The position numbers and the translations under genes were made by a program. Positions 1 through 64,000 of a DNA stretch of 64,000 nucleotides are shown one piece after another (position 1 is the stretch's first letter; the number at the start of each line of letters is the position of its first letter). The stretch is taken from positions 5,394,001 to 5,458,000 of the forward strand of contig NZ_CP154796.1 of the NCBI RefSeq assembly GCF_039566955.1. The letters are read 5' to 3'. This stretch comes from Micromonospora sp. DSM 45708 (GTDB taxonomy: Bacteria; Actinomycetota; Actinomycetes; Mycobacteriales; Micromonosporaceae). Below the pieces are notes generated by a model, which saw only the letters and a program-made list of their open reading frames with translations, was not told the origin of the DNA and did not search any database.

Positions 1-1
1 C

Positions 2-358
2 GGCACCACGGCCACCCGGGAGTGGGCCCGGCAGCGCCTGCACGAACCGGTGACGCTGCGCGAGCTGGCCGCGCACGCGCGGATGAGCGTGCGCACGTTC
101 ACCAGGCGCTTCCGCTCCGAGACCGGGCTCAGCCCGGCGCAGTGGCTGCTCCGGCAGCGCACCGAACACGCCCGGGTGCTGCTGGAGACGACCGACCTGA
201 GCGTCGACCGGGTCGCCCGGGACGCCGGCTTCGGCACCACCGCCGCCCTGCGGCAGCACTTTCAGACCCGGGTGGGCGTGTCCCCGACGGCCTACCGCCG
301 CGCCTTCCGCGCACCCGTGCCGTCAGGCCGGGTGGGGGTGTCGGCGCAGGGCGCGTAG
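2..358 (+). CDS. AraC-family transcriptional regulator, C-terminal part (5' end outside window)
   Basis: This is the last 118 codons of a gene entering from the left edge; the frame is open from base 2 and stops with TAG at 356-358. It encodes the double helix-turn-helix DNA-binding domain of the AraC/XylS family: a first HTH around LRELAAHARMSVRTFTRRF and a second around DRVARDAGFGTTAALRQHF, followed by the family signature VSPTAYRR. The arrangement resembles GlxA-type regulators (DJ-1/PfpI domain plus AraC HTH), but the sensor domain is outside the window, so the ligand is unknown. The last 36 bases overlap tail-to-tail with the next gene on the minus strand. Confidence 0.85.
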   Translation, partial: GTTATREWARQRLHEPVTLRELAAHARMSVRTFTRRFRSETGLSPAQWLLRQRTEHARVLLETTDLSVDRVARDAGFGTTAALRQHFQTRVGVSPTAYRRAFRAPVPSGRVGVSAQGA

Positions 359-808
359 CTGGGTCAGGTGCAGCGGAAGGTGCACCCGGACGTGCAGGTC
401 CAACGCCCGCCCCCAGGGAAGCGAGTCGTCCACGTCCAGGTCGAAGCCCTCCCGCAGCACGGTCTCCACAGGCGTCTCGGCGGCCGGGCCGAGCCGGTCG
501 GCCAGCGAGCACAGCTTCTGGCTGGTGGCCCGCAGCAGGGTCGCGAGCCCGTCCAGCCCGCCGCACTCGGACACCAACGCGTCGAGCTGCGGCCGGTGGA
601 TGGTGTCCACGTCGTAGTAGGCGAACGGCGAGCCGGCCAGCACCGCCTCGGTCGCCTCGCTCATCAGCTCGTCGTTGGCGGCGAGGTGCGCGACGATCTG
701 CTCGGCGCTCAACTCACCCTCCGGCGGCGGCCCGAACCCGCCCGCGTCCACCTCCACGAGCAGCTCGTCGTACGCCCGCCGCAGGTCGGCGGCGTCCACC
801 TCGTCCAT
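323..808 (-). CDS. DinB / maleylpyruvate-isomerase-like small protein
   Basis: 161 aa from the ATG at 808 (MDEVDAADLRRAYDELL); a second in-frame ATG lies six codons upstream at 826. The frame runs open further upstream, but through a hairpin (842-903), so those starts are unlikely. Helical protein with histidines in QIVAHLAAND, TIHRPQLD and HLPLHLTQL, a pattern like the metal site of the DinB/mycothiol-dependent maleylpyruvate isomerase superfamily. That assignment rests on motif resemblance only and no substrate can be named. Its 3' end overlaps the convergent AraC-type gene by 36 bp. It is separated from the upstream VWA gene by the hairpin, so it is probably transcribed on its own. Confidence 0.65.
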   Translation of the reverse strand: MDEVDAADLRRAYDELLVEVDAGGFGPPPEGELSAEQIVAHLAANDELMSEATEAVLAGSPFAYYDVDTIHRPQLDALVSECGGLDGLATLLRATSQKLCSLADRLGPAAETPVETVLREGFDLDVDDSLPWGRALDLHVRVHLPLHLTQLRALRRHPHPA

Positions 809-841
809 GCCCGCATCCAACCCCATCCCACCCCCGCCGCG

Positions 842-903
842 CGCGGATTCACCGAAAGCGTGGCCATTCCACGCGCGATGGCCACGCTTTCCGTGCATCC
901 GCG
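842..903. repeat. Dispersed hairpin element, copy 1 (possible terminator)
   Basis: Inverted repeat with 26-nt arms (842-867 and 878-903), 24 of 26 positions paired. The core reads CACCGAAAGCGTGGC, then 16 nt, then GCCACGCTTTCCGTG. The arms and the 16-nt spacing between GTGGC and GCCAC recur at 31110-31175 and 56457-56510. It lies 7 nt beyond the stop codon of the VWA gene, where a transcription terminator would sit, but no T-tract follows on either strand. Confidence 0.75.
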
Positions 904-910
904 GGCGGGG

Positions 911-2863
911 TCAGCGGCGACCGTGGCGGGCACGGAGATAGTCGGAGACGACGTACTCGCCCAGGTCGTCCAGGTCGGGGGTGAACATCCGGCCGTTCGA
1001 CCGGCGGGCCACCGCGTCGACGAACCGGCGCAGCCCCGGGTCGTCGCCGAGCATGAACAGGTTGAGCGTGGCGCCGTACCGGGTCAGTCTGTCCACCTCG
1101 CGGATGGTCGCCTCGATCGTCTCCGGCAGCGGGGGCCAGTTGAAGTACGCCTCGCCGTCCTCCGGGTCCAGGTGGGCGGTGGGCTCGCCGTCGGTGACCA
1201 CGAGCACCACCGGCTCGGCGCCCGGGTGGCGGCGCAGGTGCCGGCCCGCCAACCGCAACGCGTGCTGGAGGTTCGTGCCCTGCTCCATGTCCGGCTCCGC
1301 CGCCGCCAGCTCCTGCTGGGTCAGCGGCGCCGCCTCCCGCCCGAAGCCGACGATCTGCAACGCGTCCTGCGGGAACCGGGTGGCCATCAGGTGCGACAAC
1401 GCCAGCGCCGTCTGCTTCATCGGACCCCACCGCCCCTGCGAGATCATCGAGTACGACAGGTCGACGCAGAGCACCACCGCCGCGGACGCCCGGCGCTCGG
1501 TCTCCATCACCTCGAAGTCCTCGACCGCGAGCGGCACCGGCACGCCGGGGCCGGCCCGGCGCACCGCGCGGGTCAGGGTGCGCACCACGTCCAGCGGCTG
1601 CTCGTCGCCGTACTCCCAGGGGCGGGAGGCGCCGCTGACCTCGCCGGCCGCACCGGCGGACCGCAGGTCGTGCTGACCCCGGGGACCGGCCGTCAGGTCC
1701 GCGAAGACCCGCCGCAACGCGGTGCCGGCGAGCCGGCGCAACGCCTTCGGGCTGAGCGTGAGCCCGTCCGCGTCCCGGGTCACCCAGCCCTGGCGGCGCA
1801 GCTCCCGCTCCAGGTCACGCAGGCGGCGTACGTCGTCGGCGGCGTCCCGGCCCAGCGTCCGGGCCACCGCGTCGACGTCGACGTCGTCCAACGTGGCGCC
1901 GGCCTGGTCCTGGTCGAGCGAGTCCAGCAGCTCGTCGAGCTCGGCGATCTCGTCGAGCGCGCCGGTCGCCTCGCCGTAGCCGAGCGGCTGGTCGCCGCGG
2001 ACCCGCTCGCCGCGCTGCCAGTTCAGGTCGGGGCGCAGCGAGCGCAGGTGCGCGTCGAGCTGGGACAGCTCCCCGGCGAGCCGGTCACCGAGCGACTGGC
2101 GCATCAGCCCGGCCAACTCCTCGCGCTGCCGGTCCGACAGCGACCGCATCAGCCGTTCCCCGGCCGCCGCCCGGCGGGCCAGCACGTCGATCAGCTCGTC
2201 GACGTCCCGGGGCCGTTCCGGGAAGAACTCGCCGTGCCGGCGCATGAACTCGGCGAACGCGTCGGTGGTGTCCTCCGAACGCGCGTGCCGGGCGAGCAGC
2301 TCGTTGAGATCACGCATCATGTCGCCGAGCTGCCGTTGGGCGTCCGGGTCGCCGGCGGCCCGCGCCGCGTCCCGCAGCCCGGCGAAGCGCTGCTCCAGTA
2401 CCTCGCCGCGCAGCCCGTCGAGGATCCGCTGGTACGTCTGGCGCGCCTCGGCGCTGGCCCAGTCGTACCCGGACAGCTCGGACACCGCCCGCGCGGTGGA
2501 CCGGGGCAGGTTGTCCAGCACCGCCTCGGCGAACCGGGCCTCGTCGCCGTCGCGCCCGCGCAGCTCGTCCCGTTCGGCGGCCAGCGCCTGGTCGAGCAGC
2601 GCCTGGGTCCGGGTCACCGCGCCGTCCAGGTCGCCCCGGCGCAGCGCCTCCCGACGCAGGCGGCGTGCCCGGGCGGCCAGGTCCTGGAGACCGCCGCGCC
2701 CGTCCGGGCCACGCCGCAGCAGGTCACGCAGCGACTCCCGGAGGCTGCCACCGCCGAGCACCTCCGCGCCGACCGCGTCCACCGCGGCCCGCACGTCGTA
2801 CGGCGGGGCGAGCGGGTCGGGTCCGCCGCGCCACTGCCCGTACCGGAACCGGTTGCCGGCCAC
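911..2863 (-). CDS. VWA-domain protein, partner of the adjacent MoxR-type ATPase
   Basis: 650 aa. The C-terminal third is a von Willebrand factor A domain with the MIDAS motif DLSYS near residue 467, a downstream threonine in QGTNLQHAL, and the aspartate in VVTDGEPTA, so metal-dependent ligand binding is expected. The first 400 residues are charged, mostly helical and rich in Arg/Glu, with no signal peptide or membrane segment, so it is cytoplasmic. It follows the AAA ATPase gene by 2 nt, almost certainly in the same transcript. AAA-plus-VWA pairs of this kind (the mycobacterial Rv0958/Rv0959 type, recalled from memory) resemble magnesium-chelatase I and D subunits, but no tetrapyrrole genes are nearby. 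A chaperone-like or metal-insertion role is inference. Confidence 0.8.
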   Translation of the reverse strand: MAGNRFRYGQWRGGPDPLAPPYDVRAAVDAVGAEVLGGGSLRESLRDLLRRGPDGRGGLQDLAARARRLRREALRRGDLDGAVTRTQALLDQALAAERDELRGRDGDEARFAEAVLDNLPRSTARAVSELSGYDWASAEARQTYQRILDGLRGEVLEQRFAGLRDAARAAGDPDAQRQLGDMMRDLNELLARHARSEDTTDAFAEFMRRHGEFFPERPRDVDELIDVLARRAAAGERLMRSLSDRQREELAGLMRQSLGDRLAGELSQLDAHLRSLRPDLNWQRGERVRGDQPLGYGEATGALDEIAELDELLDSLDQDQAGATLDDVDVDAVARTLGRDAADDVRRLRDLERELRRQGWVTRDADGLTLSPKALRRLAGTALRRVFADLTAGPRGQHDLRSAGAAGEVSGASRPWEYGDEQPLDVVRTLTRAVRRAGPGVPVPLAVEDFEVMETERRASAAVVLCVDLSYSMISQGRWGPMKQTALALSHLMATRFPQDALQIVGFGREAAPLTQQELAAAEPDMEQGTNLQHALRLAGRHLRRHPGAEPVVLVVTDGEPTAHLDPEDGEAYFNWPPLPETIEATIREVDRLTRYGATLNLFMLGDDPGLRRFVDAVARRSNGRMFTPDLDDLGEYVVSDYLRARHGRR

Positions 2864-2865
2864 GG

Positions 2866-4314
2866 TCAGCCCCGGCCGCCGTAGACGGTGCGCCCGGACT
2901 CGGTGACGTCCTTGCCGAGCCGGCGGGTCAGGTGCAGTCCTTCGAGGACGAACTCGACGCCGGCGGCGGCCTCCGCCGGGCTGGGCGCGTCACCGAGACC
3001 GAGCCGGTCGAGCACCTTGGCCAGCCCCGGCACGGTGCCGACCTGGCGCAGCAGCTCCGCGGCGGAGACCAGCTCCCCGGTCTCGACGGCGTCGCCCTCG
3101 GCGACCAGCGCGGTGAAGCCGGACAGGTCCAGCCCGGCCAGCCGGGTCCGGAACGTCTCCGCGGTGGCGGTACGCAGCAGGTGCGCGAGCACCTCGATCT
3201 CGCGCCCCTCCTCCCCGCTCTCGAACTCCACCTTCCCGCGCAGCGTCGACGTCACCGAGACCGCGTCGCCGACGCGCGCGACCGGCGGCTCCGGCGCGCC
3301 GGTGCCGGCGAGCAGGCCGGAGCGGCGCAGCGCGGCGGCGGCCACGGTCTCCGCGGCGGCGATGGCGAACCGGGCGGACACCCCGGAACGCGGGTCCACC
3401 GACGGCGACTCGCGCACCTCGCGGGCGAACCGGGCGAGCACCTCCAGCACGTGCTCCGGCACGGTGGCGACCAGGTCGGCCTCCTGCCGGATCAACGCCA
3501 GCTCCAGCTCCAGGTCGAGCGGGTAGTGGGTCCGGATCTCGGCGCCGAAGCGGTCCTTGAGCGGGGTGATGATCCGGCCCCGGTTGGTGTAGTCCTCCGG
3601 GTTGGCACTGGCCACCAGCAGCAGGTCGAGCGGCAGCCGGAGCTGGTAGCCGCGGACCTGGATGTCCCGCTCCTCCAGCACGTTGAGCAGCGCCACCTGG
3701 ATCCGTTCGGCCAGGTCGGGCAGCTCGTTGACGGCGAACACGCCCCGGTTGGTGCGCGGGACGAGGCCGAAGTGGATCGTCTCCGGGTCACCGAGCGTAC
3801 GCCCCTGGGCGAGCCGTACCGGGTCGACGTCGCCGATCAGGTCGCCCACGCTGGTGTCCGGCGTGGCGAGCTTCTCGCCGTAGCGCATCGAGCGGTGCAG
3901 CCAGCCGATCGGCAGGTCGTCGCCGGCCGAGTCGACCAGGTCACGGGAGCTCGGCGTGAGCGGGTGCATCGGGTGCTCGTTGAGCACCGAGCCGGGGATC
4001 ACCGGGGTCCACTCGTCGAGCAGCCCGCCGAGCGCGCGGATCAGCCGGGTCTTGCCCTGCCCGCGCTCGCCGAGCAGCACCATGTCGTGGCCGGCGAGCA
4101 ACGCCCGCTCGACCTCGGGCAGCACCGTGTCCTCGTAGCCGACGATGCCGGGGAAGCGCTCCTCGCCGGCCCGCATCCGGGCGAGGAGGTTGTCGCGGAG
4201 TTCCTGCTTGACGGTGCGGTAGTGGTGGCCGGTCGCGCGCAGCGCGCCGAGCGTGGCGGGCAGCTCGGCCGGCGGAGCCGGGGAAACCTGAGGGTGAGCG
4301 CTCACCCGCCCCAC
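2866..4314 (-). CDS. MoxR/ChlI-type AAA+ ATPase
   Basis: 482 aa with a GTG start at 4314; a second in-frame GTG at 4305 is equally possible. Walker A is GERGQGKT near residue 82. The segment GVFAVNELPDL near residue 195 occupies the Walker B/helix-2-insert position, and LLVASANPEDYTNRG is the sensor-1 region typical of magnesium-chelatase-like and MoxR ATPases. It pairs with the VWA gene 2 nt downstream: the ATPase would remodel or activate targets recruited by the VWA partner. A 16-bp perfect palindrome overlaps the start region (4292-4307). The target is unknown. Confidence 0.82.
   Translation of the reverse strand: MGRVSAHPQVSPAPPAELPATLGALRATGHHYRTVKQELRDNLLARMRAGEERFPGIVGYEDTVLPEVERALLAGHDMVLLGERGQGKTRLIRALGGLLDEWTPVIPGSVLNEHPMHPLTPSSRDLVDSAGDDLPIGWLHRSMRYGEKLATPDTSVGDLIGDVDPVRLAQGRTLGDPETIHFGLVPRTNRGVFAVNELPDLAERIQVALLNVLEERDIQVRGYQLRLPLDLLLVASANPEDYTNRGRIITPLKDRFGAEIRTHYPLDLELELALIRQEADLVATVPEHVLEVLARFAREVRESPSVDPRSGVSARFAIAAAETVAAAALRRSGLLAGTGAPEPPVARVGDAVSVTSTLRGKVEFESGEEGREIEVLAHLLRTATAETFRTRLAGLDLSGFTALVAEGDAVETGELVSAAELLRQVGTVPGLAKVLDRLGLGDAPSPAEAAAGVEFVLEGLHLTRRLGKDVTESGRTVYGGRG
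4292..4307. promoter_or_regulatory. 16-bp perfect palindrome at the MoxR-type gene start
   Basis: GGGTGAGCGCTCACCC is fully self-complementary and covers the second candidate GTG start of the AAA ATPase gene. It could be an operator, or a chance palindrome in GC-rich coding sequence. No second copy was noticed in the window. Confidence 0.3.
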
Positions 4315-4414
4315 GCTAGCTCAGATTTTCCGCTCCGCCCGGTGGTCGGTCCCGTCCCGTGGCCGGGACCGGCCCCGGACGCCGGGCGACTTGCCGCGCC
4401 GGGAAGATCGGCCG

Positions 4415-4912
4415 TCAGCGGTGGTCGCGCACGTAACCCTGCGGGTCCTTGTCGCGGAACGGCAGGTCCCGGCCGTTCTTGTGCTCGCCGTAGAAGGTGA
4501 GCCAACGCGCGCCCAGCTCGGCCCGCAGCTCCACGCTCGCGTGCCGGCGGAAGTCGGGCAGCGCCTCGTCCTCCTCCTCGGCCAGGTGCTCGCTGTTCTC
4601 CTTACGGGCCGTGCCCACGGCCGCCCACCAGGCGTCCGAGCCGACCTCGTGCAGCTTGGCCTCGGCGATCGCGTCGCGGATCTTGTTGTGGTCGCCGATC
4701 GCGTCGGCGGTCTCGTCCTCGCCGTCGTCACCGTGCTTCACCAGGTGCGGATAGAGGATGGCCTCCTCCGCCTCGGCGTGGATGTCCAGGTGCAGGGCGA
4801 GCGCCTCCCAGATCGCCAGCATCTCGGCCGGGTCGCGGGCGTCGTCGAGCCGGGCGAAGCCGCGCCGGAAGGCGGCGTGGTCGTCCAGGATCAGTGCGGT
4901 GATGTCGTCCAT
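4415..4912 (-). CDS. Hemerythrin-like domain protein
   Basis: 165 aa, ATG at 4912. The metal-ligand pattern of hemerythrin/HHE proteins is visible: DDHAAF near residue 11, HLDIHAEAEEAILYPH near 43-58, DHNKIRD, and HLAEEEDEALPDF near 108-120. Such four-helix proteins bind a non-haem di-iron centre and sense or carry O2, NO or reactive species. The start lies 4 nt after the stop of the upstream aldo/keto reductase gene, so the two are probably co-transcribed. Cytoplasmic; no signal peptide. Confidence 0.85.
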   Translation of the reverse strand: MDDITALILDDHAAFRRGFARLDDARDPAEMLAIWEALALHLDIHAEAEEAILYPHLVKHGDDGEDETADAIGDHNKIRDAIAEAKLHEVGSDAWWAAVGTARKENSEHLAEEEDEALPDFRRHASVELRAELGARWLTFYGEHKNGRDLPFRDKDPQGYVRDHR

Positions 4913-4916
4913 GCGG

Positions 4917-5939
4917 TCACTTCCCCAGTCGGGCGCGGATCATCCGGGGCACCGCGGCCAGGCCGGTGACCGGCCGGAACGCGTGCGCGGCGGTGACCAG
5001 CGCGGCGTACTCGTCGTCGGTCAGGTCGATGTCGGCGGCGGCGGCGTTGCGTTCCATCTGCTCCACCCCGGACGCGCCGGGGATGGCCACCACGTTCGGG
5101 TGCCGCAGCACGTACGCGAGCGCGATCTGGCTGGGCGTGGCGTCGTGCGCGTCGGCCACCTCGCGCAGCGTGGCGATCAGTTCGGTGCCGCGGGCCAGGT
5201 TCTCCGGCAGGAAGTACGGGTTGGCCCGGCGCACCGCCCCGGCCGGCGGGTTGGCGGCGTCGTAGCGGCCGGAGAGGAAGCCCTGTGCCAGCGGGCTGTA
5301 CGCGATGACGATCCGGCCGGCCTGCTCCGCGTACGGGATCAGGTCGTCCTCCGGCCCGCGGTCGATCATGCTGTAGCGGACCTGGTTGCTCAGCACCCGG
5401 CGGCCCAGCGCGGCCTCGGCGAACCGCCACCGGCGCAGGTCGTAGTTGCTGACCCCGACCTCGCCGACCAGCCCGACGTCCTGCAACGAGCGCATGCCGC
5501 GCATGGTGGTGGTGTCGGGGACCACCGGGTTGGCCTGGTGCACCTGGTAGAGGTCGATGCCGTCGACGCCGAGCCGGGCGGCGGAGGCGACCGCCCGCTG
5601 CTGCACCACCGGCGCGACCGGCAGCAGCGGGAAGATCTTGCTGGCCACCACCACCTTGGCCCGGTCGTCGCCGACGACTGCGTCAGGTCGCGGCGTGGCG
5701 TCAGACGCGCCGAGCTGGCGTTGTCGGAGCGCCGCGCCGAGGATGCGTTCGCTGCGGCCGAAGCCGTACAGCTCGGCGGTGTCGAAGAGGGTGACGCCGA
5801 GGTCGAGCGCCCGCCGCACGATCTCGGCCGCCCGGCGCTCGTAGTCGGGGCCGTAGCCCCACTCGCGGGAGCCGAACTGCCACGTGCCGAGGCCGATCTT
5901 GGAAATGGGCTTGGGGGTGTCGAGCCGCACGAAACGCAT
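4917..5939 (-). CDS. Aldo/keto reductase
   Basis: 340 aa, ATG at 5939 (MRFVRLDTPKPISKIGLG). The frame stays open upstream but that stretch is antisense to the neighbouring reductase. The NAD(P)H-dependent AKR tetrad is present: Asp and Tyr in LFDTAELYG, Lys in VVVASKIF, His in YQVHQANP. The C-terminal LAYVLRHPNVVAIPGAS matches the phosphate-binding loop region of the family. It reduces aldehydes or ketones; the substrate cannot be read from sequence. It heads a probable two-gene unit with the hemerythrin-like gene and diverges from a second aldo/keto reductase across 66 bp. Confidence 0.88.
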   Translation of the reverse strand: MRFVRLDTPKPISKIGLGTWQFGSREWGYGPDYERRAAEIVRRALDLGVTLFDTAELYGFGRSERILGAALRQRQLGASDATPRPDAVVGDDRAKVVVASKIFPLLPVAPVVQQRAVASAARLGVDGIDLYQVHQANPVVPDTTTMRGMRSLQDVGLVGEVGVSNYDLRRWRFAEAALGRRVLSNQVRYSMIDRGPEDDLIPYAEQAGRIVIAYSPLAQGFLSGRYDAANPPAGAVRRANPYFLPENLARGTELIATLREVADAHDATPSQIALAYVLRHPNVVAIPGASGVEQMERNAAAADIDLTDDEYAALVTAAHAFRPVTGLAAVPRMIRARLGK

Positions 5940-6005
5940 GGCCTCGACGCTACCCGCGCCCCGGTGACCGCACGCCGGTTCACCGGCGGGAGGCAGAATG
6001 ACCGG

Positions 6006-7004
6006 GTGACCTACCTCGCCAGCGACGACCGTTACGACTCGATGATCTACCGGCGCAGCGGACGCAGCGGGCTGAAGCTGCCCGTCATCTCCCTCGGCCT
6101 CTGGCACAACTTCGGGCCGGACCGGCCCTTCGAACGGCAGCGCGACATCGTCCGCCGCGCCTTCGACCTCGGCATCACCCACTTCGACCTGGCCAACAAC
6201 TACGGCCCGCCGCCGGGCGCGGCGGAGGAGGTGTTCGGCCGGCTGCTCGCCACCGACCTGAAGCCGTACCGGGACGAACTGGTGGTGTCCAGCAAGGCCG
6301 GCTACCTGATGTGGCCCGGCCCGTACGGCGAGTGGGGCTCCCGGAAGTACCTGATCTCGTCGCTGGACCATTCGCTGCGCCGGCTGGGCCTGGACCACGT
6401 GGACATCTTCTACTCGCACCGGTTCGACCCGGACACCCCGCTGGAGGAGACGATGGGCGCGCTGGACGCGATCGTCCGGTCGGGCAAGGCGCTCTACGTG
6501 GGCGTCTCCAACTACGACTCGGAGCAGACCGCCCGGGCCGCCGAGATCCTCCGTGACCTGGGCACCCCGCTGCTGATCAACCAGCCGTCGTACTCGATGC
6601 TCAACCGCTGGACCGAGTCCGACGGCCTGCTGGACACGCTGGACCAGGTCGGCGCCGGGTGCATCGCGTTCAGCCCGCTGGCCCAGGGTCTGCTCACCGA
6701 CCGCTACCTGGGCGGCATCCCGGCCGACTCGCGCGTGCGGACCAGCGTCTTCCTGAACGAGAGCGACCTGGACGAGGCGCGGATGGCCACCGTCCGCGCG
6801 CTCGCCGAGGTGGCCCGGCGGCGCGGGCAGAGCCTGGCCCAGCTCGCCCTGGTGTGGGCGCTGCGCGACCCGCGGATGACCAGCCTGATCATCGGCGCGA
6901 GCAGCGTCGAGCAGTTGGCGGGCAACGTCGCCGCGCTGGACGAGCTGGACCTCGCCGGCGAGGACCTGGCCGAGATCGACCAGATCCTCGCCGACCCGCG
7001 GTGA
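6006..7004 (+). CDS. Aldo/keto reductase, YghZ/glyceraldehyde-3-phosphate reductase type
   Basis: 332 aa from the GTG at 6006 (MTYLASDDRYDSMIYRRSGR). The AKR tetrad is Asp and Tyr in FDLANNYGPPPG, Lys in VVSSKAGY and His in IFYSHRFDP. NYGPPPG and MWPGPYGEWGSRKYL are characteristic of the YghZ/MgrA subgroup, which reduces L-glyceraldehyde 3-phosphate and methylglyoxal in characterised members. A CAGAAT hexamer ends 10 nt before the start and GGGAGG lies about 16 nt before it, so the leader is very short. It diverges from the other reductase and converges with the beta-helix gene, with stop codons 10 nt apart. Confidence 0.88.
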   Translation: MTYLASDDRYDSMIYRRSGRSGLKLPVISLGLWHNFGPDRPFERQRDIVRRAFDLGITHFDLANNYGPPPGAAEEVFGRLLATDLKPYRDELVVSSKAGYLMWPGPYGEWGSRKYLISSLDHSLRRLGLDHVDIFYSHRFDPDTPLEETMGALDAIVRSGKALYVGVSNYDSEQTARAAEILRDLGTPLLINQPSYSMLNRWTESDGLLDTLDQVGAGCIAFSPLAQGLLTDRYLGGIPADSRVRTSVFLNESDLDEARMATVRALAEVARRRGQSLAQLALVWALRDPRMTSLIIGASSVEQLAGNVAALDELDLAGEDLAEIDQILADPR

Positions 7005-7013
7005 GGCCGGCGG

Positions 7014-8606
7014 TCAGCGGAAGATGGTGCCGTTGCCGGCGTCCCGGACCGCGCTCACCCGGTTCGGGGTGAACGTGTTGCCGGGTCCGACCACTGTCGC
7101 GTCGCAGCCCTCGGTGACGTAGAGCCCGTAGCGCTGCGTCCTGACGGTCTGGTCGTCGACGGCCACGTTCCCGCTGACCACGGTGTCGACGCAGGTGATC
7201 CCGGTCGCCGTGGTGACCCGGATGCCGTCCCGGTTCGCCGTGTCGTCGGAGCTGTCGGTGACGTGGTTGTCGACGACCCGGTTGTCGGTGCCGCTGTTGA
7301 TGTTGATGCCGTCCTGCCCGGCCTGGTCGATCACGTTGTCGCTGATGATGTTGTGATCGGCCGTCTTGTTCGGCTGGTCGGCGGTGGACGAGGCACGGTT
7401 GACCTGGATGCCGTGCCCGCCCACGTCGCTGATGGTGCAGCCGGTGACCGTGTCACCGCTGGTGGCCAGCAGTTCGACGCCGTCGCTCTGGGCGCCGCTG
7501 ATGACGCAGTCCCGGACCGTGTTGCCCATCGACGTCCAGGTCTGGTTCTTGCCGTCGAACACGATGCCCCGCCCCCGGGACGCGGTGACCCGCACCCGCT
7601 CCACGACCATGTTGTTGCCGTCGTCGAAGTCGAGCGCGTCGCTGGTGCTCCGGGCTGCCCCGCCGGCCGAGACCGCGAGGTCCCGGACGATCACGCCGTC
7701 CCATCCCTTGGTGTTGAACGGCTCGGTGTCCCCCGCCGTCGAGTTGTCGTTACGGATCAGCGTGTCGTACATGCCGGCGCCGACGAAGGTCACCCGCCGG
7801 ATGCCCTCCAGTTTCAGGTACTCGGCGCCGAAGTCGAACGTGCCGGCGTCGAACCGGACCACGCCACCGCCCAGCCGGTTCAGCTCGACCACGGCGCTCT
7901 CCAGCACGGTCTTGAGACTGCCGGTGTAGGTCTCGCCGGTCACGTCGGAGGCCGCCCGGTAGGTCGTCGGCCCGGTCCTGGTCACCACGTACGGCGACGG
8001 GTCGGGCGGTGCCGGCGTCAACAGTTGCGGCTTGTTGGTGCCCTCCCGGCTGGTCACCCGCAGGCCGGTGTCGTTGGTGGTGGTGAGCGCCACGGTCACC
8101 GGTCCGTTGCCGGTGACCAACGACGAGACGTTCACCGACACCCAGGTGTCCGCGCCCACCGGTCCGCTGCGGACGACCGTGGCGCCGATCGGTGGGGCGT
8201 TGTCGTCGGTGATGGTGCTCTCGTCCCAGGCGCTGTCGGCGACGGGGTGGACGTCCACTCCGGTGCTGCTGGCGGTCTCCACGTAGAGACGCAGCACCGC
8301 GGTCGGGTCCGTGTCGACGTCGGTGACCTCGAAGCGCAGGTAGGCGACCTGTCGGGGCACGGCGTCGACGCGGAGCGAGGCGGTCCGCCCCGCGTTGACA
8401 GTCGGATGGGAGGCGTCCACCCAGGCGTCGGCGACCGGGGTGAGCGTCACGGCCGCAGCCGCCCGGGCGACCTGCGCCGCGGTGGTGGCGTGCGGCTTCG
8501 CCGTGGCGCGGGCGGGTGCCGCGGCGGCGGGCGACGCGACGGCGACGACGGCCAGGACCAGTGCCGGCGCGAGGTGACGGAGCGGGGATCGGGATCGAGC
8601 TGTCAT
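7014..8606 (-). CDS. Secreted right-handed beta-helix protein with DNRLRE-like N-terminal domain
   Basis: 530 aa from the ATG at 8606, preceded by GAGGAG. Signal peptide in residues 1-32 (LAPALVLAVVAVASPAAAAP). Residues about 53-190 form a DNRLRE/CBM96-like beta-sandwich (ADAWVDASHPTVNAG, YLRFEV, DESTITDDNAPP). From about residue 230 a parallel beta-helix begins, with repeats such as NMVVERVRVTASRGRGIVF, NTVRDCVISGAQSDGVEL and DTVTGCTISDVGGHGIQV. Such solenoids occur in polysaccharide lyases, epimerases and surface adhesins; catalytic residues are not obvious. It is the last gene of the glycan cluster, 66 nt after the GH99-like gene, and may bind or modify the cluster's polymer. Confidence 0.8.
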   Translation of the reverse strand: MTARSRSPLRHLAPALVLAVVAVASPAAAAPARATAKPHATTAAQVARAAAAVTLTPVADAWVDASHPTVNAGRTASLRVDAVPRQVAYLRFEVTDVDTDPTAVLRLYVETASSTGVDVHPVADSAWDESTITDDNAPPIGATVVRSGPVGADTWVSVNVSSLVTGNGPVTVALTTTNDTGLRVTSREGTNKPQLLTPAPPDPSPYVVTRTGPTTYRAASDVTGETYTGSLKTVLESAVVELNRLGGGVVRFDAGTFDFGAEYLKLEGIRRVTFVGAGMYDTLIRNDNSTAGDTEPFNTKGWDGVIVRDLAVSAGGAARSTSDALDFDDGNNMVVERVRVTASRGRGIVFDGKNQTWTSMGNTVRDCVISGAQSDGVELLATSGDTVTGCTISDVGGHGIQVNRASSTADQPNKTADHNIISDNVIDQAGQDGININSGTDNRVVDNHVTDSSDDTANRDGIRVTTATGITCVDTVVSGNVAVDDQTVRTQRYGLYVTEGCDATVVGPGNTFTPNRVSAVRDAGNGTIFR

Positions 8607-8672
8607 TTGCTCCTCCAGAACGGTGTGGAGGGTGGCCCGGGCCGGCCGCGACATCGGTGGTGGGTCGCCCGG

Positions 8673-10859
8673 TCAGTGGTGGAGCGGCGCCTCCTCGGAC
8701 CGCGCGGCGCCGGATGGGGTCGACGGCGTGGCGGCGGCTCGCGCACGCCGTCGACGGCGGTACAGCCAGAGCGGCACCAGGACCACCACGCCGACGGTCA
8801 GGGTCAGCGCCGCCCAGGCGGGCAGGCCCCAGTCGTCGCCGTCGGCGGTGCTGCTGTCCAGTTGCGCGTCGGGGTTCGGGGCGACGCCGAGCAGGTCGGC
8901 CAGCACCAGCAGGTACCTGCTGCCCCACTGTTCACTCGGTTCCACGTAGGTGTTCTCGGTGAACTCGTTCCAGCTGATGACGCCGAGGGCGTCGGGCTGG
9001 GAGAGCTGGGCGGCGGCGAAGGACGCGCGCAGCGTCTCACCGTCCCGGCGGGGCACCTCCCTTCTCCCGCCGATCTGGCGGGCGTCGAAGCCGGGCGAGA
9101 CCGGGGCGATCCACAGTCCGCCACGGAGGTGGACGGCCCGGGACATCGCGGTGAGCTTGTCCCGGCTGCGGTCGGCGAGCGGATCGGCGGACGACCAGTA
9201 GTACGCCTGCCCGTCGAGGCTCGACTGGCTGTTCACCACCGAGACGCTCTTGGCGGTGCCGAGGACCTGGAGTTTCTCCTGGGCCTGACGGACGGTGTCC
9301 GCGACCTCGGCGGCGGAGTACCGGTCGCTGCCGTTCCAGATCACCACCGGCTGGTCGAAGATCCCGAAGACCGGGTCGGCCGCGTAGCGTTCGGCGAAGA
9401 CGGCCAAGTCCGTCCGGACCGTGGCCAGTGGCAACGGCTTACGGCTGAAGTCGATGCCCTGGTAGACGATGCCGAGCCGGAAGCTCTCGGCGCGGGCGAC
9501 CTCGACCAGCGCGGCGAGTCGTTCGTCGAGCTGCACGGTGTGCTTCCAGGAGACCAGGAAGCCGGTGATCCCGGCGGCCTTCGCCATCCGGACGTGCCGC
9601 CGCATGATCTCCTCGTCGTCGCTCGAATAGCGCCCGAGCACCGGGTAGTCGATCTTCGCCCTGTTCCACGAGCTCGGGTTGAACCAGATGTAGTAGTAGG
9701 CCAGCACCGGAACCGGTGCCGGCGGCGTGGCCGGAGCCGCCGCGGGCCGGGACCCGGAACGGACGGACGCGGCCGGTGCCCGGGCCGCCGGCAGGCTCGC
9801 CGCGGCGACCGTCACCAGCACCAGCACCAGACCGGCGGCGGCGCGTGGCCGCCGGCGACGCCGCGCGGCGGAGCGGAGCGCCCGCAACGGGCGGCGCAGG
9901 TGCGGGCGGCCCAGCAGGACCAGCCCGACGGCCACCCCGAGCACGCCCACCGCCACCAGCGCCAGGTCGACGATGCTGATCACGGTGAGCGTCACCTCCT
10001 GGTCCCGGCTGATGGTCACCGGCCGGCCGAAGGAGAGACCGCCGCCGCGTACGGTCAGCGTGTAGGTGCCCCGGGGCAGGTCGGGGACCAGCACGGTGCC
10101 GTCCGAGGCGAACCCCAGGTGCTGCACCCGCCCGTCGGCCCGGGTGAGTCGGATCCCGCTGCCGGCCCGCCGGGGGAAGAACATGTCCGAGGCGGTGAAC
10201 GACACCTTGAAGAAGAGCAACTGCACCACCCAGCTCTGCCGGTCCCAGGGCACGAACTTCTGGCCGGCCCGGTTGACCACCGAGGTGCCGTCCACCATCA
10301 CGGCGTCCACCACGTAGTAGAGGCGTTTCGAGGCGAGCCCCCGGGGTCCCTGCTGGGTGCGGCTCTCGGCGACCCAGAGCGGCCTCGTCAACTGGTCACC
10401 GGTCAGCTCGATGATCTCGCCGGTGTTGCTGCGCAGTTGCATCGCGGTCGCCCGCCGGGTCGGCACCGGCGACCCGAACCGGTCGGTGTAGCGCCAGCTC
10501 ACGCGCCGGACCGTGCGCAGGCCCACCTCGACGACCCGGTCGCGTACGCCGTGGTCCAGGCTGCCCCGGATGCGGTCGAGCATCACCCTCCGGTCGACGC
10601 CGACCGCCGCCGAGCCGACCGTGAGCCGCTTGTCGAGCCCGAGGAAGTTCCGGACCCGGACGTTCACCCGTCCCTTGGCGTCCGAGCGACCGGTGTTGCC
10701 GTCGACCGCGACCGGCACGCCCCGGATCGGCGGCACCATCTGGAGGTGCAGTGTGCCGGGCAGCGCGGAGCGGGGTGCGGCCGTGGCGGCGACCGGGGTG
10801 AGCAGGACGCCCAGCAGCACCAGGATCAGCGGCGGCAGCAGCCGGCGGGCGGCGCTCAC
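8673..10859 (-). CDS. Membrane-anchored two-part protein: beta-sandwich module plus GH99-like glycosidase domain
   Basis: 728 aa, GTG at 10859, overlapping the upstream phosphoesterase stop by 4 bp. Order: signal/TM (1-27), an extracellular beta-rich module (28-290) with a PRGTYTLTV segment, TM (about 295-320), an Arg-rich stretch, TM (340-360), then a GH99/GH71-like domain from VLAYYYIWFNPSSWNRAKIDY to SWNEFTENTYVE, and a C-terminal TM (680-705) followed by RRRRRARAA. The positive-inside rule puts both large domains outside and the Arg-rich linker inside, so it looks like two surface proteins joined. The GH99 family includes endo-alpha-mannanases. The substrate is inferred to be the surface glycan made by the upstream genes. 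Confidence 0.75.
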   Translation of the reverse strand: MSAARRLLPPLILVLLGVLLTPVAATAAPRSALPGTLHLQMVPPIRGVPVAVDGNTGRSDAKGRVNVRVRNFLGLDKRLTVGSAAVGVDRRVMLDRIRGSLDHGVRDRVVEVGLRTVRRVSWRYTDRFGSPVPTRRATAMQLRSNTGEIIELTGDQLTRPLWVAESRTQQGPRGLASKRLYYVVDAVMVDGTSVVNRAGQKFVPWDRQSWVVQLLFFKVSFTASDMFFPRRAGSGIRLTRADGRVQHLGFASDGTVLVPDLPRGTYTLTVRGGGLSFGRPVTISRDQEVTLTVISIVDLALVAVGVLGVAVGLVLLGRPHLRRPLRALRSAARRRRRPRAAAGLVLVLVTVAAASLPAARAPAASVRSGSRPAAAPATPPAPVPVLAYYYIWFNPSSWNRAKIDYPVLGRYSSDDEEIMRRHVRMAKAAGITGFLVSWKHTVQLDERLAALVEVARAESFRLGIVYQGIDFSRKPLPLATVRTDLAVFAERYAADPVFGIFDQPVVIWNGSDRYSAAEVADTVRQAQEKLQVLGTAKSVSVVNSQSSLDGQAYYWSSADPLADRSRDKLTAMSRAVHLRGGLWIAPVSPGFDARQIGGRREVPRRDGETLRASFAAAQLSQPDALGVISWNEFTENTYVEPSEQWGSRYLLVLADLLGVAPNPDAQLDSSTADGDDWGLPAWAALTLTVGVVVLVPLWLYRRRRRARAAATPSTPSGAARSEEAPLHH

Positions 10860-12229
10860 CGGGGCCGCCGCCGTCCCCGTACGGCCGCCGCGCCGACCAG
10901 CGCGCCGACGAGCAGCAGCGCGGTGGCGTACGCGCCGTAGACGGGCCGGGGGTCGGGCCGTTTCAGCGCGACCGGGGTGCGTTCGGCGCTGAGCAGGACG
11001 CCGGGGCGTGGTGGCGCGTCGAAGTCGAACGCGTCGAGGAACGTGTTCGCCCTGGCGTCCCGGCTGGCGAGCGGTTTCAGCCGCCAGTTGATCTCGATGA
11101 ACTTCAGCACCGAGGTGAAGTCGAGCGTGGTGGAGTCGACCCGCCCGCGCCGGGCGTACGGGCTGACCAGCAGCGCCGGCACCCGGAACCCGTAGCCGTA
11201 CCGGTCGACGCGGGGCGGCGTGACGTGGTCGTACCAGCCGCCCCAGTCGTCGTACGACCAGATGAAGGCCGACGAGGACCACTCCGGGGAACGCATGAGC
11301 TGCGTCAGCAGCGCCCGGACGAGGTTCTGGCCGGCGCCGATGTTGCCCGGCGGGTGCTCGCTGTTGCCGGCCGGCGCGATGAAGGAGACCGCCGGCAGGT
11401 CGCCCTTCGCCGCGTCCGCGTAGTACTCGTCCAGGTCGACGATCTTCGAGAACAGGCGCGGGTCGTCGACGTAGCGGGCGTACCCCAGCAGCGGGACCCA
11501 GATGACCTGCGCGCCCCGGTCGATGTCCTCCTCCTCGACCCGGGACCGGAACGTGATGGTCGGGTCGTAGTTCTGCACGTAGAACTTCCAACTGATCCCG
11601 GCCGCCTCCAGCCGGTCGAAGATGGTCGGGATGTCGCCCCAGCCGGCCGCCGGAATGGTCTCCGCCTTGCCGGCCGCGCCCGGGCCACCGGTGACCCGGT
11701 ACATGTGGTTGCGGATGCTGCCGGAGTGCGACGAGCTGAAGAAGCGGTCGAAGAGCACGTACTCGTCGGCCAGGTTCCAGTAGTACGGCAGGTCGCGGTC
11801 GTCGTAGTAGGCCATCGCCATCCGGCCGTCCTTGCCGGCCCGGCTCACCCCCTCCACGAAGCCGTTCATCCGGCCGCCGTTGTACTGCTGGGCGAACGCG
11901 TCGGCGGAGTGGTCGAGGTCGATCGCGCCCAGCTTGCCGATGTGGAACGGCTTGACGCAGGGTTCGGGCAGGTCCGCCCGCATCGGCATGCAGACGTCCT
12001 TCGGTATCCCGTCCACGCCGGGCCGGGTGCCGAAGTAGTTGTCGAACGTGTGGTTCTCCTGCATGAGGAAGACCAGGTTCTCGATCGGCGTGGTCGGGGC
12101 GGCCGGCGAGTTCGGGGCGGCCGACGCGGTGGCCGGCGCCGCCGTCACCACCGACAGCGTCAGCAGCACGGCGACGGCCGACAGCCGCCCGGCCCGGCGC
12201 CGGAGCGCGGAATCGATCCGACGGGTCAT
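10856..12229 (-). CDS. Secreted phospholipase C/acid-phosphatase-type phosphoesterase, C-terminally anchored
   Basis: 457 aa, ATG at 12229 overlapping the preceding stop (ATGA). Signal peptide in residues 1-36. The bacterial phosphoesterase (PLC/AcpA) motif VFLMQENHTFDNYFGTRPG near residue 52 carries Glu, Asn and the catalytic Thr. HPPGNIGAGQNLV and SYDDWGGWYDHVTPP are the other metal-site signatures. A C-terminal hydrophobic helix (about 430-448) ending in RGRRRPR anchors it to the membrane. The family cleaves phosphodiester or phosphomonoester bonds outside the cell. In this operon a lipid-linked sugar or a phosphate-decorated glycan is a reasonable but unproven substrate. Confidence 0.85.
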   Translation of the reverse strand: MTRRIDSALRRRAGRLSAVAVLLTLSVVTAAPATASAAPNSPAAPTTPIENLVFLMQENHTFDNYFGTRPGVDGIPKDVCMPMRADLPEPCVKPFHIGKLGAIDLDHSADAFAQQYNGGRMNGFVEGVSRAGKDGRMAMAYYDDRDLPYYWNLADEYVLFDRFFSSSHSGSIRNHMYRVTGGPGAAGKAETIPAAGWGDIPTIFDRLEAAGISWKFYVQNYDPTITFRSRVEEEDIDRGAQVIWVPLLGYARYVDDPRLFSKIVDLDEYYADAAKGDLPAVSFIAPAGNSEHPPGNIGAGQNLVRALLTQLMRSPEWSSSAFIWSYDDWGGWYDHVTPPRVDRYGYGFRVPALLVSPYARRGRVDSTTLDFTSVLKFIEINWRLKPLASRDARANTFLDAFDFDAPPRPGVLLSAERTPVALKRPDPRPVYGAYATALLLVGALVGAAAVRGRRRPR

Positions 12230-13875
12230 GGCCGCACCTCATAAATGATGATCACGGGGACGGGAACGTCGCGACCGGAGGCGTCGGCGGCGCCGACGTA
12301 CTCGGTGTGCACGATCCGGCCGTGATAGCGCCGGACGAGGGTCGCCAGCCGGTCGGCGAAGAACGTCGAACGGCGCGCGGAGAACGAGTCCCAGACGATG
12401 TAGTGCAGGTTGTTGTTGCGCAGCCACCCGTCCGGGTTGTTGAGCGCGACGTAGGACGGGTTGCGGTGCAACGGGTTCGGACTGACCGACAACCCGTAGC
12501 TCTGCCGCTGGCCGTAGTAACGGATGATGTTCGACATGGACGGGCCGAGCGTGAGGATCACCGACCCGTCCGGCGTGTGGTCGGTCAGCCACCGGCCGGC
12601 CTCCCGGCCGCCCGGCACGCCGCCGGACCCGGCCAGGAAGTGCGTCCCGCCCTGCTGACCCACCGCCCGCCAACAGGGCCCGAGCAGGCTCAACGCCACC
12701 GCGGCGACCGCCGCGAGCCGGACCACCAGGTGGACGCGCGCGCGGGGCATCACCCGCCGGGGGACGGCGGCGAGCCGGGCCGGCACCGGCAGGACCGCCA
12801 GCGCCCGCGCGGCGAGCACCGCCACCGGCACCACGACCGGCAGCAGGTACTGGAAGCCCTTGACCGGCCAGAGCTGGAAGAAGACCACCGGGACGGCGAT
12901 CCACGACAGCAGCAGCGTCTCCCGCCAACTGCGCTGCCGACGGGCCAACCACAGGCCCCCGAACGCGGCGAGCAGCACCAGCAGCCCGATCGACGTGGGC
13001 ACGTTCTCCAGGTAGAACGACATCGGATGGTTGGGCCGCCGGAACAGCTGCCAGACGAGGTAGCTGCGCCCGGTCTCGGTGCGGCCGGCCAGCGCTTGCG
13101 AGATCGGGTGGGTGGCGAAGACCAGCGCCAGCACCGGCAGCGCCAGCAGCGTGGCCCGCACCGGTCGGCGTACGCCGGGGGTGAGCGCCAGGAACGCGTA
13201 GACGCTGCCGGCCAGCACGATGCTGGTCTCCTTGGCCAGCATGGTGACGCCGAGCATCGCGGCGGTGGCCACGTACCAGAGAGCGTCCTGCCGCTGCACG
13301 AACCGGACCATGCAGTAGAGCGTGAGCGTGGCCAGCAGCACCATCGGCCCGTCCAGCAGCACCTGACGGGTCACCACCACGTGGTACGGCATCACGGCCA
13401 GCAACAGCGCCGCGACGAGCCCGACCCGCCGGTTGTAGAGCCGCGCGCCCAGCGGATAGACCGCGAGCACGGTCAGCACCCCGAGCACCACGATGACCAG
13501 CCGCCCGGCCACGTCCACCTCACCGACCCGGAAGAACGGCGAGAGCAGCGCCTGGACGAGCATCGGGTGGGCCCGGAAGACCGGGAAGTACTCGGTGTAG
13601 CGGGGGTTGCCGGCGAGCGAGGCGGCCTGCCCGGCGTACACCGCCTCGTCGCTGTTGAAGCCGAACGCGTCGATCTGCCACGTCCGGACGAACAGCGCCA
13701 GCACGGCGACGCCGGTCAGTCCACCGGCCACCTTCCACTTCGGCCGCCGCAGCGCCGGCAGCCAGGCCGGCGGCGCGGGCCTCCGCTCCCCCTTCCGCCC
13801 CCCGGTTCGCTGTTCGTCGCCGCTGCGCTGCTCGGGCAGGGTGTCGGTGGTGGTGGCCGGAGGGCTCACGCTCAC
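12226..13875 (-). CDS. GT39/PMT-family integral membrane glycosyltransferase
   Basis: 549 aa, GTG at 13875, overlapping its neighbours by 4 bp on both sides. A Pro/Arg-rich cytoplasmic tail (1-45) is followed by about 12 hydrophobic helices. The first external loop contains FGFNSDEAVYAGQAASLAG, whose Asp-Glu pair matches the catalytic acidic pair of PMT/ArnT-type transferases. This family moves a sugar from a polyprenyl phosphate donor to an acceptor on the outer membrane face. The upstream gene carries a polyprenyl-phosphate-sugar-synthase-like GT2 domain, so the two probably work in sequence. Confidence 0.85.
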   Translation of the reverse strand: MSVSPPATTTDTLPEQRSGDEQRTGGRKGERRPAPPAWLPALRRPKWKVAGGLTGVAVLALFVRTWQIDAFGFNSDEAVYAGQAASLAGNPRYTEYFPVFRAHPMLVQALLSPFFRVGEVDVAGRLVIVVLGVLTVLAVYPLGARLYNRRVGLVAALLLAVMPYHVVVTRQVLLDGPMVLLATLTLYCMVRFVQRQDALWYVATAAMLGVTMLAKETSIVLAGSVYAFLALTPGVRRPVRATLLALPVLALVFATHPISQALAGRTETGRSYLVWQLFRRPNHPMSFYLENVPTSIGLLVLLAAFGGLWLARRQRSWRETLLLSWIAVPVVFFQLWPVKGFQYLLPVVVPVAVLAARALAVLPVPARLAAVPRRVMPRARVHLVVRLAAVAAVALSLLGPCWRAVGQQGGTHFLAGSGGVPGGREAGRWLTDHTPDGSVILTLGPSMSNIIRYYGQRQSYGLSVSPNPLHRNPSYVALNNPDGWLRNNNLHYIVWDSFSARRSTFFADRLATLVRRYHGRIVHTEYVGAADASGRDVPVPVIIIYEVRP

Positions 13876-16322
13876 GCCGGCCCTCCCGCCACCGTCAGGT
13901 CACCGCTCCAGCTCGGCCACGGCTGGACGGGCACCACCGGGGCGTGCCGGCCGGCCCGCTCCGCCCGGAGCAGCCGGGGGATCTCGTCGGCCCAGCCGAA
14001 GGTGTCCGAGACGACGACCCGGCTGCGCACGTGGGACAGGAAGCTGGCGAGGATCTCCCGCTCCCGCGCCCGGAGCTGGACGTACCCCTGGCCGTCGATG
14101 GTGATGGACGGCGCGAGGTAGCGGAACGGCGGGAACCCGTACGCGTCGTCGGTGTTGTCGATCATGCGGTCGAGCGTGTCGGCGGCGCCCAGCTCGGTGA
14201 TGTCGGGCTTGCCGCGCTCGATGACGAACAGTTCCTCGACCCGGGTGGTGGTGCCGATCCGGCAGGGCACCAGGCGGTCGACGCTGTACTTCGGCGGCGG
14301 GATCAGCAACTGGGTGAGGGCGTTGATCCCCATGATCGGCAGGTTGAACCGGCTGAGCGTCAGCGCCAGGGACCGGCCGCCCTTGGAGTGCAGGCGGCTC
14401 TGGAGTTGCAGCCGCCGCCACTCGGCGGGCGTCAGGTCCTGCGCCTGCACCGCCCGCAGCGTGTGCGCGCTGATGGTGAGCGGCTTGGGGAAGCAGGTCG
14501 CCACGCCGTCCGGCCGCACGATCGTCATGTCGTCGGAGAGGAAGAAACCGCCGTGGTCGCGCAGCAGCCGCAGCACGGTGGCGGTCTTGCCGGTGTCGGT
14601 CAGCGCCGAGAGCATCACCCCGACGCCGTCGAGCGTGACGCACGCGGAGTGCAGCAGCATGTGTCCCCGGGCCACCATGACGAACCGGAGCAGCGCCTCG
14701 ACGATGTTGGTGTAGACCACGTGCGGCGAGTGGGCCAGCAGCGGGCCGACCTGGATCTCGATCGGCGGGCCGAGTTGGATGCGGAAGTTCGCCCCCCACC
14801 GGCCGAGCTGCTCCTCGTAGCGCAGGACGGACTGGTCGGCGTACTGGGTCATGGCCGCGCGTCGCTGCGGCCCGCGACCGCCGATGTCGCTGACCCGCAC
14901 CGCGATGTCCACCTCGGAGTCGGGCACCCACTGGGCCCGGAAGAACTCCAGCTCCGGGAGCATGATCTGCGAGCCGATGGTGACCACGCCGGCGACGTCG
15001 TAGCGGTACTTGAGGTACTGGTAGCGGCGGCGCGACGGATTGCTGGGCGCCTCGGAGGCGCCGGCCACCAGCAGCCGCACCGGGTCGCGCCGGGCCTTGT
15101 CCACAGCGGTGTAGATGACCCGGTCGTTGACCAGGAACCGGACCAGGAAGAACGCCACCAGGGTGGCCGCGTTCGCGACCAGGATGCCGACCCCGGCCCA
15201 GACCAACGCCTGGAGGACGGGCAGCCGCAGCAACAGCAACGCGTTGTTGAGCAGGAAGAACCGGGCCGCCCGGGCGGCGGACGAGCCGTGCCGGTTCCGC
15301 CGGTAGATCAGGCTGTCGATCAGCAGGAAGTTCCACGAGGTGGACACCTGGGTGGCCAGTGCCGCGCCGACGAGGTGGTGCATCCGGGCGGGTTCGTAGC
15401 AGAACCAGAGCACGGCGGTGTTCACCACCATGCCGGAGAGACCGACCATGCCGAACGCGATCATCCGGCCCACCTCACGCAGGCGTTCGACGCGGGTGCG
15501 CGGGCTCCGCCGGATCTGCCCGACGAGGCGGCGGCCCCGCAGCCGGGCCAGGTGCCGCAGGAACGTCACGCCCTCCCGCACGGACGCCTTCGACCGGCCG
15601 CCGTGCCGGGGCGCCATGTCGTACGCCACCTCGGCGACCCGGGCGCCGGGGTGCCGCACCAGCAGCTCCAGCAGCACCTTGAAGCCCGTCGGGTGCATCC
15701 GGTCCAGGCGTACCGCGGCACGGCGGAAGGCGAACAACCCGCTCATCGGGTCGCTCACCGTGGCCAGCCGGCGCGGGAACATGCCCTTCACCAGGCGGGT
15801 CACCCAGGACGAGGTGGCCGTCCGGAGGGGCCCGTCGAGCCCGCCCGGGGAGCCGTTGCCGGCGTACCGGGTGCCGATGACGACGTCGACGTCGTGCCGC
15901 ATCGCGATCCGCGCGAGCGTCGCCGCCGCCTCCGGCGGGTGCTGGAGGTCGGCGTCCATCACCAGGACCCACTCGCCCCGGGCGTGCGCGGTGCCGAGCA
16001 GGACCGCGCCGCCCAGTCCACCGGCGCGGGCGTGCGGCGGCCGGTGCAGCAGTCGTACGGTGACCGGTGCCGCCGCGGCCACCCGGGTGAGCACCCCCGT
16101 CGTGCCGTCGTCGCTGTCGTCCACCACGAGGAGTTCCGCGTCGAGCGGGGCCAGCAGCGGGCCGAGCCGCGCCAACAGGATCGGAACGTTCTCCGCCTCG
16201 TTACGGGTCGGCACGATGACGGTCAGTCGGGGCGGGCGGCCCTCGTCCGCCTCGTGCAGCGCTTGGAGCTGCGCCTCCGGTTCGGTTCGCCGGTCGCGAA
16301 CTCCGGATCCGACTCTGTTCAT
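13872..16322 (-). CDS. Triple-domain fusion: GT2 (polyprenyl-P-sugar synthase type), GtrA membrane domain, HPr-kinase-like P-loop domain
   Basis: 816 aa, ATG at 16322. Residues about 32-260 are a DPM1-like GT2 domain (LTVIVPTRNEAENVPIL, VVDDSDDG, MDADLQHPPEA with the DXD-type acid cluster). About 288-400 is a GtrA-type bundle of four helices (RMIAFGMVGLSGMVVNTAVL). After a linker, about 450-800 resembles HPr kinase/phosphorylase ATP-binding domains: HSACVTLDGVG, the P-loop SALTDTGKT near 575, and FLSDDMTIV near 597, comparable to the LVADD motif of HprK. GT2 plus GtrA fits making and flipping a lipid-linked hexose. The kinase-like part is unexpected; its substrate is unknown, and neither its activity nor its fold is proven. 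First gene of the coupled run. Confidence 0.8.
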   Translation of the reverse strand: MNRVGSGVRDRRTEPEAQLQALHEADEGRPPRLTVIVPTRNEAENVPILLARLGPLLAPLDAELLVVDDSDDGTTGVLTRVAAAAPVTVRLLHRPPHARAGGLGGAVLLGTAHARGEWVLVMDADLQHPPEAAATLARIAMRHDVDVVIGTRYAGNGSPGGLDGPLRTATSSWVTRLVKGMFPRRLATVSDPMSGLFAFRRAAVRLDRMHPTGFKVLLELLVRHPGARVAEVAYDMAPRHGGRSKASVREGVTFLRHLARLRGRRLVGQIRRSPRTRVERLREVGRMIAFGMVGLSGMVVNTAVLWFCYEPARMHHLVGAALATQVSTSWNFLLIDSLIYRRNRHGSSAARAARFFLLNNALLLLRLPVLQALVWAGVGILVANAATLVAFFLVRFLVNDRVIYTAVDKARRDPVRLLVAGASEAPSNPSRRRYQYLKYRYDVAGVVTIGSQIMLPELEFFRAQWVPDSEVDIAVRVSDIGGRGPQRRAAMTQYADQSVLRYEEQLGRWGANFRIQLGPPIEIQVGPLLAHSPHVVYTNIVEALLRFVMVARGHMLLHSACVTLDGVGVMLSALTDTGKTATVLRLLRDHGGFFLSDDMTIVRPDGVATCFPKPLTISAHTLRAVQAQDLTPAEWRRLQLQSRLHSKGGRSLALTLSRFNLPIMGINALTQLLIPPPKYSVDRLVPCRIGTTTRVEELFVIERGKPDITELGAADTLDRMIDNTDDAYGFPPFRYLAPSITIDGQGYVQLRAREREILASFLSHVRSRVVVSDTFGWADEIPRLLRAERAGRHAPVVPVQPWPSWSGDLTVAGGPA

Positions 16323-16639
16323 GACAACCCCCACGGTCGGCACGAGCGGCATGAGCCACGTTGATGACGGCACTGATGCAGAACCGTCCGCCGGAGAGAC
16401 GAATGATTTCCCCGGAGTTCGGCAAGGGACGAGACCCGCAGCACGGGGTGGCGGCTCGGATACGCAGAGAGTACGGAGGGTTAACAGTGGACCTCCAGTT
16501 CCTGAAAAGTCAGCACCACGACATGTCCAATAAGCGAAGTCGACCGCAGTGGTTCACATATAGATGAGGTGCTTTCCCAGCTCAGGACCGGTACGCGCAC
16601 GCCATTCACCTTGCCGCGCGCCACGTGTCGAACAATGCG
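16323..16639. other. Non-coding leader and promoter region of the glycan operon
   Basis: 317 bp between the fusion gene start and the terminator of the upstream GH99-like gene. It is less GC-rich than its surroundings, notably 16500-16570, which fits a promoter region for the minus-strand operon. No clear -35/-10 pair could be assigned. Short reading frames crossing it lack codon bias and recognisable sequence. Confidence 0.5.
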
Positions 16640-16690
16640 AAAAAACTGCGCCACCGCTGCGACGCGACTCGTCGCAACAATGGCGCAGTT
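16640..16690 (-). terminator. Intrinsic terminator with T6 tract for the GH99-like gene
   Basis: Two nested perfect stems: outer AACTGCGCCA (16644-16653) with 16681-16690, inner TGCGACG (16658-16664) with 16670-16676, and a 5-nt loop. On the minus strand the hairpin is followed by six T residues (complement of 16640-16645). This is a textbook intrinsic terminator, rare in such GC-rich DNA. It isolates the operon starting at 16322 from the upstream gene. Confidence 0.88.
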
Positions 16691-16792
16691 GTGAATCATG
16701 ACGCCCCCGGCACCGGGTCGGCGTGCGTTAATTGAACAGCGGCACGGAATGGTCGCGCGGCGGTGGCACACGGCCGCCGCCACGCGCCACCG

Positions 16793-18097
16793 TCATCCGG
16801 ACGTCACGGTCGGCGGGTAGGCGTGCAGCACGGCGACGAAGTCGGACCGGCCACCGTCGCTCCAGTCACAGAGCGCGCCGGCCGGCGCGACGCCCCGACA
16901 CCCCACCGAACTCTCGATCGACGTGCCCTCGCCCCACTCGTTCCAGGTGGTGACGAGCTGCCAGAACGCGCCGGAGGCGGCCATCCGGGCCACCCCGGCC
17001 CGCCACCGGTCCAGGTTCCGGGCCAGGAACGGCGCTCGCCCGTACGGCAGCCCGGCCTTCCAGAAGCCCGGCGAGACGGTGTACGCGCCGCCCGGCACCC
17101 CGCTGAAGTCGGCCTCGGCGTGGGCCGGGGCGTACTGGTGCCAGGCGTCCACGGTGACGCTGTTGGCGCAGTGGCGGTAGCCGGAGAACACCTTCAGGCT
17201 GAGGTAGATGGACTCGCCCCAGAGCCGCTGGAGCAGCGACCGGGCGCGGACCCACCGGTCGACGGTGTCGCAGCCGTCGGCTGTGGTCCGGTCGAGGGCG
17301 TTGTAGACGAAGACCACCATGCCCCGGCCGGGCAGCACGGCCAGCGCCGAGCGGTCCCCGCCGTACGTGCTCCGCAGGTAGTGCAGGTCGGCGGCGATCC
17401 GGTCGGGGGTGGGCCGGCCGATGCCCTCCGGCTCGTAGTAGGGCGCCCAGGCGAACCCGGTGTCCCGGGCGCCCCGGAACAGCGCCGGCCAGTGCCGGTC
17501 GGTGGTGGTGCCCTGGCCGAACCAGGAGGCGACGCCGACCGTGACGCCGCCGTACCGCATGTCCGCCACCTGGTCCCGGACCACCGTCTCGTCCACGGTG
17601 TAGAGCCCCCGGCTCGGCCGGTAGTTCGTGTACGGGTCCAGCCCGCCCTGACGCCACGCCTCCGGGAACCACGGGTAGTAGAAGGCGGCCCGGACGGCGG
17701 TCGGCGTCCGCACCACCAGCCGCAGCGTCGCCTGCCGCCGCAGCGCCGCGCCGACGCCCTCGACGACGAGCGTGAAGGTGCCGGCGCGGGTCGAGACGGA
17801 GGTCTGCACCGTCACCGTGGCCGAGGCCCCGCTCGTCACCGTGGCCGGCGTGACCGTGGCGAAGACGCCCGCGGGCAGGCTGGTCACCCGCAGCGCCACC
17901 GGCTGCGGCGCCCCGCCGGTGGTCGTCGTGGCGACCGTCGCCCGGGCCGGATGTCCGGCCACCGCCGTGACGGCGGCGGGCGCGACGGTCAGGGCGAAGT
18001 CGTCGGCGGCGACGGTCGGTGGCGCCGCCGACGCGGACGGTCCGGCCGGCGCGGCGACGGCCAGCACCGTGAGTACCACTGCGAGACGCACGAACAT
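16793..18097 (-). CDS. Secreted GH99-like protein
   Basis: 434 aa, ATG at 18097 with GAGGAGTG just upstream. Signal peptide in residues 1-25 (VRLAVVLTVLAVAAPAGPSASA). An N-terminal Ig-like module (about 30-130, VTAVAGHPARATVATTTT) precedes a GH99/GH71-like catalytic domain from VRAAFYYPWFPEAW to VTTWNEWGEGTSIES, where the Asn-Glu of WNEWGEGT is a conserved active-site segment of the family. Unlike the 8673-10859 protein it has no C-terminal anchor, so it should be released. It follows the AA10 monooxygenase by 146 nt and ends in its own strong terminator. The likely job is cleavage of an alpha-linked polysaccharide. Confidence 0.8.
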   Translation of the reverse strand: MFVRLAVVLTVLAVAAPAGPSASAAPPTVAADDFALTVAPAAVTAVAGHPARATVATTTTGGAPQPVALRVTSLPAGVFATVTPATVTSGASATVTVQTSVSTRAGTFTLVVEGVGAALRRQATLRLVVRTPTAVRAAFYYPWFPEAWRQGGLDPYTNYRPSRGLYTVDETVVRDQVADMRYGGVTVGVASWFGQGTTTDRHWPALFRGARDTGFAWAPYYEPEGIGRPTPDRIAADLHYLRSTYGGDRSALAVLPGRGMVVFVYNALDRTTADGCDTVDRWVRARSLLQRLWGESIYLSLKVFSGYRHCANSVTVDAWHQYAPAHAEADFSGVPGGAYTVSPGFWKAGLPYGRAPFLARNLDRWRAGVARMAASGAFWQLVTTWNEWGEGTSIESSVGCRGVAPAGALCDWSDGGRSDFVAVLHAYPPTVTSG

Positions 18098-18242
18098 CGA
18101 CACTCCTCTGCGTTGCCCTGCCTGGTTCGACAAGGGGGCAACGCGGGAGCGACCGGTCGGGTGACTGTGCGGCCCGGCGGCGGCCCGGTGCGCCGGCCGC
18201 CGGCCCGCGCGCGACGACCCGGGCGGGCACGGGCGTCCGGCC

Positions 18243-19142
18243 TCACCAGATGCGGCGCCGCCCGGCGCGGTGGTTGCGGACCCCGCAGGGCCGTCCGGGC
18301 GGGGGACCGCCGGCCCGCCGCATCCGCCGGCCGACCACGGCCGCGAGCAGCGCGGCGACCACCACCGCCCCCGCCGCGCCGACGACCAGCGGCCGGGAGA
18401 ACGGGCCGGTCCCGGTCACCGCCGCGACCGGCACTCCCGGCGCGTCTGGGGTCGCCGACCCCGAGAGGGTACGCGGAGCCGCCGCGCCCGCCGCCGGAGC
18501 GGCCGACCGGGTGGTGCGTGAGGCCGATCGGAAGACCACGTCGGAGCAGGAGTAGTAGGTGTCCTGGGTGTTCGAGTTCTGCCAGATCACGTAGATGAGG
18601 TGCCGGCCCGTGCGCCCGGTCGGCAGCCGCCCCGGCATCTCGTACGCGCCGTCGCGGATCGGCGGGTTGGTCACCGACAGGAACGGCTTCCGCTCCACGT
18701 CGGCCCAGGTCAGCCGCGCGTCCGGGGCGTACGAGGCGGTGGTGACGTAGAACCGGAACGTGCCCCGGTGCGGGATCGTGGTGCGGTAGCGGAAGGTGTG
18801 CCGGGCGCCGGCGGTGAGCGTGGTGGCCGGCCAGTCGGTCCGGGGCAGGTCCAGTCCCCGGTACGCGGAGAGCCCGCCGCTGCACAGCTCGCCGTCCGGA
18901 ATGCGTTCCCGGTCCCGCCCGTCGATCCGGGCCACCCGGATGTTGTCCCACTCCCGTACCGCCGCGCCGGCGGCGATCGCGGCCCGGCAGGCCGGCGTCC
19001 CCGCCCGACCACCCTCCGGCCCGCACGCCGCCGCGCGGCTCATCGGGCTGGTCGGCGCGCCGTGGGCGCTCGCCGGCACGGCGGTGAGCAGCAGCGTCGC
19101 GCCGACGACGGCGAACGCGACGAGCGCGCGACGTGTGCCCAT
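18243..19142 (-). CDS. AA10 lytic polysaccharide monooxygenase, C-terminally membrane-anchored
   Basis: 299 aa, ATG at 19142 with GGGAGG about 7 nt upstream. A signal peptide ends at ASA, so the mature protein begins with His27 (HGAPTSP), the N-terminal half of the copper histidine brace. The second brace histidine is expected in TTIPHRGTF (His125). VIWQNSNTQDTYYSCSDVVF is the conserved C-terminal signature of AA10 enzymes, which oxidatively cut chitin or cellulose. After a Ser/Ala/Pro linker a hydrophobic helix (about 247-270) followed by RRMRR indicates anchoring to the cell. Most AA10 enzymes are free or carry binding modules, so anchoring is unusual. Confidence 0.88.
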   Translation of the reverse strand: MGTRRALVAFAVVGATLLLTAVPASAHGAPTSPMSRAAACGPEGGRAGTPACRAAIAAGAAVREWDNIRVARIDGRDRERIPDGELCSGGLSAYRGLDLPRTDWPATTLTAGARHTFRYRTTIPHRGTFRFYVTTASYAPDARLTWADVERKPFLSVTNPPIRDGAYEMPGRLPTGRTGRHLIYVIWQNSNTQDTYYSCSDVVFRSASRTTRSAAPAAGAAAPRTLSGSATPDAPGVPVAAVTGTGPFSRPLVVGAAGAVVVAALLAAVVGRRMRRAGGPPPGRPCGVRNHRAGRRRIW

Positions 19143-19287
19143 GTGATCGACCTCCCGCGCACTGGTACGGGCCGGAGGCGACAAAGGTTCGATCCGCACC
19201 GTCGCCACGTCCGGTCAGGCTCGCCTGGCCGAACGGACAAGCGGGGCGGCGGAGCGGCCGGGGTGGGCCCTACAGTGACCACACCCT

Positions 19288-21372
19288 GTGATCGAGGAGC
19301 GCGCCTTGCCCGAGCCGGCACAGCAATCCGAGCCGCCCCGTCCCGCCCCGGCGGACGGGTCCCCGACGGGCGATCTCCCGCCCGCCGCCCAGCCGTACCT
19401 GCTGGTGCTGCCCTCGACGGAGGGCGTGCCGCCCCCGATGCCGTGGCCCGGCGCGCAGGGCCAACCGGCCTGGGCGATCCCGGTCACCGTGCCGCCCGGC
19501 ACCCACGGCTACGCGCTGTTCGTGCCGCTGGTCCCAGCGGCCGGGCAGCCGGCACCGGCCGGCGTGCCCGCCCAGGCCGCACCGCCGGCCGTGGAGAACC
19601 CGGCCACCACCGTCCCGGCCGGCACGTCGTCGGCTCCGAGCACGCCGGTCGTCACCTCGACGGCCCCCGGCAAGCCGGCCGCCGTGGCGGTGTCGGCCGG
19701 CCCGGCGGGCGGGCACGGCGCTCCGCCGGTGGCCACCGGGCATGCCCTTCCCCCGGTCCACGGTGGAGCGGCACCGCCGGTGCCCGGGCCGGGCCACCAG
19801 GACGTACGCCCGTGGGTCACCTACCCGCCGGCACCCGGCTGGGCGCCCCGGCCGCGGACACCCCGCACCTCGTTCCTGGGTGCGCGCTGGCCCGGCCCGA
19901 AACCGGCCACCGGTCGGGCGGTGCCGCTCGCGGTGCTGGCCGGCGCGCTCGGCAGTGCGATCTTCGTACCGTTGAGCCGGGTCGGCATCGGCTGGTTCCT
20001 CGGTTGGCTCACGATCACGCTCGGGGTGCTGCTCGCGGTCCGCACCCGCACCGCCGAGCTGCCCCGCGCCGACCGGCTGATCCGGGCCGGCTGGGCGACG
20101 GCGGCCCTGGCCCTGCTCGCCGTGCCGGCGTTCCGCAATGCCTGGTGGCTGGTGACGTTCTGCGTGCTCGGCGCACTGGGCTGTGCCACGCTGGCGATCG
20201 TCGGTGGCCGGCTGGTCCGCTCGATCCTGTTCGGCCTGGTCGCCACGCCGTTCGCGGCGCTACGGGGCCTGCCCTGGGTCCGCGGCCACGTCGCCGTCTC
20301 GCCCCAGGCGGCGACGGTCCGCAAGGTCACCGTCTCGGTGGTCGCCACCGTGGTGGTGCTGGTGGTCTTCGGCAGCCTGCTCGCCTCGGCCGACGCGGCG
20401 TTCTCCGAGGCGCTCGGCGCGCTCGTGCCCGAGGTCGACCTCGGCACCGTGTTCCGCTGGCTGTTCCTGGCCGCGGTGGGCGGGTTGATCGCGGTCGCCG
20501 CCGTCTACACGCTGGCCGCCCCGCCGGAGCTGTCCAGCGTGGACCGCCCGAGCGGGCGGCGGCTCGGCCTGCTGGAGTGGGCGCCGGCCATCGCGGCGCT
20601 GACGCTGCTCTTCGCCGGCTTCGTGGTGGTGCAGTTCACCGTGCTCTTCGGCGGCGAGCGGCACGTGCAGAAGGTCGCCGGGCTCAGCTACGCGGAGTAC
20701 GCCCGCAGCGGCTTCTGGCAGTTGCTCTTCGTCACGCTGCTGACCGTGGCAGTCCTCGGCGGGGTGAGCCGCTGGGCCGGCCGGGAACGGGCGGTCGAGC
20801 GGATCCTGCTGCGCGTCCTGCTCGGGCTGCTCAGCGCGCTGAGCGTGGTGATCGTGGTGTCGGCGCTGTCCCGGATGTGGACCTACCAGAAGGTCTACAG
20901 CTTCACCGGCGAGCGGATCTTCGTGATGGCGTTCGAGCTGCTGCTCGGCGCGGTCTTCCTGATGATCCTGGCGGCGGGCGTACGGTGGCGGGGCCGGTGG
21001 ATCCCCGGCACCACGGTGGCGCTGGCGGTGGCGATGCTGCTCGGCCTCGCGGTGCTCAACCCGGAGGACTACGCGGCCCGGCGCAACACCCTCCGGTACG
21101 AGCAGACCGGCAAGATCGACGCCTGGTACCTGCGGGCGCTGTCCGCCGACGCCACGCCCGCCCTCACCAAGCTCCCCGACCCGGTACGCCGCTGCACGCT
21201 GAGCTGGATCGCCGACGACCTCGACCAGCCCGACCCCTGGTACGCCTGGAACCTGGGCCGGCACCGGGCCCGCCAGGCCCTCGACCGGGTCGGTCCGGCC
21301 GCCGTCGGCGGCCCGAAGGACTGCCGCCGGGCGGACCAGTTCGACCTGCCGAAGACGCGGCGGCCCCGCTGA
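19288..21372 (+). CDS. DUF4173-type polytopic membrane protein with long Pro/Ala-rich N-terminus
   Basis: 694 aa from GTG 19288. A TTG at 19306, preceded by GAGGAG at a good distance, is an equally plausible start. Residues 1-200 are Pro/Ala-rich and disordered. From about 210 there are roughly ten hydrophobic helices. LSYAEYARSGFWQLLFVTLL is typical of DUF4153/DUF4173 membrane proteins, and the C-terminal DLDQPDPWYAWNLGRHRAR is soluble. Function is unknown for the family. It stands alone, ending in a perfect 14-bp hairpin (21378-21410). Confidence 0.78.
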   Translation: MIEERALPEPAQQSEPPRPAPADGSPTGDLPPAAQPYLLVLPSTEGVPPPMPWPGAQGQPAWAIPVTVPPGTHGYALFVPLVPAAGQPAPAGVPAQAAPPAVENPATTVPAGTSSAPSTPVVTSTAPGKPAAVAVSAGPAGGHGAPPVATGHALPPVHGGAAPPVPGPGHQDVRPWVTYPPAPGWAPRPRTPRTSFLGARWPGPKPATGRAVPLAVLAGALGSAIFVPLSRVGIGWFLGWLTITLGVLLAVRTRTAELPRADRLIRAGWATAALALLAVPAFRNAWWLVTFCVLGALGCATLAIVGGRLVRSILFGLVATPFAALRGLPWVRGHVAVSPQAATVRKVTVSVVATVVVLVVFGSLLASADAAFSEALGALVPEVDLGTVFRWLFLAAVGGLIAVAAVYTLAAPPELSSVDRPSGRRLGLLEWAPAIAALTLLFAGFVVVQFTVLFGGERHVQKVAGLSYAEYARSGFWQLLFVTLLTVAVLGGVSRWAGRERAVERILLRVLLGLLSALSVVIVVSALSRMWTYQKVYSFTGERIFVMAFELLLGAVFLMILAAGVRWRGRWIPGTTVALAVAMLLGLAVLNPEDYAARRNTLRYEQTGKIDAWYLRALSADATPALTKLPDPVRRCTLSWIADDLDQPDPWYAWNLGRHRARQALDRVGPAAVGGPKDCRRADQFDLPKTRRPR

Positions 21373-21377
21373 CGCCA

Positions 21378-21410
21378 CCGGTCGGGCCGCCCGCGCGGCG
21401 GCCCGACCGG
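21378..21410 (+). terminator. Hairpin terminator after the DUF4173 gene
   Basis: Perfect 14-bp stem (CCGGTCGGGCCGCC at 21378-21391 with 21397-21410) and 5-nt loop, 5 nt beyond the stop codon. No T-tract, as is common for GC-rich actinobacterial terminators. Confidence 0.7.
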
Positions 21411-21524
21411 GACCAGCCCGCCCGCGACCGTTCACCCTCCCCTCACCCGATCGCCACGGTCCCCACCGTCTGGAGCACCTAGCTTCGGCTGCGCATCATC
21501 AACCGAGGTAGCGGAGGTTCCTCC

Positions 21525-22592
21525 ATGTCCGTCCGTCAGCTCATGACGGCTCTGGTCGCCGGCGCGGTGCTGGCCGCGCCGACGGCCGCCCACGCGGCCC
21601 CGGCGACCCGGCCCGGTGTACCGCCGCAGCGGACCCACTTCGACCTACAGGCCCATCGCGGCGGCATCGGCATGACCACCGAGGAGACGCTGGCCGGATT
21701 CGCCAAGGCGATGCGGCTCGGCGTCACCACGCTGGAGCTGGACACCCAGGTCACCCGGGACGAGAAAGTCGTCGTCACACACGACCGTCAGGTCAGCGCG
21801 CAGAAATGCCGGGACACCGGCCCGGTCCGGCCCGGCGACCCGACGTACCCCTACGTCGGGAAGTACATCAAGGACCTGACGCTCGCCCAGATCAAGACGA
21901 TGGACTGCGGCTACCAGCAGTTGCCGGGCTTCCCGGAGCAGGAGCGGGTCGCCGGGGCCCGGATGGCCGAGCTGCGGGACGTGCTCGACCTGGTGAAGCG
22001 CTACCGCGCGTACGGGATCACGCTGAACATCGAGACCAAGGTGGAGGCGGGGGCGCCCGAGCAGACCGCGCCGCGCGAGTTGTTCGTCCGGCGCGTCTTC
22101 GAGGAGATCCGCCGCTCCGGCATCGAGCGGCAGGTCACCATCCAGTCGTTCGACTGGGGAGCGCTGCGGGCGATGCACCGGCTGGCGCCGCGCTGGCCAC
22201 TGGTGGCGCTCACCAACTACGACTTCCTCCAGGTCGGCCAGCCGGGCGCGTCGCCGTGGCTGGGTGGGCTCGACGCGGACGACTTCGGTGGCGACCTCGT
22301 CCGCGCCGCCGACGCGATTCCCGGCGTCACGGCGCTCTCCCCCAACTACGGGTTCCCGCAGAACGGCACGATCGCCGACCCCGCCTTCCGGTTCTACCCG
22401 GACGCCCGCATGATCGCGGACGCGCACGCCCGCGGGCTCAAGGTCATCCCCTGGACCTGCGACGACATGCCGACCGTGGCCGCGCTCATGGACCTGGGCG
22501 TGGACGGGATCATCACCGACTACCCGAACCGGGTCCGGCAGCTCATGGCCGAGCGCGGCATGCGGCTGCCGAAGGCGTACCGGGCCCACTGA
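21525..22592 (+). CDS. Secreted glycerophosphodiester phosphodiesterase
   Basis: 355 aa, ATG at 21525 with GCGGAGG upstream. Signal peptide in residues 1-25 (LMTALVAGAVLAAPTAAHAA). GDPD TIM-barrel signatures: LQAHRGG (catalytic His, Arg), TTEETLAGFAKAM, LELDTQVTRDEKVVVTHD (Glu, Asp and second catalytic His), LNIETKVE and the C-terminal VDGIITDYPNRV. It hydrolyses glycerophosphodiesters to glycerol 3-phosphate plus alcohol outside the cell, probably for phosphate or carbon scavenging. It ends against a convergent AraC-type gene with a shared hairpin terminator between. Confidence 0.92.
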   Translation: MSVRQLMTALVAGAVLAAPTAAHAAPATRPGVPPQRTHFDLQAHRGGIGMTTEETLAGFAKAMRLGVTTLELDTQVTRDEKVVVTHDRQVSAQKCRDTGPVRPGDPTYPYVGKYIKDLTLAQIKTMDCGYQQLPGFPEQERVAGARMAELRDVLDLVKRYRAYGITLNIETKVEAGAPEQTAPRELFVRRVFEEIRRSGIERQVTIQSFDWGALRAMHRLAPRWPLVALTNYDFLQVGQPGASPWLGGLDADDFGGDLVRAADAIPGVTALSPNYGFPQNGTIADPAFRFYPDARMIADAHARGLKVIPWTCDDMPTVAALMDLGVDGIITDYPNRVRQLMAERGMRLPKAYRAH

Positions 22593-22598
22593 GCCGGT

Positions 22599-22634
22599 GC
22601 CGGCCGGGGCGGGAAGGTGTCCTCCCCGGCCGGC
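22599..22634. terminator. Bidirectional hairpin between convergent genes
   Basis: 11-bp perfect stem (GCCGGCCGGGG at 22599-22609 with 22624-22634) and 14-nt loop, filling the gap between the GDPD stop and the AraC-type stop, so it can serve both transcripts. Confidence 0.65.
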
Positions 22635-23567
22635 CTAGGTGGACCGGTCGACGTGTTGGCGCGGGCTCACGCCGTACCGGCGTTTGAACGCGGCACTCAG
22701 GGCGAACGAACTGCCGTAGCCGACCCGCCGGGCCACCGCGCCGACCGTGGCGCCGGGTTCCCGCAGCAGGTCGGCGGCGAGCGCCAGCCGCCACCCGGTG
22801 AGGTACGACATCGGCGGCTCGCCCACCAGCCCGGTGAAGCGCCGGGCCAGCGCCGCCCGGGAGATCCCCACGCCGGCGGCCAGCGACGCCACGGTCCACG
22901 GCCGGGCCGGGTCGTGGTGCAGCATCCGCAGGGCCCGCCCGACCACCGGATCGGCGTGCGCCCGGTACCAGGCGGGCGCCGCCGCTCCCGGCCGGTCGAA
23001 CCATTCCCGCAGCGCGGCGATGAGCAGCAGGTCGAGCAGGCGGTCCAGCACCGCCTCCTGGCCGGGGTCGTCCTTGACGATCTCGGTGGCCAGCAGCGGC
23101 ACCAACGGCGAGTCCCAGGAGGCACGCGGGACCACCGCGAGCGGCGGCAACGCGTCCAGCAGCCGCCGGCCGACCGCGCCCCGCACCGGGTACGTGCCGG
23201 TGAGCAGCACCGTCCGGCCGTCTGGTCCGTTGCCCCAGGTGCGGACGCCGAGCCGGGTCATCTCGTACAGCTCGCGCCCGTCCGGGGTGCAGCGCTGGCC
23301 GGGATGGACGACCACCTGCGGCGGCGTGGCCGGATCGTCCGCGACGGTGTACGGACCCGGGCCGCGCACGATCGCCACGTCCCCAGCGCCGAGCCGCGCC
23401 GCCGGGGCCGCACCGGGCACCAGCCAGGCGTCGCCGTGCACCACGGCGACCACGGTGAGCGGTGCCTCGTCCCGGATCAGCATCGACCAGGGCGGCGTCA
23501 GCATCGAGCGGAGCAGGAAGGCGCTACGGGCCCGGGGCCCGTCGAGCAGCCCGGCGACGGCGTCCAC
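22635..23567 (-). CDS. AraC-family regulator with cupin-type sensor domain
   Basis: 310 aa. The N-terminal half (1-190) is a cupin_6-like sensor (VVAVVHGDAWLVPG, LGAGDVAIVRGPGPYTVADD). The C-terminal half carries two HTH motifs: WTVASLAAGVGISRAALARRF and the segment VGAVARRVGYGSSFALSAAF followed by RRYGVSPRQH. This layout is common among regulators that control a divergently transcribed oxidoreductase or DUF1772-type gene. That matches the neighbour here, whose start is 72 bp away on the opposite strand. It likely represses or activates that gene in response to a small molecule; the ligand is unknown. Confidence 0.87.
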   Translation of the reverse strand: MDAVAGLLDGPRARSAFLLRSMLTPPWSMLIRDEAPLTVVAVVHGDAWLVPGAAPAARLGAGDVAIVRGPGPYTVADDPATPPQVVVHPGQRCTPDGRELYEMTRLGVRTWGNGPDGRTVLLTGTYPVRGAVGRRLLDALPPLAVVPRASWDSPLVPLLATEIVKDDPGQEAVLDRLLDLLLIAALREWFDRPGAAAPAWYRAHADPVVGRALRMLHHDPARPWTVASLAAGVGISRAALARRFTGLVGEPPMSYLTGWRLALAADLLREPGATVGAVARRVGYGSSFALSAAFKRRYGVSPRQHVDRST

Positions 23568-23638
23568 GGAGACGATTACACACAGGATCGCGCGTCCTGA
23601 CCATGGGCCGTCCCACCGGACGGCGGTTGACTGGGCGC

Positions 23639-24127
23639 ATGCGACTCGTGCAGCAACTGTCGATGATCGGAGCCACGGTCGGGGCCGGGCTGGTGGCCGG
23701 GCTCTTCGCCGCGTTCGCCTACGCCGTCATGCCGGCGCTGCGGGGTTCCGACGACCGCACGTTCGTGGACGCGATGCAGCGGATCAACGTGACCATCGTC
23801 AACGGCTGGTTCCTGCTGCTCTTCCTCGGTACGCCGCTGCTCGCCGCGCTGGCGGCGGTGCTGGACTGGCGGGGCGTGGGCCGTCCGGCGCTGCCGTGGC
23901 TCCTCGGCGGGCTCGCCCTGTACCTGGTGGCGGTCGGCGTCACGATCGCGGTCAACGTGCCGCTGAACGACGCGCTCGCGGCGGCCGGGCCGTCCGACCT
24001 CGAAGCTGCTCGACAGCGGTTCGAAACCACCTGGGTCGCCTGGAACCTGGTCCGCGCACTGGTGAGCACAGCCGGCTTGGGCTCGCTCTGCTGGGCACTG
24101 GCGGTCGTCGGCCGCACGGGGGGTTGA
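23639..24127 (+). CDS. DUF1772 (anthrone-oxygenase-like) membrane protein
   Basis: 162 aa from ATG 23639 (MRLVQQLSMIGATVGAGLVAGLF); another ATG at 23603 would add 12 residues. There are four hydrophobic helices, at about 9-30, 57-76, 85-108 and 142-160. The motif VNVPLNDALAAAG between helices 3 and 4, followed by FETTWVAWNLVR, is the family hallmark. Distant relatives oxidise anthrones, but most bacterial members are uncharacterised. It diverges from the AraC/cupin regulator and is probably its target. Confidence 0.8.
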   Translation: MRLVQQLSMIGATVGAGLVAGLFAAFAYAVMPALRGSDDRTFVDAMQRINVTIVNGWFLLLFLGTPLLAALAAVLDWRGVGRPALPWLLGGLALYLVAVGVTIAVNVPLNDALAAAGPSDLEAARQRFETTWVAWNLVRALVSTAGLGSLCWALAVVGRTGG

Positions 24128-24140
24128 CGGCCGTGGTGGT

Positions 24141-24173
24141 ACCCGGCCGACATCTGTGCGATGTCGGCCGGGT
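24141..24173. terminator. Bidirectional hairpin between convergent genes
   Basis: Perfect 14-bp stem (ACCCGGCCGACATC at 24141-24154 with 24160-24173) and 5-nt loop, between the stops of the DUF1772 and carbonic anhydrase genes. Confidence 0.7.
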
Positions 24174-24195
24174 CGCGGCTCCGCGCGGTCGCGGC

Positions 24196-24969
24196 TCAGC
24201 CGACCAGGGTGACCCGTCCGTCGTCGAGGTCGTACCGGGCGCCGACCACCTTCAGCGCGCCCTGCCGCACCCGCTCGGCGATGATCTCGCTGCGGCTGAG
24301 CAGGCCCCGGACCTGCGCCCTGATGTTGGCCCGGACGGCGTTGTCCACCGGGTCGCCGGGCTTGGTCAGCACCGGCGCCACGATCGGGCGCAGCGCGTCG
24401 ACGACCGTGCCGATGTGACTGGGCGCCGAACCACCGTCCCGGATCGCGTCGATGGTGGCGCTGATCGCGCCGCACCGTTCGTGCCCGAGGACGACGATCA
24501 GTGGGCTGTGGAACTCCGTCACGGCGAACTCGACGCTACCGAGCAGCAGGTCGTCGACGATGTTGCCGGCCACCCGGTTGTCGAACAGGCCACCCAGGCC
24601 CTGGTCGAAGAGCACCTCCGGGGGCACCCGGGAGTCGGCGCAGCCGACGGTGATGGCGAACGGGTGCTGCCCGCTGGCCAGCCGGTGCAGGTCCGCCAGC
24701 CCCTGGTGGGGGTGCCGGCCATGGCCGGCGGCGAACCGCTGGTTGCCGGCGACGAGGCGGCCGAGGGCTTCGTTCGGGCTGACGACCGGCCGTTGGGGTG
24801 AGCCGGCGGCGGCCGGAGGGGCGGCGACCCCGACCCCGAGGGCGATCGCGGCGGCACCCGCCGCGACCGGATCGATCTGCACCCGACCGGTACGACCGGG
24901 GCGGCTCCACCGACTGACGATTGTCGGGCGGGGCAGGCAGGTTCCGAGGAAGCCTTCGCAGCCGGCCAT
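24196..24969 (-). CDS. Beta-class carbonic anhydrase with signal-like N-terminus
   Basis: 257 aa from ATG 24969; a further ATG at 24996 would add nine residues, and neither has a convincing ribosome site. Zinc ligands and the catalytic Asp-Arg dyad are intact: VGCADSRVPPE (Cys, Asp, Arg) and VLGHERCGAI (His, Cys). The enzyme interconverts CO2 and bicarbonate. The first 60 residues contain an Ala/Gly-rich hydrophobic stretch (DPVAAGAAAIALGVGVAAPP), suggesting export or membrane attachment, but no twin-arginine motif directly precedes it. It converges with the DUF1772 gene. Confidence 0.85.
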   Translation of the reverse strand: MAGCEGFLGTCLPRPTIVSRWSRPGRTGRVQIDPVAAGAAAIALGVGVAAPPAAAGSPQRPVVSPNEALGRLVAGNQRFAAGHGRHPHQGLADLHRLASGQHPFAITVGCADSRVPPEVLFDQGLGGLFDNRVAGNIVDDLLLGSVEFAVTEFHSPLIVVLGHERCGAISATIDAIRDGGSAPSHIGTVVDALRPIVAPVLTKPGDPVDNAVRANIRAQVRGLLSRSEIIAERVRQGALKVVGARYDLDDGRVTLVG

Positions 24970-25135
24970 GGATACATGAAGCCGCCTCACCGGCATTCCA
25001 ATTAGTCCGTTTCGGCTACTCTGACTATTTTCGAATGGTTTGGTAGCAGTTGCACCTTAGTGCCACAAGATCACGTTTAGCCGGGGTGGGCCTTCACGGG
25101 ACGCCTCGGCGAGCAATACCCACGGAGGGTGTTCT

Positions 25136-26263
25136 GTGAGAGTGAGAAACATTCATCGCCTCAGGCGGGCGATGCCGTCAGTACTCGCCGCCTCGGCGGC
25201 TGCCGCCGTGGCCGTCGCCATGCTGATCTTCAACTCGACCGCGGCCAGCGCGGCGGACGCCCCGGTCAACCTCGGCACCGCCAGCGACTTCTCCGTCCTG
25301 GCCGGCGCCGAGCCCACCAACACCGGCCCGAGCTTCCTGGCACAGAGTCTCGGCCGGTTCCCGGGGAACACCGCATCGGGCTTCGGAACGGCGACCATCG
25401 GCGGTGCGGTCCACCTCGGCGACGCGGTCGCCCTCCAGGCCCAAAGCGACCTGACCACGGCCTTCAACGACGCCGCCGGCCGGACCCCGTTCACCAACCT
25501 GCCCGCGGAACTCGGCGGCAACACCCTCAACCCCGGCGTCTACCGGATCGGGGCGGCACAGCTGACCGGGACCCTGACGCTGAACGGACAGGGCGACCCC
25601 CAGGCCGTGTTCATCTTCCAGGTCGACTCCGCGCTGACGACGGCGTCGAACAGCAGTGTCGTCCTGATCAACGGCGCTTCGGCATGCAACGTGTTTTGGA
25701 AGATCGGCAGTTCCGCGACCCTCGGTACGGGCACCACCTTCCTGGGCACCATCATGGCCCAGGCGTCGATCACAATGACCACGGGCGCGAATCTGCAGGG
25801 CCGCGCGCTGGCTCGCACCGCCGCCGTCACCCTCGACACCAACGTCATCACCGCTCCGGTGTGCCCCGGGCCGACCACCGGCCCGTCCGGCCCCTCCGGT
25901 CCGCCCGGGCCTTCAGGCCCACCCGGCCCGTCCGGCAGCCCTGGCGCACCTGGCAGCCCCGGAGCACCCGGCAGCCCCGGAGCACCCGGCAGCCCCGGAG
26001 CACCCGGCAGCCCCGGAGCACCCGGCAGCCCCGGAGCACCCGGCAGCCCCGGAGCACCCGGCAGCCCCGGAGCACCCGGCAGCCCCGGTGCCCCGGGTGG
26101 CCATGGTCAGCCGGGCAAGCCGGGTGGTCCCGGCAACCGCGGCATGCTGCCGGTGACCGGTAGCAACCAGATTCCCGCCGTGGCCGGTGCGGGAGGTGTC
26201 CTGGTCGCCGCGGGCGGAACCCTGTTCTTCCTCGCTCGGCGTCGCCGGACCCAGCAGTCCTGA
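25136..26263 (+). CDS. Ice-binding-fold (DUF3494) surface protein with collagen-like stalk and LPVTG sorting signal
   Basis: 375 aa, GTG at 25136 with GGAGGG upstream. Signal peptide in residues 1-40. Residues 42-240 are an ice-binding-like DUF3494 beta-solenoid ([68 protein letters not shown]). Then comes a Gly-X-Y collagen-like stretch with nine GSPGAP units, then LPVTG, a hydrophobic helix ([17 protein letters not shown]) and RRRRTQQS, a class-C/E-like sortase signal. It should be covalently displayed on the wall with the globular domain held out on a stalk. Whether it binds ice, or uses the fold for adhesion, cannot be read from sequence. Confidence 0.88.
25934..26095 (+). repeat. Nine tandem 18-bp units coding Gly-Ser-Pro-Gly-Ala-Pro
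   Basis: Nine in-frame 18-bp units. The seven central copies (25952-26077, GGCAGCCCCGGAGCACCC) are identical at the DNA level, while the first and last differ at a few bases. Identity down to synonymous positions points to recent expansion by slippage or recombination, so copy number probably varies between strains. Each unit adds six residues to the collagen-like stalk. Confidence 0.95.
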
Positions 26264-26368
26264 TCGGCGGGCCCGGGCGGCGACCCCCGCCGACCGGGCC
26301 CGCATTTCGCCGCGACCGTTGTTCGGTCGCGGCGAATAAGGAATCCCGCTCGACAAAAGGACCGACGC

Positions 26369-26408
26369 AAAACACCCTGGTGAGGGATATTCCTCACCAG
26401 GGTGTTTT
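26369..26408. terminator. Bidirectional intrinsic terminator
   Basis: Perfect 17-bp stem (26369-26385 with 26392-26408) around a 6-nt loop GATATT. The stem begins with AAAA and ends with TTTT, so each strand has a T-tract at its 3' side. It lies between the ice-binding gene (plus) and tRNA-Ala (minus) and can end both transcripts. Confidence 0.9.
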
Positions 26409-26416
26409 CGCTCGGG

Positions 26417-26489
26417 TGGAGCCGAGGGGACTCGAACCCCTGACCCCCACACTGCCAGTGTGGTGCGCTACCAGCTGCGCCACGGCCCC
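26417..26489 (-). tRNA. tRNA-Ala (anticodon GGC)
   Basis: 73 nt. The acceptor stem GGGGCCG pairs with CGGCTCC (one G-U). The D-arm is GCGC-AGCTGGTA-GCGC. The anticodon stem CCACA/TGTGG holds loop CTGGCAG, giving anticodon GGC, which reads GCC/GCU alanine codons. The T-arm is AGGGG-TTCGAGT-CCCCT. The discriminator is A, and a full CCA is not encoded. Its 3' end is 8 nt from a strong bidirectional terminator. Confidence 0.96.
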
Positions 26490-26577
26490 TTGCGGTCGTC
26501 CCCGGTCGCCCGGGCACGGGAAGAACTATACACACGCCGCCCAGCATGGTCATCTCGCGGGGGTCCCCCCGGACGGG

Positions 26578-27177
26578 TCAGTTCAGCGCCACGTCCGGCG
26601 GGAAGTGGGCCACCGCCGCCATCATGCCGCCCTGCCGGCGCAGCACCATCGGCCAGAGATCGTCCGGCCGGTCGACGAAGGCGTCGCCGGGCAGCGCGTC
26701 CAGCACGAACCAGGACCCCTCCTCGATCTCCCGCTCCAACTGACCGGCGCCCCAACCGGAGTAACCGGCGAAGACCCGGATCCCGCCGACCGCGTCGCGC
26801 AGCTTCTCCGGGTCGACCGAGAGGTCGATGGTGCCGACCGCGCCGGAGACGCGGTGGAAGCCCTTGACCGGCTGCACCGGGTGGCGCATCCGGGCCAGGC
26901 AGATGGCCGAGTCGGGCTGCACCGGGCCGCCCTCGAAGAGCACCGCAGGCTCGCGTGCCAGATCGCTCCAGTCACCGAGCACATCGGCCACCGGGACCTC
27001 GGTGGCCCGGTTCAGCACCACGCCGAGCGCACCACCGGGCTCGTGGGCGACCAGCAGCACGACCGTACGGTCGAAGTTCGGGTCCTTGAGCACAGGCGTC
27101 GCGACCAGCAGTCGTCCGGTCATCGACTCCATGGCTCGGCCACCGATCGCCTGCCCCTCACCCTGCATGTCCGACAC
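26578..27177 (-). CDS. YqgE/AlgH family protein
   Basis: 199 aa from GTG 27177; later in-frame ATGs at 27168, 27132 and 27123 (MTGRLLVATP) are alternatives, and many homologues start near the last of these. Family signatures: GRLLVATPVLKDPNFDRTVV near the N-terminus, VLNRATEVPVADVL, FEGGPVQPDSAICL, VRVFAGYSGWGAGQLE (here IRVFAGYSGW), and the C-terminal LWPMVLRRQGG. The function of YqgE proteins is not established; a regulatory role is suggested in some bacteria. It is transcribed towards the tRNA-Ala gene. Confidence 0.87.
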   Translation of the reverse strand: MSDMQGEGQAIGGRAMESMTGRLLVATPVLKDPNFDRTVVLLVAHEPGGALGVVLNRATEVPVADVLGDWSDLAREPAVLFEGGPVQPDSAICLARMRHPVQPVKGFHRVSGAVGTIDLSVDPEKLRDAVGGIRVFAGYSGWGAGQLEREIEEGSWFVLDALPGDAFVDRPDDLWPMVLRRQGGMMAAVAHFPPDVALN

Positions 27178-27317
27178 CCGTCAGCCGTGCGCCCGTACGG
27201 GCCCGACGTCGTCGACCGTCCACGCTGTCAACGCCATGTCACGCACCATAGCTTGCGTCCCGCCCGCTGGCTAAGGTCTGACCGTCGGGTGATCGCGACG
27301 GATCGAGGGAGGACCGG

Positions 27318-28118
27318 ATGGCGGCGGAAGCGGAACTGGCGGTGATCGGCGGGTCGGGTCTCTACGCCCTTCTCGACGGCGTGGAGCACGTGGTGGACAC
27401 CCCGTACGGCGCACCGTCGGACCCGATCACGATCGCCGAGGTGGGCGGCCGGCAGGTGGCGTTCCTGCCGCGGCACGGCCGGGACCACCGGCACCCCCCG
27501 CACCGGATCCCCTACCGGGCCAACCTGTGGGCGCTGCGCTCCCTCGGCGTACGCCAGGTGTTGGCGCCCTGCGCGGTGGGCGGGCTCCGGCCGGAGCTGG
27601 GTCCGGGCACCTTCGTGGTGCCCGACCAGCTCATCGACCGCACCAGCGGCCGGGTGCAGACCTACTACGACCAGGGTGCCGTGCACGTGTCGTTCGCCGA
27701 CCCGTACTGCCCGACCGGGCGGCGGACGCTGCTGGCCGCGGCGGCCCGGCGGGACGTGCCGGCGGTGGACGGCGGGACGGTGGTGGTGGTCGAGGGCCCG
27801 CGTTTCTCCTCCCGTGCGGAGTCGCGCTGGTTCACCTCGATCGGCGGCGCGGTGGTCAACATGACCGGGCACCCGGAGGCGGTGCTGGCCCGCGAGCTGG
27901 CGCTCTGCTACACGTCCATCGCGCTGGTCACCGACCTGGACGCGGGCGTCGAGGCGGGCGAGTCGGTCACCCAGGAGGAGGTGTTCCGGGTCTTCGCGGA
28001 GAACACCGACCGGCTGCGCGGGCTGCTGCTGGACGCGGTCGCCGCGCTGCCCACCGCGCGGGACTGCCCCTGCGGGAGCACGCTGGACGGCATCACGCTG
28101 CCGTTCCCGCTGCCCTGA
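27318..28118 (+). CDS. S-methyl-5'-thioadenosine (or thioinosine) phosphorylase
   Basis: 266 aa, ATG at 27318 with GAGGGAGGA upstream and a TAAGGT -10-like hexamer about 45 nt before the start. Family-2 nucleoside phosphorylase motifs: AVIGGSGLY, FLPRHGRDHRHPPHRIPYRAN (phosphate and ribose site), VEGPRFSSRAES and VVNMTGHPEAVLARELALCYTSIALVTDLDAG. The enzyme cleaves methylthioadenosine or methylthioinosine with phosphate, feeding methionine and purine salvage. The segment NMTGHPEA resembles the thioinosine subgroup, while the Asp in TDLDAG is the adenine-type residue. Specificity is therefore left open. Confidence 0.85.
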   Translation: MAAEAELAVIGGSGLYALLDGVEHVVDTPYGAPSDPITIAEVGGRQVAFLPRHGRDHRHPPHRIPYRANLWALRSLGVRQVLAPCAVGGLRPELGPGTFVVPDQLIDRTSGRVQTYYDQGAVHVSFADPYCPTGRRTLLAAAARRDVPAVDGGTVVVVEGPRFSSRAESRWFTSIGGAVVNMTGHPEAVLARELALCYTSIALVTDLDAGVEAGESVTQEEVFRVFAENTDRLRGLLLDAVAALPTARDCPCGSTLDGITLPFPLP

Positions 28119-28228
28119 GCCGGGGCGAAGCGCCCGAAAAGCCGGGCCCGGCCCGCTAGATTCGGTGGGTCGGGGCTGTGCACCGGGCCGTCTCCGACGT
28201 TCTCGGCCAGGGACGGAGGCAGCCGGCG

Positions 28229-29824
28229 ATGGCGACGGTGCGCGAGGCGACCTACGACCTGCTGCGCGCGCTCGGGCTGACCACCGTCTTCGGCAACCCC
28301 GGCTCCACCGAGGAGCCGTTCCTCGCCGGCTTCCCGGCCGACTTCCACTACGTGCACGCGCTCCAGGAGGCGTCCGCGGTCGCCATGGCCGACGGCTACG
28401 CGCAGGGCACCGGGCGGCCCGCGCACGTCAACCTGCACACCGCGCCGGGCACCGGCAACGGCATGGGCAACCTGGTCACCGCCTGGCACAACCGGACCCC
28501 GCTGATCGTCAGCGCCGGCCAGCAGACCCGCGAGATGCTGCTGATCGAGCCCCGTCTGGCCAGCCCCCGGGCGGTCGAGCTGGCCCAGCCGTACGTCAAG
28601 TGGGCGCACGAGCCGGCCCGCGCGCAGGACGTCCCGGCGGTGTTCATGCGGGCGTACGCCATGGCGGCGCAGCCGCCCGCCGGGCCGGTCTTCCTGTCCC
28701 TGCCGATGGACGACTGGGACCGGCCCGCCGATCCGCCGCCGCCGGTGCGGACCGTCGCCACCCGGATCGGGCCGGACCCGGACCGGCTGCGCGGCTTCGC
28801 GACCGCGCTGGCCACCGCCCGCGCCCCGGTGCTGGTGCTGGGCGCGGCCGTGGACCGGGCCGACGCCTGGCCGGAGGCGGTCGCGCTGGCCGAACGGCTG
28901 GCCGCCCCGGTCTGGGCCGCTCCGGCGCCGGAACGGGCCGTCTTCCCCGAGCGGCACCCGCAGTTCCGGGGCGTGCTGCCGTACGCGATCGGGCCGCTGT
29001 CGGCGGCGCTGCGCGGCCACGACGTGGTGCTGGTGGTGGGCGCGCCGGTGTTCCGCTACTACCCGCACGTGCCGGGCGACTACCTGCCCGCCGACGCCCG
29101 GCTGCTGCACGTCACCGACGACCCCGACGAGGCGGGCCGGGCCCCGGTCGGGGAGAGCCTGCTCGGGGACGCCAAGCTGGTGATGGCCGCGCTGCGGGAG
29201 CTGCTGCCGCCGGCCGACCGGCCCGCGCCGCCGCCCCGGGACCCGCCGGCCCCGCCCGAGCCGGCCGAGCCGCCCAGCGCGGACGCGCTCTTCGCGGCGC
29301 TGGCGTCGGCCTGGCCGGCCGACGGGGTGCTGGTGCAGGAGTCACCGTCCAACCTGGCCGCGCTGCGCCGCCGGCTGCGGATCGATCGGCCGCGCTCCTA
29401 CTACACCATGGCCAGCGGCGGGCTGGGGTTCGGGCTGCCGGCGGCGGTGGGCCTGGCGCTGGCCGAGCGGGACACCGGGCGCGGCCGGCCGGTGGTCGCG
29501 GTGATCGGTGACGGCTCGGTCCACTACTCGGTGCAGGCCTTGTGGACCGCGGCGCGGCTGGGCCTGGCGCTGCCCGTCGTGGTCCCGGTGAACCAGCAGT
29601 ACGCGATCCTCAAGGCGTTCGCCGAGCTGAAGCACACACCGGGCGTACCGGCGCTGGACCTGCCCGGGCTGGACCTCACGGCGGTGGCCCACGGTTACGG
29701 CTGCGCGGCCGAGGTGGTGGCGTCGCCGGACGCGCTCGGCCCGGCGCTGGCCCGGGCGCTGGCCGCGGACCGGCCCACGGTGCTGCCGGTGCCGATCAGC
29801 ACCGACGTGCCGCGGATCCTGTGA
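28229..29824 (+). CDS. mdlC: Benzoylformate-decarboxylase-like thiamine diphosphate enzyme
   Basis: 531 aa from ATG 28229, with GGACGGAGG upstream and TAGATT as a possible -10 at 28156. It has the three-domain ThDP decarboxylase layout. FGNPGSTEEPF carries the Ser of the benzoylformate decarboxylase active site, LQEASAVAMADGYAQ the cofactor-activating Glu, and NLHTAPGTGNGMGNL the active-site His. The ThDP/Mg motif is GDGSVHYSVQALWTA ending at NQQYAILK. The reaction would be decarboxylation of benzoylformate to benzaldehyde or of a related 2-oxo acid. No mandelate dehydrogenase or racemase is adjacent, so the in vivo substrate is unclear. It converges with a lipoprotein gene 3 nt away. Confidence 0.82.
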   Translation: MATVREATYDLLRALGLTTVFGNPGSTEEPFLAGFPADFHYVHALQEASAVAMADGYAQGTGRPAHVNLHTAPGTGNGMGNLVTAWHNRTPLIVSAGQQTREMLLIEPRLASPRAVELAQPYVKWAHEPARAQDVPAVFMRAYAMAAQPPAGPVFLSLPMDDWDRPADPPPPVRTVATRIGPDPDRLRGFATALATARAPVLVLGAAVDRADAWPEAVALAERLAAPVWAAPAPERAVFPERHPQFRGVLPYAIGPLSAALRGHDVVLVVGAPVFRYYPHVPGDYLPADARLLHVTDDPDEAGRAPVGESLLGDAKLVMAALRELLPPADRPAPPPRDPPAPPEPAEPPSADALFAALASAWPADGVLVQESPSNLAALRRRLRIDRPRSYYTMASGGLGFGLPAAVGLALAERDTGRGRPVVAVIGDGSVHYSVQALWTAARLGLALPVVVPVNQQYAILKAFAELKHTPGVPALDLPGLDLTAVAHGYGCAAEVVASPDALGPALARALAADRPTVLPVPISTDVPRIL

Positions 29825-29827
29825 ACC

Positions 29828-30787
29828 TCACCCGCCGGTCCGGACGACCAGCGGGGCGCCGCTGCCGACGTCCAGGACCGTGCGGTCGCCCAGCGGAGCG
29901 GCGAGCGTGACGCTGACCGGCTTCAACGCGAGTTGCATGGTGCAGGGGCCGGTGGCGGCGACCACGGCGGCGCCGACCACCACCACGTCCGGCCCTTCCC
30001 GCACCAGCGGGGTGGGCGCGCCGTCGCAGGCGCCGACGCCGACCAGGTAGTCGAGCCGGTTGTCGGCCACCGCCCGCAGCTCCTGCGCGGCGACGAGGCC
30101 GGCCGGCAGCGGGCCGGTGTCCGCCGCGCCGCCGGGCACCGTGCCGACCGCGCGCGGCGCGACCGCCAGCCGGGCCACCGGCACGGCCAGCTCCTCCACG
30201 GTGAACAGCCAGGCCGGCACCTCGGCCCGGCCCCGGCTGGTCCACACCGGCGCGCTGCCCAGTCGCACCGCGGTGACGGTGAGCGGGACGCACGGGGTCG
30301 GCGCGGTGGTCGACGCCGCGTCGTCCGGGCCCGGCTCGACGGTCGGGCCGCCGGGCTTCGTCCTCAGCGGCTCGCGCGGCCGGCCGTCGCACGGCGGCGG
30401 GTCGCCCCGGTCGAGTTGGGCGTAGGCGTCAGCGGCGCTGACCAGCGGCACCCGCAGCTCACCGTCGGGGAAGCGGATGGTGCCCTGCGGCGGTACGGCG
30501 GCCGGCATCGGGATCTGGTCCCGGTACCAGCCGGCGGTGAACGCCACCTTCGTCTCCGCGGTCAAGCCCGGATCGCCGCTGAGCACGGTGGCATCCTGGA
30601 GCGGCACGTACCCGTCACGCCACTGCGGCCCGGGGTGCCAGCGCGCGGCCACCTCCTCGGCGTGCCGGGTGAACGCGGGGCGCTGGTCCGGGCCGGCGGG
30701 CGACGACGCGCCCGGCCCGACGCCGGGCGCGGCGCATCCGGCGAGGACCAGCAGCGGCAGCCCGAGCAGGGCAATCGATCGGCGCAT
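29828..30787 (-). CDS. Lipoprotein of unknown function
   Basis: 319 aa from ATG 30787 (MRRSIALLGLPLLVLAGC). The lipobox LAGC gives Cys18 as the lipidated residue, so it is anchored outside the membrane. The body is rich in Pro, Ala and Val with two small clusters of cysteines (PPCDGR, TPCVPL, GACDG, GPCTM) that could form disulfides. No family was recognised. Upstream frames in this phase run through the C-rich minisatellite and are not coding. Its leader would include the G-rich repeat on the transcribed strand. Confidence 0.75.
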   Translation of the reverse strand: MRRSIALLGLPLLVLAGCAAPGVGPGASSPAGPDQRPAFTRHAEEVAARWHPGPQWRDGYVPLQDATVLSGDPGLTAETKVAFTAGWYRDQIPMPAAVPPQGTIRFPDGELRVPLVSAADAYAQLDRGDPPPCDGRPREPLRTKPGGPTVEPGPDDAASTTAPTPCVPLTVTAVRLGSAPVWTSRGRAEVPAWLFTVEELAVPVARLAVAPRAVGTVPGGAADTGPLPAGLVAAQELRAVADNRLDYLVGVGACDGAPTPLVREGPDVVVVGAAVVAATGPCTMQLALKPVSVTLAAPLGDRTVLDVGSGAPLVVRTGG

Positions 30788-31109
30788 ACGGATCAGACGC
30801 CGCTCCCCCTCATCCGGTTCCCACCCACCCGCCCGCGCACCCCGCGCGCCCCACCCCGCCCCCGCGCCCCACCCCGCCCCGCGCCGCGCTCCACGCCCGG
30901 CCCCGCGCACTTCACCCCCGCCCGTGTCCACGCCCGCCCCACGCACTCCGCCCCGCCCGTGTCCACGCCCGCCCCACGCACTCCGCCCCGCCCGTGTCCA
31001 CGCCCGCCCCACGCACTCCGCCCCGCCCGTGTCCACGCCCCACGTGCCCCGCCCCACGCGCCACGCGCCACGCCCCACGTGCCCCACCCCACGCGCCACG
31101 CGCCACGCG
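30788..31109. repeat. C-rich intergenic stretch with 35-bp minisatellite
   Basis: Strongly strand-asymmetric DNA (plus strand nearly all C, with some G, A and T). A 35-bp unit starting CCCGTGTCCACGCCCGCC repeats at 30921, 30956, 30991 and, partially, 31026; the three full units are nearly identical. It is flanked by looser CCACGCG repeats up to 31109. A period of 35 cannot keep one frame, so it is non-coding. The minus strand has GGGG/GGG runs at short spacing, compatible with G-quadruplexes, in what would be the leader of the lipoprotein gene. Confidence 0.85.
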
Positions 31110-31175
31110 CGCCCTCTTTCACGGAAAGAGTGGCTTTCCGCGCTCGCTTAGCCACTCTTTCCGTGAAAGAGGGCG
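31110..31175. repeat. Dispersed hairpin element, copy 2
   Basis: Perfect 25-bp inverted repeat (31110-31134 with 31151-31175) around a 16-nt loop. The core reads TTCACGGAAAGAGTGGC, then 16 nt, then the complement. It lies between the tmRNA terminator and the minisatellite. Arms and spacing match the copies at 842-903 and 56457-56510. Confidence 0.9.
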
Positions 31176-31243
31176 GGGGACGACGGCGGTCCCCGGGGCG
31201 CGGCGACAGCGGCGATGGTCTCGGCATGCGGCGGGACAGACGA

Positions 31244-31278
31244 CTGTGCGCCCCGGTCCGGTGGACCGGGGCGCACAG
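31244..31278 (-). terminator. Terminator of ssrA
   Basis: Perfect 16-bp stem (CTGTGCGCCCCGGTCC at 31244-31259 with 31263-31278) and 3-nt loop, 7 nt beyond the encoded CCA end of tmRNA on the minus strand. Confidence 0.8.
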
Positions 31279-31285
31279 GTCAAGG

Positions 31286-31661
31286 TGGTGGAGGTGCCGG
31301 GAATCGAACCCGGGTCCTTCGCCGGTTTGTCAGGGCTTCTCCGAGCGCAGCTCGCTATGCCTCTACTCGGCCCCACCGCTCACGCGAGCAAGTTGGTGTG
31401 ACGGGCCCAGTCGCTGATTGATCTCGCCGCACGGACCCCGCGACCGGGTCCGATTGGCCAGCCTTCTAGCTGATGCCGGCTAACTGGGTCGAAGGCGCTC
31501 CCAGGCCGACAGACTCACTACTCGCCTCAGGCGGCGAGAGCGAAGTCAGCGCGATTGTTCTTGGCGCTTATTGGTTTCCGACGACCGATTCTCGAGACGA
31601 CGTCGGCTTCCTCGGCTCGCTTCCCCTGTCGCTGCGTACGAAGTCGAAACCAGTCACCCCC
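31286..31661 (-). ncRNA. ssrA: tmRNA (trans-translation RNA)
   Basis: 376 nt. The 5' end GGGGGTG pairs with CACCTCC at the 3' end, followed by A and an encoded CCA (31286-31288), forming the tRNA-Ala-like acceptor. The T-arm region GGGTTCGATTCCC is present near the 3' end. The message-like segment is read from GCC at 31563-31565 to TGA at 31527-31529 and encodes the degradation tag AKNNRADFALAA, ending in the ALAA recognised by ClpXP-type proteases. It rescues stalled ribosomes together with SmpB, whose gene lies 105 bp upstream on the same strand. Confidence 0.97.
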
Positions 31662-31766
31662 TCGACAGGCCACCGACGTGGTGGCACTGACAAGCCTAAC
31701 GCCTCCCGCAACGGGTTTCATCCCGAGCCCCGGTCCGGACACGCCGAACCGGACTAACGTGACGAA

Positions 31767-32246
31767 TCAATCGTCCATGCCCTTGCCGCGCCGGCCCGCC
31801 GCCCGCTGGATCTCCCGGTCGGCGTCCCGCTTGGCCAGATCCTGCCGCTTGTCGTACGACTTCTTGCCCTTGGCCAGGGCGATCTCGACCTTGGCCCAGC
31901 CGTCCGAGAAGTAGACCTGCAACGGCACCATGGTCAGGCCGCCCTCCCGGGTCTTGCCGAGCAACCGGTCGATCTCCAACCGGTTGAGCAGCAGCTTGCG
32001 GGTCCGCCGGGGCTCGTGGTTCGTCCAGGTGCCCTGGGTGTACTCCGGGATGTGCATGCCGTGCAGGTACAGCTCGCCGTCCCGCTCCTGGGCGAACGCG
32101 TCGACGAGCGACGCCCGGCCGGCCCGCAGCGACTTCACCTCGGTGCCGGTCAACGCCATGCCCGCCTCGTACGTGTCGAGGATGGCGTAGTCATGCCGCG
32201 CCTTCTTGTTGGAGGCGACCACCTTGCGACCCTTTTCCCGTGGCAT
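31767..32246 (-). CDS. smpB: SsrA-binding protein SmpB
   Basis: 159 aa from ATG 32246, preceded by AAAGGGGG; a GTG at 32255 is a less likely start. Characteristic segments: [58 protein letters not shown] and the basic C-terminal tail [19 protein letters not shown] that enters the ribosomal decoding site. It binds tmRNA and delivers it to stalled ribosomes. It sits immediately upstream of ssrA and downstream of ftsEX, the usual actinobacterial order. Confidence 0.97.
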
Positions 32247-32320
32247 CGGCGCCACCCCCTTTCCGCCGGCTCCCCGGCCGGCGACCGACGAGCGAAGATC
32301 ATGCTACCGGAACCACAAGA

Positions 32321-32355
32321 GCCCTCCCGCACCGTTTATTCCGGCGCGGGAGGGC
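32321..32355 (-). terminator. Hairpin between ftsX and smpB
   Basis: 10-bp perfect stem GCCCTCCCGC (32321-32330) with 32346-32355 and a 15-nt loop, 24 nt past the ftsX stop. It may terminate or attenuate the ftsEX transcript before smpB. Confidence 0.6.
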
Positions 32356-32379
32356 CCCTTCGGAGAGCCGTGCGGATAA

Positions 32380-33255
32380 CTAGACCCGCAGGTAGAAGCG
32401 GAGCGTGACCCAGGCGGTGATGGCGCTGACCAGGCCACCGACGGCGGCCATCAGCGGGAAGGTCAGGAAGATCTCGGACCAGGAGATCGGGGTGATCAGG
32501 CCCTCCAGGGCCGCCATCGAGCTGCCGGCCGCGAGCGTCTTCACGCCGATCAGCGCGAGCAGGCCGAGGATGGAGCCGATCAGGCCGGCCACCACCGCCT
32601 CCAGCACGAACGGCGCCTGGATGAACCAGTTGGAGGCGCCGACCAGCTTCATGACCGCGACCTCACGCCGCTTGCTGTACGCGGCCACCTGGATGGTGTT
32701 CGCGACCAGCAGCAGGGCGGCGGCGGCCATCACGATGGCCAGCGCCAGCGCGCCGTTCTGGATGCCGGTGAGCACGCCGAAGACCTTGTCGAGCAGCTTG
32801 CTCTGGTCGACGATCGTGTCGATGCCCTCGGCGGCCTTGTACTGGTCGTAGATCTGCTTGTACTGCTGCGGGTCGTTCAGCGTGATCCGGAACGACTCCG
32901 GCAGCTGGTCGGCCTTGACCGCGTTCACCAGGTCCGGCGCGTCGGCGTACATCTGCTGGAAGCGCTTGTACGCCTCGTCCTTGTTGACGTACGTGACGTC
33001 CTTGACCAGCGGGTCGGCCTTGAGCTTGGTCTCCAGGTCGGTCCGCTGCTGTTCCTGGACGTCGGTCTTCAGGAAGATCGACACCTGGACGTTCTCGTAG
33101 TAGAGATCCTTCATGTCGCCGACCTTCTGGTACAGAAGGCCGCTGCCGCCCAGCATGAACAGCGACACCGCCATGGTGATGATCATGGCGACCGTCATGG
33201 TGACGTTGCGCCACAGTCCGACCAGTACCTCGGACAGGACGTACTTCATCCGCAT
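32380..33255 (-). CDS. ftsX: Cell division protein FtsX
   Basis: 291 aa from ATG 33255 with GGAGGAA 7 nt upstream. Topology is that of FtsX: a cytoplasmic start, TM1 (about 20-45, TMTVAMIITMAVSLFMLG), a large external loop (50-165), then three helices (about 170-195, 215-240 and 262-288). KRREVAVMKLVGASNWFI between TM2 and TM3 is the typical permease segment. With FtsE it forms an ABC-type complex that activates wall hydrolases at the septum. It follows ftsE by 67 nt in the same operon. Confidence 0.96.
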   Translation of the reverse strand: MRMKYVLSEVLVGLWRNVTMTVAMIITMAVSLFMLGGSGLLYQKVGDMKDLYYENVQVSIFLKTDVQEQQRTDLETKLKADPLVKDVTYVNKDEAYKRFQQMYADAPDLVNAVKADQLPESFRITLNDPQQYKQIYDQYKAAEGIDTIVDQSKLLDKVFGVLTGIQNGALALAIVMAAAALLLVANTIQVAAYSKRREVAVMKLVGASNWFIQAPFVLEAVVAGLIGSILGLLALIGVKTLAAGSSMAALEGLITPISWSEIFLTFPLMAAVGGLVSAITAWVTLRFYLRV

Positions 33256-33322
33256 CGGGATATTCCTCCGGCTCTCCGGCGTGAGGTGTTCGTCGTCGGG
33301 GTCTTCGGGCTGCCTTGTCGGC

Positions 33323-34003
33323 TCAGCCGTAGACGCCGCGGGCCTGGTCGCGCACGATGCGGCCACTCTCGATCTCGATCACCCGGCGCCGCATCTGGTT
33401 CACGATGTTGGAGTCGTGGGTGACCATCACGACGGTCGTGCCGGTGCGGTTGATCCGGTCCAGCAGGCGCATGATCTCGATCGACGTGTCCGGGTCCAGG
33501 TTTCCGGTGGGCTCGTCGGCCAGCAGGATCAGCGGCCGGTTCACGAACGCCCGGGCCACCGCCACACGCTGCTGCTCACCACCGGAGAGCTCGTGCGGGT
33601 AGCGGTGCTCCTTGCCGCCGAGACCGACCAGCTCCAGCACCTCCGGCACGACCCGACGGGCGACCGCCTTCGTCTTGCCGATCACCTCCAGCGCGAACGC
33701 CACGTTCTCGTACGCGGTGCGGTTCGGCAGCAGCCGGAAGTCCTGGAAGACGCAGCCGATGGAACGCCGGAAGTGGGGTCGCTTCCAGGAACGCATCGAC
33801 GTGACGTCCTTGCCGTTGACGACGACGCGACCCTTGTTGGGCGTGACCTCGTGCAGCAGCAACTTGATGATTGTGGACTTGCCGGAGCCGGATGGACCGA
33901 TGAAGAAGACGAACTCGCCCTTCTCGATCGAGACGGACACGTTGTCGAGCGAAGGCCGGGACGCCTTCGGGTACGTCTTCGTCACTTGCTCAAGCTGAAT
34001 CAC
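33323..34003 (-). CDS. ftsE: Cell division ATP-binding protein FtsE
   Basis: 226 aa from GTG 34003 ([13 protein letters not shown]), the start that matches the family. A TTG at 34039 would extend it without a ribosome site. ABC ATPase motifs: Walker [11 protein letters not shown]-loop [10 protein letters not shown], signature [14 protein letters not shown], Walker [15 protein letters not shown]-loop VVMVTHD. It energises FtsX for septal peptidoglycan hydrolase activation. It is separated from upstream prfB by a 13-bp inverted repeat (34063-34106). Confidence 0.96.
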
Positions 34004-34062
34004 GGGTCGAGAGTCTACGCGGTGTAACCGCAGAGCCAAGCCCCACGCCCCTCAGATGCGGT

Positions 34063-34106
34063 GCGCGTCATCGATTTGCCGGGTCAGACCGAGATCGATG
34101 ACGCGC
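34063..34106. terminator. 13-bp inverted repeat between prfB and ftsE
   Basis: GCGCGTCATCGAT (34063-34075) pairs perfectly with 34094-34106 around an 18-nt loop, 15 nt past the prfB stop and about 60 nt before ftsE. It may be a terminator, or an operator/attenuator in the ftsE leader; no T-tract follows. Confidence 0.5.
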
Positions 34107-34121
34107 TCCGTCCGAGTGTGA

Positions 34122-35252
34122 TCACGCACCGTCAGCGCTGAGCTGCTGCTGCTTCCGCCAGCGGATACCCGCTTCGATGAAGCTGTCCAGCTCACCGTCG
34201 AAGACCGCGGACGGATTGCCCGTCTCCTGCTCGGTACGCAGATCCTTCACCATCTGATACGGGTGCAGGACGTACGACCGCATCTGGTCGCCCCACGAGC
34301 CGGCGGCGTCGGTCTTCAGGCCGGCCATCTTGGCCTGCTCCTCCTGCCGCTTGCGCTCCAGCAGCCGGGCCTGGAGCACCCGCAGCGCGGACGCCTTGTT
34401 CTGGAGCTGGGACTTCTCGTTCTGGCAGGTGACCACGATGCCGGTCGGAATGTGGGTGATCCGGACCGCCGAGTCGGTGGTGTTGACGCTCTGCCCACCC
34501 GGACCGGAGGACCGGTAGACGTCGATCCGCATCTCGTTCTCGGGGATGTCGATGTGGTCGGTCTGCTCCACCACGGGCAGCACCTCGACCCCGGCGAAGC
34601 TGGTCTGCCGGCGTCCCTGGTTGTCGAACGGGCTGATCCGCACCAGCCGGTGGGTGCCGGACTCCACGCTGAGCGTGCCGAAGGCGTAGGGGACCTTCAC
34701 CGTGAAGGTGGCCGACTTCAGGCCCGCCTCCTCGGCGTACGAGGTCTCGTAGACCTCGGTCGGGTAGCCGTGGCGCTCCGCCCAGCGCAGGTACATCCGC
34801 AGCAGCATCTCGGCGAAGTCCGCGGCGTCCACGCCACCGGCCCCGGCCCGGATGGCGACCAGCGCCTCCCGGGAGTCGTACTCGCCGGAGAGCAGCGTGC
34901 GGACCTCCATCTCCTGGATGGCCTTGGTCAGCCCGGTGATCTCCGACTCGACCTCGGTCAGCGCGGCCGGGTCGGACTCCGCCTGGGCCAGCTCCAGCAG
35001 CACGCCGGCGTCGTCGAGCCGGGAGCGCAGGCCGCCCAGCTTGGTGATCTCGCCGTTGACGTACGACAGCTGCGACGTCACCGCCTGCGCCTTGGCCTGG
35101 TCGTCCCACAGATCGGGCGCGGAGGCCTCCTGCTCCAGGCGGGCCTTCTGCTCGCGCAGCTTGTCGAGGTCGAGCACGGCCTCGATGTTGCGCAGCGTGG
35201 CGTCGAGTTCCTTGAGCTGTTCGGCATAATCGGCAGCGGTCACGACAGACAA
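34122..35252 (-). CDS. prfB: Peptide chain release factor 2
   Basis: 376 aa, GTG-type start at 35252. RF2 hallmarks: the SPF stop-codon-recognition tripeptide in [15 protein letters not shown] and the GGQ hydrolysis motif in [14 protein letters not shown]. The acidic helical N-terminal domain precedes [18 protein letters not shown]. It releases peptides at UGA and UAA. The reading frame is continuous, with no in-frame UGA or +1 frameshift near codon 25, so the autoregulatory frameshift known from Escherichia coli is absent. Confidence 0.96.
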
Positions 35253-35345
35253 GACTACCGGCGCGTGCGAGGAGTGAGCTTGCGAGCCCCGCAGTCACGC
35301 GCGAAAAGTCTGCGCTGCCTAGTCCAGCGCGTTCGCCGTAGGTGG

Positions 35346-35861
35346 TCAGCCGGCCGGCGCGGTCTTCAGCCAGGACAGCGCCGCCCTGTGGTAGGCGACG
35401 GCGAACTCCAGCGCGCTGGCGTCGTAGCCGTCGCCCTCCTTCTTCGCGTTCTTGACCTGCTCGCGCACCGCCGCCAGCGCCTCGGTGTGGTACTCGTTCG
35501 CCGAGGCGTACAGGTTCTTGAGCTGGCTCGCCGAGTGCAGGTTGCCGAACGCGATCCGCAGCGCCACCGGGTTACGGATGGTGTCCTTGCCGGGATTCTC
35601 CGCGAGCCAGCGGGAGAATGTCCGTTTCCCGGCCGCCGTGAGCGCGTACGGCTGGCTCATCCGCGGCCCGGGCTTGCCGAGCCGCACCAGACCCTTCTCG
35701 GCCAGCACCGGCAGCTCCCGGTAGACCTGGCTGCGGGTCATCGACCAGTACGGCGCCAGCCGGCGCTCGGCAGCGGCCATCAACTGGCCGCCAGTCATCG
35801 GGCCGTCGTGCAGCAGGCCGAGCAGGGCCGCCGCCGTCGGGTTGACTCCGGATTCCGCCAT
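35346..35861 (-). CDS. PadR-family transcriptional regulator
   Basis: 171 aa from ATG 35861 (MAESGVNPTAAALLGLLHDG) with AGAGGGC upstream. Winged HTH typical of PadR: ALLGLLHDGPMTGGQLMAAA, WSMTRSQVYRELPVLAEKGL, then YALTAAGKRTFSRWL, and a helical C-terminal dimerisation region (about 95-171). PadR proteins usually repress genes for stress or aromatic-acid response. It lies downstream of pruA behind a hairpin and upstream of prfB; its target is not evident. Confidence 0.85.
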   Translation of the reverse strand: MAESGVNPTAAALLGLLHDGPMTGGQLMAAAERRLAPYWSMTRSQVYRELPVLAEKGLVRLGKPGPRMSQPYALTAAGKRTFSRWLAENPGKDTIRNPVALRIAFGNLHSASQLKNLYASANEYHTEALAAVREQVKNAKKEGDGYDASALEFAVAYHRAALSWLKTAPAG

Positions 35862-35954
35862 GCCCTCTAAGCTGCCACTTTGTCGGCTCTGGCGTCCAGG
35901 ATTTGCCGTTTTCGCCACTCGTAGGCGGGTCCGATGTGCACTGTCGGGTAGGGA

Positions 35955-35985
35955 AGCGGCCCGCCCCGGGTCGGGACGGGCCGCT
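35955..35985 (-). terminator. Hairpin after pruA
   Basis: 9-bp stem AGCGGCCCG (35955-35963) with 35977-35985, extended by three more pairs after one mismatch, 11 nt past the pruA stop. Confidence 0.6.
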
Positions 35986-35995
35986 CCGGGACGTC

Positions 35996-37624
<1,629 letters not shown>

Positions 37625-38059
37625 CACAGGCTCCTGTGCGATCTCGACGGCGATGGCGAAACCGGACCCGCGGGCACCGGCCGGGCGGCCGGATGCCGGA
37701 CACCACGCGGCGGACCGGTCGCGGCGGCGGGACCTGCGCCGATTGTTTCACGCGGCGTCCTCGCCGGCCCGGGCTCCCCGGGTGCGGGACGGAAGATCGG
37801 ACGCACCCGCCCTCTCCGGACCATCGGCACGAGTGCCCCTCGCCCGACGAAACGTCAGAATCGAGGGCCCCGGATCGACGATTCGTCAGCGCGTTGCCAG
37901 GGGGCGCGGGGCCGGTCGAGCGGGGCGGACCGCCGTCACCGCCCGCGGTCCACCGCCGCGGCGGGCCCGCCGGAGCGGCGTCGCGGGACGCGTACGCTGG
38001 ATGGCCGGTGACCTGCCCGGCCCGCGCGGGGCGACAGGGCATCCGTCGAAAGGGAGACG
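37625..38059. other. Intergenic region without a recognisable gene
   Basis: About 435 bp between divergent pruA and the DUF-less membrane protein gene. Short frames on both strands are Arg/Pro-rich with no recognisable content. It must hold both promoters, but no convincing hexamers were assigned. An AAAGGGAGACG ribosome site lies at its right end. Confidence 0.5.
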
Positions 38060-39061
38060 ATGAGCAACCAGCCCGGCAGCTCCACGGCCGCGGAACCGGA
38101 CCGGCCCGAGGCCGACGTGCCGCCCGCCGCCACCCAGGCCGCCCCGGGTGCCGGCCGGCCGGGACACGCGCCCGGCGCGCTGCCGCTGGCCGTGCTGTCG
38201 CTCGCCTGGCTGGCGGCCATGCTCTGGTCCACCCGGGAGGCGATCACCTCGACCGCGGCCGGGGTCACCGCGATCAGCCTCTCCGCGTACGCGCTGCCCG
38301 GCGTGATCACCGCGGCCCTGGTCACCGGCGCCGCCGTCGCCCTGGCGGCCACGAACCGGCTGGACCGCGCCTCGCTGCGCTTCCTGGCCACCGTCGGCGC
38401 CGGCCTGCTGGTCGGGCTCGCCACCGCGGTGGGCATCAACCTGACGTACGCGGACAACGCCACCACCAACACCATCGCCGGCACCACGGCCGCCGCCGCG
38501 ATCATCGGCGGGGCGACGGCCGGCGCGCGCCAGGCCCGGGTGGTGGCCGGTCTCGCCGCCGCCACGCTCGCCGCGCAGGTCTTCGTGGTGCTGTTCAGCC
38601 GCGCCCGGGACCCGCTCTCCGACCTGTTCGGCGCCGGGGAGACGCAGCAGTCGGTGCTGGACGCCGCCAAGTGGGTGTCCCGGACGGAGTCGCTGCTCGC
38701 CGGGCTGATCGCCGGCCTGGTGGCGTACCTCTACCTCGCCTGGTCGCGCCGGCGCGCGGAGCGGCGGGACGGCGGGGCGTCGTCGCTGCGCTGGCCGGCG
38801 TACCTGGTGGCCGGCGCCGGCGCCGGGCTGCTCCTCCTGCTCACCGAGGTGATCATCCGGATCGGCGGGCGCGGCCTGCTCGACCTGGCCGCCGCGCTCA
38901 GCGAGGCCGACCAGGTGGCGCAGACCGCGCTCGGCACCTCCCGGGTGGACAACGCGATCTGGGTGCTCTTCGTGGGCGCGCTCACCACGCTGATCGTCTT
39001 CGGGCGCACGCTCGGGCCGCGCGCCGTCCCCGACGACGAGGTGGACGAGCCGACGGCCTGA
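38060..39061 (+). CDS. Polytopic membrane protein of unknown function
   Basis: 333 aa, ATG at 38060 with AAAGGGAG 6 nt upstream. A Pro/Ala-rich cytoplasmic leader (1-40) precedes about seven or eight hydrophobic helices, at about 41-60, 70-95, 108-128, 135-155, 160-180, 210-228, 245-268 and 300-320. An extended loop carries GAGETQQSVLDAAKW. No family was recognised. It is convergent with the DUF6912 gene, whose stop is 15 nt away. Confidence 0.75.
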   Translation: MSNQPGSSTAAEPDRPEADVPPAATQAAPGAGRPGHAPGALPLAVLSLAWLAAMLWSTREAITSTAAGVTAISLSAYALPGVITAALVTGAAVALAATNRLDRASLRFLATVGAGLLVGLATAVGINLTYADNATTNTIAGTTAAAAIIGGATAGARQARVVAGLAAATLAAQVFVVLFSRARDPLSDLFGAGETQQSVLDAAKWVSRTESLLAGLIAGLVAYLYLAWSRRRAERRDGGASSLRWPAYLVAGAGAGLLLLLTEVIIRIGGRGLLDLAAALSEADQVAQTALGTSRVDNAIWVLFVGALTTLIVFGRTLGPRAVPDDEVDEPTA

Positions 39062-39075
39062 GCCGGCCGCCGGCC

Positions 39076-39585
39076 TCAGCCGGCGTCGCGCAGCAGCAGG
39101 TCCAGCTCCGAGACGTCGTACCACTCCAGTTCGTGGTCCTCGACGCCGTCGACCGCGAACTGGGCGTCGGGGTCGCCGGCCTGCGCCTCCGCCACCACGT
39201 CCACGGCCGCGACCACGTCCCCGGCCGCGTCCGCGCCGTCCACGTGGATCGCGGCGACGGACGTCACCGGCACCGGCCCGGCCGGCCGGACCACGCTGGA
39301 GCCCAGCTCGCCGCCGACCCGACCGACCGCGCGGGCCGGCAGGTCGGCCGAGACGACCACCCGCCGCCGGGGAGCGCCGGGATCGGCCCGCAGCAGGAGC
39401 AACGCGTCCTGGGCGGCCCGGGTGAAGGCGACGTACTCCAGCTCCTCCTCGTCGCCCTCGGCGTACCACTCGCGCAGCTCCGGGGTGACCGCGTGCGCCG
39501 CCTCCGCGACCAGGCCCTCGTCCCGCAGCCGGGCCAGCATCGGGACGGTCGCCGGCAGGTACACCCGGACAAGCTCGTCGGTCAC
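39076..39585 (-). CDS. DUF6912-type small protein
   Basis: 169 aa from GTG 39585, with GGGGAGAG about 8 nt upstream. The N-terminal [15 protein letters not shown] and the acidic stretch [20 protein letters not shown] are typical of this actinobacterial family of unknown function. It is cytoplasmic and acidic, with no membrane segment. It diverges from the small HTH gene; the 197-bp gap between them holds the GGCAAAC direct repeats and may carry promoters for both. Confidence 0.75.
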
Positions 39586-39743
39586 CGCACTCTCCCCGCA
39601 CTCTCCGCCACTCGCCGGCGGGCGCCGGCTCCGGGCGCCGATCATGCCGTACGCCGAAACCGTCATACACCCGGCACCCGCCCGGGAGAAGCGTCCCGCC
39701 GGTGTGTCCGCCGAAACGGGCGTGGGCGGCGTCGCCGGCTGGT

Positions 39744-39764
39744 GGCAAACTGAGGCAAACGAAG
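39744..39764 (+). promoter_or_regulatory. Paired GGCAAAC direct repeats, site 1
   Basis: GGCAAAC at 39744-39750 and GGCAAACGAAG at 39754-39764, head to tail with a 10-bp period. The second copy begins 29 nt before the GTG start of the HTH gene. An almost identical arrangement precedes the next gene (40075-40092). The position suggests an operator, possibly for the HTH protein itself. Confidence 0.6.
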
Positions 39765-39782
39765 CCAACCCCGGGAGTCACC

Positions 39783-40010
39783 GTGGAGTCGAGGTTCCTG
39801 CTGCTCTCCGACGTCGCCGCCGAGCTGAACGTGTCGGACTCGCAGGTCTACCACATGGTCCGCAGCGGTGAGCTGCCCGCGATCAAGATCGGTGGCCGGG
39901 GGCAGTGGCGGGTCGAGCGGGCGCGACTGGAGGAGTACATCGAACGCAAGTACGCCGAGACCGCCGAGTGGGTACGCGGCAATCCACTGGGCGAGCGCGA
40001 CGTGGAGTGA
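39783..40010 (+). CDS. Small excisionase/BldC-like helix-turn-helix protein
   Basis: 75 aa from GTG 39783, with GGGAG 6 nt upstream; the longer frame has no ribosome site. A MerR/excisionase-type winged HTH spans most of the protein: FLLLSDVAAELNVSDSQVYHM (helices 1-2), VRSGELPAIKIGGRGQWRVER (wing), then a basic helix ARLEEYIERKY. Single-domain proteins of this class include BldC, which binds DNA direct repeats as head-to-tail oligomers. Here such repeats sit just ahead of its own start and of the next gene, so auto-regulation is a reasonable inference. Confidence 0.85.
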   Translation: MESRFLLLSDVAAELNVSDSQVYHMVRSGELPAIKIGGRGQWRVERARLEEYIERKYAETAEWVRGNPLGERDVE

Positions 40011-40032
40011 CCTCCCGTTGACCGTGGGCCAT

Positions 40033-40092
40033 TGACGCGCGCGTGTCTCATGTTCGACGATGGTGGTTGTCGGAGGCAAACGAAGGCAAACG
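40033..40092 (+). promoter_or_regulatory. Possible promoter and paired GGCAAAC repeats, site 2
   Basis: TTGACG (40033-40038) followed 18 nt later by GACGAT can serve as -35/-10. Just downstream, GGCAAAC at 40075-40081 and 40085-40091 repeat head to tail with a 10-bp period, ending 20 nt before the ATG at 40112. A position after the presumed transcription start fits a repressor site. The promoter call is weak; the repeats are clear. Confidence 0.55.
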
Positions 40093-40111
40093 CAGGGATT
40101 CGAGGGCTGAC

Positions 40112-40792
40112 ATGGTTGACACCCGCCGTCCCCGGGCACCGCGTCCACCGGTCCGCCTCCGGCCCGCCCCACCGCTCGACCCGCCCTGCACCGACGAGGA
40201 CGCGGTCTGGAGCCACGTCGGCCAGCTCGCGCTCGACCTGGTCGACACGCGTCGCCGCGATCCCGGCCGCCCCGCCGGCCGGGCTCCGGACCGCGCTCCC
40301 GGGTGGCCACGCTGGTCCGCCTCCGGCGCTCCCGGCAGCGGCGTCACCTGGTCCGCGGCACACTCCGCCGGCACCACCAGCCGACCGGCGGACCGGGACA
40401 CCACCGGCCGACCGGGGAGCGGGCCGTCCACGTCCGCCCTCGCCGCCGCCTCGCCCGAGGCGGCCCGGGCGGCGCACCGGTTCGTCCGCATGTTCCTGGA
40501 GATCGTCAACGGTTTCCGGCCGCCCGGCCAGCTCCGGCCGCTCTGCCTGCCCGAGGCCGCCAGCCAGGTGTCGGCCGAGCTGACCCGGGCGGCCCGCCGG
40601 GTGCCGCCGGTCCGCCGGCGCACCGCCCGGCCGGCGCTGCACCTGCTCCGCCTGCGGGTCTGCGAACCCCGGGCCGGCGCGGTCGAGGCCACCGCCGTGT
40701 TCACCGGTGCCGGCGGCGCGAGTTGGGCGGTCGCGGTCCGCCTGGAACATCGCCGGGGCAACTGGCTCTGTCTCGTGCTGGACGTGCTCTGA
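40112..40792 (+). CDS. Rv3235-family protein
   Basis: 226 aa, ATG at 40112 with GAGGG 5 nt upstream. The first 120 residues are Pro/Arg/Ser-rich and disordered. The C-terminal half (about 125-226) is folded and matches the small conserved actinobacterial Rv3235 domain: AAHRFVRMFLEIVNGFRPPG, then LHLLRLRVCEPRAGAVEATAV and WAVAVRLEHRRGNWLCLVLD. Function is unknown. The family lies close to secA in several actinobacteria (recalled), as here, where secA is convergent 156 bp away. Confidence 0.78.
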   Translation: MVDTRRPRAPRPPVRLRPAPPLDPPCTDEDAVWSHVGQLALDLVDTRRRDPGRPAGRAPDRAPGWPRWSASGAPGSGVTWSAAHSAGTTSRPADRDTTGRPGSGPSTSALAAASPEAARAAHRFVRMFLEIVNGFRPPGQLRPLCLPEAASQVSAELTRAARRVPPVRRRTARPALHLLRLRVCEPRAGAVEATAVFTGAGGASWAVAVRLEHRRGNWLCLVLDVL

Positions 40793-40900
40793 GGCGTGAC
40801 CGACTCCAGCCGGCGGGAGGGCCGCCCACACGGCGCAAGGCCGCCACGTCGCCGACCCGGCGGGCGCGCGGGCAACCATCACCGGGCCACGACGCGACGC

Positions 40901-40933
40901 CGACGGGCCCCGGCCGGTGGCCGGGGCCCGTCG
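40901..40933 (-). terminator. Terminator of secA
   Basis: Perfect 15-bp stem CGACGGGCCCCGGCC (40901-40915) with 40919-40933 and a 3-nt loop, 15 nt past the secA stop on the minus strand; also able to stop the convergent Rv3235-family transcript. Confidence 0.75.
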
Positions 40934-40948
40934 GGCTACGCGCTGGGG

Positions 40949-43852
<2,904 letters not shown>

Positions 43853-44013
43853 GGATCAACGCTCCCCTAGACGGTCTCGAACCATCGTAGGCGCTCCGAC
43901 GCGGCGATGGTCACTGGTGGCAGCGGTCCGAACCCCGGAACCCGACATAACGCCGCGGGCACGCGGGCAGCAACCGCTAATCGGGTTACGCCGTCCGCGA
44001 ACGATCCGGCACC

Positions 44014-45180
44014 ATGGCTCGGATGGAGCCTGTGGAGATCGTCGAGGACGGGCTGTTGCTGCGCCCCTGGCGGGCGGCGGACGCCGACGCGGTGCACCGC
44101 GCCTGCCAGGACCCGGACATCCAGCGCTGGACCACCGTACCTCGCCCGTACCGGCCCGAACACGCCCTCGCGTTCGTGACCACTGTCAGCGCGACGGCCT
44201 GGGCGACGGGCACCGGCGCGCTGTTCGCGGTCTGCGACGCCGGCAGCGGCGAGTTGCTCGCCTCGTGCGGCCTGGTCTCCGTCGACCGCGCGCTCGACTC
44301 GGCCGAGATCGGCTACTGGACCGCGCCGTGGGCGCGGGGCCGGGGCGTCGCGGTCCGCGCCGTCCGCGCGGTCGCCCGCTGGGCGTTCGACGCGCTCACG
44401 CTGCGCCGGTTGACCTGGCAGGCCGAGATCGGCAACCACGCGTCCCGGCTGGTCGCGCTGCGGGCCGGATTCCGGGTCGAGGGAGAGTTGCGGCTGGCCC
44501 ACCCGGCCGACGGGGGCCGGCCGGAGGCGTGGATCGGCTCGCTGCTCCCGGCCGATCTGACCGCGCCGGGCGATCCGGTCCCGTACGGTCCGACCACGCT
44601 CCAGGCCCGCCGGGCGGCGGTCTTCGGCCGGCCGCAGCCCGACCTGTTCGCCACCGCCGGCGACACCGAGCTGCGGCTGCGCGCGTTGGAGGAGAAGGAC
44701 CTGGCCGAGGTCACCCGCACCTGCCAGGACGAGGAGACGGTGCGCTGGACCACGGTCCCGCACCCGTACCGGCCGGAGCACGCCGAGGGTTACCTGCGGG
44801 ACCTGGTGCGGCCGGCCTGGGCCCGGGGCACCGCCGCGATGTTCGCGGTGGCCGATCCGGACGACCGCTACGTCGCCTCGATCGACCTGCGCATCCTCCC
44901 CACCGACCCGCTGGTCGCCGACGTCGGCTTCATGACCGCCCCGTACGCCCGGGGGCGCGGCTACCTGCCGGCGGCGCTCGCCGCGCTCTGCGCCTGGGGC
45001 TTCACCACGCTCGGCCTGGCCCGCATCGAGTGGCGCGCCAACGTGGGCAACACCGCGTCCCGGCGGGTCGCTGAGAAGGCCGGCTTCACCGTCGAGGGCA
45101 CGCTGCGCGGCGGCGTCGCGCACCGGGGCGAGCGGCAGGACGTGTGGATCGGCGGCCTGCTGGCGCAGGACCTGGTGTGA
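44014..45180 (+). CDS. Tandem GNAT (RimJ/RimL-type) N-acetyltransferase
   Basis: 388 aa from ATG 44014; a second ATG at 44023 is possible. Two complete GNAT domains are joined. In domain 1 (about 10-185) the acetyl-CoA loop is WARGRGVAVRAVRAVARWAF. Domain 2 (about 220-388) has APYARGRGYLPAALAALCAW. Both end in the RimJ/L pattern (NHASRLVALRAGFRVEGELR; NTASRRVAEKAGFTVEGTLR). The near-parallel segments RACQDPDIQRWTTVPRPY and RTCQDEETVRWTTVPHPY show internal duplication. Substrate unknown: protein N-termini or small amines. It diverges from secA. Confidence 0.87.
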   Translation: MARMEPVEIVEDGLLLRPWRAADADAVHRACQDPDIQRWTTVPRPYRPEHALAFVTTVSATAWATGTGALFAVCDAGSGELLASCGLVSVDRALDSAEIGYWTAPWARGRGVAVRAVRAVARWAFDALTLRRLTWQAEIGNHASRLVALRAGFRVEGELRLAHPADGGRPEAWIGSLLPADLTAPGDPVPYGPTTLQARRAAVFGRPQPDLFATAGDTELRLRALEEKDLAEVTRTCQDEETVRWTTVPHPYRPEHAEGYLRDLVRPAWARGTAAMFAVADPDDRYVASIDLRILPTDPLVADVGFMTAPYARGRGYLPAALAALCAWGFTTLGLARIEWRANVGNTASRRVAEKAGFTVEGTLRGGVAHRGERQDVWIGGLLAQDLV

Positions 45181-45284
45181 CCCCGGAACGGATCGAGGGG
45201 TGCCGGACGGTCCGGCTGGGCCCGGCCGGCGCCCCGCACCGACACGGTGGTCCTCGGCCGGCTCGCCGCGGCCGGGAGTGAGAC

Positions 45285-45312
45285 GGAGCCCCCGCGGGCG
45301 GGCGGGGGCTCC
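45285..45312. terminator. Terminator between the GNAT gene and hpf
   Basis: Perfect 11-bp stem GGAGCCCCCGC (45285-45295) with 45302-45312 and a 6-nt loop, 17 nt past the hpf stop and between convergent genes. Confidence 0.7.
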
Positions 45313-45329
45313 GGGTCGTCGGCCAGGGG

Positions 45330-45974
45330 TCAGGTGTCGAGCGAGATGATCCCGTAGTCGTACGCGCGCCGGCGGTAGACCACACTCGGACGGCCGGACT
45401 CCTTGTCCAGGAACAGGTAGAAGTCGTGGCCGACCAGTTCCATCTGGAACAGCGCGTCGTCGACGGTCATCGGTTCGGCGGGGTGGACCTTCTCCCGGGC
45501 GATGTGCCACGGCTGGTCGTCGGGTTCGGAGTAGCCGCTCGGGTCGGGGCGTTCCGCCACGGCCGTGGCCGCGCCGTGCCCGTTCAGCGACGCCAACCCG
45601 GGCCCGTCGAGGTCGGCCACCGGCAGGCCGGCGGTCGCGGCGGCCACCGAGAGCGGCGCGTGCCGCCCGCGGTGCACGCGGCGGCGGTCGGCCGCACGGC
45701 GGAAGCGGGTGTCCAGTTTGGCGATGGCGGCGTCGAGCGCGCTGTAGAAGTCGTTCGTGCAGGCCTCGGCCCGGATCACCGGGCCCCGCGAGACGCAGGT
45801 GATCTCCACCCGCTGGCAGTGGTCGGCCTGGCGCGGATTGCGCTCGTGGAACAACTCGACATCCACGCGAATGAGTTTGTGGTCGTAGCGTTCGATCTTC
45901 GCGAGTTTTTCGGCTACGTGCACCCGGTAATGGTCCGGCACTTCGACGTTACGGCCCTTGACCACGATGTCCAC
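45330..45974 (-). CDS. hpf: Ribosome hibernation-promoting factor, long form
   Basis: 214 aa from GTG 45974, with GGGAGG about 5 nt upstream. The N-terminal S30AE domain (1-105, MDIVVKGRNVEVPDHYRVHV, then RVEITCVSRGPVIRAEA) binds the 30S subunit. A variable linker (106-155) leads to the C-terminal dimerisation domain (VHPAEPMTVDDALFQMELVG, HDFYLFLDKESGRPSVVYRR) that joins two ribosomes into 100S particles. It protects inactive ribosomes in stationary phase or hypoxia. The 249-bp upstream gap to comF suggests a separate promoter. Confidence 0.95.
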   Translation of the reverse strand: MDIVVKGRNVEVPDHYRVHVAEKLAKIERYDHKLIRVDVELFHERNPRQADHCQRVEITCVSRGPVIRAEACTNDFYSALDAAIAKLDTRFRRAADRRRVHRGRHAPLSVAAATAGLPVADLDGPGLASLNGHGAATAVAERPDPSGYSEPDDQPWHIAREKVHPAEPMTVDDALFQMELVGHDFYLFLDKESGRPSVVYRRRAYDYGIISLDT

Positions 45975-46223
45975 GTGACCTCCCTTGTTCGGACGGTCGT
46001 TCGGTCCGGATCTTCCGGTCGACGCGCCTGGGACAGCCCCGCTCGGCGTCGACCGGTGATGTACGGCTACGCCTCCTTCCAGTGCCGGGGAAGGTTGGCA
46101 TCCTCACTACCCCCGACAGGGAAACGCTAACTCCTGTTCGGCCACCAGTCACCCCCGGTTGTCGAGAGCGGTCGCGAAAATTAACACCTCATACACCATG
46201 GGGTGAAACGGAGACACGAAGCG

Positions 46224-46919
46224 TCACCGGGTACGCCGCTTTTGCGTTGCGGCGAGCACCACCGCGACCTTTGGTGTCATTCCCACGCGGTGCAATTTCC
46301 GGCTCACCGCCGCGAGCGTGGCACCGGTGGTGACGATGTCGTCGAGCAGCACCACGGTCCCGGCCGGCGCCGCCGACCCCGACCGGCGCAACCGGAACGC
46401 CGCCTCCGCCGCGGCGGCCCGGCCGGCGCTGTCCAGCCCCACCGAGTCCGGCCGCGGCAACGCCCGCAGCGGTCGCCGTACCCGCACCGGCCAGCCGGCC
46501 GCGCGCAGCCGGGCCGCGGCCGGCCGGACCAGCCGCTCCAGGTGGTCGCCGTAGCGGGCCCGGGCCGCGCGGGCGGTGTCTGGCACCGCCACCAGCGTCA
46601 CCGGACCGGGCCGGCCCACCGCCACGGCCACCACCTCGGCCAGCAACGCGCCCAGCGGCCGGGCCAACCCGTGCCGGCCCCGTTCCTTGTACGCCAGCAG
46701 CCCTTCGCGCAACGCCCCGCCGTACGGGCCGAGGGCGACGCAGGGCGGCAGGCCCGGTGGGACCGGATCGGGCCGGGTCGACGCGGGCCGCAACGCCTGG
46801 AGCTCGGCCACGCAGCGCGGGCAGAAGCCCTGCCGCAGCCCGGAGGAGCGCACCCCGCACCCGGCGCAACCGGCCGGCAGCACCAGGTCGGTCAGGTCCG
46901 ACCAGAGACCGCCCAGCAT
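46224..46919 (-). CDS. ComF-family phosphoribosyltransferase
   Basis: 231 aa, ATG at 46919, 1 nt after the lpqB stop. An N-terminal zinc-ribbon-like set of cysteines (PAGCAGCGV, FCPRC) is followed by a type-I PRTase fold: LAYKERGRHGLARPLG, LVAVPDTARAARARYGDHLE and the PRPP loop VVLLDDIVTTGATL. ComF proteins take part in DNA uptake in competent bacteria; the function in actinobacteria is unclear. It is the last gene of the mtrAB-lpqB transcript. Confidence 0.87.
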   Translation of the reverse strand: MLGGLWSDLTDLVLPAGCAGCGVRSSGLRQGFCPRCVAELQALRPASTRPDPVPPGLPPCVALGPYGGALREGLLAYKERGRHGLARPLGALLAEVVAVAVGRPGPVTLVAVPDTARAARARYGDHLERLVRPAAARLRAAGWPVRVRRPLRALPRPDSVGLDSAGRAAAAEAAFRLRRSGSAAPAGTVVLLDDIVTTGATLAAVSRKLHRVGMTPKVAVVLAATQKRRTR

Positions 46920-46920
46920 C

Positions 46921-48726
46921 TCAGTAGAGGAAGAACGGTGCGGTCGGGTTGGCCGTCCGGCTGCCCGCCGGCAGGTCCAGCACCTGCTCCGGCGTGACGA
47001 AGTCGATCGGGTTGTTCCGCCAGGCGCTGCCGGCGGTCTCGAACATGAACGAGTACGCGGGCAGCCCCCGGTCCCCGCCGCCCGGATACGCCGCCAACTG
47101 GCTCACCGGGGCGCCGATCTCGGACGCGAGCGGAGGCTCCCAGGAGCCGTCGACCGCGAGCTGGTGGATGGCCGAACGCCGGTCCGGGTCGTTGCCGGCG
47201 ATCACCAGCTGGTCCTCCGCGATCCAGTCGACGGCCGTCACGCCGGTGAGCAGCGTGGGCAGCCGGCGGGGCTGGCCCAGGGTCACCACGCCGCCCTCCA
47301 CGCTCACCGGCGCCACGTAGACCGCACCGCCGCTGACCAGCGCGATCCGGTGACCGTCGAGGGAGCCGGCTACCGCCACGACGCTTCCGGAGACGTTCAG
47401 CGGGACAGGGCTCAACGTGGCCGCCCCGTCGAACCGGTAGAGCTTGCCGTCGGCCGCCACCAGACCCGCCGGGTGGTCCTTGTCCAACGAGCGCAGCCAG
47501 GTGGGCCGGCTCATCGCCTGGAACCCGGCCCTCACGTCGCTGGTGTTGAACACCGCCACCGGTTCCGGCCCGGTGCCCACCTTGAGCCGGAGCCGCCGGT
47601 CCGCCCCGGTCACCACCAACGCGGCCAGCACCTGGTCCTCGGCGCGGGCGAGCGTCGCCGAGACCACGTTCCGGTTCTCCGCGGCCGGCAACGGGACGGT
47701 GGCCCGCTGCTCGGTGCCGATGGCGAGCGGATGGAGGACGCCGTCGTAGACGCTGAACCGGGTGGGGTTCGCGCCGCTCGGGTACGCGAGATGGGTGCCG
47801 CGCTCCCGCTCCAGATCGACGCTGAACCGTTTCTGGTTCTGGATCTTCAGCTCGAGCTGCCCGGTCAACTCCGGCAACGACCAGGCGAGCTGGGTGCCGA
47901 GCCGGGCCAACCGCCCCTCGTTGGCCCCCGGCATGGTCAGGTTGACCTCCCACTGGGAGTCCGCGCCGGTGGCGTTGTTGATCGGGCGGGTGCCGTCCGG
48001 AAGCCCGGTCACCCCGGGTGCCAGCCAGTCGGACGGGCCACCGGCCAGCCACTTCACCACCTCGGTGACGCGCCGCTCGGCCGGCACCGACGACGGCAGG
48101 TAGCGCAGGTCCGGCACCAGCCGGGTCAGGTCCGAGTTCCAGAAGTAGACGGTGCGCGAGCGGTAGTACTGGCGCAGCGCCGCGTCGCTGGTCAACAGCA
48201 CGTTCGGCAGGCTGGTGATCAGCAGCCCGGTCCCGGCCGGCTCGGCCCGGCGCAGCTGGAAGACGTACTCTGTCTCGGTGGCCGCCGGCGGGCCGAGGGT
48301 GCCGTCGGCCCGCAGCACACCGACCTGCTGCACCTTGATCGTGACGGTGCTGGTGCCCTGGTTGTTCGGCGGCGTGCTCTCCGGCTTCGCCCGCAGCCGG
48401 ACCACGGTGAGTTCGACCTCGCTGGTCTGCGGCTTGCCCGGCAGCAGGTCCCGGGCCTCCGGCGCGAGGAACTTCTGAGCCCGGGTGTACGCCTGGTCGC
48501 GCTCCCCGGCAGCAGCCGCCCGAAGGTAGTTCTCGAGGAACGGCACCGGCTCGTCGCTGTCGGTCGGCGCGGGCGGTGAGGCCGGTGGGCCGTTGAGCGA
48601 GCCGGCCTCGCCGGCGGGCACCGAACCGTCGACCTGGACGTCGGTCTCGGCCGGAATGCCGCACCCGGCCGGGAGCAGGACGCCGACCAGCAGCACGGCC
48701 AGCAGCCGCCGCCGCGTCACGTTCAC
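46921..48726 (-). CDS. lpqB: Lipoprotein LpqB, MtrAB-associated
   Basis: 601 aa from GTG 48726, overlapping the mtrB stop by 4 bp. The lipobox LLPAGCG places the lipidated Cys near residue 22. A GerMN-like domain (about 55-330; EVVKWLAGGPSDWLAPGV) precedes a beta-propeller (about 340-590; SVYDGVLHPLAIGTEQRATV, DGHRIALVSGGAVYVAPV). LpqB sits outside the membrane and modulates MtrB activity in mycobacteria. The order mtrA-mtrB-lpqB is conserved. Confidence 0.94.
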   Translation of the reverse strand: MNVTRRRLLAVLLVGVLLPAGCGIPAETDVQVDGSVPAGEAGSLNGPPASPPAPTDSDEPVPFLENYLRAAAAGERDQAYTRAQKFLAPEARDLLPGKPQTSEVELTVVRLRAKPESTPPNNQGTSTVTIKVQQVGVLRADGTLGPPAATETEYVFQLRRAEPAGTGLLITSLPNVLLTSDAALRQYYRSRTVYFWNSDLTRLVPDLRYLPSSVPAERRVTEVVKWLAGGPSDWLAPGVTGLPDGTRPINNATGADSQWEVNLTMPGANEGRLARLGTQLAWSLPELTGQLELKIQNQKRFSVDLERERGTHLAYPSGANPTRFSVYDGVLHPLAIGTEQRATVPLPAAENRNVVSATLARAEDQVLAALVVTGADRRLRLKVGTGPEPVAVFNTSDVRAGFQAMSRPTWLRSLDKDHPAGLVAADGKLYRFDGAATLSPVPLNVSGSVVAVAGSLDGHRIALVSGGAVYVAPVSVEGGVVTLGQPRRLPTLLTGVTAVDWIAEDQLVIAGNDPDRRSAIHQLAVDGSWEPPLASEIGAPVSQLAAYPGGGDRGLPAYSFMFETAGSAWRNNPIDFVTPEQVLDLPAGSRTANPTAPFFLY

Positions 48727-50477
48727 GGCCCCACCTCCATCCGCGCGGAGTCGTCGGCGGGGCCGACGGCCAGCGCACCGGCGCCGCGGCCCGGACCGAT
48801 GGCGAGCAGGCCGCCGTCGCGGGGGCCGCCGAACGGCAGGGCCGCGTCGGCCGGCACCAGCCGCAGCGGCGACGTGGTCAGCCGGTCGCCGGCCCGCGCC
48901 GGCAGGGTGAGCCGGAACTGCGCGCCCTGCCCCGGTGCGCCCCACGCCTCCAGCCAGCCGCCGTGCAACCGGGCGTCCTCCACGCTGATCGACAGGCCCA
49001 GGCCGGTGCCACCGGTCTGCCGGGCCCGGGACGGGTCGGCCCGCCAGAACCGGTTGAAGACCAGCTTCTCCTCCCCCGGCTTCAGCCCGACGCCGTGGTC
49101 CCGCACGGTGATCGCCACCGCGCTCTGGTCGACGCCCAGCGTGACCCGCACCGGCTTGGCCTCACCGTGCTCGACCGCGTTGCCGACCAGGTTGCGCAAC
49201 ACCCGCTCGACCCGGCGCGGGTCGACCTCGGCGATCACCGGCGTGTCCGGCAGGTCCAGCTCGATGGTCACCCCGACCCGCTCGGCCAGCCCGGCCAGGC
49301 GCTCGACCACCCGGTGCACCACCGGCACCAGATCGGTCGGCTCGCTGTCCAGCACGGCGAAACCGGCGTCGAACCGGCTGATCTCCAGCAGGTCGGTGAG
49401 CAGCTCCTCGAACCGGTCCAGCTCGGCCTGGAGCAGCTCGGCGCTGCGCGCCACCGCCGGATCGAACTCGTCCCGTTCGGCGAAGATCAGGTCGGCCGCC
49501 ATCCGGACCGTGGTCAGCGGCGTCCGCAGCTCGTGCGAGACGTCCGAGGTGAACCGGCGTTGCAGCCGGGACATCTCCTCCAGCCGGAGGATCTGCCGTT
49601 GCAGGTTGGTCGCCATCTGGTTGAACGAGGCGGCGAGCAGGGCCAGGTCGTCCTCGCCGGAGACCACCATGCGCTGGTCGAGCAGGCCGGCGGAGAGCCG
49701 CTGGGCGGTGCGCGCGGCCACCCGTACCGGGGTCACCACCAGTCGGGTGACCAGCGCGGCCAGCAGGCCGAGCAGGAGCACCAGGGCGACACCGGTGGCG
49801 ACCACGGTGGCCCGGGCGTCGGCCGCGGTGGCGTCCTGCCGGGCCAGGGGTACGAGGTAGTAGAGCTCGACCTGCCCGAACCGGGTGGGCACCGGGGAGC
49901 CGTAGACCAGGTACTTCGTGCGGTCGCCGCCGAGCGTGCCGGTGCGGATCTGGTGGGCCACCTTGCCGGACGCCACGGTGGCCCGCAGCTCGTCACCGAT
50001 CACCGGGCGCACCGGCACGTCCGGGGAGACGCGTGGCTCGATGAACTCGGCGAAGTTGTCGGCGGTGATCGCCACCACCACGCCGCTGGTCTGGGCCGGG
50101 TCCCCGCCGGCCAGGTAGTTGACCGTGCCGTCGATGGTGTCCTGGAGCTGGGCCTCCTGCGGCTGGCTGTAGAGGTTGAACTGCTTCGCCGCGTACTCGC
50201 TGCCGTTGCTCAGCCGCATCCGCACGTCGGTCTCGGCGTTCTCCAGCAGGATGCTGGTGATCTTGTCGGCGATCAGGTAGGCGAAACCACCCACCAGCAG
50301 ACTCGACGCCACGAGTGTGATGGTGACCACGCGGAGCTGGAGCGACCGCCGCCAGGCCTGGTGCACGCCGGCGGCGAACCGCGCCGACCGGCCGGCCAGG
50401 GCACGCCAGAGCGCCCGCACGGCACGCAGCCGGCGGGGCGAGGCGGTCGGCGGATCGGGCAGCGGGGCGGTCAGCAC
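48723..50477 (-). CDS. mtrB: Sensor histidine kinase MtrB
   Basis: 584 aa, GTG at 50477, 13 nt after mtrA. TM1 about 48-70 (VVTITLVASSLLVGGFAYLIA), an extracellular sensor of about 160 residues, TM2 about 228-250, then HAMP. The H-box FTSDVSHELRTPLTTVRMAA carries the phosphoacceptor His, followed by N-box NLVGNAVEHG, G1 DHGVGLKPGEE and G2 QTGGTGLGLSI. It phosphorylates MtrA in response to cell-wall or septal status and is linked to division. The start overlaps no gene; the stop overlaps lpqB by 4 bp. Confidence 0.95.
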   Translation of the reverse strand: MLTAPLPDPPTASPRRLRAVRALWRALAGRSARFAAGVHQAWRRSLQLRVVTITLVASSLLVGGFAYLIADKITSILLENAETDVRMRLSNGSEYAAKQFNLYSQPQEAQLQDTIDGTVNYLAGGDPAQTSGVVVAITADNFAEFIEPRVSPDVPVRPVIGDELRATVASGKVAHQIRTGTLGGDRTKYLVYGSPVPTRFGQVELYYLVPLARQDATAADARATVVATGVALVLLLGLLAALVTRLVVTPVRVAARTAQRLSAGLLDQRMVVSGEDDLALLAASFNQMATNLQRQILRLEEMSRLQRRFTSDVSHELRTPLTTVRMAADLIFAERDEFDPAVARSAELLQAELDRFEELLTDLLEISRFDAGFAVLDSEPTDLVPVVHRVVERLAGLAERVGVTIELDLPDTPVIAEVDPRRVERVLRNLVGNAVEHGEAKPVRVTLGVDQSAVAITVRDHGVGLKPGEEKLVFNRFWRADPSRARQTGGTGLGLSISVEDARLHGGWLEAWGAPGQGAQFRLTLPARAGDRLTTSPLRLVPADAALPFGGPRDGGLLAIGPGRGAGALAVGPADDSARMEVGP

Positions 50478-50490
50478 AGTGCTGACCAGG

Positions 50491-51180
50491 TTATCCGGTG
50501 CCCGCCTTGTAGCCCACGCCCCGAACGGTGAGGATGATTTCGGGTCGCTCCGGATCCGGCTCGATCTTGGCCCGCAGCCGCTGCACGTGCACGTTGACCA
50601 GCCGGGTGTCGGCGGCGTGCCGGTAGCCCCACACCTGCTCCAGCAGCACCTCCCGGGTGAAGACCTGGCGGGGCTTGCGGGCGAGCGCGACCAGCAGGTC
50701 GAACTCCAGCGGCGTCAGCTTCACCTCCTCGGCGTCCCGGCTGACCGTGTGCGCCGGCACGTCGATGGTGATCTGGTTGCCGGGCGGGCCGATGGTGAGC
50801 AGTTCCGGCGCGACGTCCTCGCCGCGACGCAGCCGGGCCCGCATCCGGGCCACCAGCTCCTTGGGCTTGAACGGCTTGACCACGTAGTCGTCGGCGCCGG
50901 ACTCCAGCCCCAGCACCACGTCGACCGTGTCGCTCTTGGCGGTCAGCATCACGATCGGCACGCCGGACTCGGCGCGGATCGCACGGGCCACGTCGATGCC
51001 GCTCATGCCCGGCAACATCAGGTCGAGCAGGACGATGTCGGGCCGGCTGTCGCGGAACGCGGCCAATGCCCGTTCTCCGTCGGCGACGAAGGACGGCACG
51101 AAGCCCTCACTGCGCAACACGATGCCGAGCATCTCGGCAAGGGCGGGGTCGTCGTCGACCACGAGTACGCGGGCTCTCAT
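50491..51180 (-). CDS. mtrA: Response regulator MtrA (OmpR/PhoB type)
   Basis: 229 aa from ATG 51180 (MRARVLVVDDDPALAEMLGI); an ATG 27 nt upstream would add nine residues. The receiver domain has acidic pocket VVDDDP, phospho-acceptor Asp in IVLLDLMLPG and Lys in YVVKPFKP. The C-terminal winged helix (about 135-229) ends VNVHVQRLRAKIEPDPERPE. It controls genes for wall metabolism, DNA replication and development in actinobacteria. It is the first gene of the mtrA-mtrB-lpqB-comF transcript. Confidence 0.96.
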   Translation of the reverse strand: MRARVLVVDDDPALAEMLGIVLRSEGFVPSFVADGERALAAFRDSRPDIVLLDLMLPGMSGIDVARAIRAESGVPIVMLTAKSDTVDVVLGLESGADDYVVKPFKPKELVARMRARLRRGEDVAPELLTIGPPGNQITIDVPAHTVSRDAEEVKLTPLEFDLLVALARKPRQVFTREVLLEQVWGYRHAADTRLVNVHVQRLRAKIEPDPERPEIILTVRGVGYKAGTG

Positions 51181-51395
51181 GGGGTTTATCGTTCCATCCC
51201 CGTTCATGTGAAGGTCGGAGTCTTTCCGGCACGGTAGCGCCGAGCGCGCCCCCGCACCACAGCTGACGGCGTGGCCACCAGCGTGGCGCACCGCGACGGA
51301 CGGGGTCCACCGGATGCGGACCCGCCGTGCAACCATGATCCCCCGGGTGCCCCACCGCCCGCCACCTCTGCTGCCCTGCCCGCCCAGGAGTACGC

Positions 51396-52238
51396 GTGTC
51401 CGACGCCGGCCCGACCGCGGTGCTCCCGCGCCGTCCGCTGACCGTCGGTGAGCTGCTCGACGCCGCCGTGCTGCTGCTCCGCGACCAGGCCCGGGTGCTC
51501 CTGCCGCTCGCCGTCGCGCTGGCCGCCGCCGAGCAGGCCGTGCTGTACCCGTTGCGGCTGCTGGCCGGCGTGCACCCGCCCGGCTGGTGGCCCGGCGACG
51601 AACACCGGTTCGGCTGGTACTGGCTGCTGCTCGCGGCCGGCGCCGGCACCGAGGCGGCGATCATCGCGCTGCTGGGCAACCCGGCCGCGCGGGGCGGCGC
51701 GGCGGCGCTGCTCGGCCGCCGCCGCGCGCCGTCGGAGCTGCTCCACGAGGCCCGCCCGGGCGCGACCCTGCTGGCCGCGGGCGCGGTCGGGCTCGTCGTC
51801 GGCCTCGCCGGGCTGGCCGGGCCCGCCTGGTTCGTGGCGTACGGGCTGCTCGGCCTGGTGGTGCCGGTGCTCGTGCTGGACGGGGTGCCGGCGCACCGGG
51901 CGCCGGGACGGGCGGTCCGGCTGGCCGGCCGGGTGGGCGGGCGCGGCGCCGCCGTCCGGCTGCTCGGCTACCTGGGCTGGTGGCTGGTCCGGCTCGGCAT
52001 CGGGCTGGGCGTCCCCTACGGTCTCGGGCAGCTCGGCCTGTTCGACGTGTCGGCCTGGGCGCTGCCGGTCGCCGTCGTCGCGCAGGCGGCGGTGAACGCG
52101 CTCGCGTACCCGGCGCTGGCCTGCCTGGACGCGGTGCTGCACCTGGAGACCCGGATGCGCACCGAAGGGCTGGACATCCGGCTCTCCCGGGCGCCGGCGG
52201 GCATGCCGGAGCCGGTGCTGCTGGCGGTCGAGCGGTGA
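51396..52238 (+). CDS. Polytopic membrane protein, first gene of the DUF4129/MoxR operon
   Basis: 280 aa, GTG at 51396. An N-terminal LTVGELLDAAVLLLRDQARV resembles the start of glycerophosphoryl-diester-phosphodiesterase-type membrane domains seen beside DUF4129 genes. There are about five hydrophobic segments, near 34-60, 70-95, 122-165, 182-205 and 215-235. Its stop overlaps the next start by 4 bp, tying it to the downstream operon. Specific function unknown. Confidence 0.75.
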   Translation: MSDAGPTAVLPRRPLTVGELLDAAVLLLRDQARVLLPLAVALAAAEQAVLYPLRLLAGVHPPGWWPGDEHRFGWYWLLLAAGAGTEAAIIALLGNPAARGGAAALLGRRRAPSELLHEARPGATLLAAGAVGLVVGLAGLAGPAWFVAYGLLGLVVPVLVLDGVPAHRAPGRAVRLAGRVGGRGAAVRLLGYLGWWLVRLGIGLGVPYGLGQLGLFDVSAWALPVAVVAQAAVNALAYPALACLDAVLHLETRMRTEGLDIRLSRAPAGMPEPVLLAVER

Positions 52239-52852
52239 GCCGCTGGTGGACCGAGACGGTCGCCGCGCTGGGTGACGTGGTCCCGCTGCCGCTGGTCGCG
52301 CTGCTCCTGCTGGCCACCGCGCTGCTGACGGCCCTGGCCTGGCACTCCTTCCCGGCCTGGGTGCCCCGCCGGCTGCCCCGGTTCACGCTGCCCCGGCTCC
52401 GCCGGCCCCGGCTGCGACTGCCCCGGCTCCGGCGACCGCGCCTGCGCCTGCGTCTTCGGCGTCCCGCCCGCCGCCAACGGCCGGACCGGCCGGTGCACGT
52501 TCCCGCGCCCCGGGCCGCGCAGCCGGCACCCACCGGTGGCCCGGGTACGGCCGACCGGCTGGCCGCCGAGGGCCGCTACGCCGAGGCGGTGCGGGAACGG
52601 CTGCGGGAGATGGTCCGGCTCCTGGTCACCCGGCAGGTGGTGGAGCCACGGGCCGGGCTCACCGTCACCGAGCTGACCGAGGCGGCGGCCCGGACCCGCC
52701 CGGCGGTACGGTCCACCCTGCACGCCGCCGGCACGATCTTCTCCGAGCTCTGGTACGCCCAACGCCCCGCCACCGCCGGCCACGACCAGCGGATGCGCGC
52801 GCTCGCCGCCGAGCTGCGCCGCGAACTGACCGGCGAGGAGGGACCGCGGTGA
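52235..52852 (+). CDS. DUF4129-domain membrane protein
   Basis: 205 aa from GTG 52235 (4-bp overlap upstream and downstream). One N-terminal TM (about 17-38). A striking Leu-Pro-Arg repeat stretch (residues 45-80, LPRLRRPRLRLPRLRRPRLR) is probably a basic juxtamembrane segment. The DUF4129 domain (about 105-200) includes RLAAEGRYAEAVRERLREMV and ELWYAQRPATAGHDQRMRAL. The family travels with MoxR, DUF58 and DUF4350 genes, often with transglutaminase-like proteins; biochemical role unknown. Confidence 0.82.
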   Translation: MSRWWTETVAALGDVVPLPLVALLLLATALLTALAWHSFPAWVPRRLPRFTLPRLRRPRLRLPRLRRPRLRLRLRRPARRQRPDRPVHVPAPRAAQPAPTGGPGTADRLAAEGRYAEAVRERLREMVRLLVTRQVVEPRAGLTVTELTEAAARTRPAVRSTLHAAGTIFSELWYAQRPATAGHDQRMRALAAELRRELTGEEGPR

Positions 52853-54135
52853 CCGTCGCCCCGACCCGCCCCACGGCCCCACCGGCGTCCCGTCGCCGGC
52901 GGCACCGCATCCTGATCCCGCTCGGGCTGGCCGCGCTGCTGATCGGGACCACGGTGGTGCTGCACGCGGTGGATCAGCCCGACCCGGACGAGCGTGGCTT
53001 CCTCTCCCCCGTCGCCACCGACGACGACGGCGGCAGCCGGCTCGCCGAGGCGCTGCGCGCGCAGGGGGTGCCGCTGCGCCGGGAGACCGACACCGCCGGG
53101 GCGCTGCGGGCCGCCCGGACGGCGCCGAGCACGCTCTTCGTGCCCGCCCCCGACCTGGTGCACCCGGACACGCTCACCGGGTTGACCGCGCTGCCGCCCG
53201 GCAGTCGGCTGGTGCTGGTCGAGCCGTCCCGCCGGGTGCTGGCCGACCTGGGCACGTCGGTCGAGCCGGCCGGCCGCCGGTGGGCCACCCGGGCGCTGCC
53301 GCCGGACGCCGACGGCGCGGAGTGCCGGCTGCCCGAGGCGGTTCGCGCCGGCACCGCCGCGGTCGACCACCAGCGGTACGCCGGGCCGGAGCGCGCCGAC
53401 CGCTGCTACGGCGGCGCGCTGCTCCGGATTCCGGCCGGCGCCGAGGTGGTGCTGGTGGGTGCCAGCGACCCGTTCCGCAACGACCGGATCGACGAGTGGG
53501 GCAACCGGGATCTCGCCACCGGCCTGCTCGCCGCCGGCGGTCGTCCGCTGGTCTGGCTGGACCTGCCCGCCCCGGCGCCGGCCCCGACCGGGCCCAGCGC
53601 CTCGCCGACCGAGGACCGCGACGGGTCGCCGACGCCCCGCCGCACCGCGGAGCGCCCCGATCGGGCGGACCCGCCGCCGCGCGGCGACAACCCGCTGTGG
53701 GGCGCGTTCCCGGCCTGGTTCTGGGCGATCCTGGCGCAGCTCGCGCTGGCCGGGCTGCTGGTGGTGCTCTGGCGGGCCCGCCGGCTCGGGCCGCCGGTGA
53801 CGGAGCCGCTGCCGGTGACCGTCCGCTCCGCCGAGACCGTTTACGGCCGGGCCCGGCTCTACCGGCGGGCCGGCGCCCGGGACACCGTCGCCGGGACGCT
53901 GCGCGACGCCGCCCGGGACCGCGTCCTGCCCCGGCTCAATTTGCCGCCCGACACACCCGACGACGAGGTGGCGGCCCGGGTCGCGGCGGCGACCGGTGAC
54001 GACCCCGACCGGGTGGCCGGGCTGCTGCACGGCCCCGCCCCGCGAGACGACCGGGAGCTGCTGGAGCTGGCCCGTGAGCTGGACACGCTGACCCGTACCC
54101 TGGCCCCGCCCCCGAGCGAAGGAGAACCCCGGTGA
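52849..54135 (+). CDS. DUF4350-domain membrane protein
   Basis: 428 aa from GTG 52849 (4-bp overlaps both sides). TM1 about 22-42 and TM2 about 290-308 (FPAWFWAILAQLALAGLLVVLW) flank an external DUF4350 domain (about 50-240, ERGFLSPVATDDDGGSRLAEAL, VLVGASDPFRNDRIDEWGNR). The cytoplasmic C-terminal region (310-428) has ETVYGRARLYRRAGARDTVA. The family is related to GATase1-like folds; its role is unknown. It sits immediately before the MoxR ATPase. Confidence 0.83.
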   Translation: MTVAPTRPTAPPASRRRRHRILIPLGLAALLIGTTVVLHAVDQPDPDERGFLSPVATDDDGGSRLAEALRAQGVPLRRETDTAGALRAARTAPSTLFVPAPDLVHPDTLTGLTALPPGSRLVLVEPSRRVLADLGTSVEPAGRRWATRALPPDADGAECRLPEAVRAGTAAVDHQRYAGPERADRCYGGALLRIPAGAEVVLVGASDPFRNDRIDEWGNRDLATGLLAAGGRPLVWLDLPAPAPAPTGPSASPTEDRDGSPTPRRTAERPDRADPPPRGDNPLWGAFPAWFWAILAQLALAGLLVVLWRARRLGPPVTEPLPVTVRSAETVYGRARLYRRAGARDTVAGTLRDAARDRVLPRLNLPPDTPDDEVAARVAAATGDDPDRVAGLLHGPAPRDDRELLELARELDTLTRTLAPPPSEGEPR

Positions 54136-55121
54136 CCGGACCCGTCATCGCCGCCGCGTCGCCCGCTGCCCCGTCCGACGCCCGCGCCGCCCTGCACCGG
54201 CTGCGCGCCGAGGTGGCCAAGGCCGTGGTCGGGCAGGACGCCGTGGTCACCGGCCTGGTCATCGCGCTGCTGTGCCGGGGACACGTGCTGTTGGAGGGCG
54301 TGCCGGGGGTGGCCAAGACGCTGCTGGTGCGCACCCTCGCCACCGCGCTCGACCTCGACGCCAAGCGGGTGCAGTTCACCCCCGACCTGATGCCCGGCGA
54401 CGTCACCGGCTCGCTCATCTTCGACCCGCACACCGCCGCGTTCACGTTCCGCGAGGGGCCGGTCTTCACCAACCTGCTCCTCGCCGACGAGATCAACCGC
54501 ACCCCGCCGAAGACGCAGTCCGCGCTGCTGGAGGTGATGGAGGAACGGCAGGTCACCGTCGAGGGCGAGCGCCGCCCGCTGCCCGAGCCGTTCATCGTCG
54601 CGGCCACCCAGAACCCGGTCGAGTACGAGGGCACCTACCCGCTGCCCGAGGCGCAGCTCGACCGCTTCCTGCTCAAGCTGACCGTGCCGCTGCCCGGGAG
54701 GGACGAGGAGCTGGGCGTGCTCCGCGCGCACCACGCCGGCTTCGACCCGCGTGACCTGCGCGCCGCCGGCGTACGCCCGGTGGCTGGCGCGGCCGACCTG
54801 GCCGCCGCCCGCGCGCAGGCGCACGCCGTGCACGTGGCCGAGCCGGTGCTCGGGTACATCGTGGACCTCTGCCGGGCCACCCGGGCCGCTCCCGCGCTGG
54901 AGCTGGGCGCCTCGCCCCGGGGCGCGACCGCGCTGCTCGCCACCGCGAAGGCGTGGGCCTGGCTCGCCGGCCGGGACCACGTCACGCCGGACGACGTGAA
55001 GGCGGTGGCCCGCCCGACGCTGCGGCACCGGCTCCGGGCGCGTCCGGAGGTGGAGCTGGAGGGCGTCACGGCGGACGCCGTGCTCGACTCGGTACTGGCC
55101 ACCGTGCCGACGCCGCGATGA
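54132..55121 (+). CDS. MoxR-family AAA+ ATPase
   Basis: 329 aa from GTG 54132 (4-bp overlap with the DUF4350 gene). MoxR signatures: VVGQDAVVTGLVIALLCRGH, Walker A GVPGVAKT, RVQFTPDLMPGDVTGS, Walker B LLLADEINRTPPKTQ, sensor 1 FIVAATQNPVEYEGTYPLPE, arginine-finger region LDRFLLKL. MoxR ATPases act as chaperone-like partners of VWA/DUF58 proteins, here the next gene. This is the second MoxR system in the window; the first (2866-4314) is of a different subtype. Confidence 0.92.
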   Translation: MTGPVIAAASPAAPSDARAALHRLRAEVAKAVVGQDAVVTGLVIALLCRGHVLLEGVPGVAKTLLVRTLATALDLDAKRVQFTPDLMPGDVTGSLIFDPHTAAFTFREGPVFTNLLLADEINRTPPKTQSALLEVMEERQVTVEGERRPLPEPFIVAATQNPVEYEGTYPLPEAQLDRFLLKLTVPLPGRDEELGVLRAHHAGFDPRDLRAAGVRPVAGAADLAAARAQAHAVHVAEPVLGYIVDLCRATRAAPALELGASPRGATALLATAKAWAWLAGRDHVTPDDVKAVARPTLRHRLRARPEVELEGVTADAVLDSVLATVPTPR

Positions 55122-56428
55122 CCTGGCGGGCGGGCCTGCTGCTCGCGGCCGGCGCCGTGACGCTGCCGGCCTGGCCGGCGCCGTTCCTCGGCGTCGCCGT
55201 GCTGACCACGGCGGTGCTGCTGCTGGTCGCCCTGGACCGGGCGCTCGCGGCTCCGCCGCACGCGCTCACCGCCACCCGCACCGGCGACCGGACCGTCCGG
55301 CTCGGCGGCACCGCCACGGTCATCCTGCACCTGACCAACCCCACCGACCGGACGTTGCACGCGCACGTCCGCGACGCGTGGGTGCCGTCGGCCGGGGCAC
55401 GCCCCGAACGGTCCGCGCACGAGGTGCTGACCGTCGAGCCCGGCGGCGCGGTCGCGCTGCCGGTCCGGCTCACCCCGACGCGACGCGGCGACCGGCCGGC
55501 GGTGGCGCTGACCGTACGCTCGCTCGGGCCGATGCGCCTCGGCTTCCGGCAGCGCGCCGAACGGCCCGCCACCCCACCGTGGACGCTGCGCGTGCTGCCC
55601 CGCTTCGACTCCCGCCGGCACCTGCCGGAGAAGCTGGCCCGGCTGCGGGTCATCGACGGCGTCCAGGTGACCCGGGGACGCGGCCACGGCACCGAGTTCG
55701 ACACGCTGCGCGAGTACGCCGTCGGCGACGACGTCCGGTCCATCGACTGGCGGGCCAGCGCGCGCCGCGCCGACGTGCTGGTGCGCACCTGGCGGCCGGA
55801 GCGGGACCGGCGGCTCGTCTGCGTGCTGGACACCGGCCGCACCTCCGCGGTCCGGCTCGGCGACGAACCCCGGCTGGACACCGCGATCGACGCGGCGTTG
55901 CTGCTCACCGCGCTGGCCGCCCGCGCCGGCGACCGGGTCGACCTGCTCGCCGTGGACACCGTCGTACGGGCCCGGGTGACCGGCAGCAACCGCCCGGCGC
56001 TGCTGACCCGGCTGGTCGAGGCGATGGCCCCGCTCCAGCCGGCGCTGGCGGAGACGGACTTCGAGCTGATCGCCGGTGAGGTGCTGCGCCGGGGGCGGCA
56101 GCGCAGCCTGCTGGTGCTCTTCACCGCGCTGGACGTGGGCGCGCTCGGGGAGGGTCTGTTGCCGGTGCTGCCACGGCTGGCCGCCCGGCACCGGGTGGTG
56201 CTGGCGGCCACCCACGACCCGGTGCTGACCGGGCTCGCCACCGCCACCCCGGTCGGCCCGGACGACCCGTACGCGGTCGCGTCGGCGTGGCGGGCGCTGG
56301 CCGAGCGGGACCGGGTGCGGGCCGCGTTGTCCCGGCACGGCGTGACAGTGGTGGACGTGCCCGCCGACCGACTGGCCCCCGCCGTGGCCGACACCTACCT
56401 GCGCCTGAAGTCCCTGGGCCAGCTCTGA
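55118..56428 (+). CDS. DUF58-domain protein (VWA-like), MoxR partner
   Basis: 436 aa from ATG 55118 (ATGA overlap). Two N-terminal hydrophobic segments (about 5-45), a beta-rich region, then the DUF58 core GTEFDTLREYAVGDDVRSID, WRASARRADVLVRTWRPERD and VCVLDTGRTSAV, where the MIDAS-like DxG replaces the DxSxS of classical VWA domains. It is the last gene of the 51.4-56.4 kb operon, followed by hairpin copy 3. The gene order DUF4350-MoxR-DUF58-SpoIIM(reverse)-RDD matches the mycobacterial Rv3691-Rv3695 arrangement (recalled). Confidence 0.88.
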   Translation: MTWRAGLLLAAGAVTLPAWPAPFLGVAVLTTAVLLLVALDRALAAPPHALTATRTGDRTVRLGGTATVILHLTNPTDRTLHAHVRDAWVPSAGARPERSAHEVLTVEPGGAVALPVRLTPTRRGDRPAVALTVRSLGPMRLGFRQRAERPATPPWTLRVLPRFDSRRHLPEKLARLRVIDGVQVTRGRGHGTEFDTLREYAVGDDVRSIDWRASARRADVLVRTWRPERDRRLVCVLDTGRTSAVRLGDEPRLDTAIDAALLLTALAARAGDRVDLLAVDTVVRARVTGSNRPALLTRLVEAMAPLQPALAETDFELIAGEVLRRGRQRSLLVLFTALDVGALGEGLLPVLPRLAARHRVVLAATHDPVLTGLATATPVGPDDPYAVASAWRALAERDRVRAALSRHGVTVVDVPADRLAPAVADTYLRLKSLGQL

Positions 56429-56456
56429 CTCCCCCAACCCCGGGCCCCCGGGCCCT

Positions 56457-56510
56457 GATTCACGGAAACAGTGGCTGTCGCGGGCTCCATGGCCACTGTT
56501 TCCGTGAATC
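56457..56510. repeat. Dispersed hairpin element, copy 3 (bidirectional terminator position)
   Basis: Perfect 19-bp inverted repeat (56457-56475 with 56492-56510) around a 16-nt loop. The core reads GATTCACGGAAACAGTGGC. It fills the gap between the convergent DUF58 and SpoIIM stops, the position of a bidirectional terminator. Arms and spacing are shared with 842-903 and 31110-31175. Confidence 0.9.
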
Positions 56511-56515
56511 TGCGC

Positions 56516-57478
56516 TCAGTGGCGGAGGGGGCGCGGAGCAAGCGCGGCGGCGCGGCGGCCCAGGATGAGCGCGTACGCCAGGAAGGCGGCCCAGACGGTG
56601 GCGCCGGCCGCCACCCGCACGGCCATCGGCAGCGGCGCCGGGGTGACGAACGCCTCCAGCAGCGCGGAGACGGCGAACAGCCCGACCAGGCCGACCGCGA
56701 CCACCATGGCCGACCGTCCCGCCTCGGCGACCGCCCGGCCGCGCCCGAGATGCGCCGGCGGGGCGATCCACGCCCAGGCGGTGCGCAGCCCGACCCCGGC
56801 GGCGACGTAGATGCCGGTCAGCTCCAGCAGGCCGTGCGGCGTGATCAGGCCGAAGAAGACGTCCGCCCGGTCGTAGGAGACCATCACGCCGCCCACCACG
56901 CCGATGTTCAGCGCGTTCTGCCACAGCAGCCAGAACACCGGCACCACCAGCACGCCGGCGGCCAGGCACTGGGCCGCCAGCCAGGCGTTGTGTGTCCACA
57001 GGTGGAACGCGAACGTCGGCGCGGCGAACTCCGTGTAGTAGCCGGCGAAGCCGGAGTCGACGAGCTGCCGGGCCGACTCGGCGCCGATGAACGCGGCGGC
57101 GGTGTCCGGGTGACCGGCGACGAACCAGATGAGGAAGACGCTCAACGCGCTGAAGCCGGTGGCGACGCCGCACCACCAGGGCCAGGCCCGGTAGAGGGCG
57201 GCCGGCAGGTCGGCCAGCAGGAACCGGCGCACCGCCGCCCAGGACGGCCGGGGTCGGCCGGTGATCCGGGCGCGGGCGGCCAGGACCAGGTGGGACAGGT
57301 GACCGAGGAGCGCCGGCTCGGGGGCGCGGCTGCGCAGCGCGGAGAGGTGGGTGGCGGTGCGCTGGTAGAGCGAGATCAGCTCGTCGACCTCGGCCGCGTC
57401 CAGTCGGCGCCGGCCGGTCAACTGCTCCAGCCGTCGCCACTGCGCACCATGCTCCGCCACGTACGCGTCGAGATCCAC
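56516..57478 (-). CDS. Stage II sporulation protein M-like membrane protein
   Basis: 320 aa from GTG 57478 (MDLDAYVAEHGAQWRRLEQL). SpoIIM/DUF95 family: N-terminal soluble helices (1-95), then five or six TM segments from about 108. ALNIGVVGGVMVSYDRADVF with the following LITPHGLLELTGIYVAAGVG is the family signature. In Bacillus, SpoIIM helps peptidoglycan degradation during engulfment; in non-endospore actinobacteria its role is unknown and it accompanies RDD and MoxR genes. Its start lies only 6 bp from that of the divergent RDD gene. Confidence 0.87.
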   Translation of the reverse strand: MDLDAYVAEHGAQWRRLEQLTGRRRLDAAEVDELISLYQRTATHLSALRSRAPEPALLGHLSHLVLAARARITGRPRPSWAAVRRFLLADLPAALYRAWPWWCGVATGFSALSVFLIWFVAGHPDTAAAFIGAESARQLVDSGFAGYYTEFAAPTFAFHLWTHNAWLAAQCLAAGVLVVPVFWLLWQNALNIGVVGGVMVSYDRADVFFGLITPHGLLELTGIYVAAGVGLRTAWAWIAPPAHLGRGRAVAEAGRSAMVVAVGLVGLFAVSALLEAFVTPAPLPMAVRVAAGATVWAAFLAYALILGRRAAALAPRPLRH

Positions 57479-57484
57479 TCGTTC

Positions 57485-58432
57485 ATGGTGTTCACTGTCG
57501 GGGTGCGCGCGCAACCTCCCCCGCCCTCCGGGTGGGCCGACGCCGGTCTGGTCAGCGGTGAGGCCGTGGAGCTGGACGTCCGGGTCGCCCGGCTGGGTTC
57601 CCGGGTGCTCGCGCTGCTGATCGACCTGATCGTGCAGCTCGGTCTGGCGCTGGTGCTGGGTGCGGCGCTGTCGATGCTGGTGCTCGCCATGCCGCCGGAC
57701 GTGGTGGACGCCGCGCTGGCCGGCGGCCTCCAGGTCGTGCTGCTGGTGCTGGTGCTGGTCGGCTACCCGGTGGTGATGGAGCGGTTCGCCGGCGGCCGAA
57801 CGGTGGGCAAGCTGGCGGTGGGACTGCGGGTGGTGCGGGCCGACGGCGGGCCGGTCGGGGTCGGGCAGTCGCTGGCCCGGGCGCTGGTGGGCGTCGCGGT
57901 GGAGTGGCCCGGCCTGGTGCTGCCGCTGTTGAGCTGGGCGGCGACCCTGACGGTGATGCTCACCGACCCGCGCGGCCGGCGGTTGGGTGACCTGGTGGCC
58001 GGCACGCTGGTGGTGCACACCCGGGGCGCCGCGGTGTGGCGGCCGTTGCCGCCGGCCGTGCCGCCACTGCTCGCCTGGGCGGGCACGCTCGACCTGACCC
58101 GGGTGGACGACGGGTTGGCCCTGGCCGTCCGGCAGTACGTGGACCGGCTGCCCCAGCTCGCCGCCGCGGAGCGAGTCCGGCTGGGCCGGGAGCTGTGGGC
58201 GGAGGTGGCCTCGGTGACATCACCGCCGCCGCCGTGGGCCGCGCCGGAGTGGGCGTACCTGGCCGCCGTGCTGGCCGAGCGCCGGCGGCGGGCCGCGTAC
58301 CGGCTGGGCCGGGTCCGGGCGGTCAGCGACGCGCTCTGGCCGGAGCTGGCCCCGACCCCGGCCGCGCCGCCCGGGGTGCCGCTGCGGCGGGCCGCCCCGG
58401 AACCCGCCGGACCCGATCCGGTACGCCGCTGA
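57485..58432 (+). CDS. RDD-family membrane protein
   Basis: 315 aa from ATG 57485; in-frame GTG codons shortly after (for example at 57503) are alternatives because the ATG is 6 bp from the divergent spoIIM start. The RDD domain has VARLGSRVLALLIDLIVQLG (Arg then Asp in TM1), FAGGRTVGKLAVGLRVVRAD and MLTDPRGRRLGDLVAGTLVV. The C-terminal region (about 200-315) is soluble. RDD proteins are membrane transport-like or antiporter-like proteins of mostly unknown role. Stop is 15 nt from the convergent efeB stop. Confidence 0.88.
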   Translation: MVFTVGVRAQPPPPSGWADAGLVSGEAVELDVRVARLGSRVLALLIDLIVQLGLALVLGAALSMLVLAMPPDVVDAALAGGLQVVLLVLVLVGYPVVMERFAGGRTVGKLAVGLRVVRADGGPVGVGQSLARALVGVAVEWPGLVLPLLSWAATLTVMLTDPRGRRLGDLVAGTLVVHTRGAAVWRPLPPAVPPLLAWAGTLDLTRVDDGLALAVRQYVDRLPQLAAAERVRLGRELWAEVASVTSPPPPWAAPEWAYLAAVLAERRRRAAYRLGRVRAVSDALWPELAPTPAAPPGVPLRRAAPEPAGPDPVRR

Positions 58433-58447
58433 GCGGGCCGGGCCGGC

Positions 58448-59770
58448 TCAGGAGAACAGCGCCCGGCCCCACCAGTCGGCCGCGTCGCGGACGCCCGGCG
58501 GGCAGGCGAACAGGCCGCTGGAGACGTGGCGCAGGTACTCGTTCATCGCGTCGTTGCGGGCCAGCCGCGTCTGGATCGGCACGAACTGCTTGCGCGGGTC
58601 CCGCTGGTAGGCGATGAAGAACAGCCCGGCGTCGAGCCGGCCCAGCCCGTCCGAGCCGTCCACGAAGTTGTAGCCGCGTCGCAGCAGGCGGGCGCCGCCG
58701 TTCTGGTCCGGGTGGGCGAGCCGCACGTGCGCGGTCGGCGCGATGGCCGGCTCGCCGTCGTCGCCCTTGGCGGCGAAGTCCGGCTCGTCGAACTCGTCGC
58801 GCCGGCCGAGCGGGGCGCCGCTGCCCTTGGTCCGGCCGGTGATCGCCTCCTGCTCGGCCAGCGGGCTGCGGTCCCAGGTCTCGATCAGCATCCGGATCTT
58901 GCGGGTGACCAGGTAGGAGCCGCCGGCCATCCAGTCCGGACCGTCGCCGGGCTGCACCCAGAGCTGCTCGCGGAGCAGGTCGGCGTCCTCGGCCTTGAGG
59001 TTGGCGGTGCCGTCCTTGAAGCCGAACAGGTTACGCGGCGTGGCCTGGTCCCGCGACGTCGACGAGGTACGCCCGAACCCGAGCTGCGACCAGCGGACGC
59101 TGACCACGCCCATGCCGATCCGGGCCAGGTTGCGGATGGCGTGCACCGCCACCTGCGGATCGTTGGCGCAGGCCTGGACACAGATGTCGCCGCCGGACAG
59201 CTCCGGCTTGAGCGCGTCGCCGGCGAAGTGCGGGAGGTCGGCGAGCGCGGCGGGGCGGCGGTCGGCGATGCCGAACCGGTCCCGGCCCTGGGCGTCGCGG
59301 AACAGCGACGGGCCGAACCCGACCGTGACGGTGAGCTGCGACGGGGGCAGTCCGAGCGCCTCGCCGGTGTCGTCCGGCGGGGCCTCCGGCACCCCGCCGA
59401 CCGCGCCGATCAGCCCGGCGTCCTTGCCGGCGGTCATCCGGGCCGCGGCGGCGGTCCACTCCTGGAGCATCGCGACCAGCCGATCCCGGTCCCTGGTGAC
59501 CACGTCGAACGCGACGAAGTGCAGCCGGTCCTGAGCGGCGGTGGTGATGCCGGCCTGGTGCTCGCCGAGGAACGGCACCGCCCCGGCGGCCGTCGCGGTG
59601 GCCGACGCCTGGCCGCCACCGGCGATCAGCGCGCCCGCGCCGGCCGCCACCGCGCCGACGCCGGCCGCACCGACGCCGGCCAGGGTCATCGCCCGCCGGC
59701 GGGAGATCCCGCGACCGGCCTGCTGGCTGTTCGGCTCGCTCGTCGCGTCACCGCCGGCCGGGGTGGTCAT
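58448..59770 (-). CDS. efeB: EfeB, DyP-type peroxidase/deferrochelatase
   Basis: 440 aa, ATG at 59770 overlapping the efeO stop by 4 bp. Twin-arginine signal SRRRAMTLAGVGAAGVGAVA (residues 23-45), so it is exported folded with haem. DyP motifs: GxxDG in FGFKDGTANLK and the haem-ligand region APTAHVRLAHPDQNGGARLL. It oxidises Fe2+ or removes iron from haem for the EfeUO uptake system. It is the third gene of efeUOB. Confidence 0.94.
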   Translation of the reverse strand: MTTPAGGDATSEPNSQQAGRGISRRRAMTLAGVGAAGVGAVAAGAGALIAGGGQASATATAAGAVPFLGEHQAGITTAAQDRLHFVAFDVVTRDRDRLVAMLQEWTAAAARMTAGKDAGLIGAVGGVPEAPPDDTGEALGLPPSQLTVTVGFGPSLFRDAQGRDRFGIADRRPAALADLPHFAGDALKPELSGGDICVQACANDPQVAVHAIRNLARIGMGVVSVRWSQLGFGRTSSTSRDQATPRNLFGFKDGTANLKAEDADLLREQLWVQPGDGPDWMAGGSYLVTRKIRMLIETWDRSPLAEQEAITGRTKGSGAPLGRRDEFDEPDFAAKGDDGEPAIAPTAHVRLAHPDQNGGARLLRRGYNFVDGSDGLGRLDAGLFFIAYQRDPRKQFVPIQTRLARNDAMNEYLRHVSSGLFACPPGVRDAADWWGRALFS

Positions 59771-60897
59771 CGCGCGACGGCCGCCGCGATCTTGCTGACC
59801 GGCTCGGCCAGCGCGTTGATGCTGTCCGACAGCACCTTCAGCTCGGTCTTGCTGAGCTGGGTGTGCAGCTTCCAGCCGTCGCCGGCCCGGTGCTTGCCGA
59901 GCGCGGCCTCCACGTTGGCGAACTCGGCGTCGAGCTGCTTGACCAGGTCGGGCGCGCGCTGCTCCAGGGCCGGGCGCAGCGCGGCGACGGCCGCCTTCGA
60001 GCCCTCCAGGTTGGCGTTGAAGTCCCAGAGGTCGGTGTGCGAGTACCGCTCCTCCTCACCGGTGATCTTGCCACTGGCGACCTCGTCGAGCAGCGCCTTG
60101 GCGCCGTTGGCGAGCTGGAGCGGGGTGAGCTTCTCGGCGTCGGCCTTGGCCACGATCGCCTTGACGTCGACCAGGAGCCGGTCGGCGATCGGGCCGTCCT
60201 TGCTGATGTCGCCGGTGGTCCAGAGGTCCTTCTCGATCCGGTGGAAGCCGGTGAACTCCATGCCCTCCTCGACCACCTCCTCGCGACCGTCGATCTTCGG
60301 GTCGAGGTCGCCGAAGCTCTCCGCGACCGGCTCGATCCGTTCCCAGTAGGTGCGGGCCACCGGGTAGAGCGCCTTGGCCTTCGCCACGTCGTTGCCCTTG
60401 ACCGCGGCCACGAACTCCTCGGTCTTGGTCAGCAGCGCGGCGGTCTGGCTGCGCACGTAGCGCTGGTAGCTGGCGGTGGCCTCGGCGAGCGCGGCGTCCG
60501 GCGCGACGCTCGCGGCGGTGCCGCTGACCTTCAGCGCGCCCCGGATGCCCCGGCCGCTCATCCCCGGCTTGCAGGCGGTCTCGTACGTCCCGGCGGGCAG
60601 CTCGACGCGCAGCTCCCGGCTCAGCCCCGGAGCGATGTTCTCCACCTCGCCCATCACCCGGTCGCCGGCGGCGTAGACGTAGAACTCGTTGACCTTGGAA
60701 CCGTTGTTGGTCACCTTGAACGTCACCTGGCCGGCGTCGATCTCGGTGCTGCCGACCTCGCAGGCGCTGTCCGTCGCCTTGACGGCGATCGGCCCGCCGG
60801 CGGGCGCGTCGGCGTCGTCACCACCGCCGCAACCGGTCAGTCCGGCGACGGCGAGCAACCCGGCGGCGGCGGGCGCGACGAATCGAGTGGTACGCAT
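59767..60897 (-). CDS. efeO: EfeO, iron-uptake lipoprotein with cupredoxin and M75 domains
   Basis: 376 aa from ATG 60897; lipobox LTGC gives lipidated Cys23. An N-terminal cupredoxin-like domain (about 38-125, CEVGSTEIDAGQVTFKVTNN) precedes a four-helix M75/imelysin-like domain. The latter has the metal motif HxxExxxW in FHRIEKDLWTT and TLxL-type helix contacts (LLVDVKAIVAKADAEKLTPL). It binds extracellular iron and passes it to the EfeU permease. It lies 29 nt after efeU and overlaps efeB by 4 bp. Confidence 0.94.
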   Translation of the reverse strand: MRTTRFVAPAAAGLLAVAGLTGCGGGDDADAPAGGPIAVKATDSACEVGSTEIDAGQVTFKVTNNGSKVNEFYVYAAGDRVMGEVENIAPGLSRELRVELPAGTYETACKPGMSGRGIRGALKVSGTAASVAPDAALAEATASYQRYVRSQTAALLTKTEEFVAAVKGNDVAKAKALYPVARTYWERIEPVAESFGDLDPKIDGREEVVEEGMEFTGFHRIEKDLWTTGDISKDGPIADRLLVDVKAIVAKADAEKLTPLQLANGAKALLDEVASGKITGEEERYSHTDLWDFNANLEGSKAAVAALRPALEQRAPDLVKQLDAEFANVEAALGKHRAGDGWKLHTQLSKTELKVLSDSINALAEPVSKIAAAVAR

Positions 60898-60926
60898 CGG
60901 TGCGGGATCTCCTCGGAAACGGGCGG

Positions 60927-61898
60927 TCAGGCGCGCGGGGACGGGACGGCGGCGGCGTCGACAGCGGCCGGCGCGGGCTCGGGGGTGGTCGCGGTGGACT
61001 CGGCCGGCGGGGCCGCGGCCGGCGCGGTCGCGGCCGGCGGGGCCGGAGCGGTCGGGGTCGCGGCCGGAGCGGCGGAGGGCTTGGCCGGCGCGGCCGGCTT
61101 GCGCAGGAAGAGCACGAGCACCGGCACCGCGTACGCGACCCAGGCGATCAGCTCCAGCACGGTCGGCGCGGCGGTGATGTTGAACATGCCGGCGAGCAGC
61201 GCGCCGTACCAGGCGTTCGGGTCCAGCGTGGCGGAGATGTCGAACGCCTGGTTGTTCAGGCCGGGCAGCACGCCGGCCTCCTGGAAGTCGTGGATGCCGT
61301 ACTTGAGGATGCCGGCGGCGACCAGGATCAGCAGCGCGCCGGTCCAGGTGAAGAACCGACTCAGGTTGATCTTCAGGGCGCTGCGGTAGAGCAGGAAGCC
61401 GATCACCACGGCGGTGGCGATGCCGCCGATCAGGGCGAGCAGCGAGCCCGCGCCGGTGCCGCCGGCCACGCTCTCGGCCGCCGCGTAGAAGATCAGCGCG
61501 GTTTCCAGCCCTTCCCGGACCACCGCGAGGAAGGCCATGCCGGCGACCGCCAGCGAGCCGACGGCGAGCGCCTCGGTGAGCTTCCCGCGCAGCTCGCCCG
61601 CGATGGAGCGGGCCGCCCGACGCATCCAGAAGATCATCCAGGTCACGAACACCACGGCGGCGACCGAGGTCACCGCCTCGAAGAACTCGCGCGACTCGGA
61701 GGTACGCAGCAGCGAGGTCGAGGTGTACTGGATCAGCGAGCCGAAGACGACGGAGAGCGCCACGGCCAGGCCGACGCCGGCCCACACCTGGGGCAGCCGG
61801 TCACGCCGCTGCGACTTCACCAGGAAGGCGACCAGGATGCTGACCACCAGGGTCGCTTCCAGGCCCTCCCGCAGGCCGATCAGGTACGTGGCGAACAT
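60927..61898 (-). CDS. efeU: EfeU, FTR1-family iron permease
   Basis: 323 aa, ATG at 61898. Seven hydrophobic helices with the two REGLE iron-permeation motifs: GLREGLEATLVV near residue 10 and VVREGLETALIF near 128. The final 60 residues form an Ala/Pro/Thr-rich cytoplasmic or external tail not needed in the family. It imports ferric iron produced by EfeB at the membrane. A possible IdeR/DtxR box overlaps its presumed promoter (61932-61950). Confidence 0.94.
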   Translation of the reverse strand: MFATYLIGLREGLEATLVVSILVAFLVKSQRRDRLPQVWAGVGLAVALSVVFGSLIQYTSTSLLRTSESREFFEAVTSVAAVVFVTWMIFWMRRAARSIAGELRGKLTEALAVGSLAVAGMAFLAVVREGLETALIFYAAAESVAGGTGAGSLLALIGGIATAVVIGFLLYRSALKINLSRFFTWTGALLILVAAGILKYGIHDFQEAGVLPGLNNQAFDISATLDPNAWYGALLAGMFNITAAPTVLELIAWVAYAVPVLVLFLRKPAAPAKPSAAPAATPTAPAPPAATAPAAAPPAESTATTPEPAPAAVDAAAVPSPRA

Positions 61899-61931
61899 CC
61901 GTTACTCCGTAGTCGGTCAGGCATGCCTCAG

Positions 61932-61950
61932 TTAACTTAGGGCAGCCATA
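61932..61950 (-). promoter_or_regulatory. Possible IdeR/DtxR iron box overlapping the efeU -10 region
   Basis: TTAACTTAGGGCAGCCATA matches 12 of 19 positions of the actinobacterial iron-box consensus TTAGGTTAGGCTAACCTAA. On the minus strand it contains TAAGTT, a plausible -10, about 36 nt before the efeU start. Binding of an iron-loaded repressor here would shut off efeUOB when iron is plentiful. The match is imperfect. Confidence 0.5.
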
Positions 61951-62063
61951 CCTTGCTCCTGTTCCGGCACGGCGTCAAGTTGTTCACGGCAACCTCACCC
62001 AGCCTCGCTCCGGGCCGGCCGGACCGGCCAGGGCCGGAGGACCCGTTCGTCGCCGCGTACGCG

Positions 62064-62105
62064 AAAAGGGACCGGGACGGCCGCGCGGCGGCCGACCCCG
62101 GTCCC
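62064..62105 (-). terminator. Intrinsic terminator of ahcY with T4 tract
   Basis: Outer stem GGGACCGGG (62068-62076) with 62097-62105 and inner stem CGGCCGC (62078-62084) with 62088-62094, separated by an A-A mismatch, with a 3-nt loop. Four T residues follow on the minus strand (complement of 62064-62067). It lies 15 nt past the ahcY stop. Confidence 0.85.
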
Positions 62106-62120
62106 TTCCGGGCGCGGAAC

Positions 62121-63620
62121 TCAGTAGCGGTAGTGCTCCGGCTTGAACGGGCCCTCCTGCGAGACGCCCAGGTAGGACGCCTGCTCCTTGGAGAGCGTGG
62201 TCAGCTTGGCGCCGAGCGCGTCCAGGTGCAGCCGGGCCACCTTCTCGTCCAGGAGCTTGGGCAGCACGTAGACGCCGATCGGGTACTCGTCGGTCTTGGT
62301 GAACAGCTCGATCTGCGCGATGGTCTGATTGGCGAACGAGTTCGACATCACGAAGCTCGGGTGCCCGGTCGCGTTGCCCAGGTTCAGCAGGCGGCCCTCG
62401 GAGAGCACGATGATGGCGTGGCCGTCGTCGAAGCGCCACACGTCGACCTGCGGCTTGATGTTCTCCCGGGTGACGTCGCTGCGCTTCGCCAGGCCGGCCA
62501 TGTCGATCTCGTTGTCGAAGTGACCGATGTTGCCGACGATGGCCTGGTGCTTCATCCGGGCCATGTGCTCGTTGGTGATCACGTCGAAGCAGCCGGTCGC
62601 GGTGATGAAGATGTCGGCCTGCTCGACCACGTCGTCGAGCGTGGCGACCTGGTAGCCGTCCATCGCCGCCTGGAGCGCGCAGATCGGGTCGACCTCGGTC
62701 ACCACGACCCGGGCGCCCTGGCCGCGCAGCGACTCGGCGCAGCCCTTGCCCACGTCGCCGTAGCCCATGACGACGGCCATCTTGCCGCCGATCAGCACGT
62801 CGGTGGCGCGGTTGATGCCGTCGATGAGCGAGTGGCGGCAGCCGTACTTGTTGTCGAACTTGCTCTTGGTCACCGAGTCGTTGACGTTGATGGCCGGGAA
62901 GAGCAGCGTGCCGGCACGGTGCATCTCGTAGAGCCGGTGCACGCCGGTGGTGGTCTCCTCGGTGACGCCCTTGATGCCGGCGGCGATCCGGGTCCAGCGC
63001 TGGTTGTCCTCGCCGAGCGAGCGGTGCAGCAGGCCGAGGATGACCGCGTACTCCTCGGAGTCGGCCGACTCGACCGGCGGCACGACACCGGCCTTCTCGA
63101 ACTCGGCGCCCTTGTGCACCAGCAGCGTGGCGTCGCCGCCGTCGTCGAGGATCATGTTCGGGCCCTGCCCGTCCGGCCAGGCGAGCACCTGCTCGGTGCA
63201 CCACCAGTACTCCGGCAGCGTCTCGCCCTTCCAGGCGTAGACCGGGACGCCGGCCGGCGCCTCCGGGGTGCCCTCGGGGCCGACCACGATGGCCGCGGCG
63301 GCGTGGTCCTGGGTGGAGAAGATGTTGCAGGACGCCCAGCGGACCTGCGCGCCGAGCGCGACCAGGGTCTCGATCAGGACGGCGGTCTGGACGGTCATGT
63401 GCAGCGACCCGGTGATGCGGGCGCCCGCGAGCGGCTGGGCGTCGGCGAACTCCCGCCGGATCGCCATCAGGCCGGGCATCTCGTGCTCCGCGAGCCGGAT
63501 CTCCTTGCGCCCGAACTCGGCGAGCGACAGATCCGCCACCTTGTAGTCGCCCTCGGCGAGGGTGCTCGGCCGGGCGCCGGACGGCGCGCCGCTGGGGGCC
63601 GCCGGAAGCGTGCTGGTCAT
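62121..63620 (-). CDS. ahcY: Adenosylhomocysteinase (S-adenosyl-L-homocysteine hydrolase)
   Basis: 499 aa from ATG 63620 with AGGAGC 5 nt upstream; the frame is open further upstream without a better start. Signatures: [55 protein letters not shown] (active-site Lys, Asp and Cys), NAD loop MGYGDVGKG and the C-terminal KPEHYRY. It reversibly splits adenosylhomocysteine to adenosine and homocysteine, relieving methyltransferase inhibition. The length fits the actinobacterial form with the extra central segment. Confidence 0.97.
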
Positions 63621-63893
63621 GGAAGCTCCTGTCGAACGAAGGGCTGCGCAGCCTTCCACCTTACGCGCGTGGGCCCGCCCACCCCGGGCCGGTTGGTGGA
63701 GGAACGGCAAACAGCGCACGGGGGCGGTGGGTCGTGGACAGACTTTCCGCCCACGGCCCCGCCACCCCCGTGCATCCCCCCGGTTTGGATCCCCGCGCGT
63801 TCCCGGACCTTCGTCGCGACAACGCTGCGTAAACACAGAGTCACACTGAGCAACCAGACCGTCAAGCGGTTTCGGGAAATCGGCAGGCGCTGC

Positions 63894-64000
63894 TCAGCAC
63901 AGGCCGCAGGTCGCCACGAACGCCTCGCCCTCGCCGGTGAGCACCAGCGGACCGCCGGCGGCGGTGCCGACCGCGGACCGGCCGGCGGCCAACGTCACCA
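63894..64000 (-). CDS. C-terminal end of a probable mannose-6-phosphate isomerase (5' end outside window)
   Basis: The last 34 codons of a minus-strand gene that continues past the right edge, reading VTLAAGRSAVGTAAGGPLVL and ending TGEGEAFVATCGLC before TGA at 63894-63896. The pattern (a VTLAAGRSA turn followed by a short strand and GEAFVA) resembles the cupin end of class I mannose-6-phosphate isomerases (ManA), which often neighbour ahcY in actinobacteria (recalled). Too little is visible for certainty. About 270 bp lie between it and ahcY, without a recognised gene. Confidence 0.45.
   Translation of the reverse strand, partial: VTLAAGRSAVGTAAGGPLVLTGEGEAFVATCGLC

Follow-up and report, generated by a model that had tools for sequence, protein, structure and literature searches.

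What is the role of a compact run of glycosyltransferase, phosphoesterase and glycosidase genes in the genome of Micromonospora sp. DSM 45708? We addressed this question in a window of 64,000 nt (NZ_CP154796.1, positions 5,394,001–5,458,000, forward strand; coordinates below count from its first letter), for which domain content, a predicted kinase fold, active-site motifs, co-conservation, gene overlaps and gene fusions were computed. The reading that we favour, with a probability of roughly 65%, is that of a mannose-specific multi-component transmembrane glycosylation operon.

A co-conserved block of overlapping genes

The block lies on the minus strand and begins with a gene in which a GT2 domain of the dolichyl-phosphate-mannose synthase (DPMS) type, a GtrA membrane domain and an HprK/PEPCK-like kinase are fused (13872..16322; Pfam, a match to 5mlz and fold comparison). 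It is followed by genes for a polytopic GT39/PMT_2-like glycosyltransferase of GT-C type (12226..13875; PF13231), a phosphoesterase-family protein (10856..12229; PF04185, 5.4e-74) and a membrane GH99-like glycosidase (8673..10859; PF16317, 4acy/4acz match), whose N-terminal part, termed E_N (9885..10787), was delimited by a profile of our own and has no Pfam name. A secreted protein with CBM96 and right-handed beta-helix domains (7014..8606, minus strand; PF24517 and PF13229) is encoded downstream. Successive genes of the block overlap by 4 nt (13872–13875, 12226–12229 and 10856–10859), as the first-pass annotation had described, and its domain assignments agree with those of Pfam (PF00535, PF04138, PF13231, PF04185 and PF16317, plus CBM96 and beta-helix). 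The gap of 66 nt that it gave before the beta-helix gene holds if that gene starts at ATG 8606, a start supported by the two closest relatives (L036 and L037), in which similarity begins at residue 17. The first start of the block, ATG 16322, is supported by its conservation in six of six aligned rows.

Upstream, a strong terminator had been placed at 16640–16690, and a scan indeed recovered an intrinsic terminator-like hairpin with a T run behind it (16645..16689, minus strand), with 20 counted pairs, the scan's maximum; five such sites were found in 14 kb, compared with 2.3 expected. The hairpin separates the operon from a second GH99-like gene and, since it sits behind that gene on the minus strand, it would end the transcript of the upstream gene. 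A segment at 16494..16526 (minus strand) looks conserved among six Micromonospora rows in an alignment judged by eye and is a candidate control or promoter element. A promoter scan, which does not cover all promoter types, gave no sigma-70-type match, and there was no Rfam match at the gathering threshold within 7000–18200. The block is probably transcribed as a single unit.

A gene-neighbourhood survey, proposed in the first-pass annotation along with its single-operon claim, found the genes together rather than scattered: all six domain parts are present in 44 of the 57 kinase-bearing loci, which span several actinobacterial families and Chloroflexi, and the block is therefore more than a chance arrangement. 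It is inverted in two of the complete loci, and in 44 of 46 loci the PMT and phosphoesterase genes overlap by 4 nt at their junction. A separate scan returned at least 44 loci, a lower bound because it rests on two peptide patterns. The tree was built quickly and carries long-branch warnings; it comprises the 42 of 57 loci whose rows for kinase, PMT and GH99 all exceed 75% coverage of the respective reference part. For the same coverage reason, conserved-residue counts refer to 44 to 56 rows per part. Two loci with broken frames (L085 and L099) are included in the counts and identified wherever they fail, and weak matches (10/12 genomes; 92/105) are remote kinases that were excluded from the members. 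An apparent occurrence in Rhodococcus was discarded, as the copies of L087, labelled R. rhodnii, fall inside Kibdelosporangium on the tree. The full block is absent from five kinase loci with >7 kb of downstream sequence (L068, L070, L076, L077 and L078) and was not found within 5.3 kb in the kinase-bearing L080. Kinase and block are thus separable, which counts against the favoured reading.

The same distribution bears on whether this is an ordinary actinobacterial Ppm1/Pmt locus for protein O-mannosylation with hitchhiking neighbours. Actinobacteria are known to mannosylate proteins in this way, and the DPMS-type GT2 and the PMT_2 fold would be expected of it. However, gene order and overlaps are kept across two phyla, the additional parts are co-conserved and occur fused, which random neighbours would not, and the operon is patchy within its genus (7 of 63 Micromonospora genomes), unlike a housekeeping Pmt. 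We consider this explanation unlikely.

A mannose synthase-type protein fused to a kinase

The first gene divides into GT2 (about 16229–15465), GtrA (15455–15114) and kinase (about 15041–13899) parts. The GT2 part matches the DPMS of P. furiosus (5mlz, E 3e-41) and carries the mannose signature of this enzyme, and its active-site residues likewise predict a GT-A enzyme that makes a polyprenyl-phosphate-linked sugar. The adjoining domain scores as a GtrA-type flippase (PF04138, 51 bits against a cut-off of 26.1). At the level of sequence, these assignments support the charging of a lipid with sugar and its flipping, as previously suggested. Two observations count against the favoured reading: Arg replaces the metal-binding Gln (Q144) of the DPMS motif in 6 of 47 rows, and 7 of 47 have lost or altered the serine that the kinase is proposed to target.

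The first-pass description of this gene as GT2-GtrA-kinase-like was correct but incomplete, having missed both the fold of the kinase and its invariant motif. Profile searches, a structure model and fold comparison identify an HprK/PEPCK fold, and the motif is invariant in 56 of 56 rows. Modelling from 9 close rows gave a pLDDT of 31, whereas a 54-row alignment worked; this alignment took in 9 of 12 weak relatives, leaving out L104, L110 and L111 as well as L099. Fold, catalytic His, P-loop GK[ST] and DD motif place the kinase in the HPr kinase/phosphorylase superfamily and are shared with HPr kinase/phosphorylase and the HprK-related kinases A/B. In contrast to these families, the P-loop reads A.TDTGKT, the kinase is fused to a membrane synthase in actinobacterial loci, and the window copy falls short of the curated cut-offs, both for HprK-related kinases A/B (TIGR04352 and TIGR04355; 20.3 and 25.4 bits versus 200) and for PF07475 (14.2 versus 33.3 bits).

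Among solved structures, the kinase is closest to HprK/P by sequence and to PEPCK and HprK/P by fold, and HprK/P itself is a metabolic sensor. It could accordingly be an HprK-type sensor or phosphorylase that adjusts surface glycosylation to the carbon state via HPr or a similar carrier. With a sequence match to HprK/P limited to the core motif (profile positions 135–195), and with the window copy below the cut-offs of the named HprK families, we regard this as quite improbable. A role in anti-phage defence is unsupported, no PADLOC match being found at 1e-5 for six proteins, and the literature on the 'GAK system' and lasso-peptide kinases held nothing on this system among the matches listed.

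Predicted outer-face transfer and a phosphoesterase-family partner

The GT39-like gene (PF13231, 2.1e-25) encodes a GT-C transferase with an acidic outer-loop motif, D76-E77, which is invariant in 45 of 45 rows; its topology was assigned by crude hydropathy. Both features are consistent with the previously proposed transfer of the sugar outside the cell. By the same crude hydropathy, the PF04185 protein has a signal-like hydrophobic segment at its N-terminus and an anchor-like one at its C-terminus. Its catalytic set (E, N, S/T, D, D) is complete in 21 of 46 loci, the window included, and one or more of these residues are lost in the other 25, a pattern that does not fit an active enzyme throughout the orthologue group and that requires three or more changes on the tree. 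Cleavage of a phosphate bond, which the first-pass annotation had included among the steps, can therefore be ruled out as the conserved step.

This loss also weighs on a phosphomannose pathway, in which the kinase would phosphorylate lipid-linked mannose or a precursor, the phosphosugar would be exported, and a phosphatase outside (the PF04185 protein or a CBM96-metallophosphoesterase) would remove or use the phosphate. Such a pathway would account for the invariant kinase motif, the recurrence of phosphatase-type proteins (PF04185 and CBM96-PF00149) and, in two Chloroflexi loci, the PHP-domain gene that separates kinase from PMT. Yet the kinase stays intact where the PF04185 catalytic residues are lost, and no replacement is fixed: CBM96-metallophosphoesterases accompany both intact (L060, L072 and L082) and degenerate (L086 and L094) PF04185 proteins, and the stretch examined of L087, L088, L090, L091 and L095 contains no CBM96 match. 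We judge the pathway improbable.

GH99-like, E_N and beta-helix parts

The GH99 part (about 9722–8865) exceeds the Pfam cut-off (PF16317, 44.7 bits versus 33) and matches endo-alpha-mannosidase 4acy/4acz (2e-6). E632 and E635, which we take to be the catalytic glutamates, are kept in 43 of 44 rows and, together with the GH99 match, argue for the trimming by a hydrolase that had been suggested. Alpha-mannose specificity is known for the GH99 family, and for this enzyme it is predicted. The operon's enzyme shares its fold family, by sequence, and both glutamates with the GH99 endo-alpha-mannosidases 4acy and 4ad1, but it is membrane-anchored, encoded in a biosynthesis-type operon and weakly similar overall. 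An apparently truncated GH99 in G247 was rejected, since only its first part had matched but the remainder is present in the DNA.

E_N, a conserved domain followed by a hydrophobic segment, was detected in 35 of the 45 loci searched; 30 of those rows went into the profile used. Many lineages encode it as a separate gene, and in L096 and L097 it shares a reading frame with the phosphoesterase. In one other family, four genomes, partly on short contigs, have E_N without the kinase, which counts against the favoured reading; in one of them a PF04185 relative adjoins it. Relatives of the beta-helix protein adjoin the block in several Micromonospora loci, and a CBM96-metallophosphoesterase (PF00149) lies near it in other loci. 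The beta-helix gene, which the first-pass annotation had counted in its five-gene unit, is thus a lineage-variable partner of the block.

That account had also overlooked the second GH99-like gene, upstream of the terminator (16793..18133, minus strand). Its product is probably secreted and keeps a WNEWGE motif; its PF16317 match (7.2e-5) is below the curated cut-off and its start codon is uncertain. Of 61 genus genomes, two have this gene, and both also carry the operon. An LPMO_10 gene lies further upstream.

Fungal mannan is a substrate of bacterial GH99 enzymes, and the second GH99-like gene, the LPMO_10 gene and the CBM96 proteins would suit a catabolic or scavenging locus, in which GH99, CBM96 and beta-helix proteins digest foreign mannan while GT2 and PMT protect or prime the cell. 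We hold this to be very unlikely, given that the core genes encode lipid-sugar assembly and membrane-anchored parts and that neither a transporter nor a regulator recurs, no other ORF cluster being found in more than 5 of 45 loci.

Proposed mechanism and relation to known systems

For the mannose-specific operon, we infer the sugar, direction, acceptor, kinase substrate and trimming as follows. The GT2 domain would transfer mannose from GDP-mannose to polyprenyl phosphate at the inner face, the GtrA domain would carry the lipid-linked mannose across the membrane, and the GT39-like enzyme would pass it to an acceptor outside. There, the acceptor may be held or recognised by the E_N domain and by the PF04185-family protein, which is translationally coupled, and the membrane GH99-like enzyme may trim alpha-mannosidic bonds. 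The fused kinase is predicted to face the cytosol, where its most likely role would be to gate the initial charging step through a serine, in the synthase or in a partner, that it phosphorylates; this proposal draws on reports that yeast and human DPMS become more active when phosphorylated. More specifically, and tentatively, the kinase may control the supply of lipid-linked mannose in cis, and the PF04185 protein, catalysis-degenerate in at least three lineages, may be the acceptor-binding subunit of the GT-C enzyme.

In multi-component transmembrane glycosylation, as outlined in PMC8035078, a GT-A enzyme charges polyprenyl phosphate, a GtrA-type membrane domain takes part and a GT-C enzyme transfers the sugar outside. 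GtrA-GtrB-GtrC, GtcA, CsbB and YfhO, and CsdAB/CflA of L. lactis share the trio of GT-A, GtrA-type and GT-C components with our operon. The operon differs in the fusion of GT2 and GtrA, the mannose-type synthase and the fused kinase, and it adds the coupled PF04185-family protein and the E_N and GH99 parts. With the type III DPMS of P. furiosus (5mlz), the first protein has in common a GT2 plus four-helix domain, the DADLQH motif and the acceptor-phosphate residues (PMC5526996). It differs from that enzyme by its C-terminal HprK-like kinase and its place in a bacterial operon. A further comparison is offered by Actinoplanes missouriensis, a member of the same bacterial family as the operon's host. 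Its gsf cluster shares GtrA-dependent modification of an envelope polysaccharide, and its deletion leads to small sporangia, according to PMC13390465; the gsf GtrA is separate and small, in contrast to ours, and the text of that paper does not contain the terms phosphoesterase, GH99, HprK or dolichyl. Our best reading is therefore a mannose-specialised, kinase-coupled variant of GtrA/GtrB/GtrC-like systems, undescribed in the literature searched, in line with the first-pass remark, which could name no known polysaccharide or protein-mannosylation locus with this set.

If true, this would extend the transmembrane glycosylation systems by a class that is regulated and bears a kinase. The operon offers a candidate for acceptor recognition by the smaller GT-C enzymes, a question raised in PMC8035078, and one for bacterial control of polyprenyl-phosphate-mannose supply. 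Its PF04185 partner, still coupled to the transferase despite catalytic loss in several lineages, would be a testable case of an enzyme becoming a binding subunit. The patchy occurrence within the genus makes natural strains with and without the operon comparable. In a search of the flanks for an empty site, relatives of a neighbouring aldo/keto reductase gene were found in 61 of 61 genus genomes.

Gene layout and predicted sugar

Gene calls and domain searches bore out the minus-strand genes described at 7014–16322 of the window, and the three 4-nt overlaps reported between them are each exact. The operon encodes, in order, a GT2-GtrA-kinase protein, a GT39/PMT_2-like transferase (PMT), a PF04185 phosphoesterase-family protein, an E_N-GH99 protein (E_N being a conserved N-terminal domain without a Pfam name) and a CBM96/beta-helix protein. 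The best-supported starts of the first and last genes are ATG codons at 16322 and 8606 (both minus), and a 33-nt block 5' of the former appears conserved in an alignment of six relatives. In the first gene, GT2 and GtrA domains are followed by a C-terminal part of ~390 residues, the HprK/PEPCK-fold kinase, which matched no Pfam name above cut-off.

P. furiosus dolichyl-phosphate-mannose synthase (DPMS; 5mlz) was matched over its full length by the GT2-GtrA half (E 3e-41). In the accessible text of PMC5526996, the mannose contacts of this enzyme are assigned to Asp89 and His94 of a DADLQH motif, with DADLQD in its place in the glucose enzyme GtrB, and Arg117, Arg131 and Ser135 are the acceptor-phosphate residues. 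The window protein carries DADLQH; among 47 aligned rows, H145 is kept in 45, and the metal-binding Q144 is Arg in six. By alignment to 5mlz, the acceptor-phosphate residues correspond to R169 (conserved in 40/47 rows), R184 (46/47) and S188 (40/47). Given the DPMS match and these residues, mannose is the likely sugar moved by the GT2 domain, and we predict the operon to be mannose-specific by motif.

Co-conservation of the block

The first-pass annotation had proposed a check of whether the genes lie together or scattered across relatives. We found all six domain parts together in 44 of 57 loci (window, L056–L099, L126 and L158–L168). Because the profiles were derived from L056–L101, L158–L168 serve as an independent check; all parts were present in 7/11, and the remaining four sit near contig ends. 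No other recurrent ORF cluster around the block occurred in more than 5/45 loci, and the flanks therefore differ among loci.

Full-length copies were found in 8/250 family genomes: 7/63 in the window's genus and one more, which has two. The four core genes come in the same order in all eight family loci fetched outside the window, six of which have a full-length beta-helix relative next. The block lies in inverted orientation next to the kinase gene in two Blastococcus loci, L079 and L081. Across the phylum, 12/396 genomes, the window's own included, gave any match; ten were weak, and one further strong copy was found (G335). Scanning 84,980 species with two kinase-domain peptide patterns yielded at least 44 loci. 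In the phylum of L096, labelled as Chloroflexi, strong copies occur in 13/301 genomes; a further observation is that 92/301 have weak, remote HprK-like matches only. Two Chloroflexi loci carry a PHP-domain gene between kinase and PMT (L096:11142–11846, L097:11247–11978). L087 is probably mislabelled: it is filed as Rhodococcus rhodnii NRRL B-16535, but its genome measures 12.4 Mb and its operon copies fall inside Kibdelosporangium.

In seven of the 13 incomplete loci (L061, L073, L098, L159, L163, L164, L165) the sequence runs no more than 3.2 kb past the kinase, and four of these (L073, L098, L159, L163) still reveal the next gene. The block is absent from L068 (8.3 kb downstream, with a divergent PMT_2), L070, L076 (PMT present, the rest absent), L077, L078 and L080 (within 5.3 kb). 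The kinase-bearing L070 suggests an alternative partner set; there, a GT2 of the Glyco_tranf_2_3 kind follows the kinase (L070:11080–12549), with a CBM96-metallophosphoesterase farther on.

Relatives of the window PMT, phosphoesterase and GH99 were not detected (tblastn, E 1e-4) in 12 loci (L044–L055) drawn from several dozen kinase-less GT2-GtrA matches. Those from other genera of the family (L044–L054) encode proteins with ~42–48% identity to the first half, in different contexts. E_N also occurs outside the block, without kinase, in four genomes of one other family (L127–L132; contigs partly short), one of which has a PF04185 relative beside it; there, E_N occurs without GH99 too.

Junctions and fusions

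PMT and phosphoesterase genes overlap by 4 nt in 44/46 loci having both, the exceptions (L085, L099) having broken frames. The kinase-PMT junction is looser, with a 4-nt overlap in 31/49 loci, two loci inverted and four with the genes far apart. GT2, GtrA and kinase are three separate genes in L158, GtrA-kinase forms one frame in L126, L161 and L165, and GtrA-kinase-PMT shares one open frame in L162 (a single genome, with a long low-complexity linker). Phosphoesterase and E_N are joined in a single frame in L096 and L097. E_N-GH99 is a fusion in the window, in Micromonosporaceae and in L089 (14 loci in all), but mostly separate elsewhere. Further joins in L085 were left out of this count owing to its broken frames. 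This chain, in which domains fused in one locus are separate in another, argues that the block proteins act together.

The phosphoesterase-family partner

The solved relative of the PF04185 protein is the acid phosphatase 2d1g, from which site positions were taken; we take its catalytic-site residues to be Glu43, Asn44, Ser175, Asp386 and Asp387. The window copy keeps every counterpart (E58, N59, S171, D327, D328). The full set is kept in 21/46 loci, whereas 25/46 have lost one or more (L081 only one), with differing loss signatures in Streptomycetaceae/Streptosporangiaceae, in Pseudonocardiaceae and neighbours, and in part of Chloroflexi. A quick 42-row tree built from kinase, PMT and GH99, which gave long-branch warnings, requires at least three changes between the intact and degenerate states, a count that alone cannot separate loss from gain. 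The other sites have not decayed in these loci: D76-E77 of PMT is kept in 45/45, the GH99 glutamates in 43/44 (the exception being the broken L085), and the kinase sites likewise persist. Cleavage of a phosphate bond, initially proposed as a step of the pathway, is therefore not a shared catalytic function. The available portion of PMC8035078 proposes that some GT-C enzymes depend on a second protein to recognise their acceptor; a putative binding role for the PF04185 protein fits this proposal and its coupling to the transferase.

Relation to known systems

The operon is probably an undescribed variant of multi-component transmembrane glycosylation systems, from which it differs by its fused kinase, its coupled PF04185 partner, degenerate in many lineages, and a predicted GH99 trimming part. 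We found no description of this gene set among the matches listed in the open-licence literature, which is not proof of absence, and the Actinoplanes GtrA cluster, as far as the accessible text of PMC13390465 describes it, is different.

Surroundings and variable partners

A previously unlisted second GH99-like gene (16793–18133, minus; WNEWGE motif intact) lies just before the terminator-like hairpin (16645–16689, minus), and an LPMO_10 (lytic polysaccharide monooxygenase) gene lies upstream of the former (18243–19208, minus). Among 61 genus genomes, the second GH99-like gene is present in two, G247 and that of the window, each of which has the operon; it is missing from G150 and G249, two further genomes of this sample with the operon. 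Upstream relatives with 64–89% identity occur in L056, L057, L058 (partial match) and L059, and a more distant one in L065.

The CBM96 partner is variable across loci. Beta-helix relatives adjoin the block in L056–L059, L065, L066, L072, L079 and L083. A calcineurin-like metallophosphoesterase domain was present in 8/9 proteins examined for their CBM96 match, those at L060, L068, L070, L072, L080, L082, L086 and L094.
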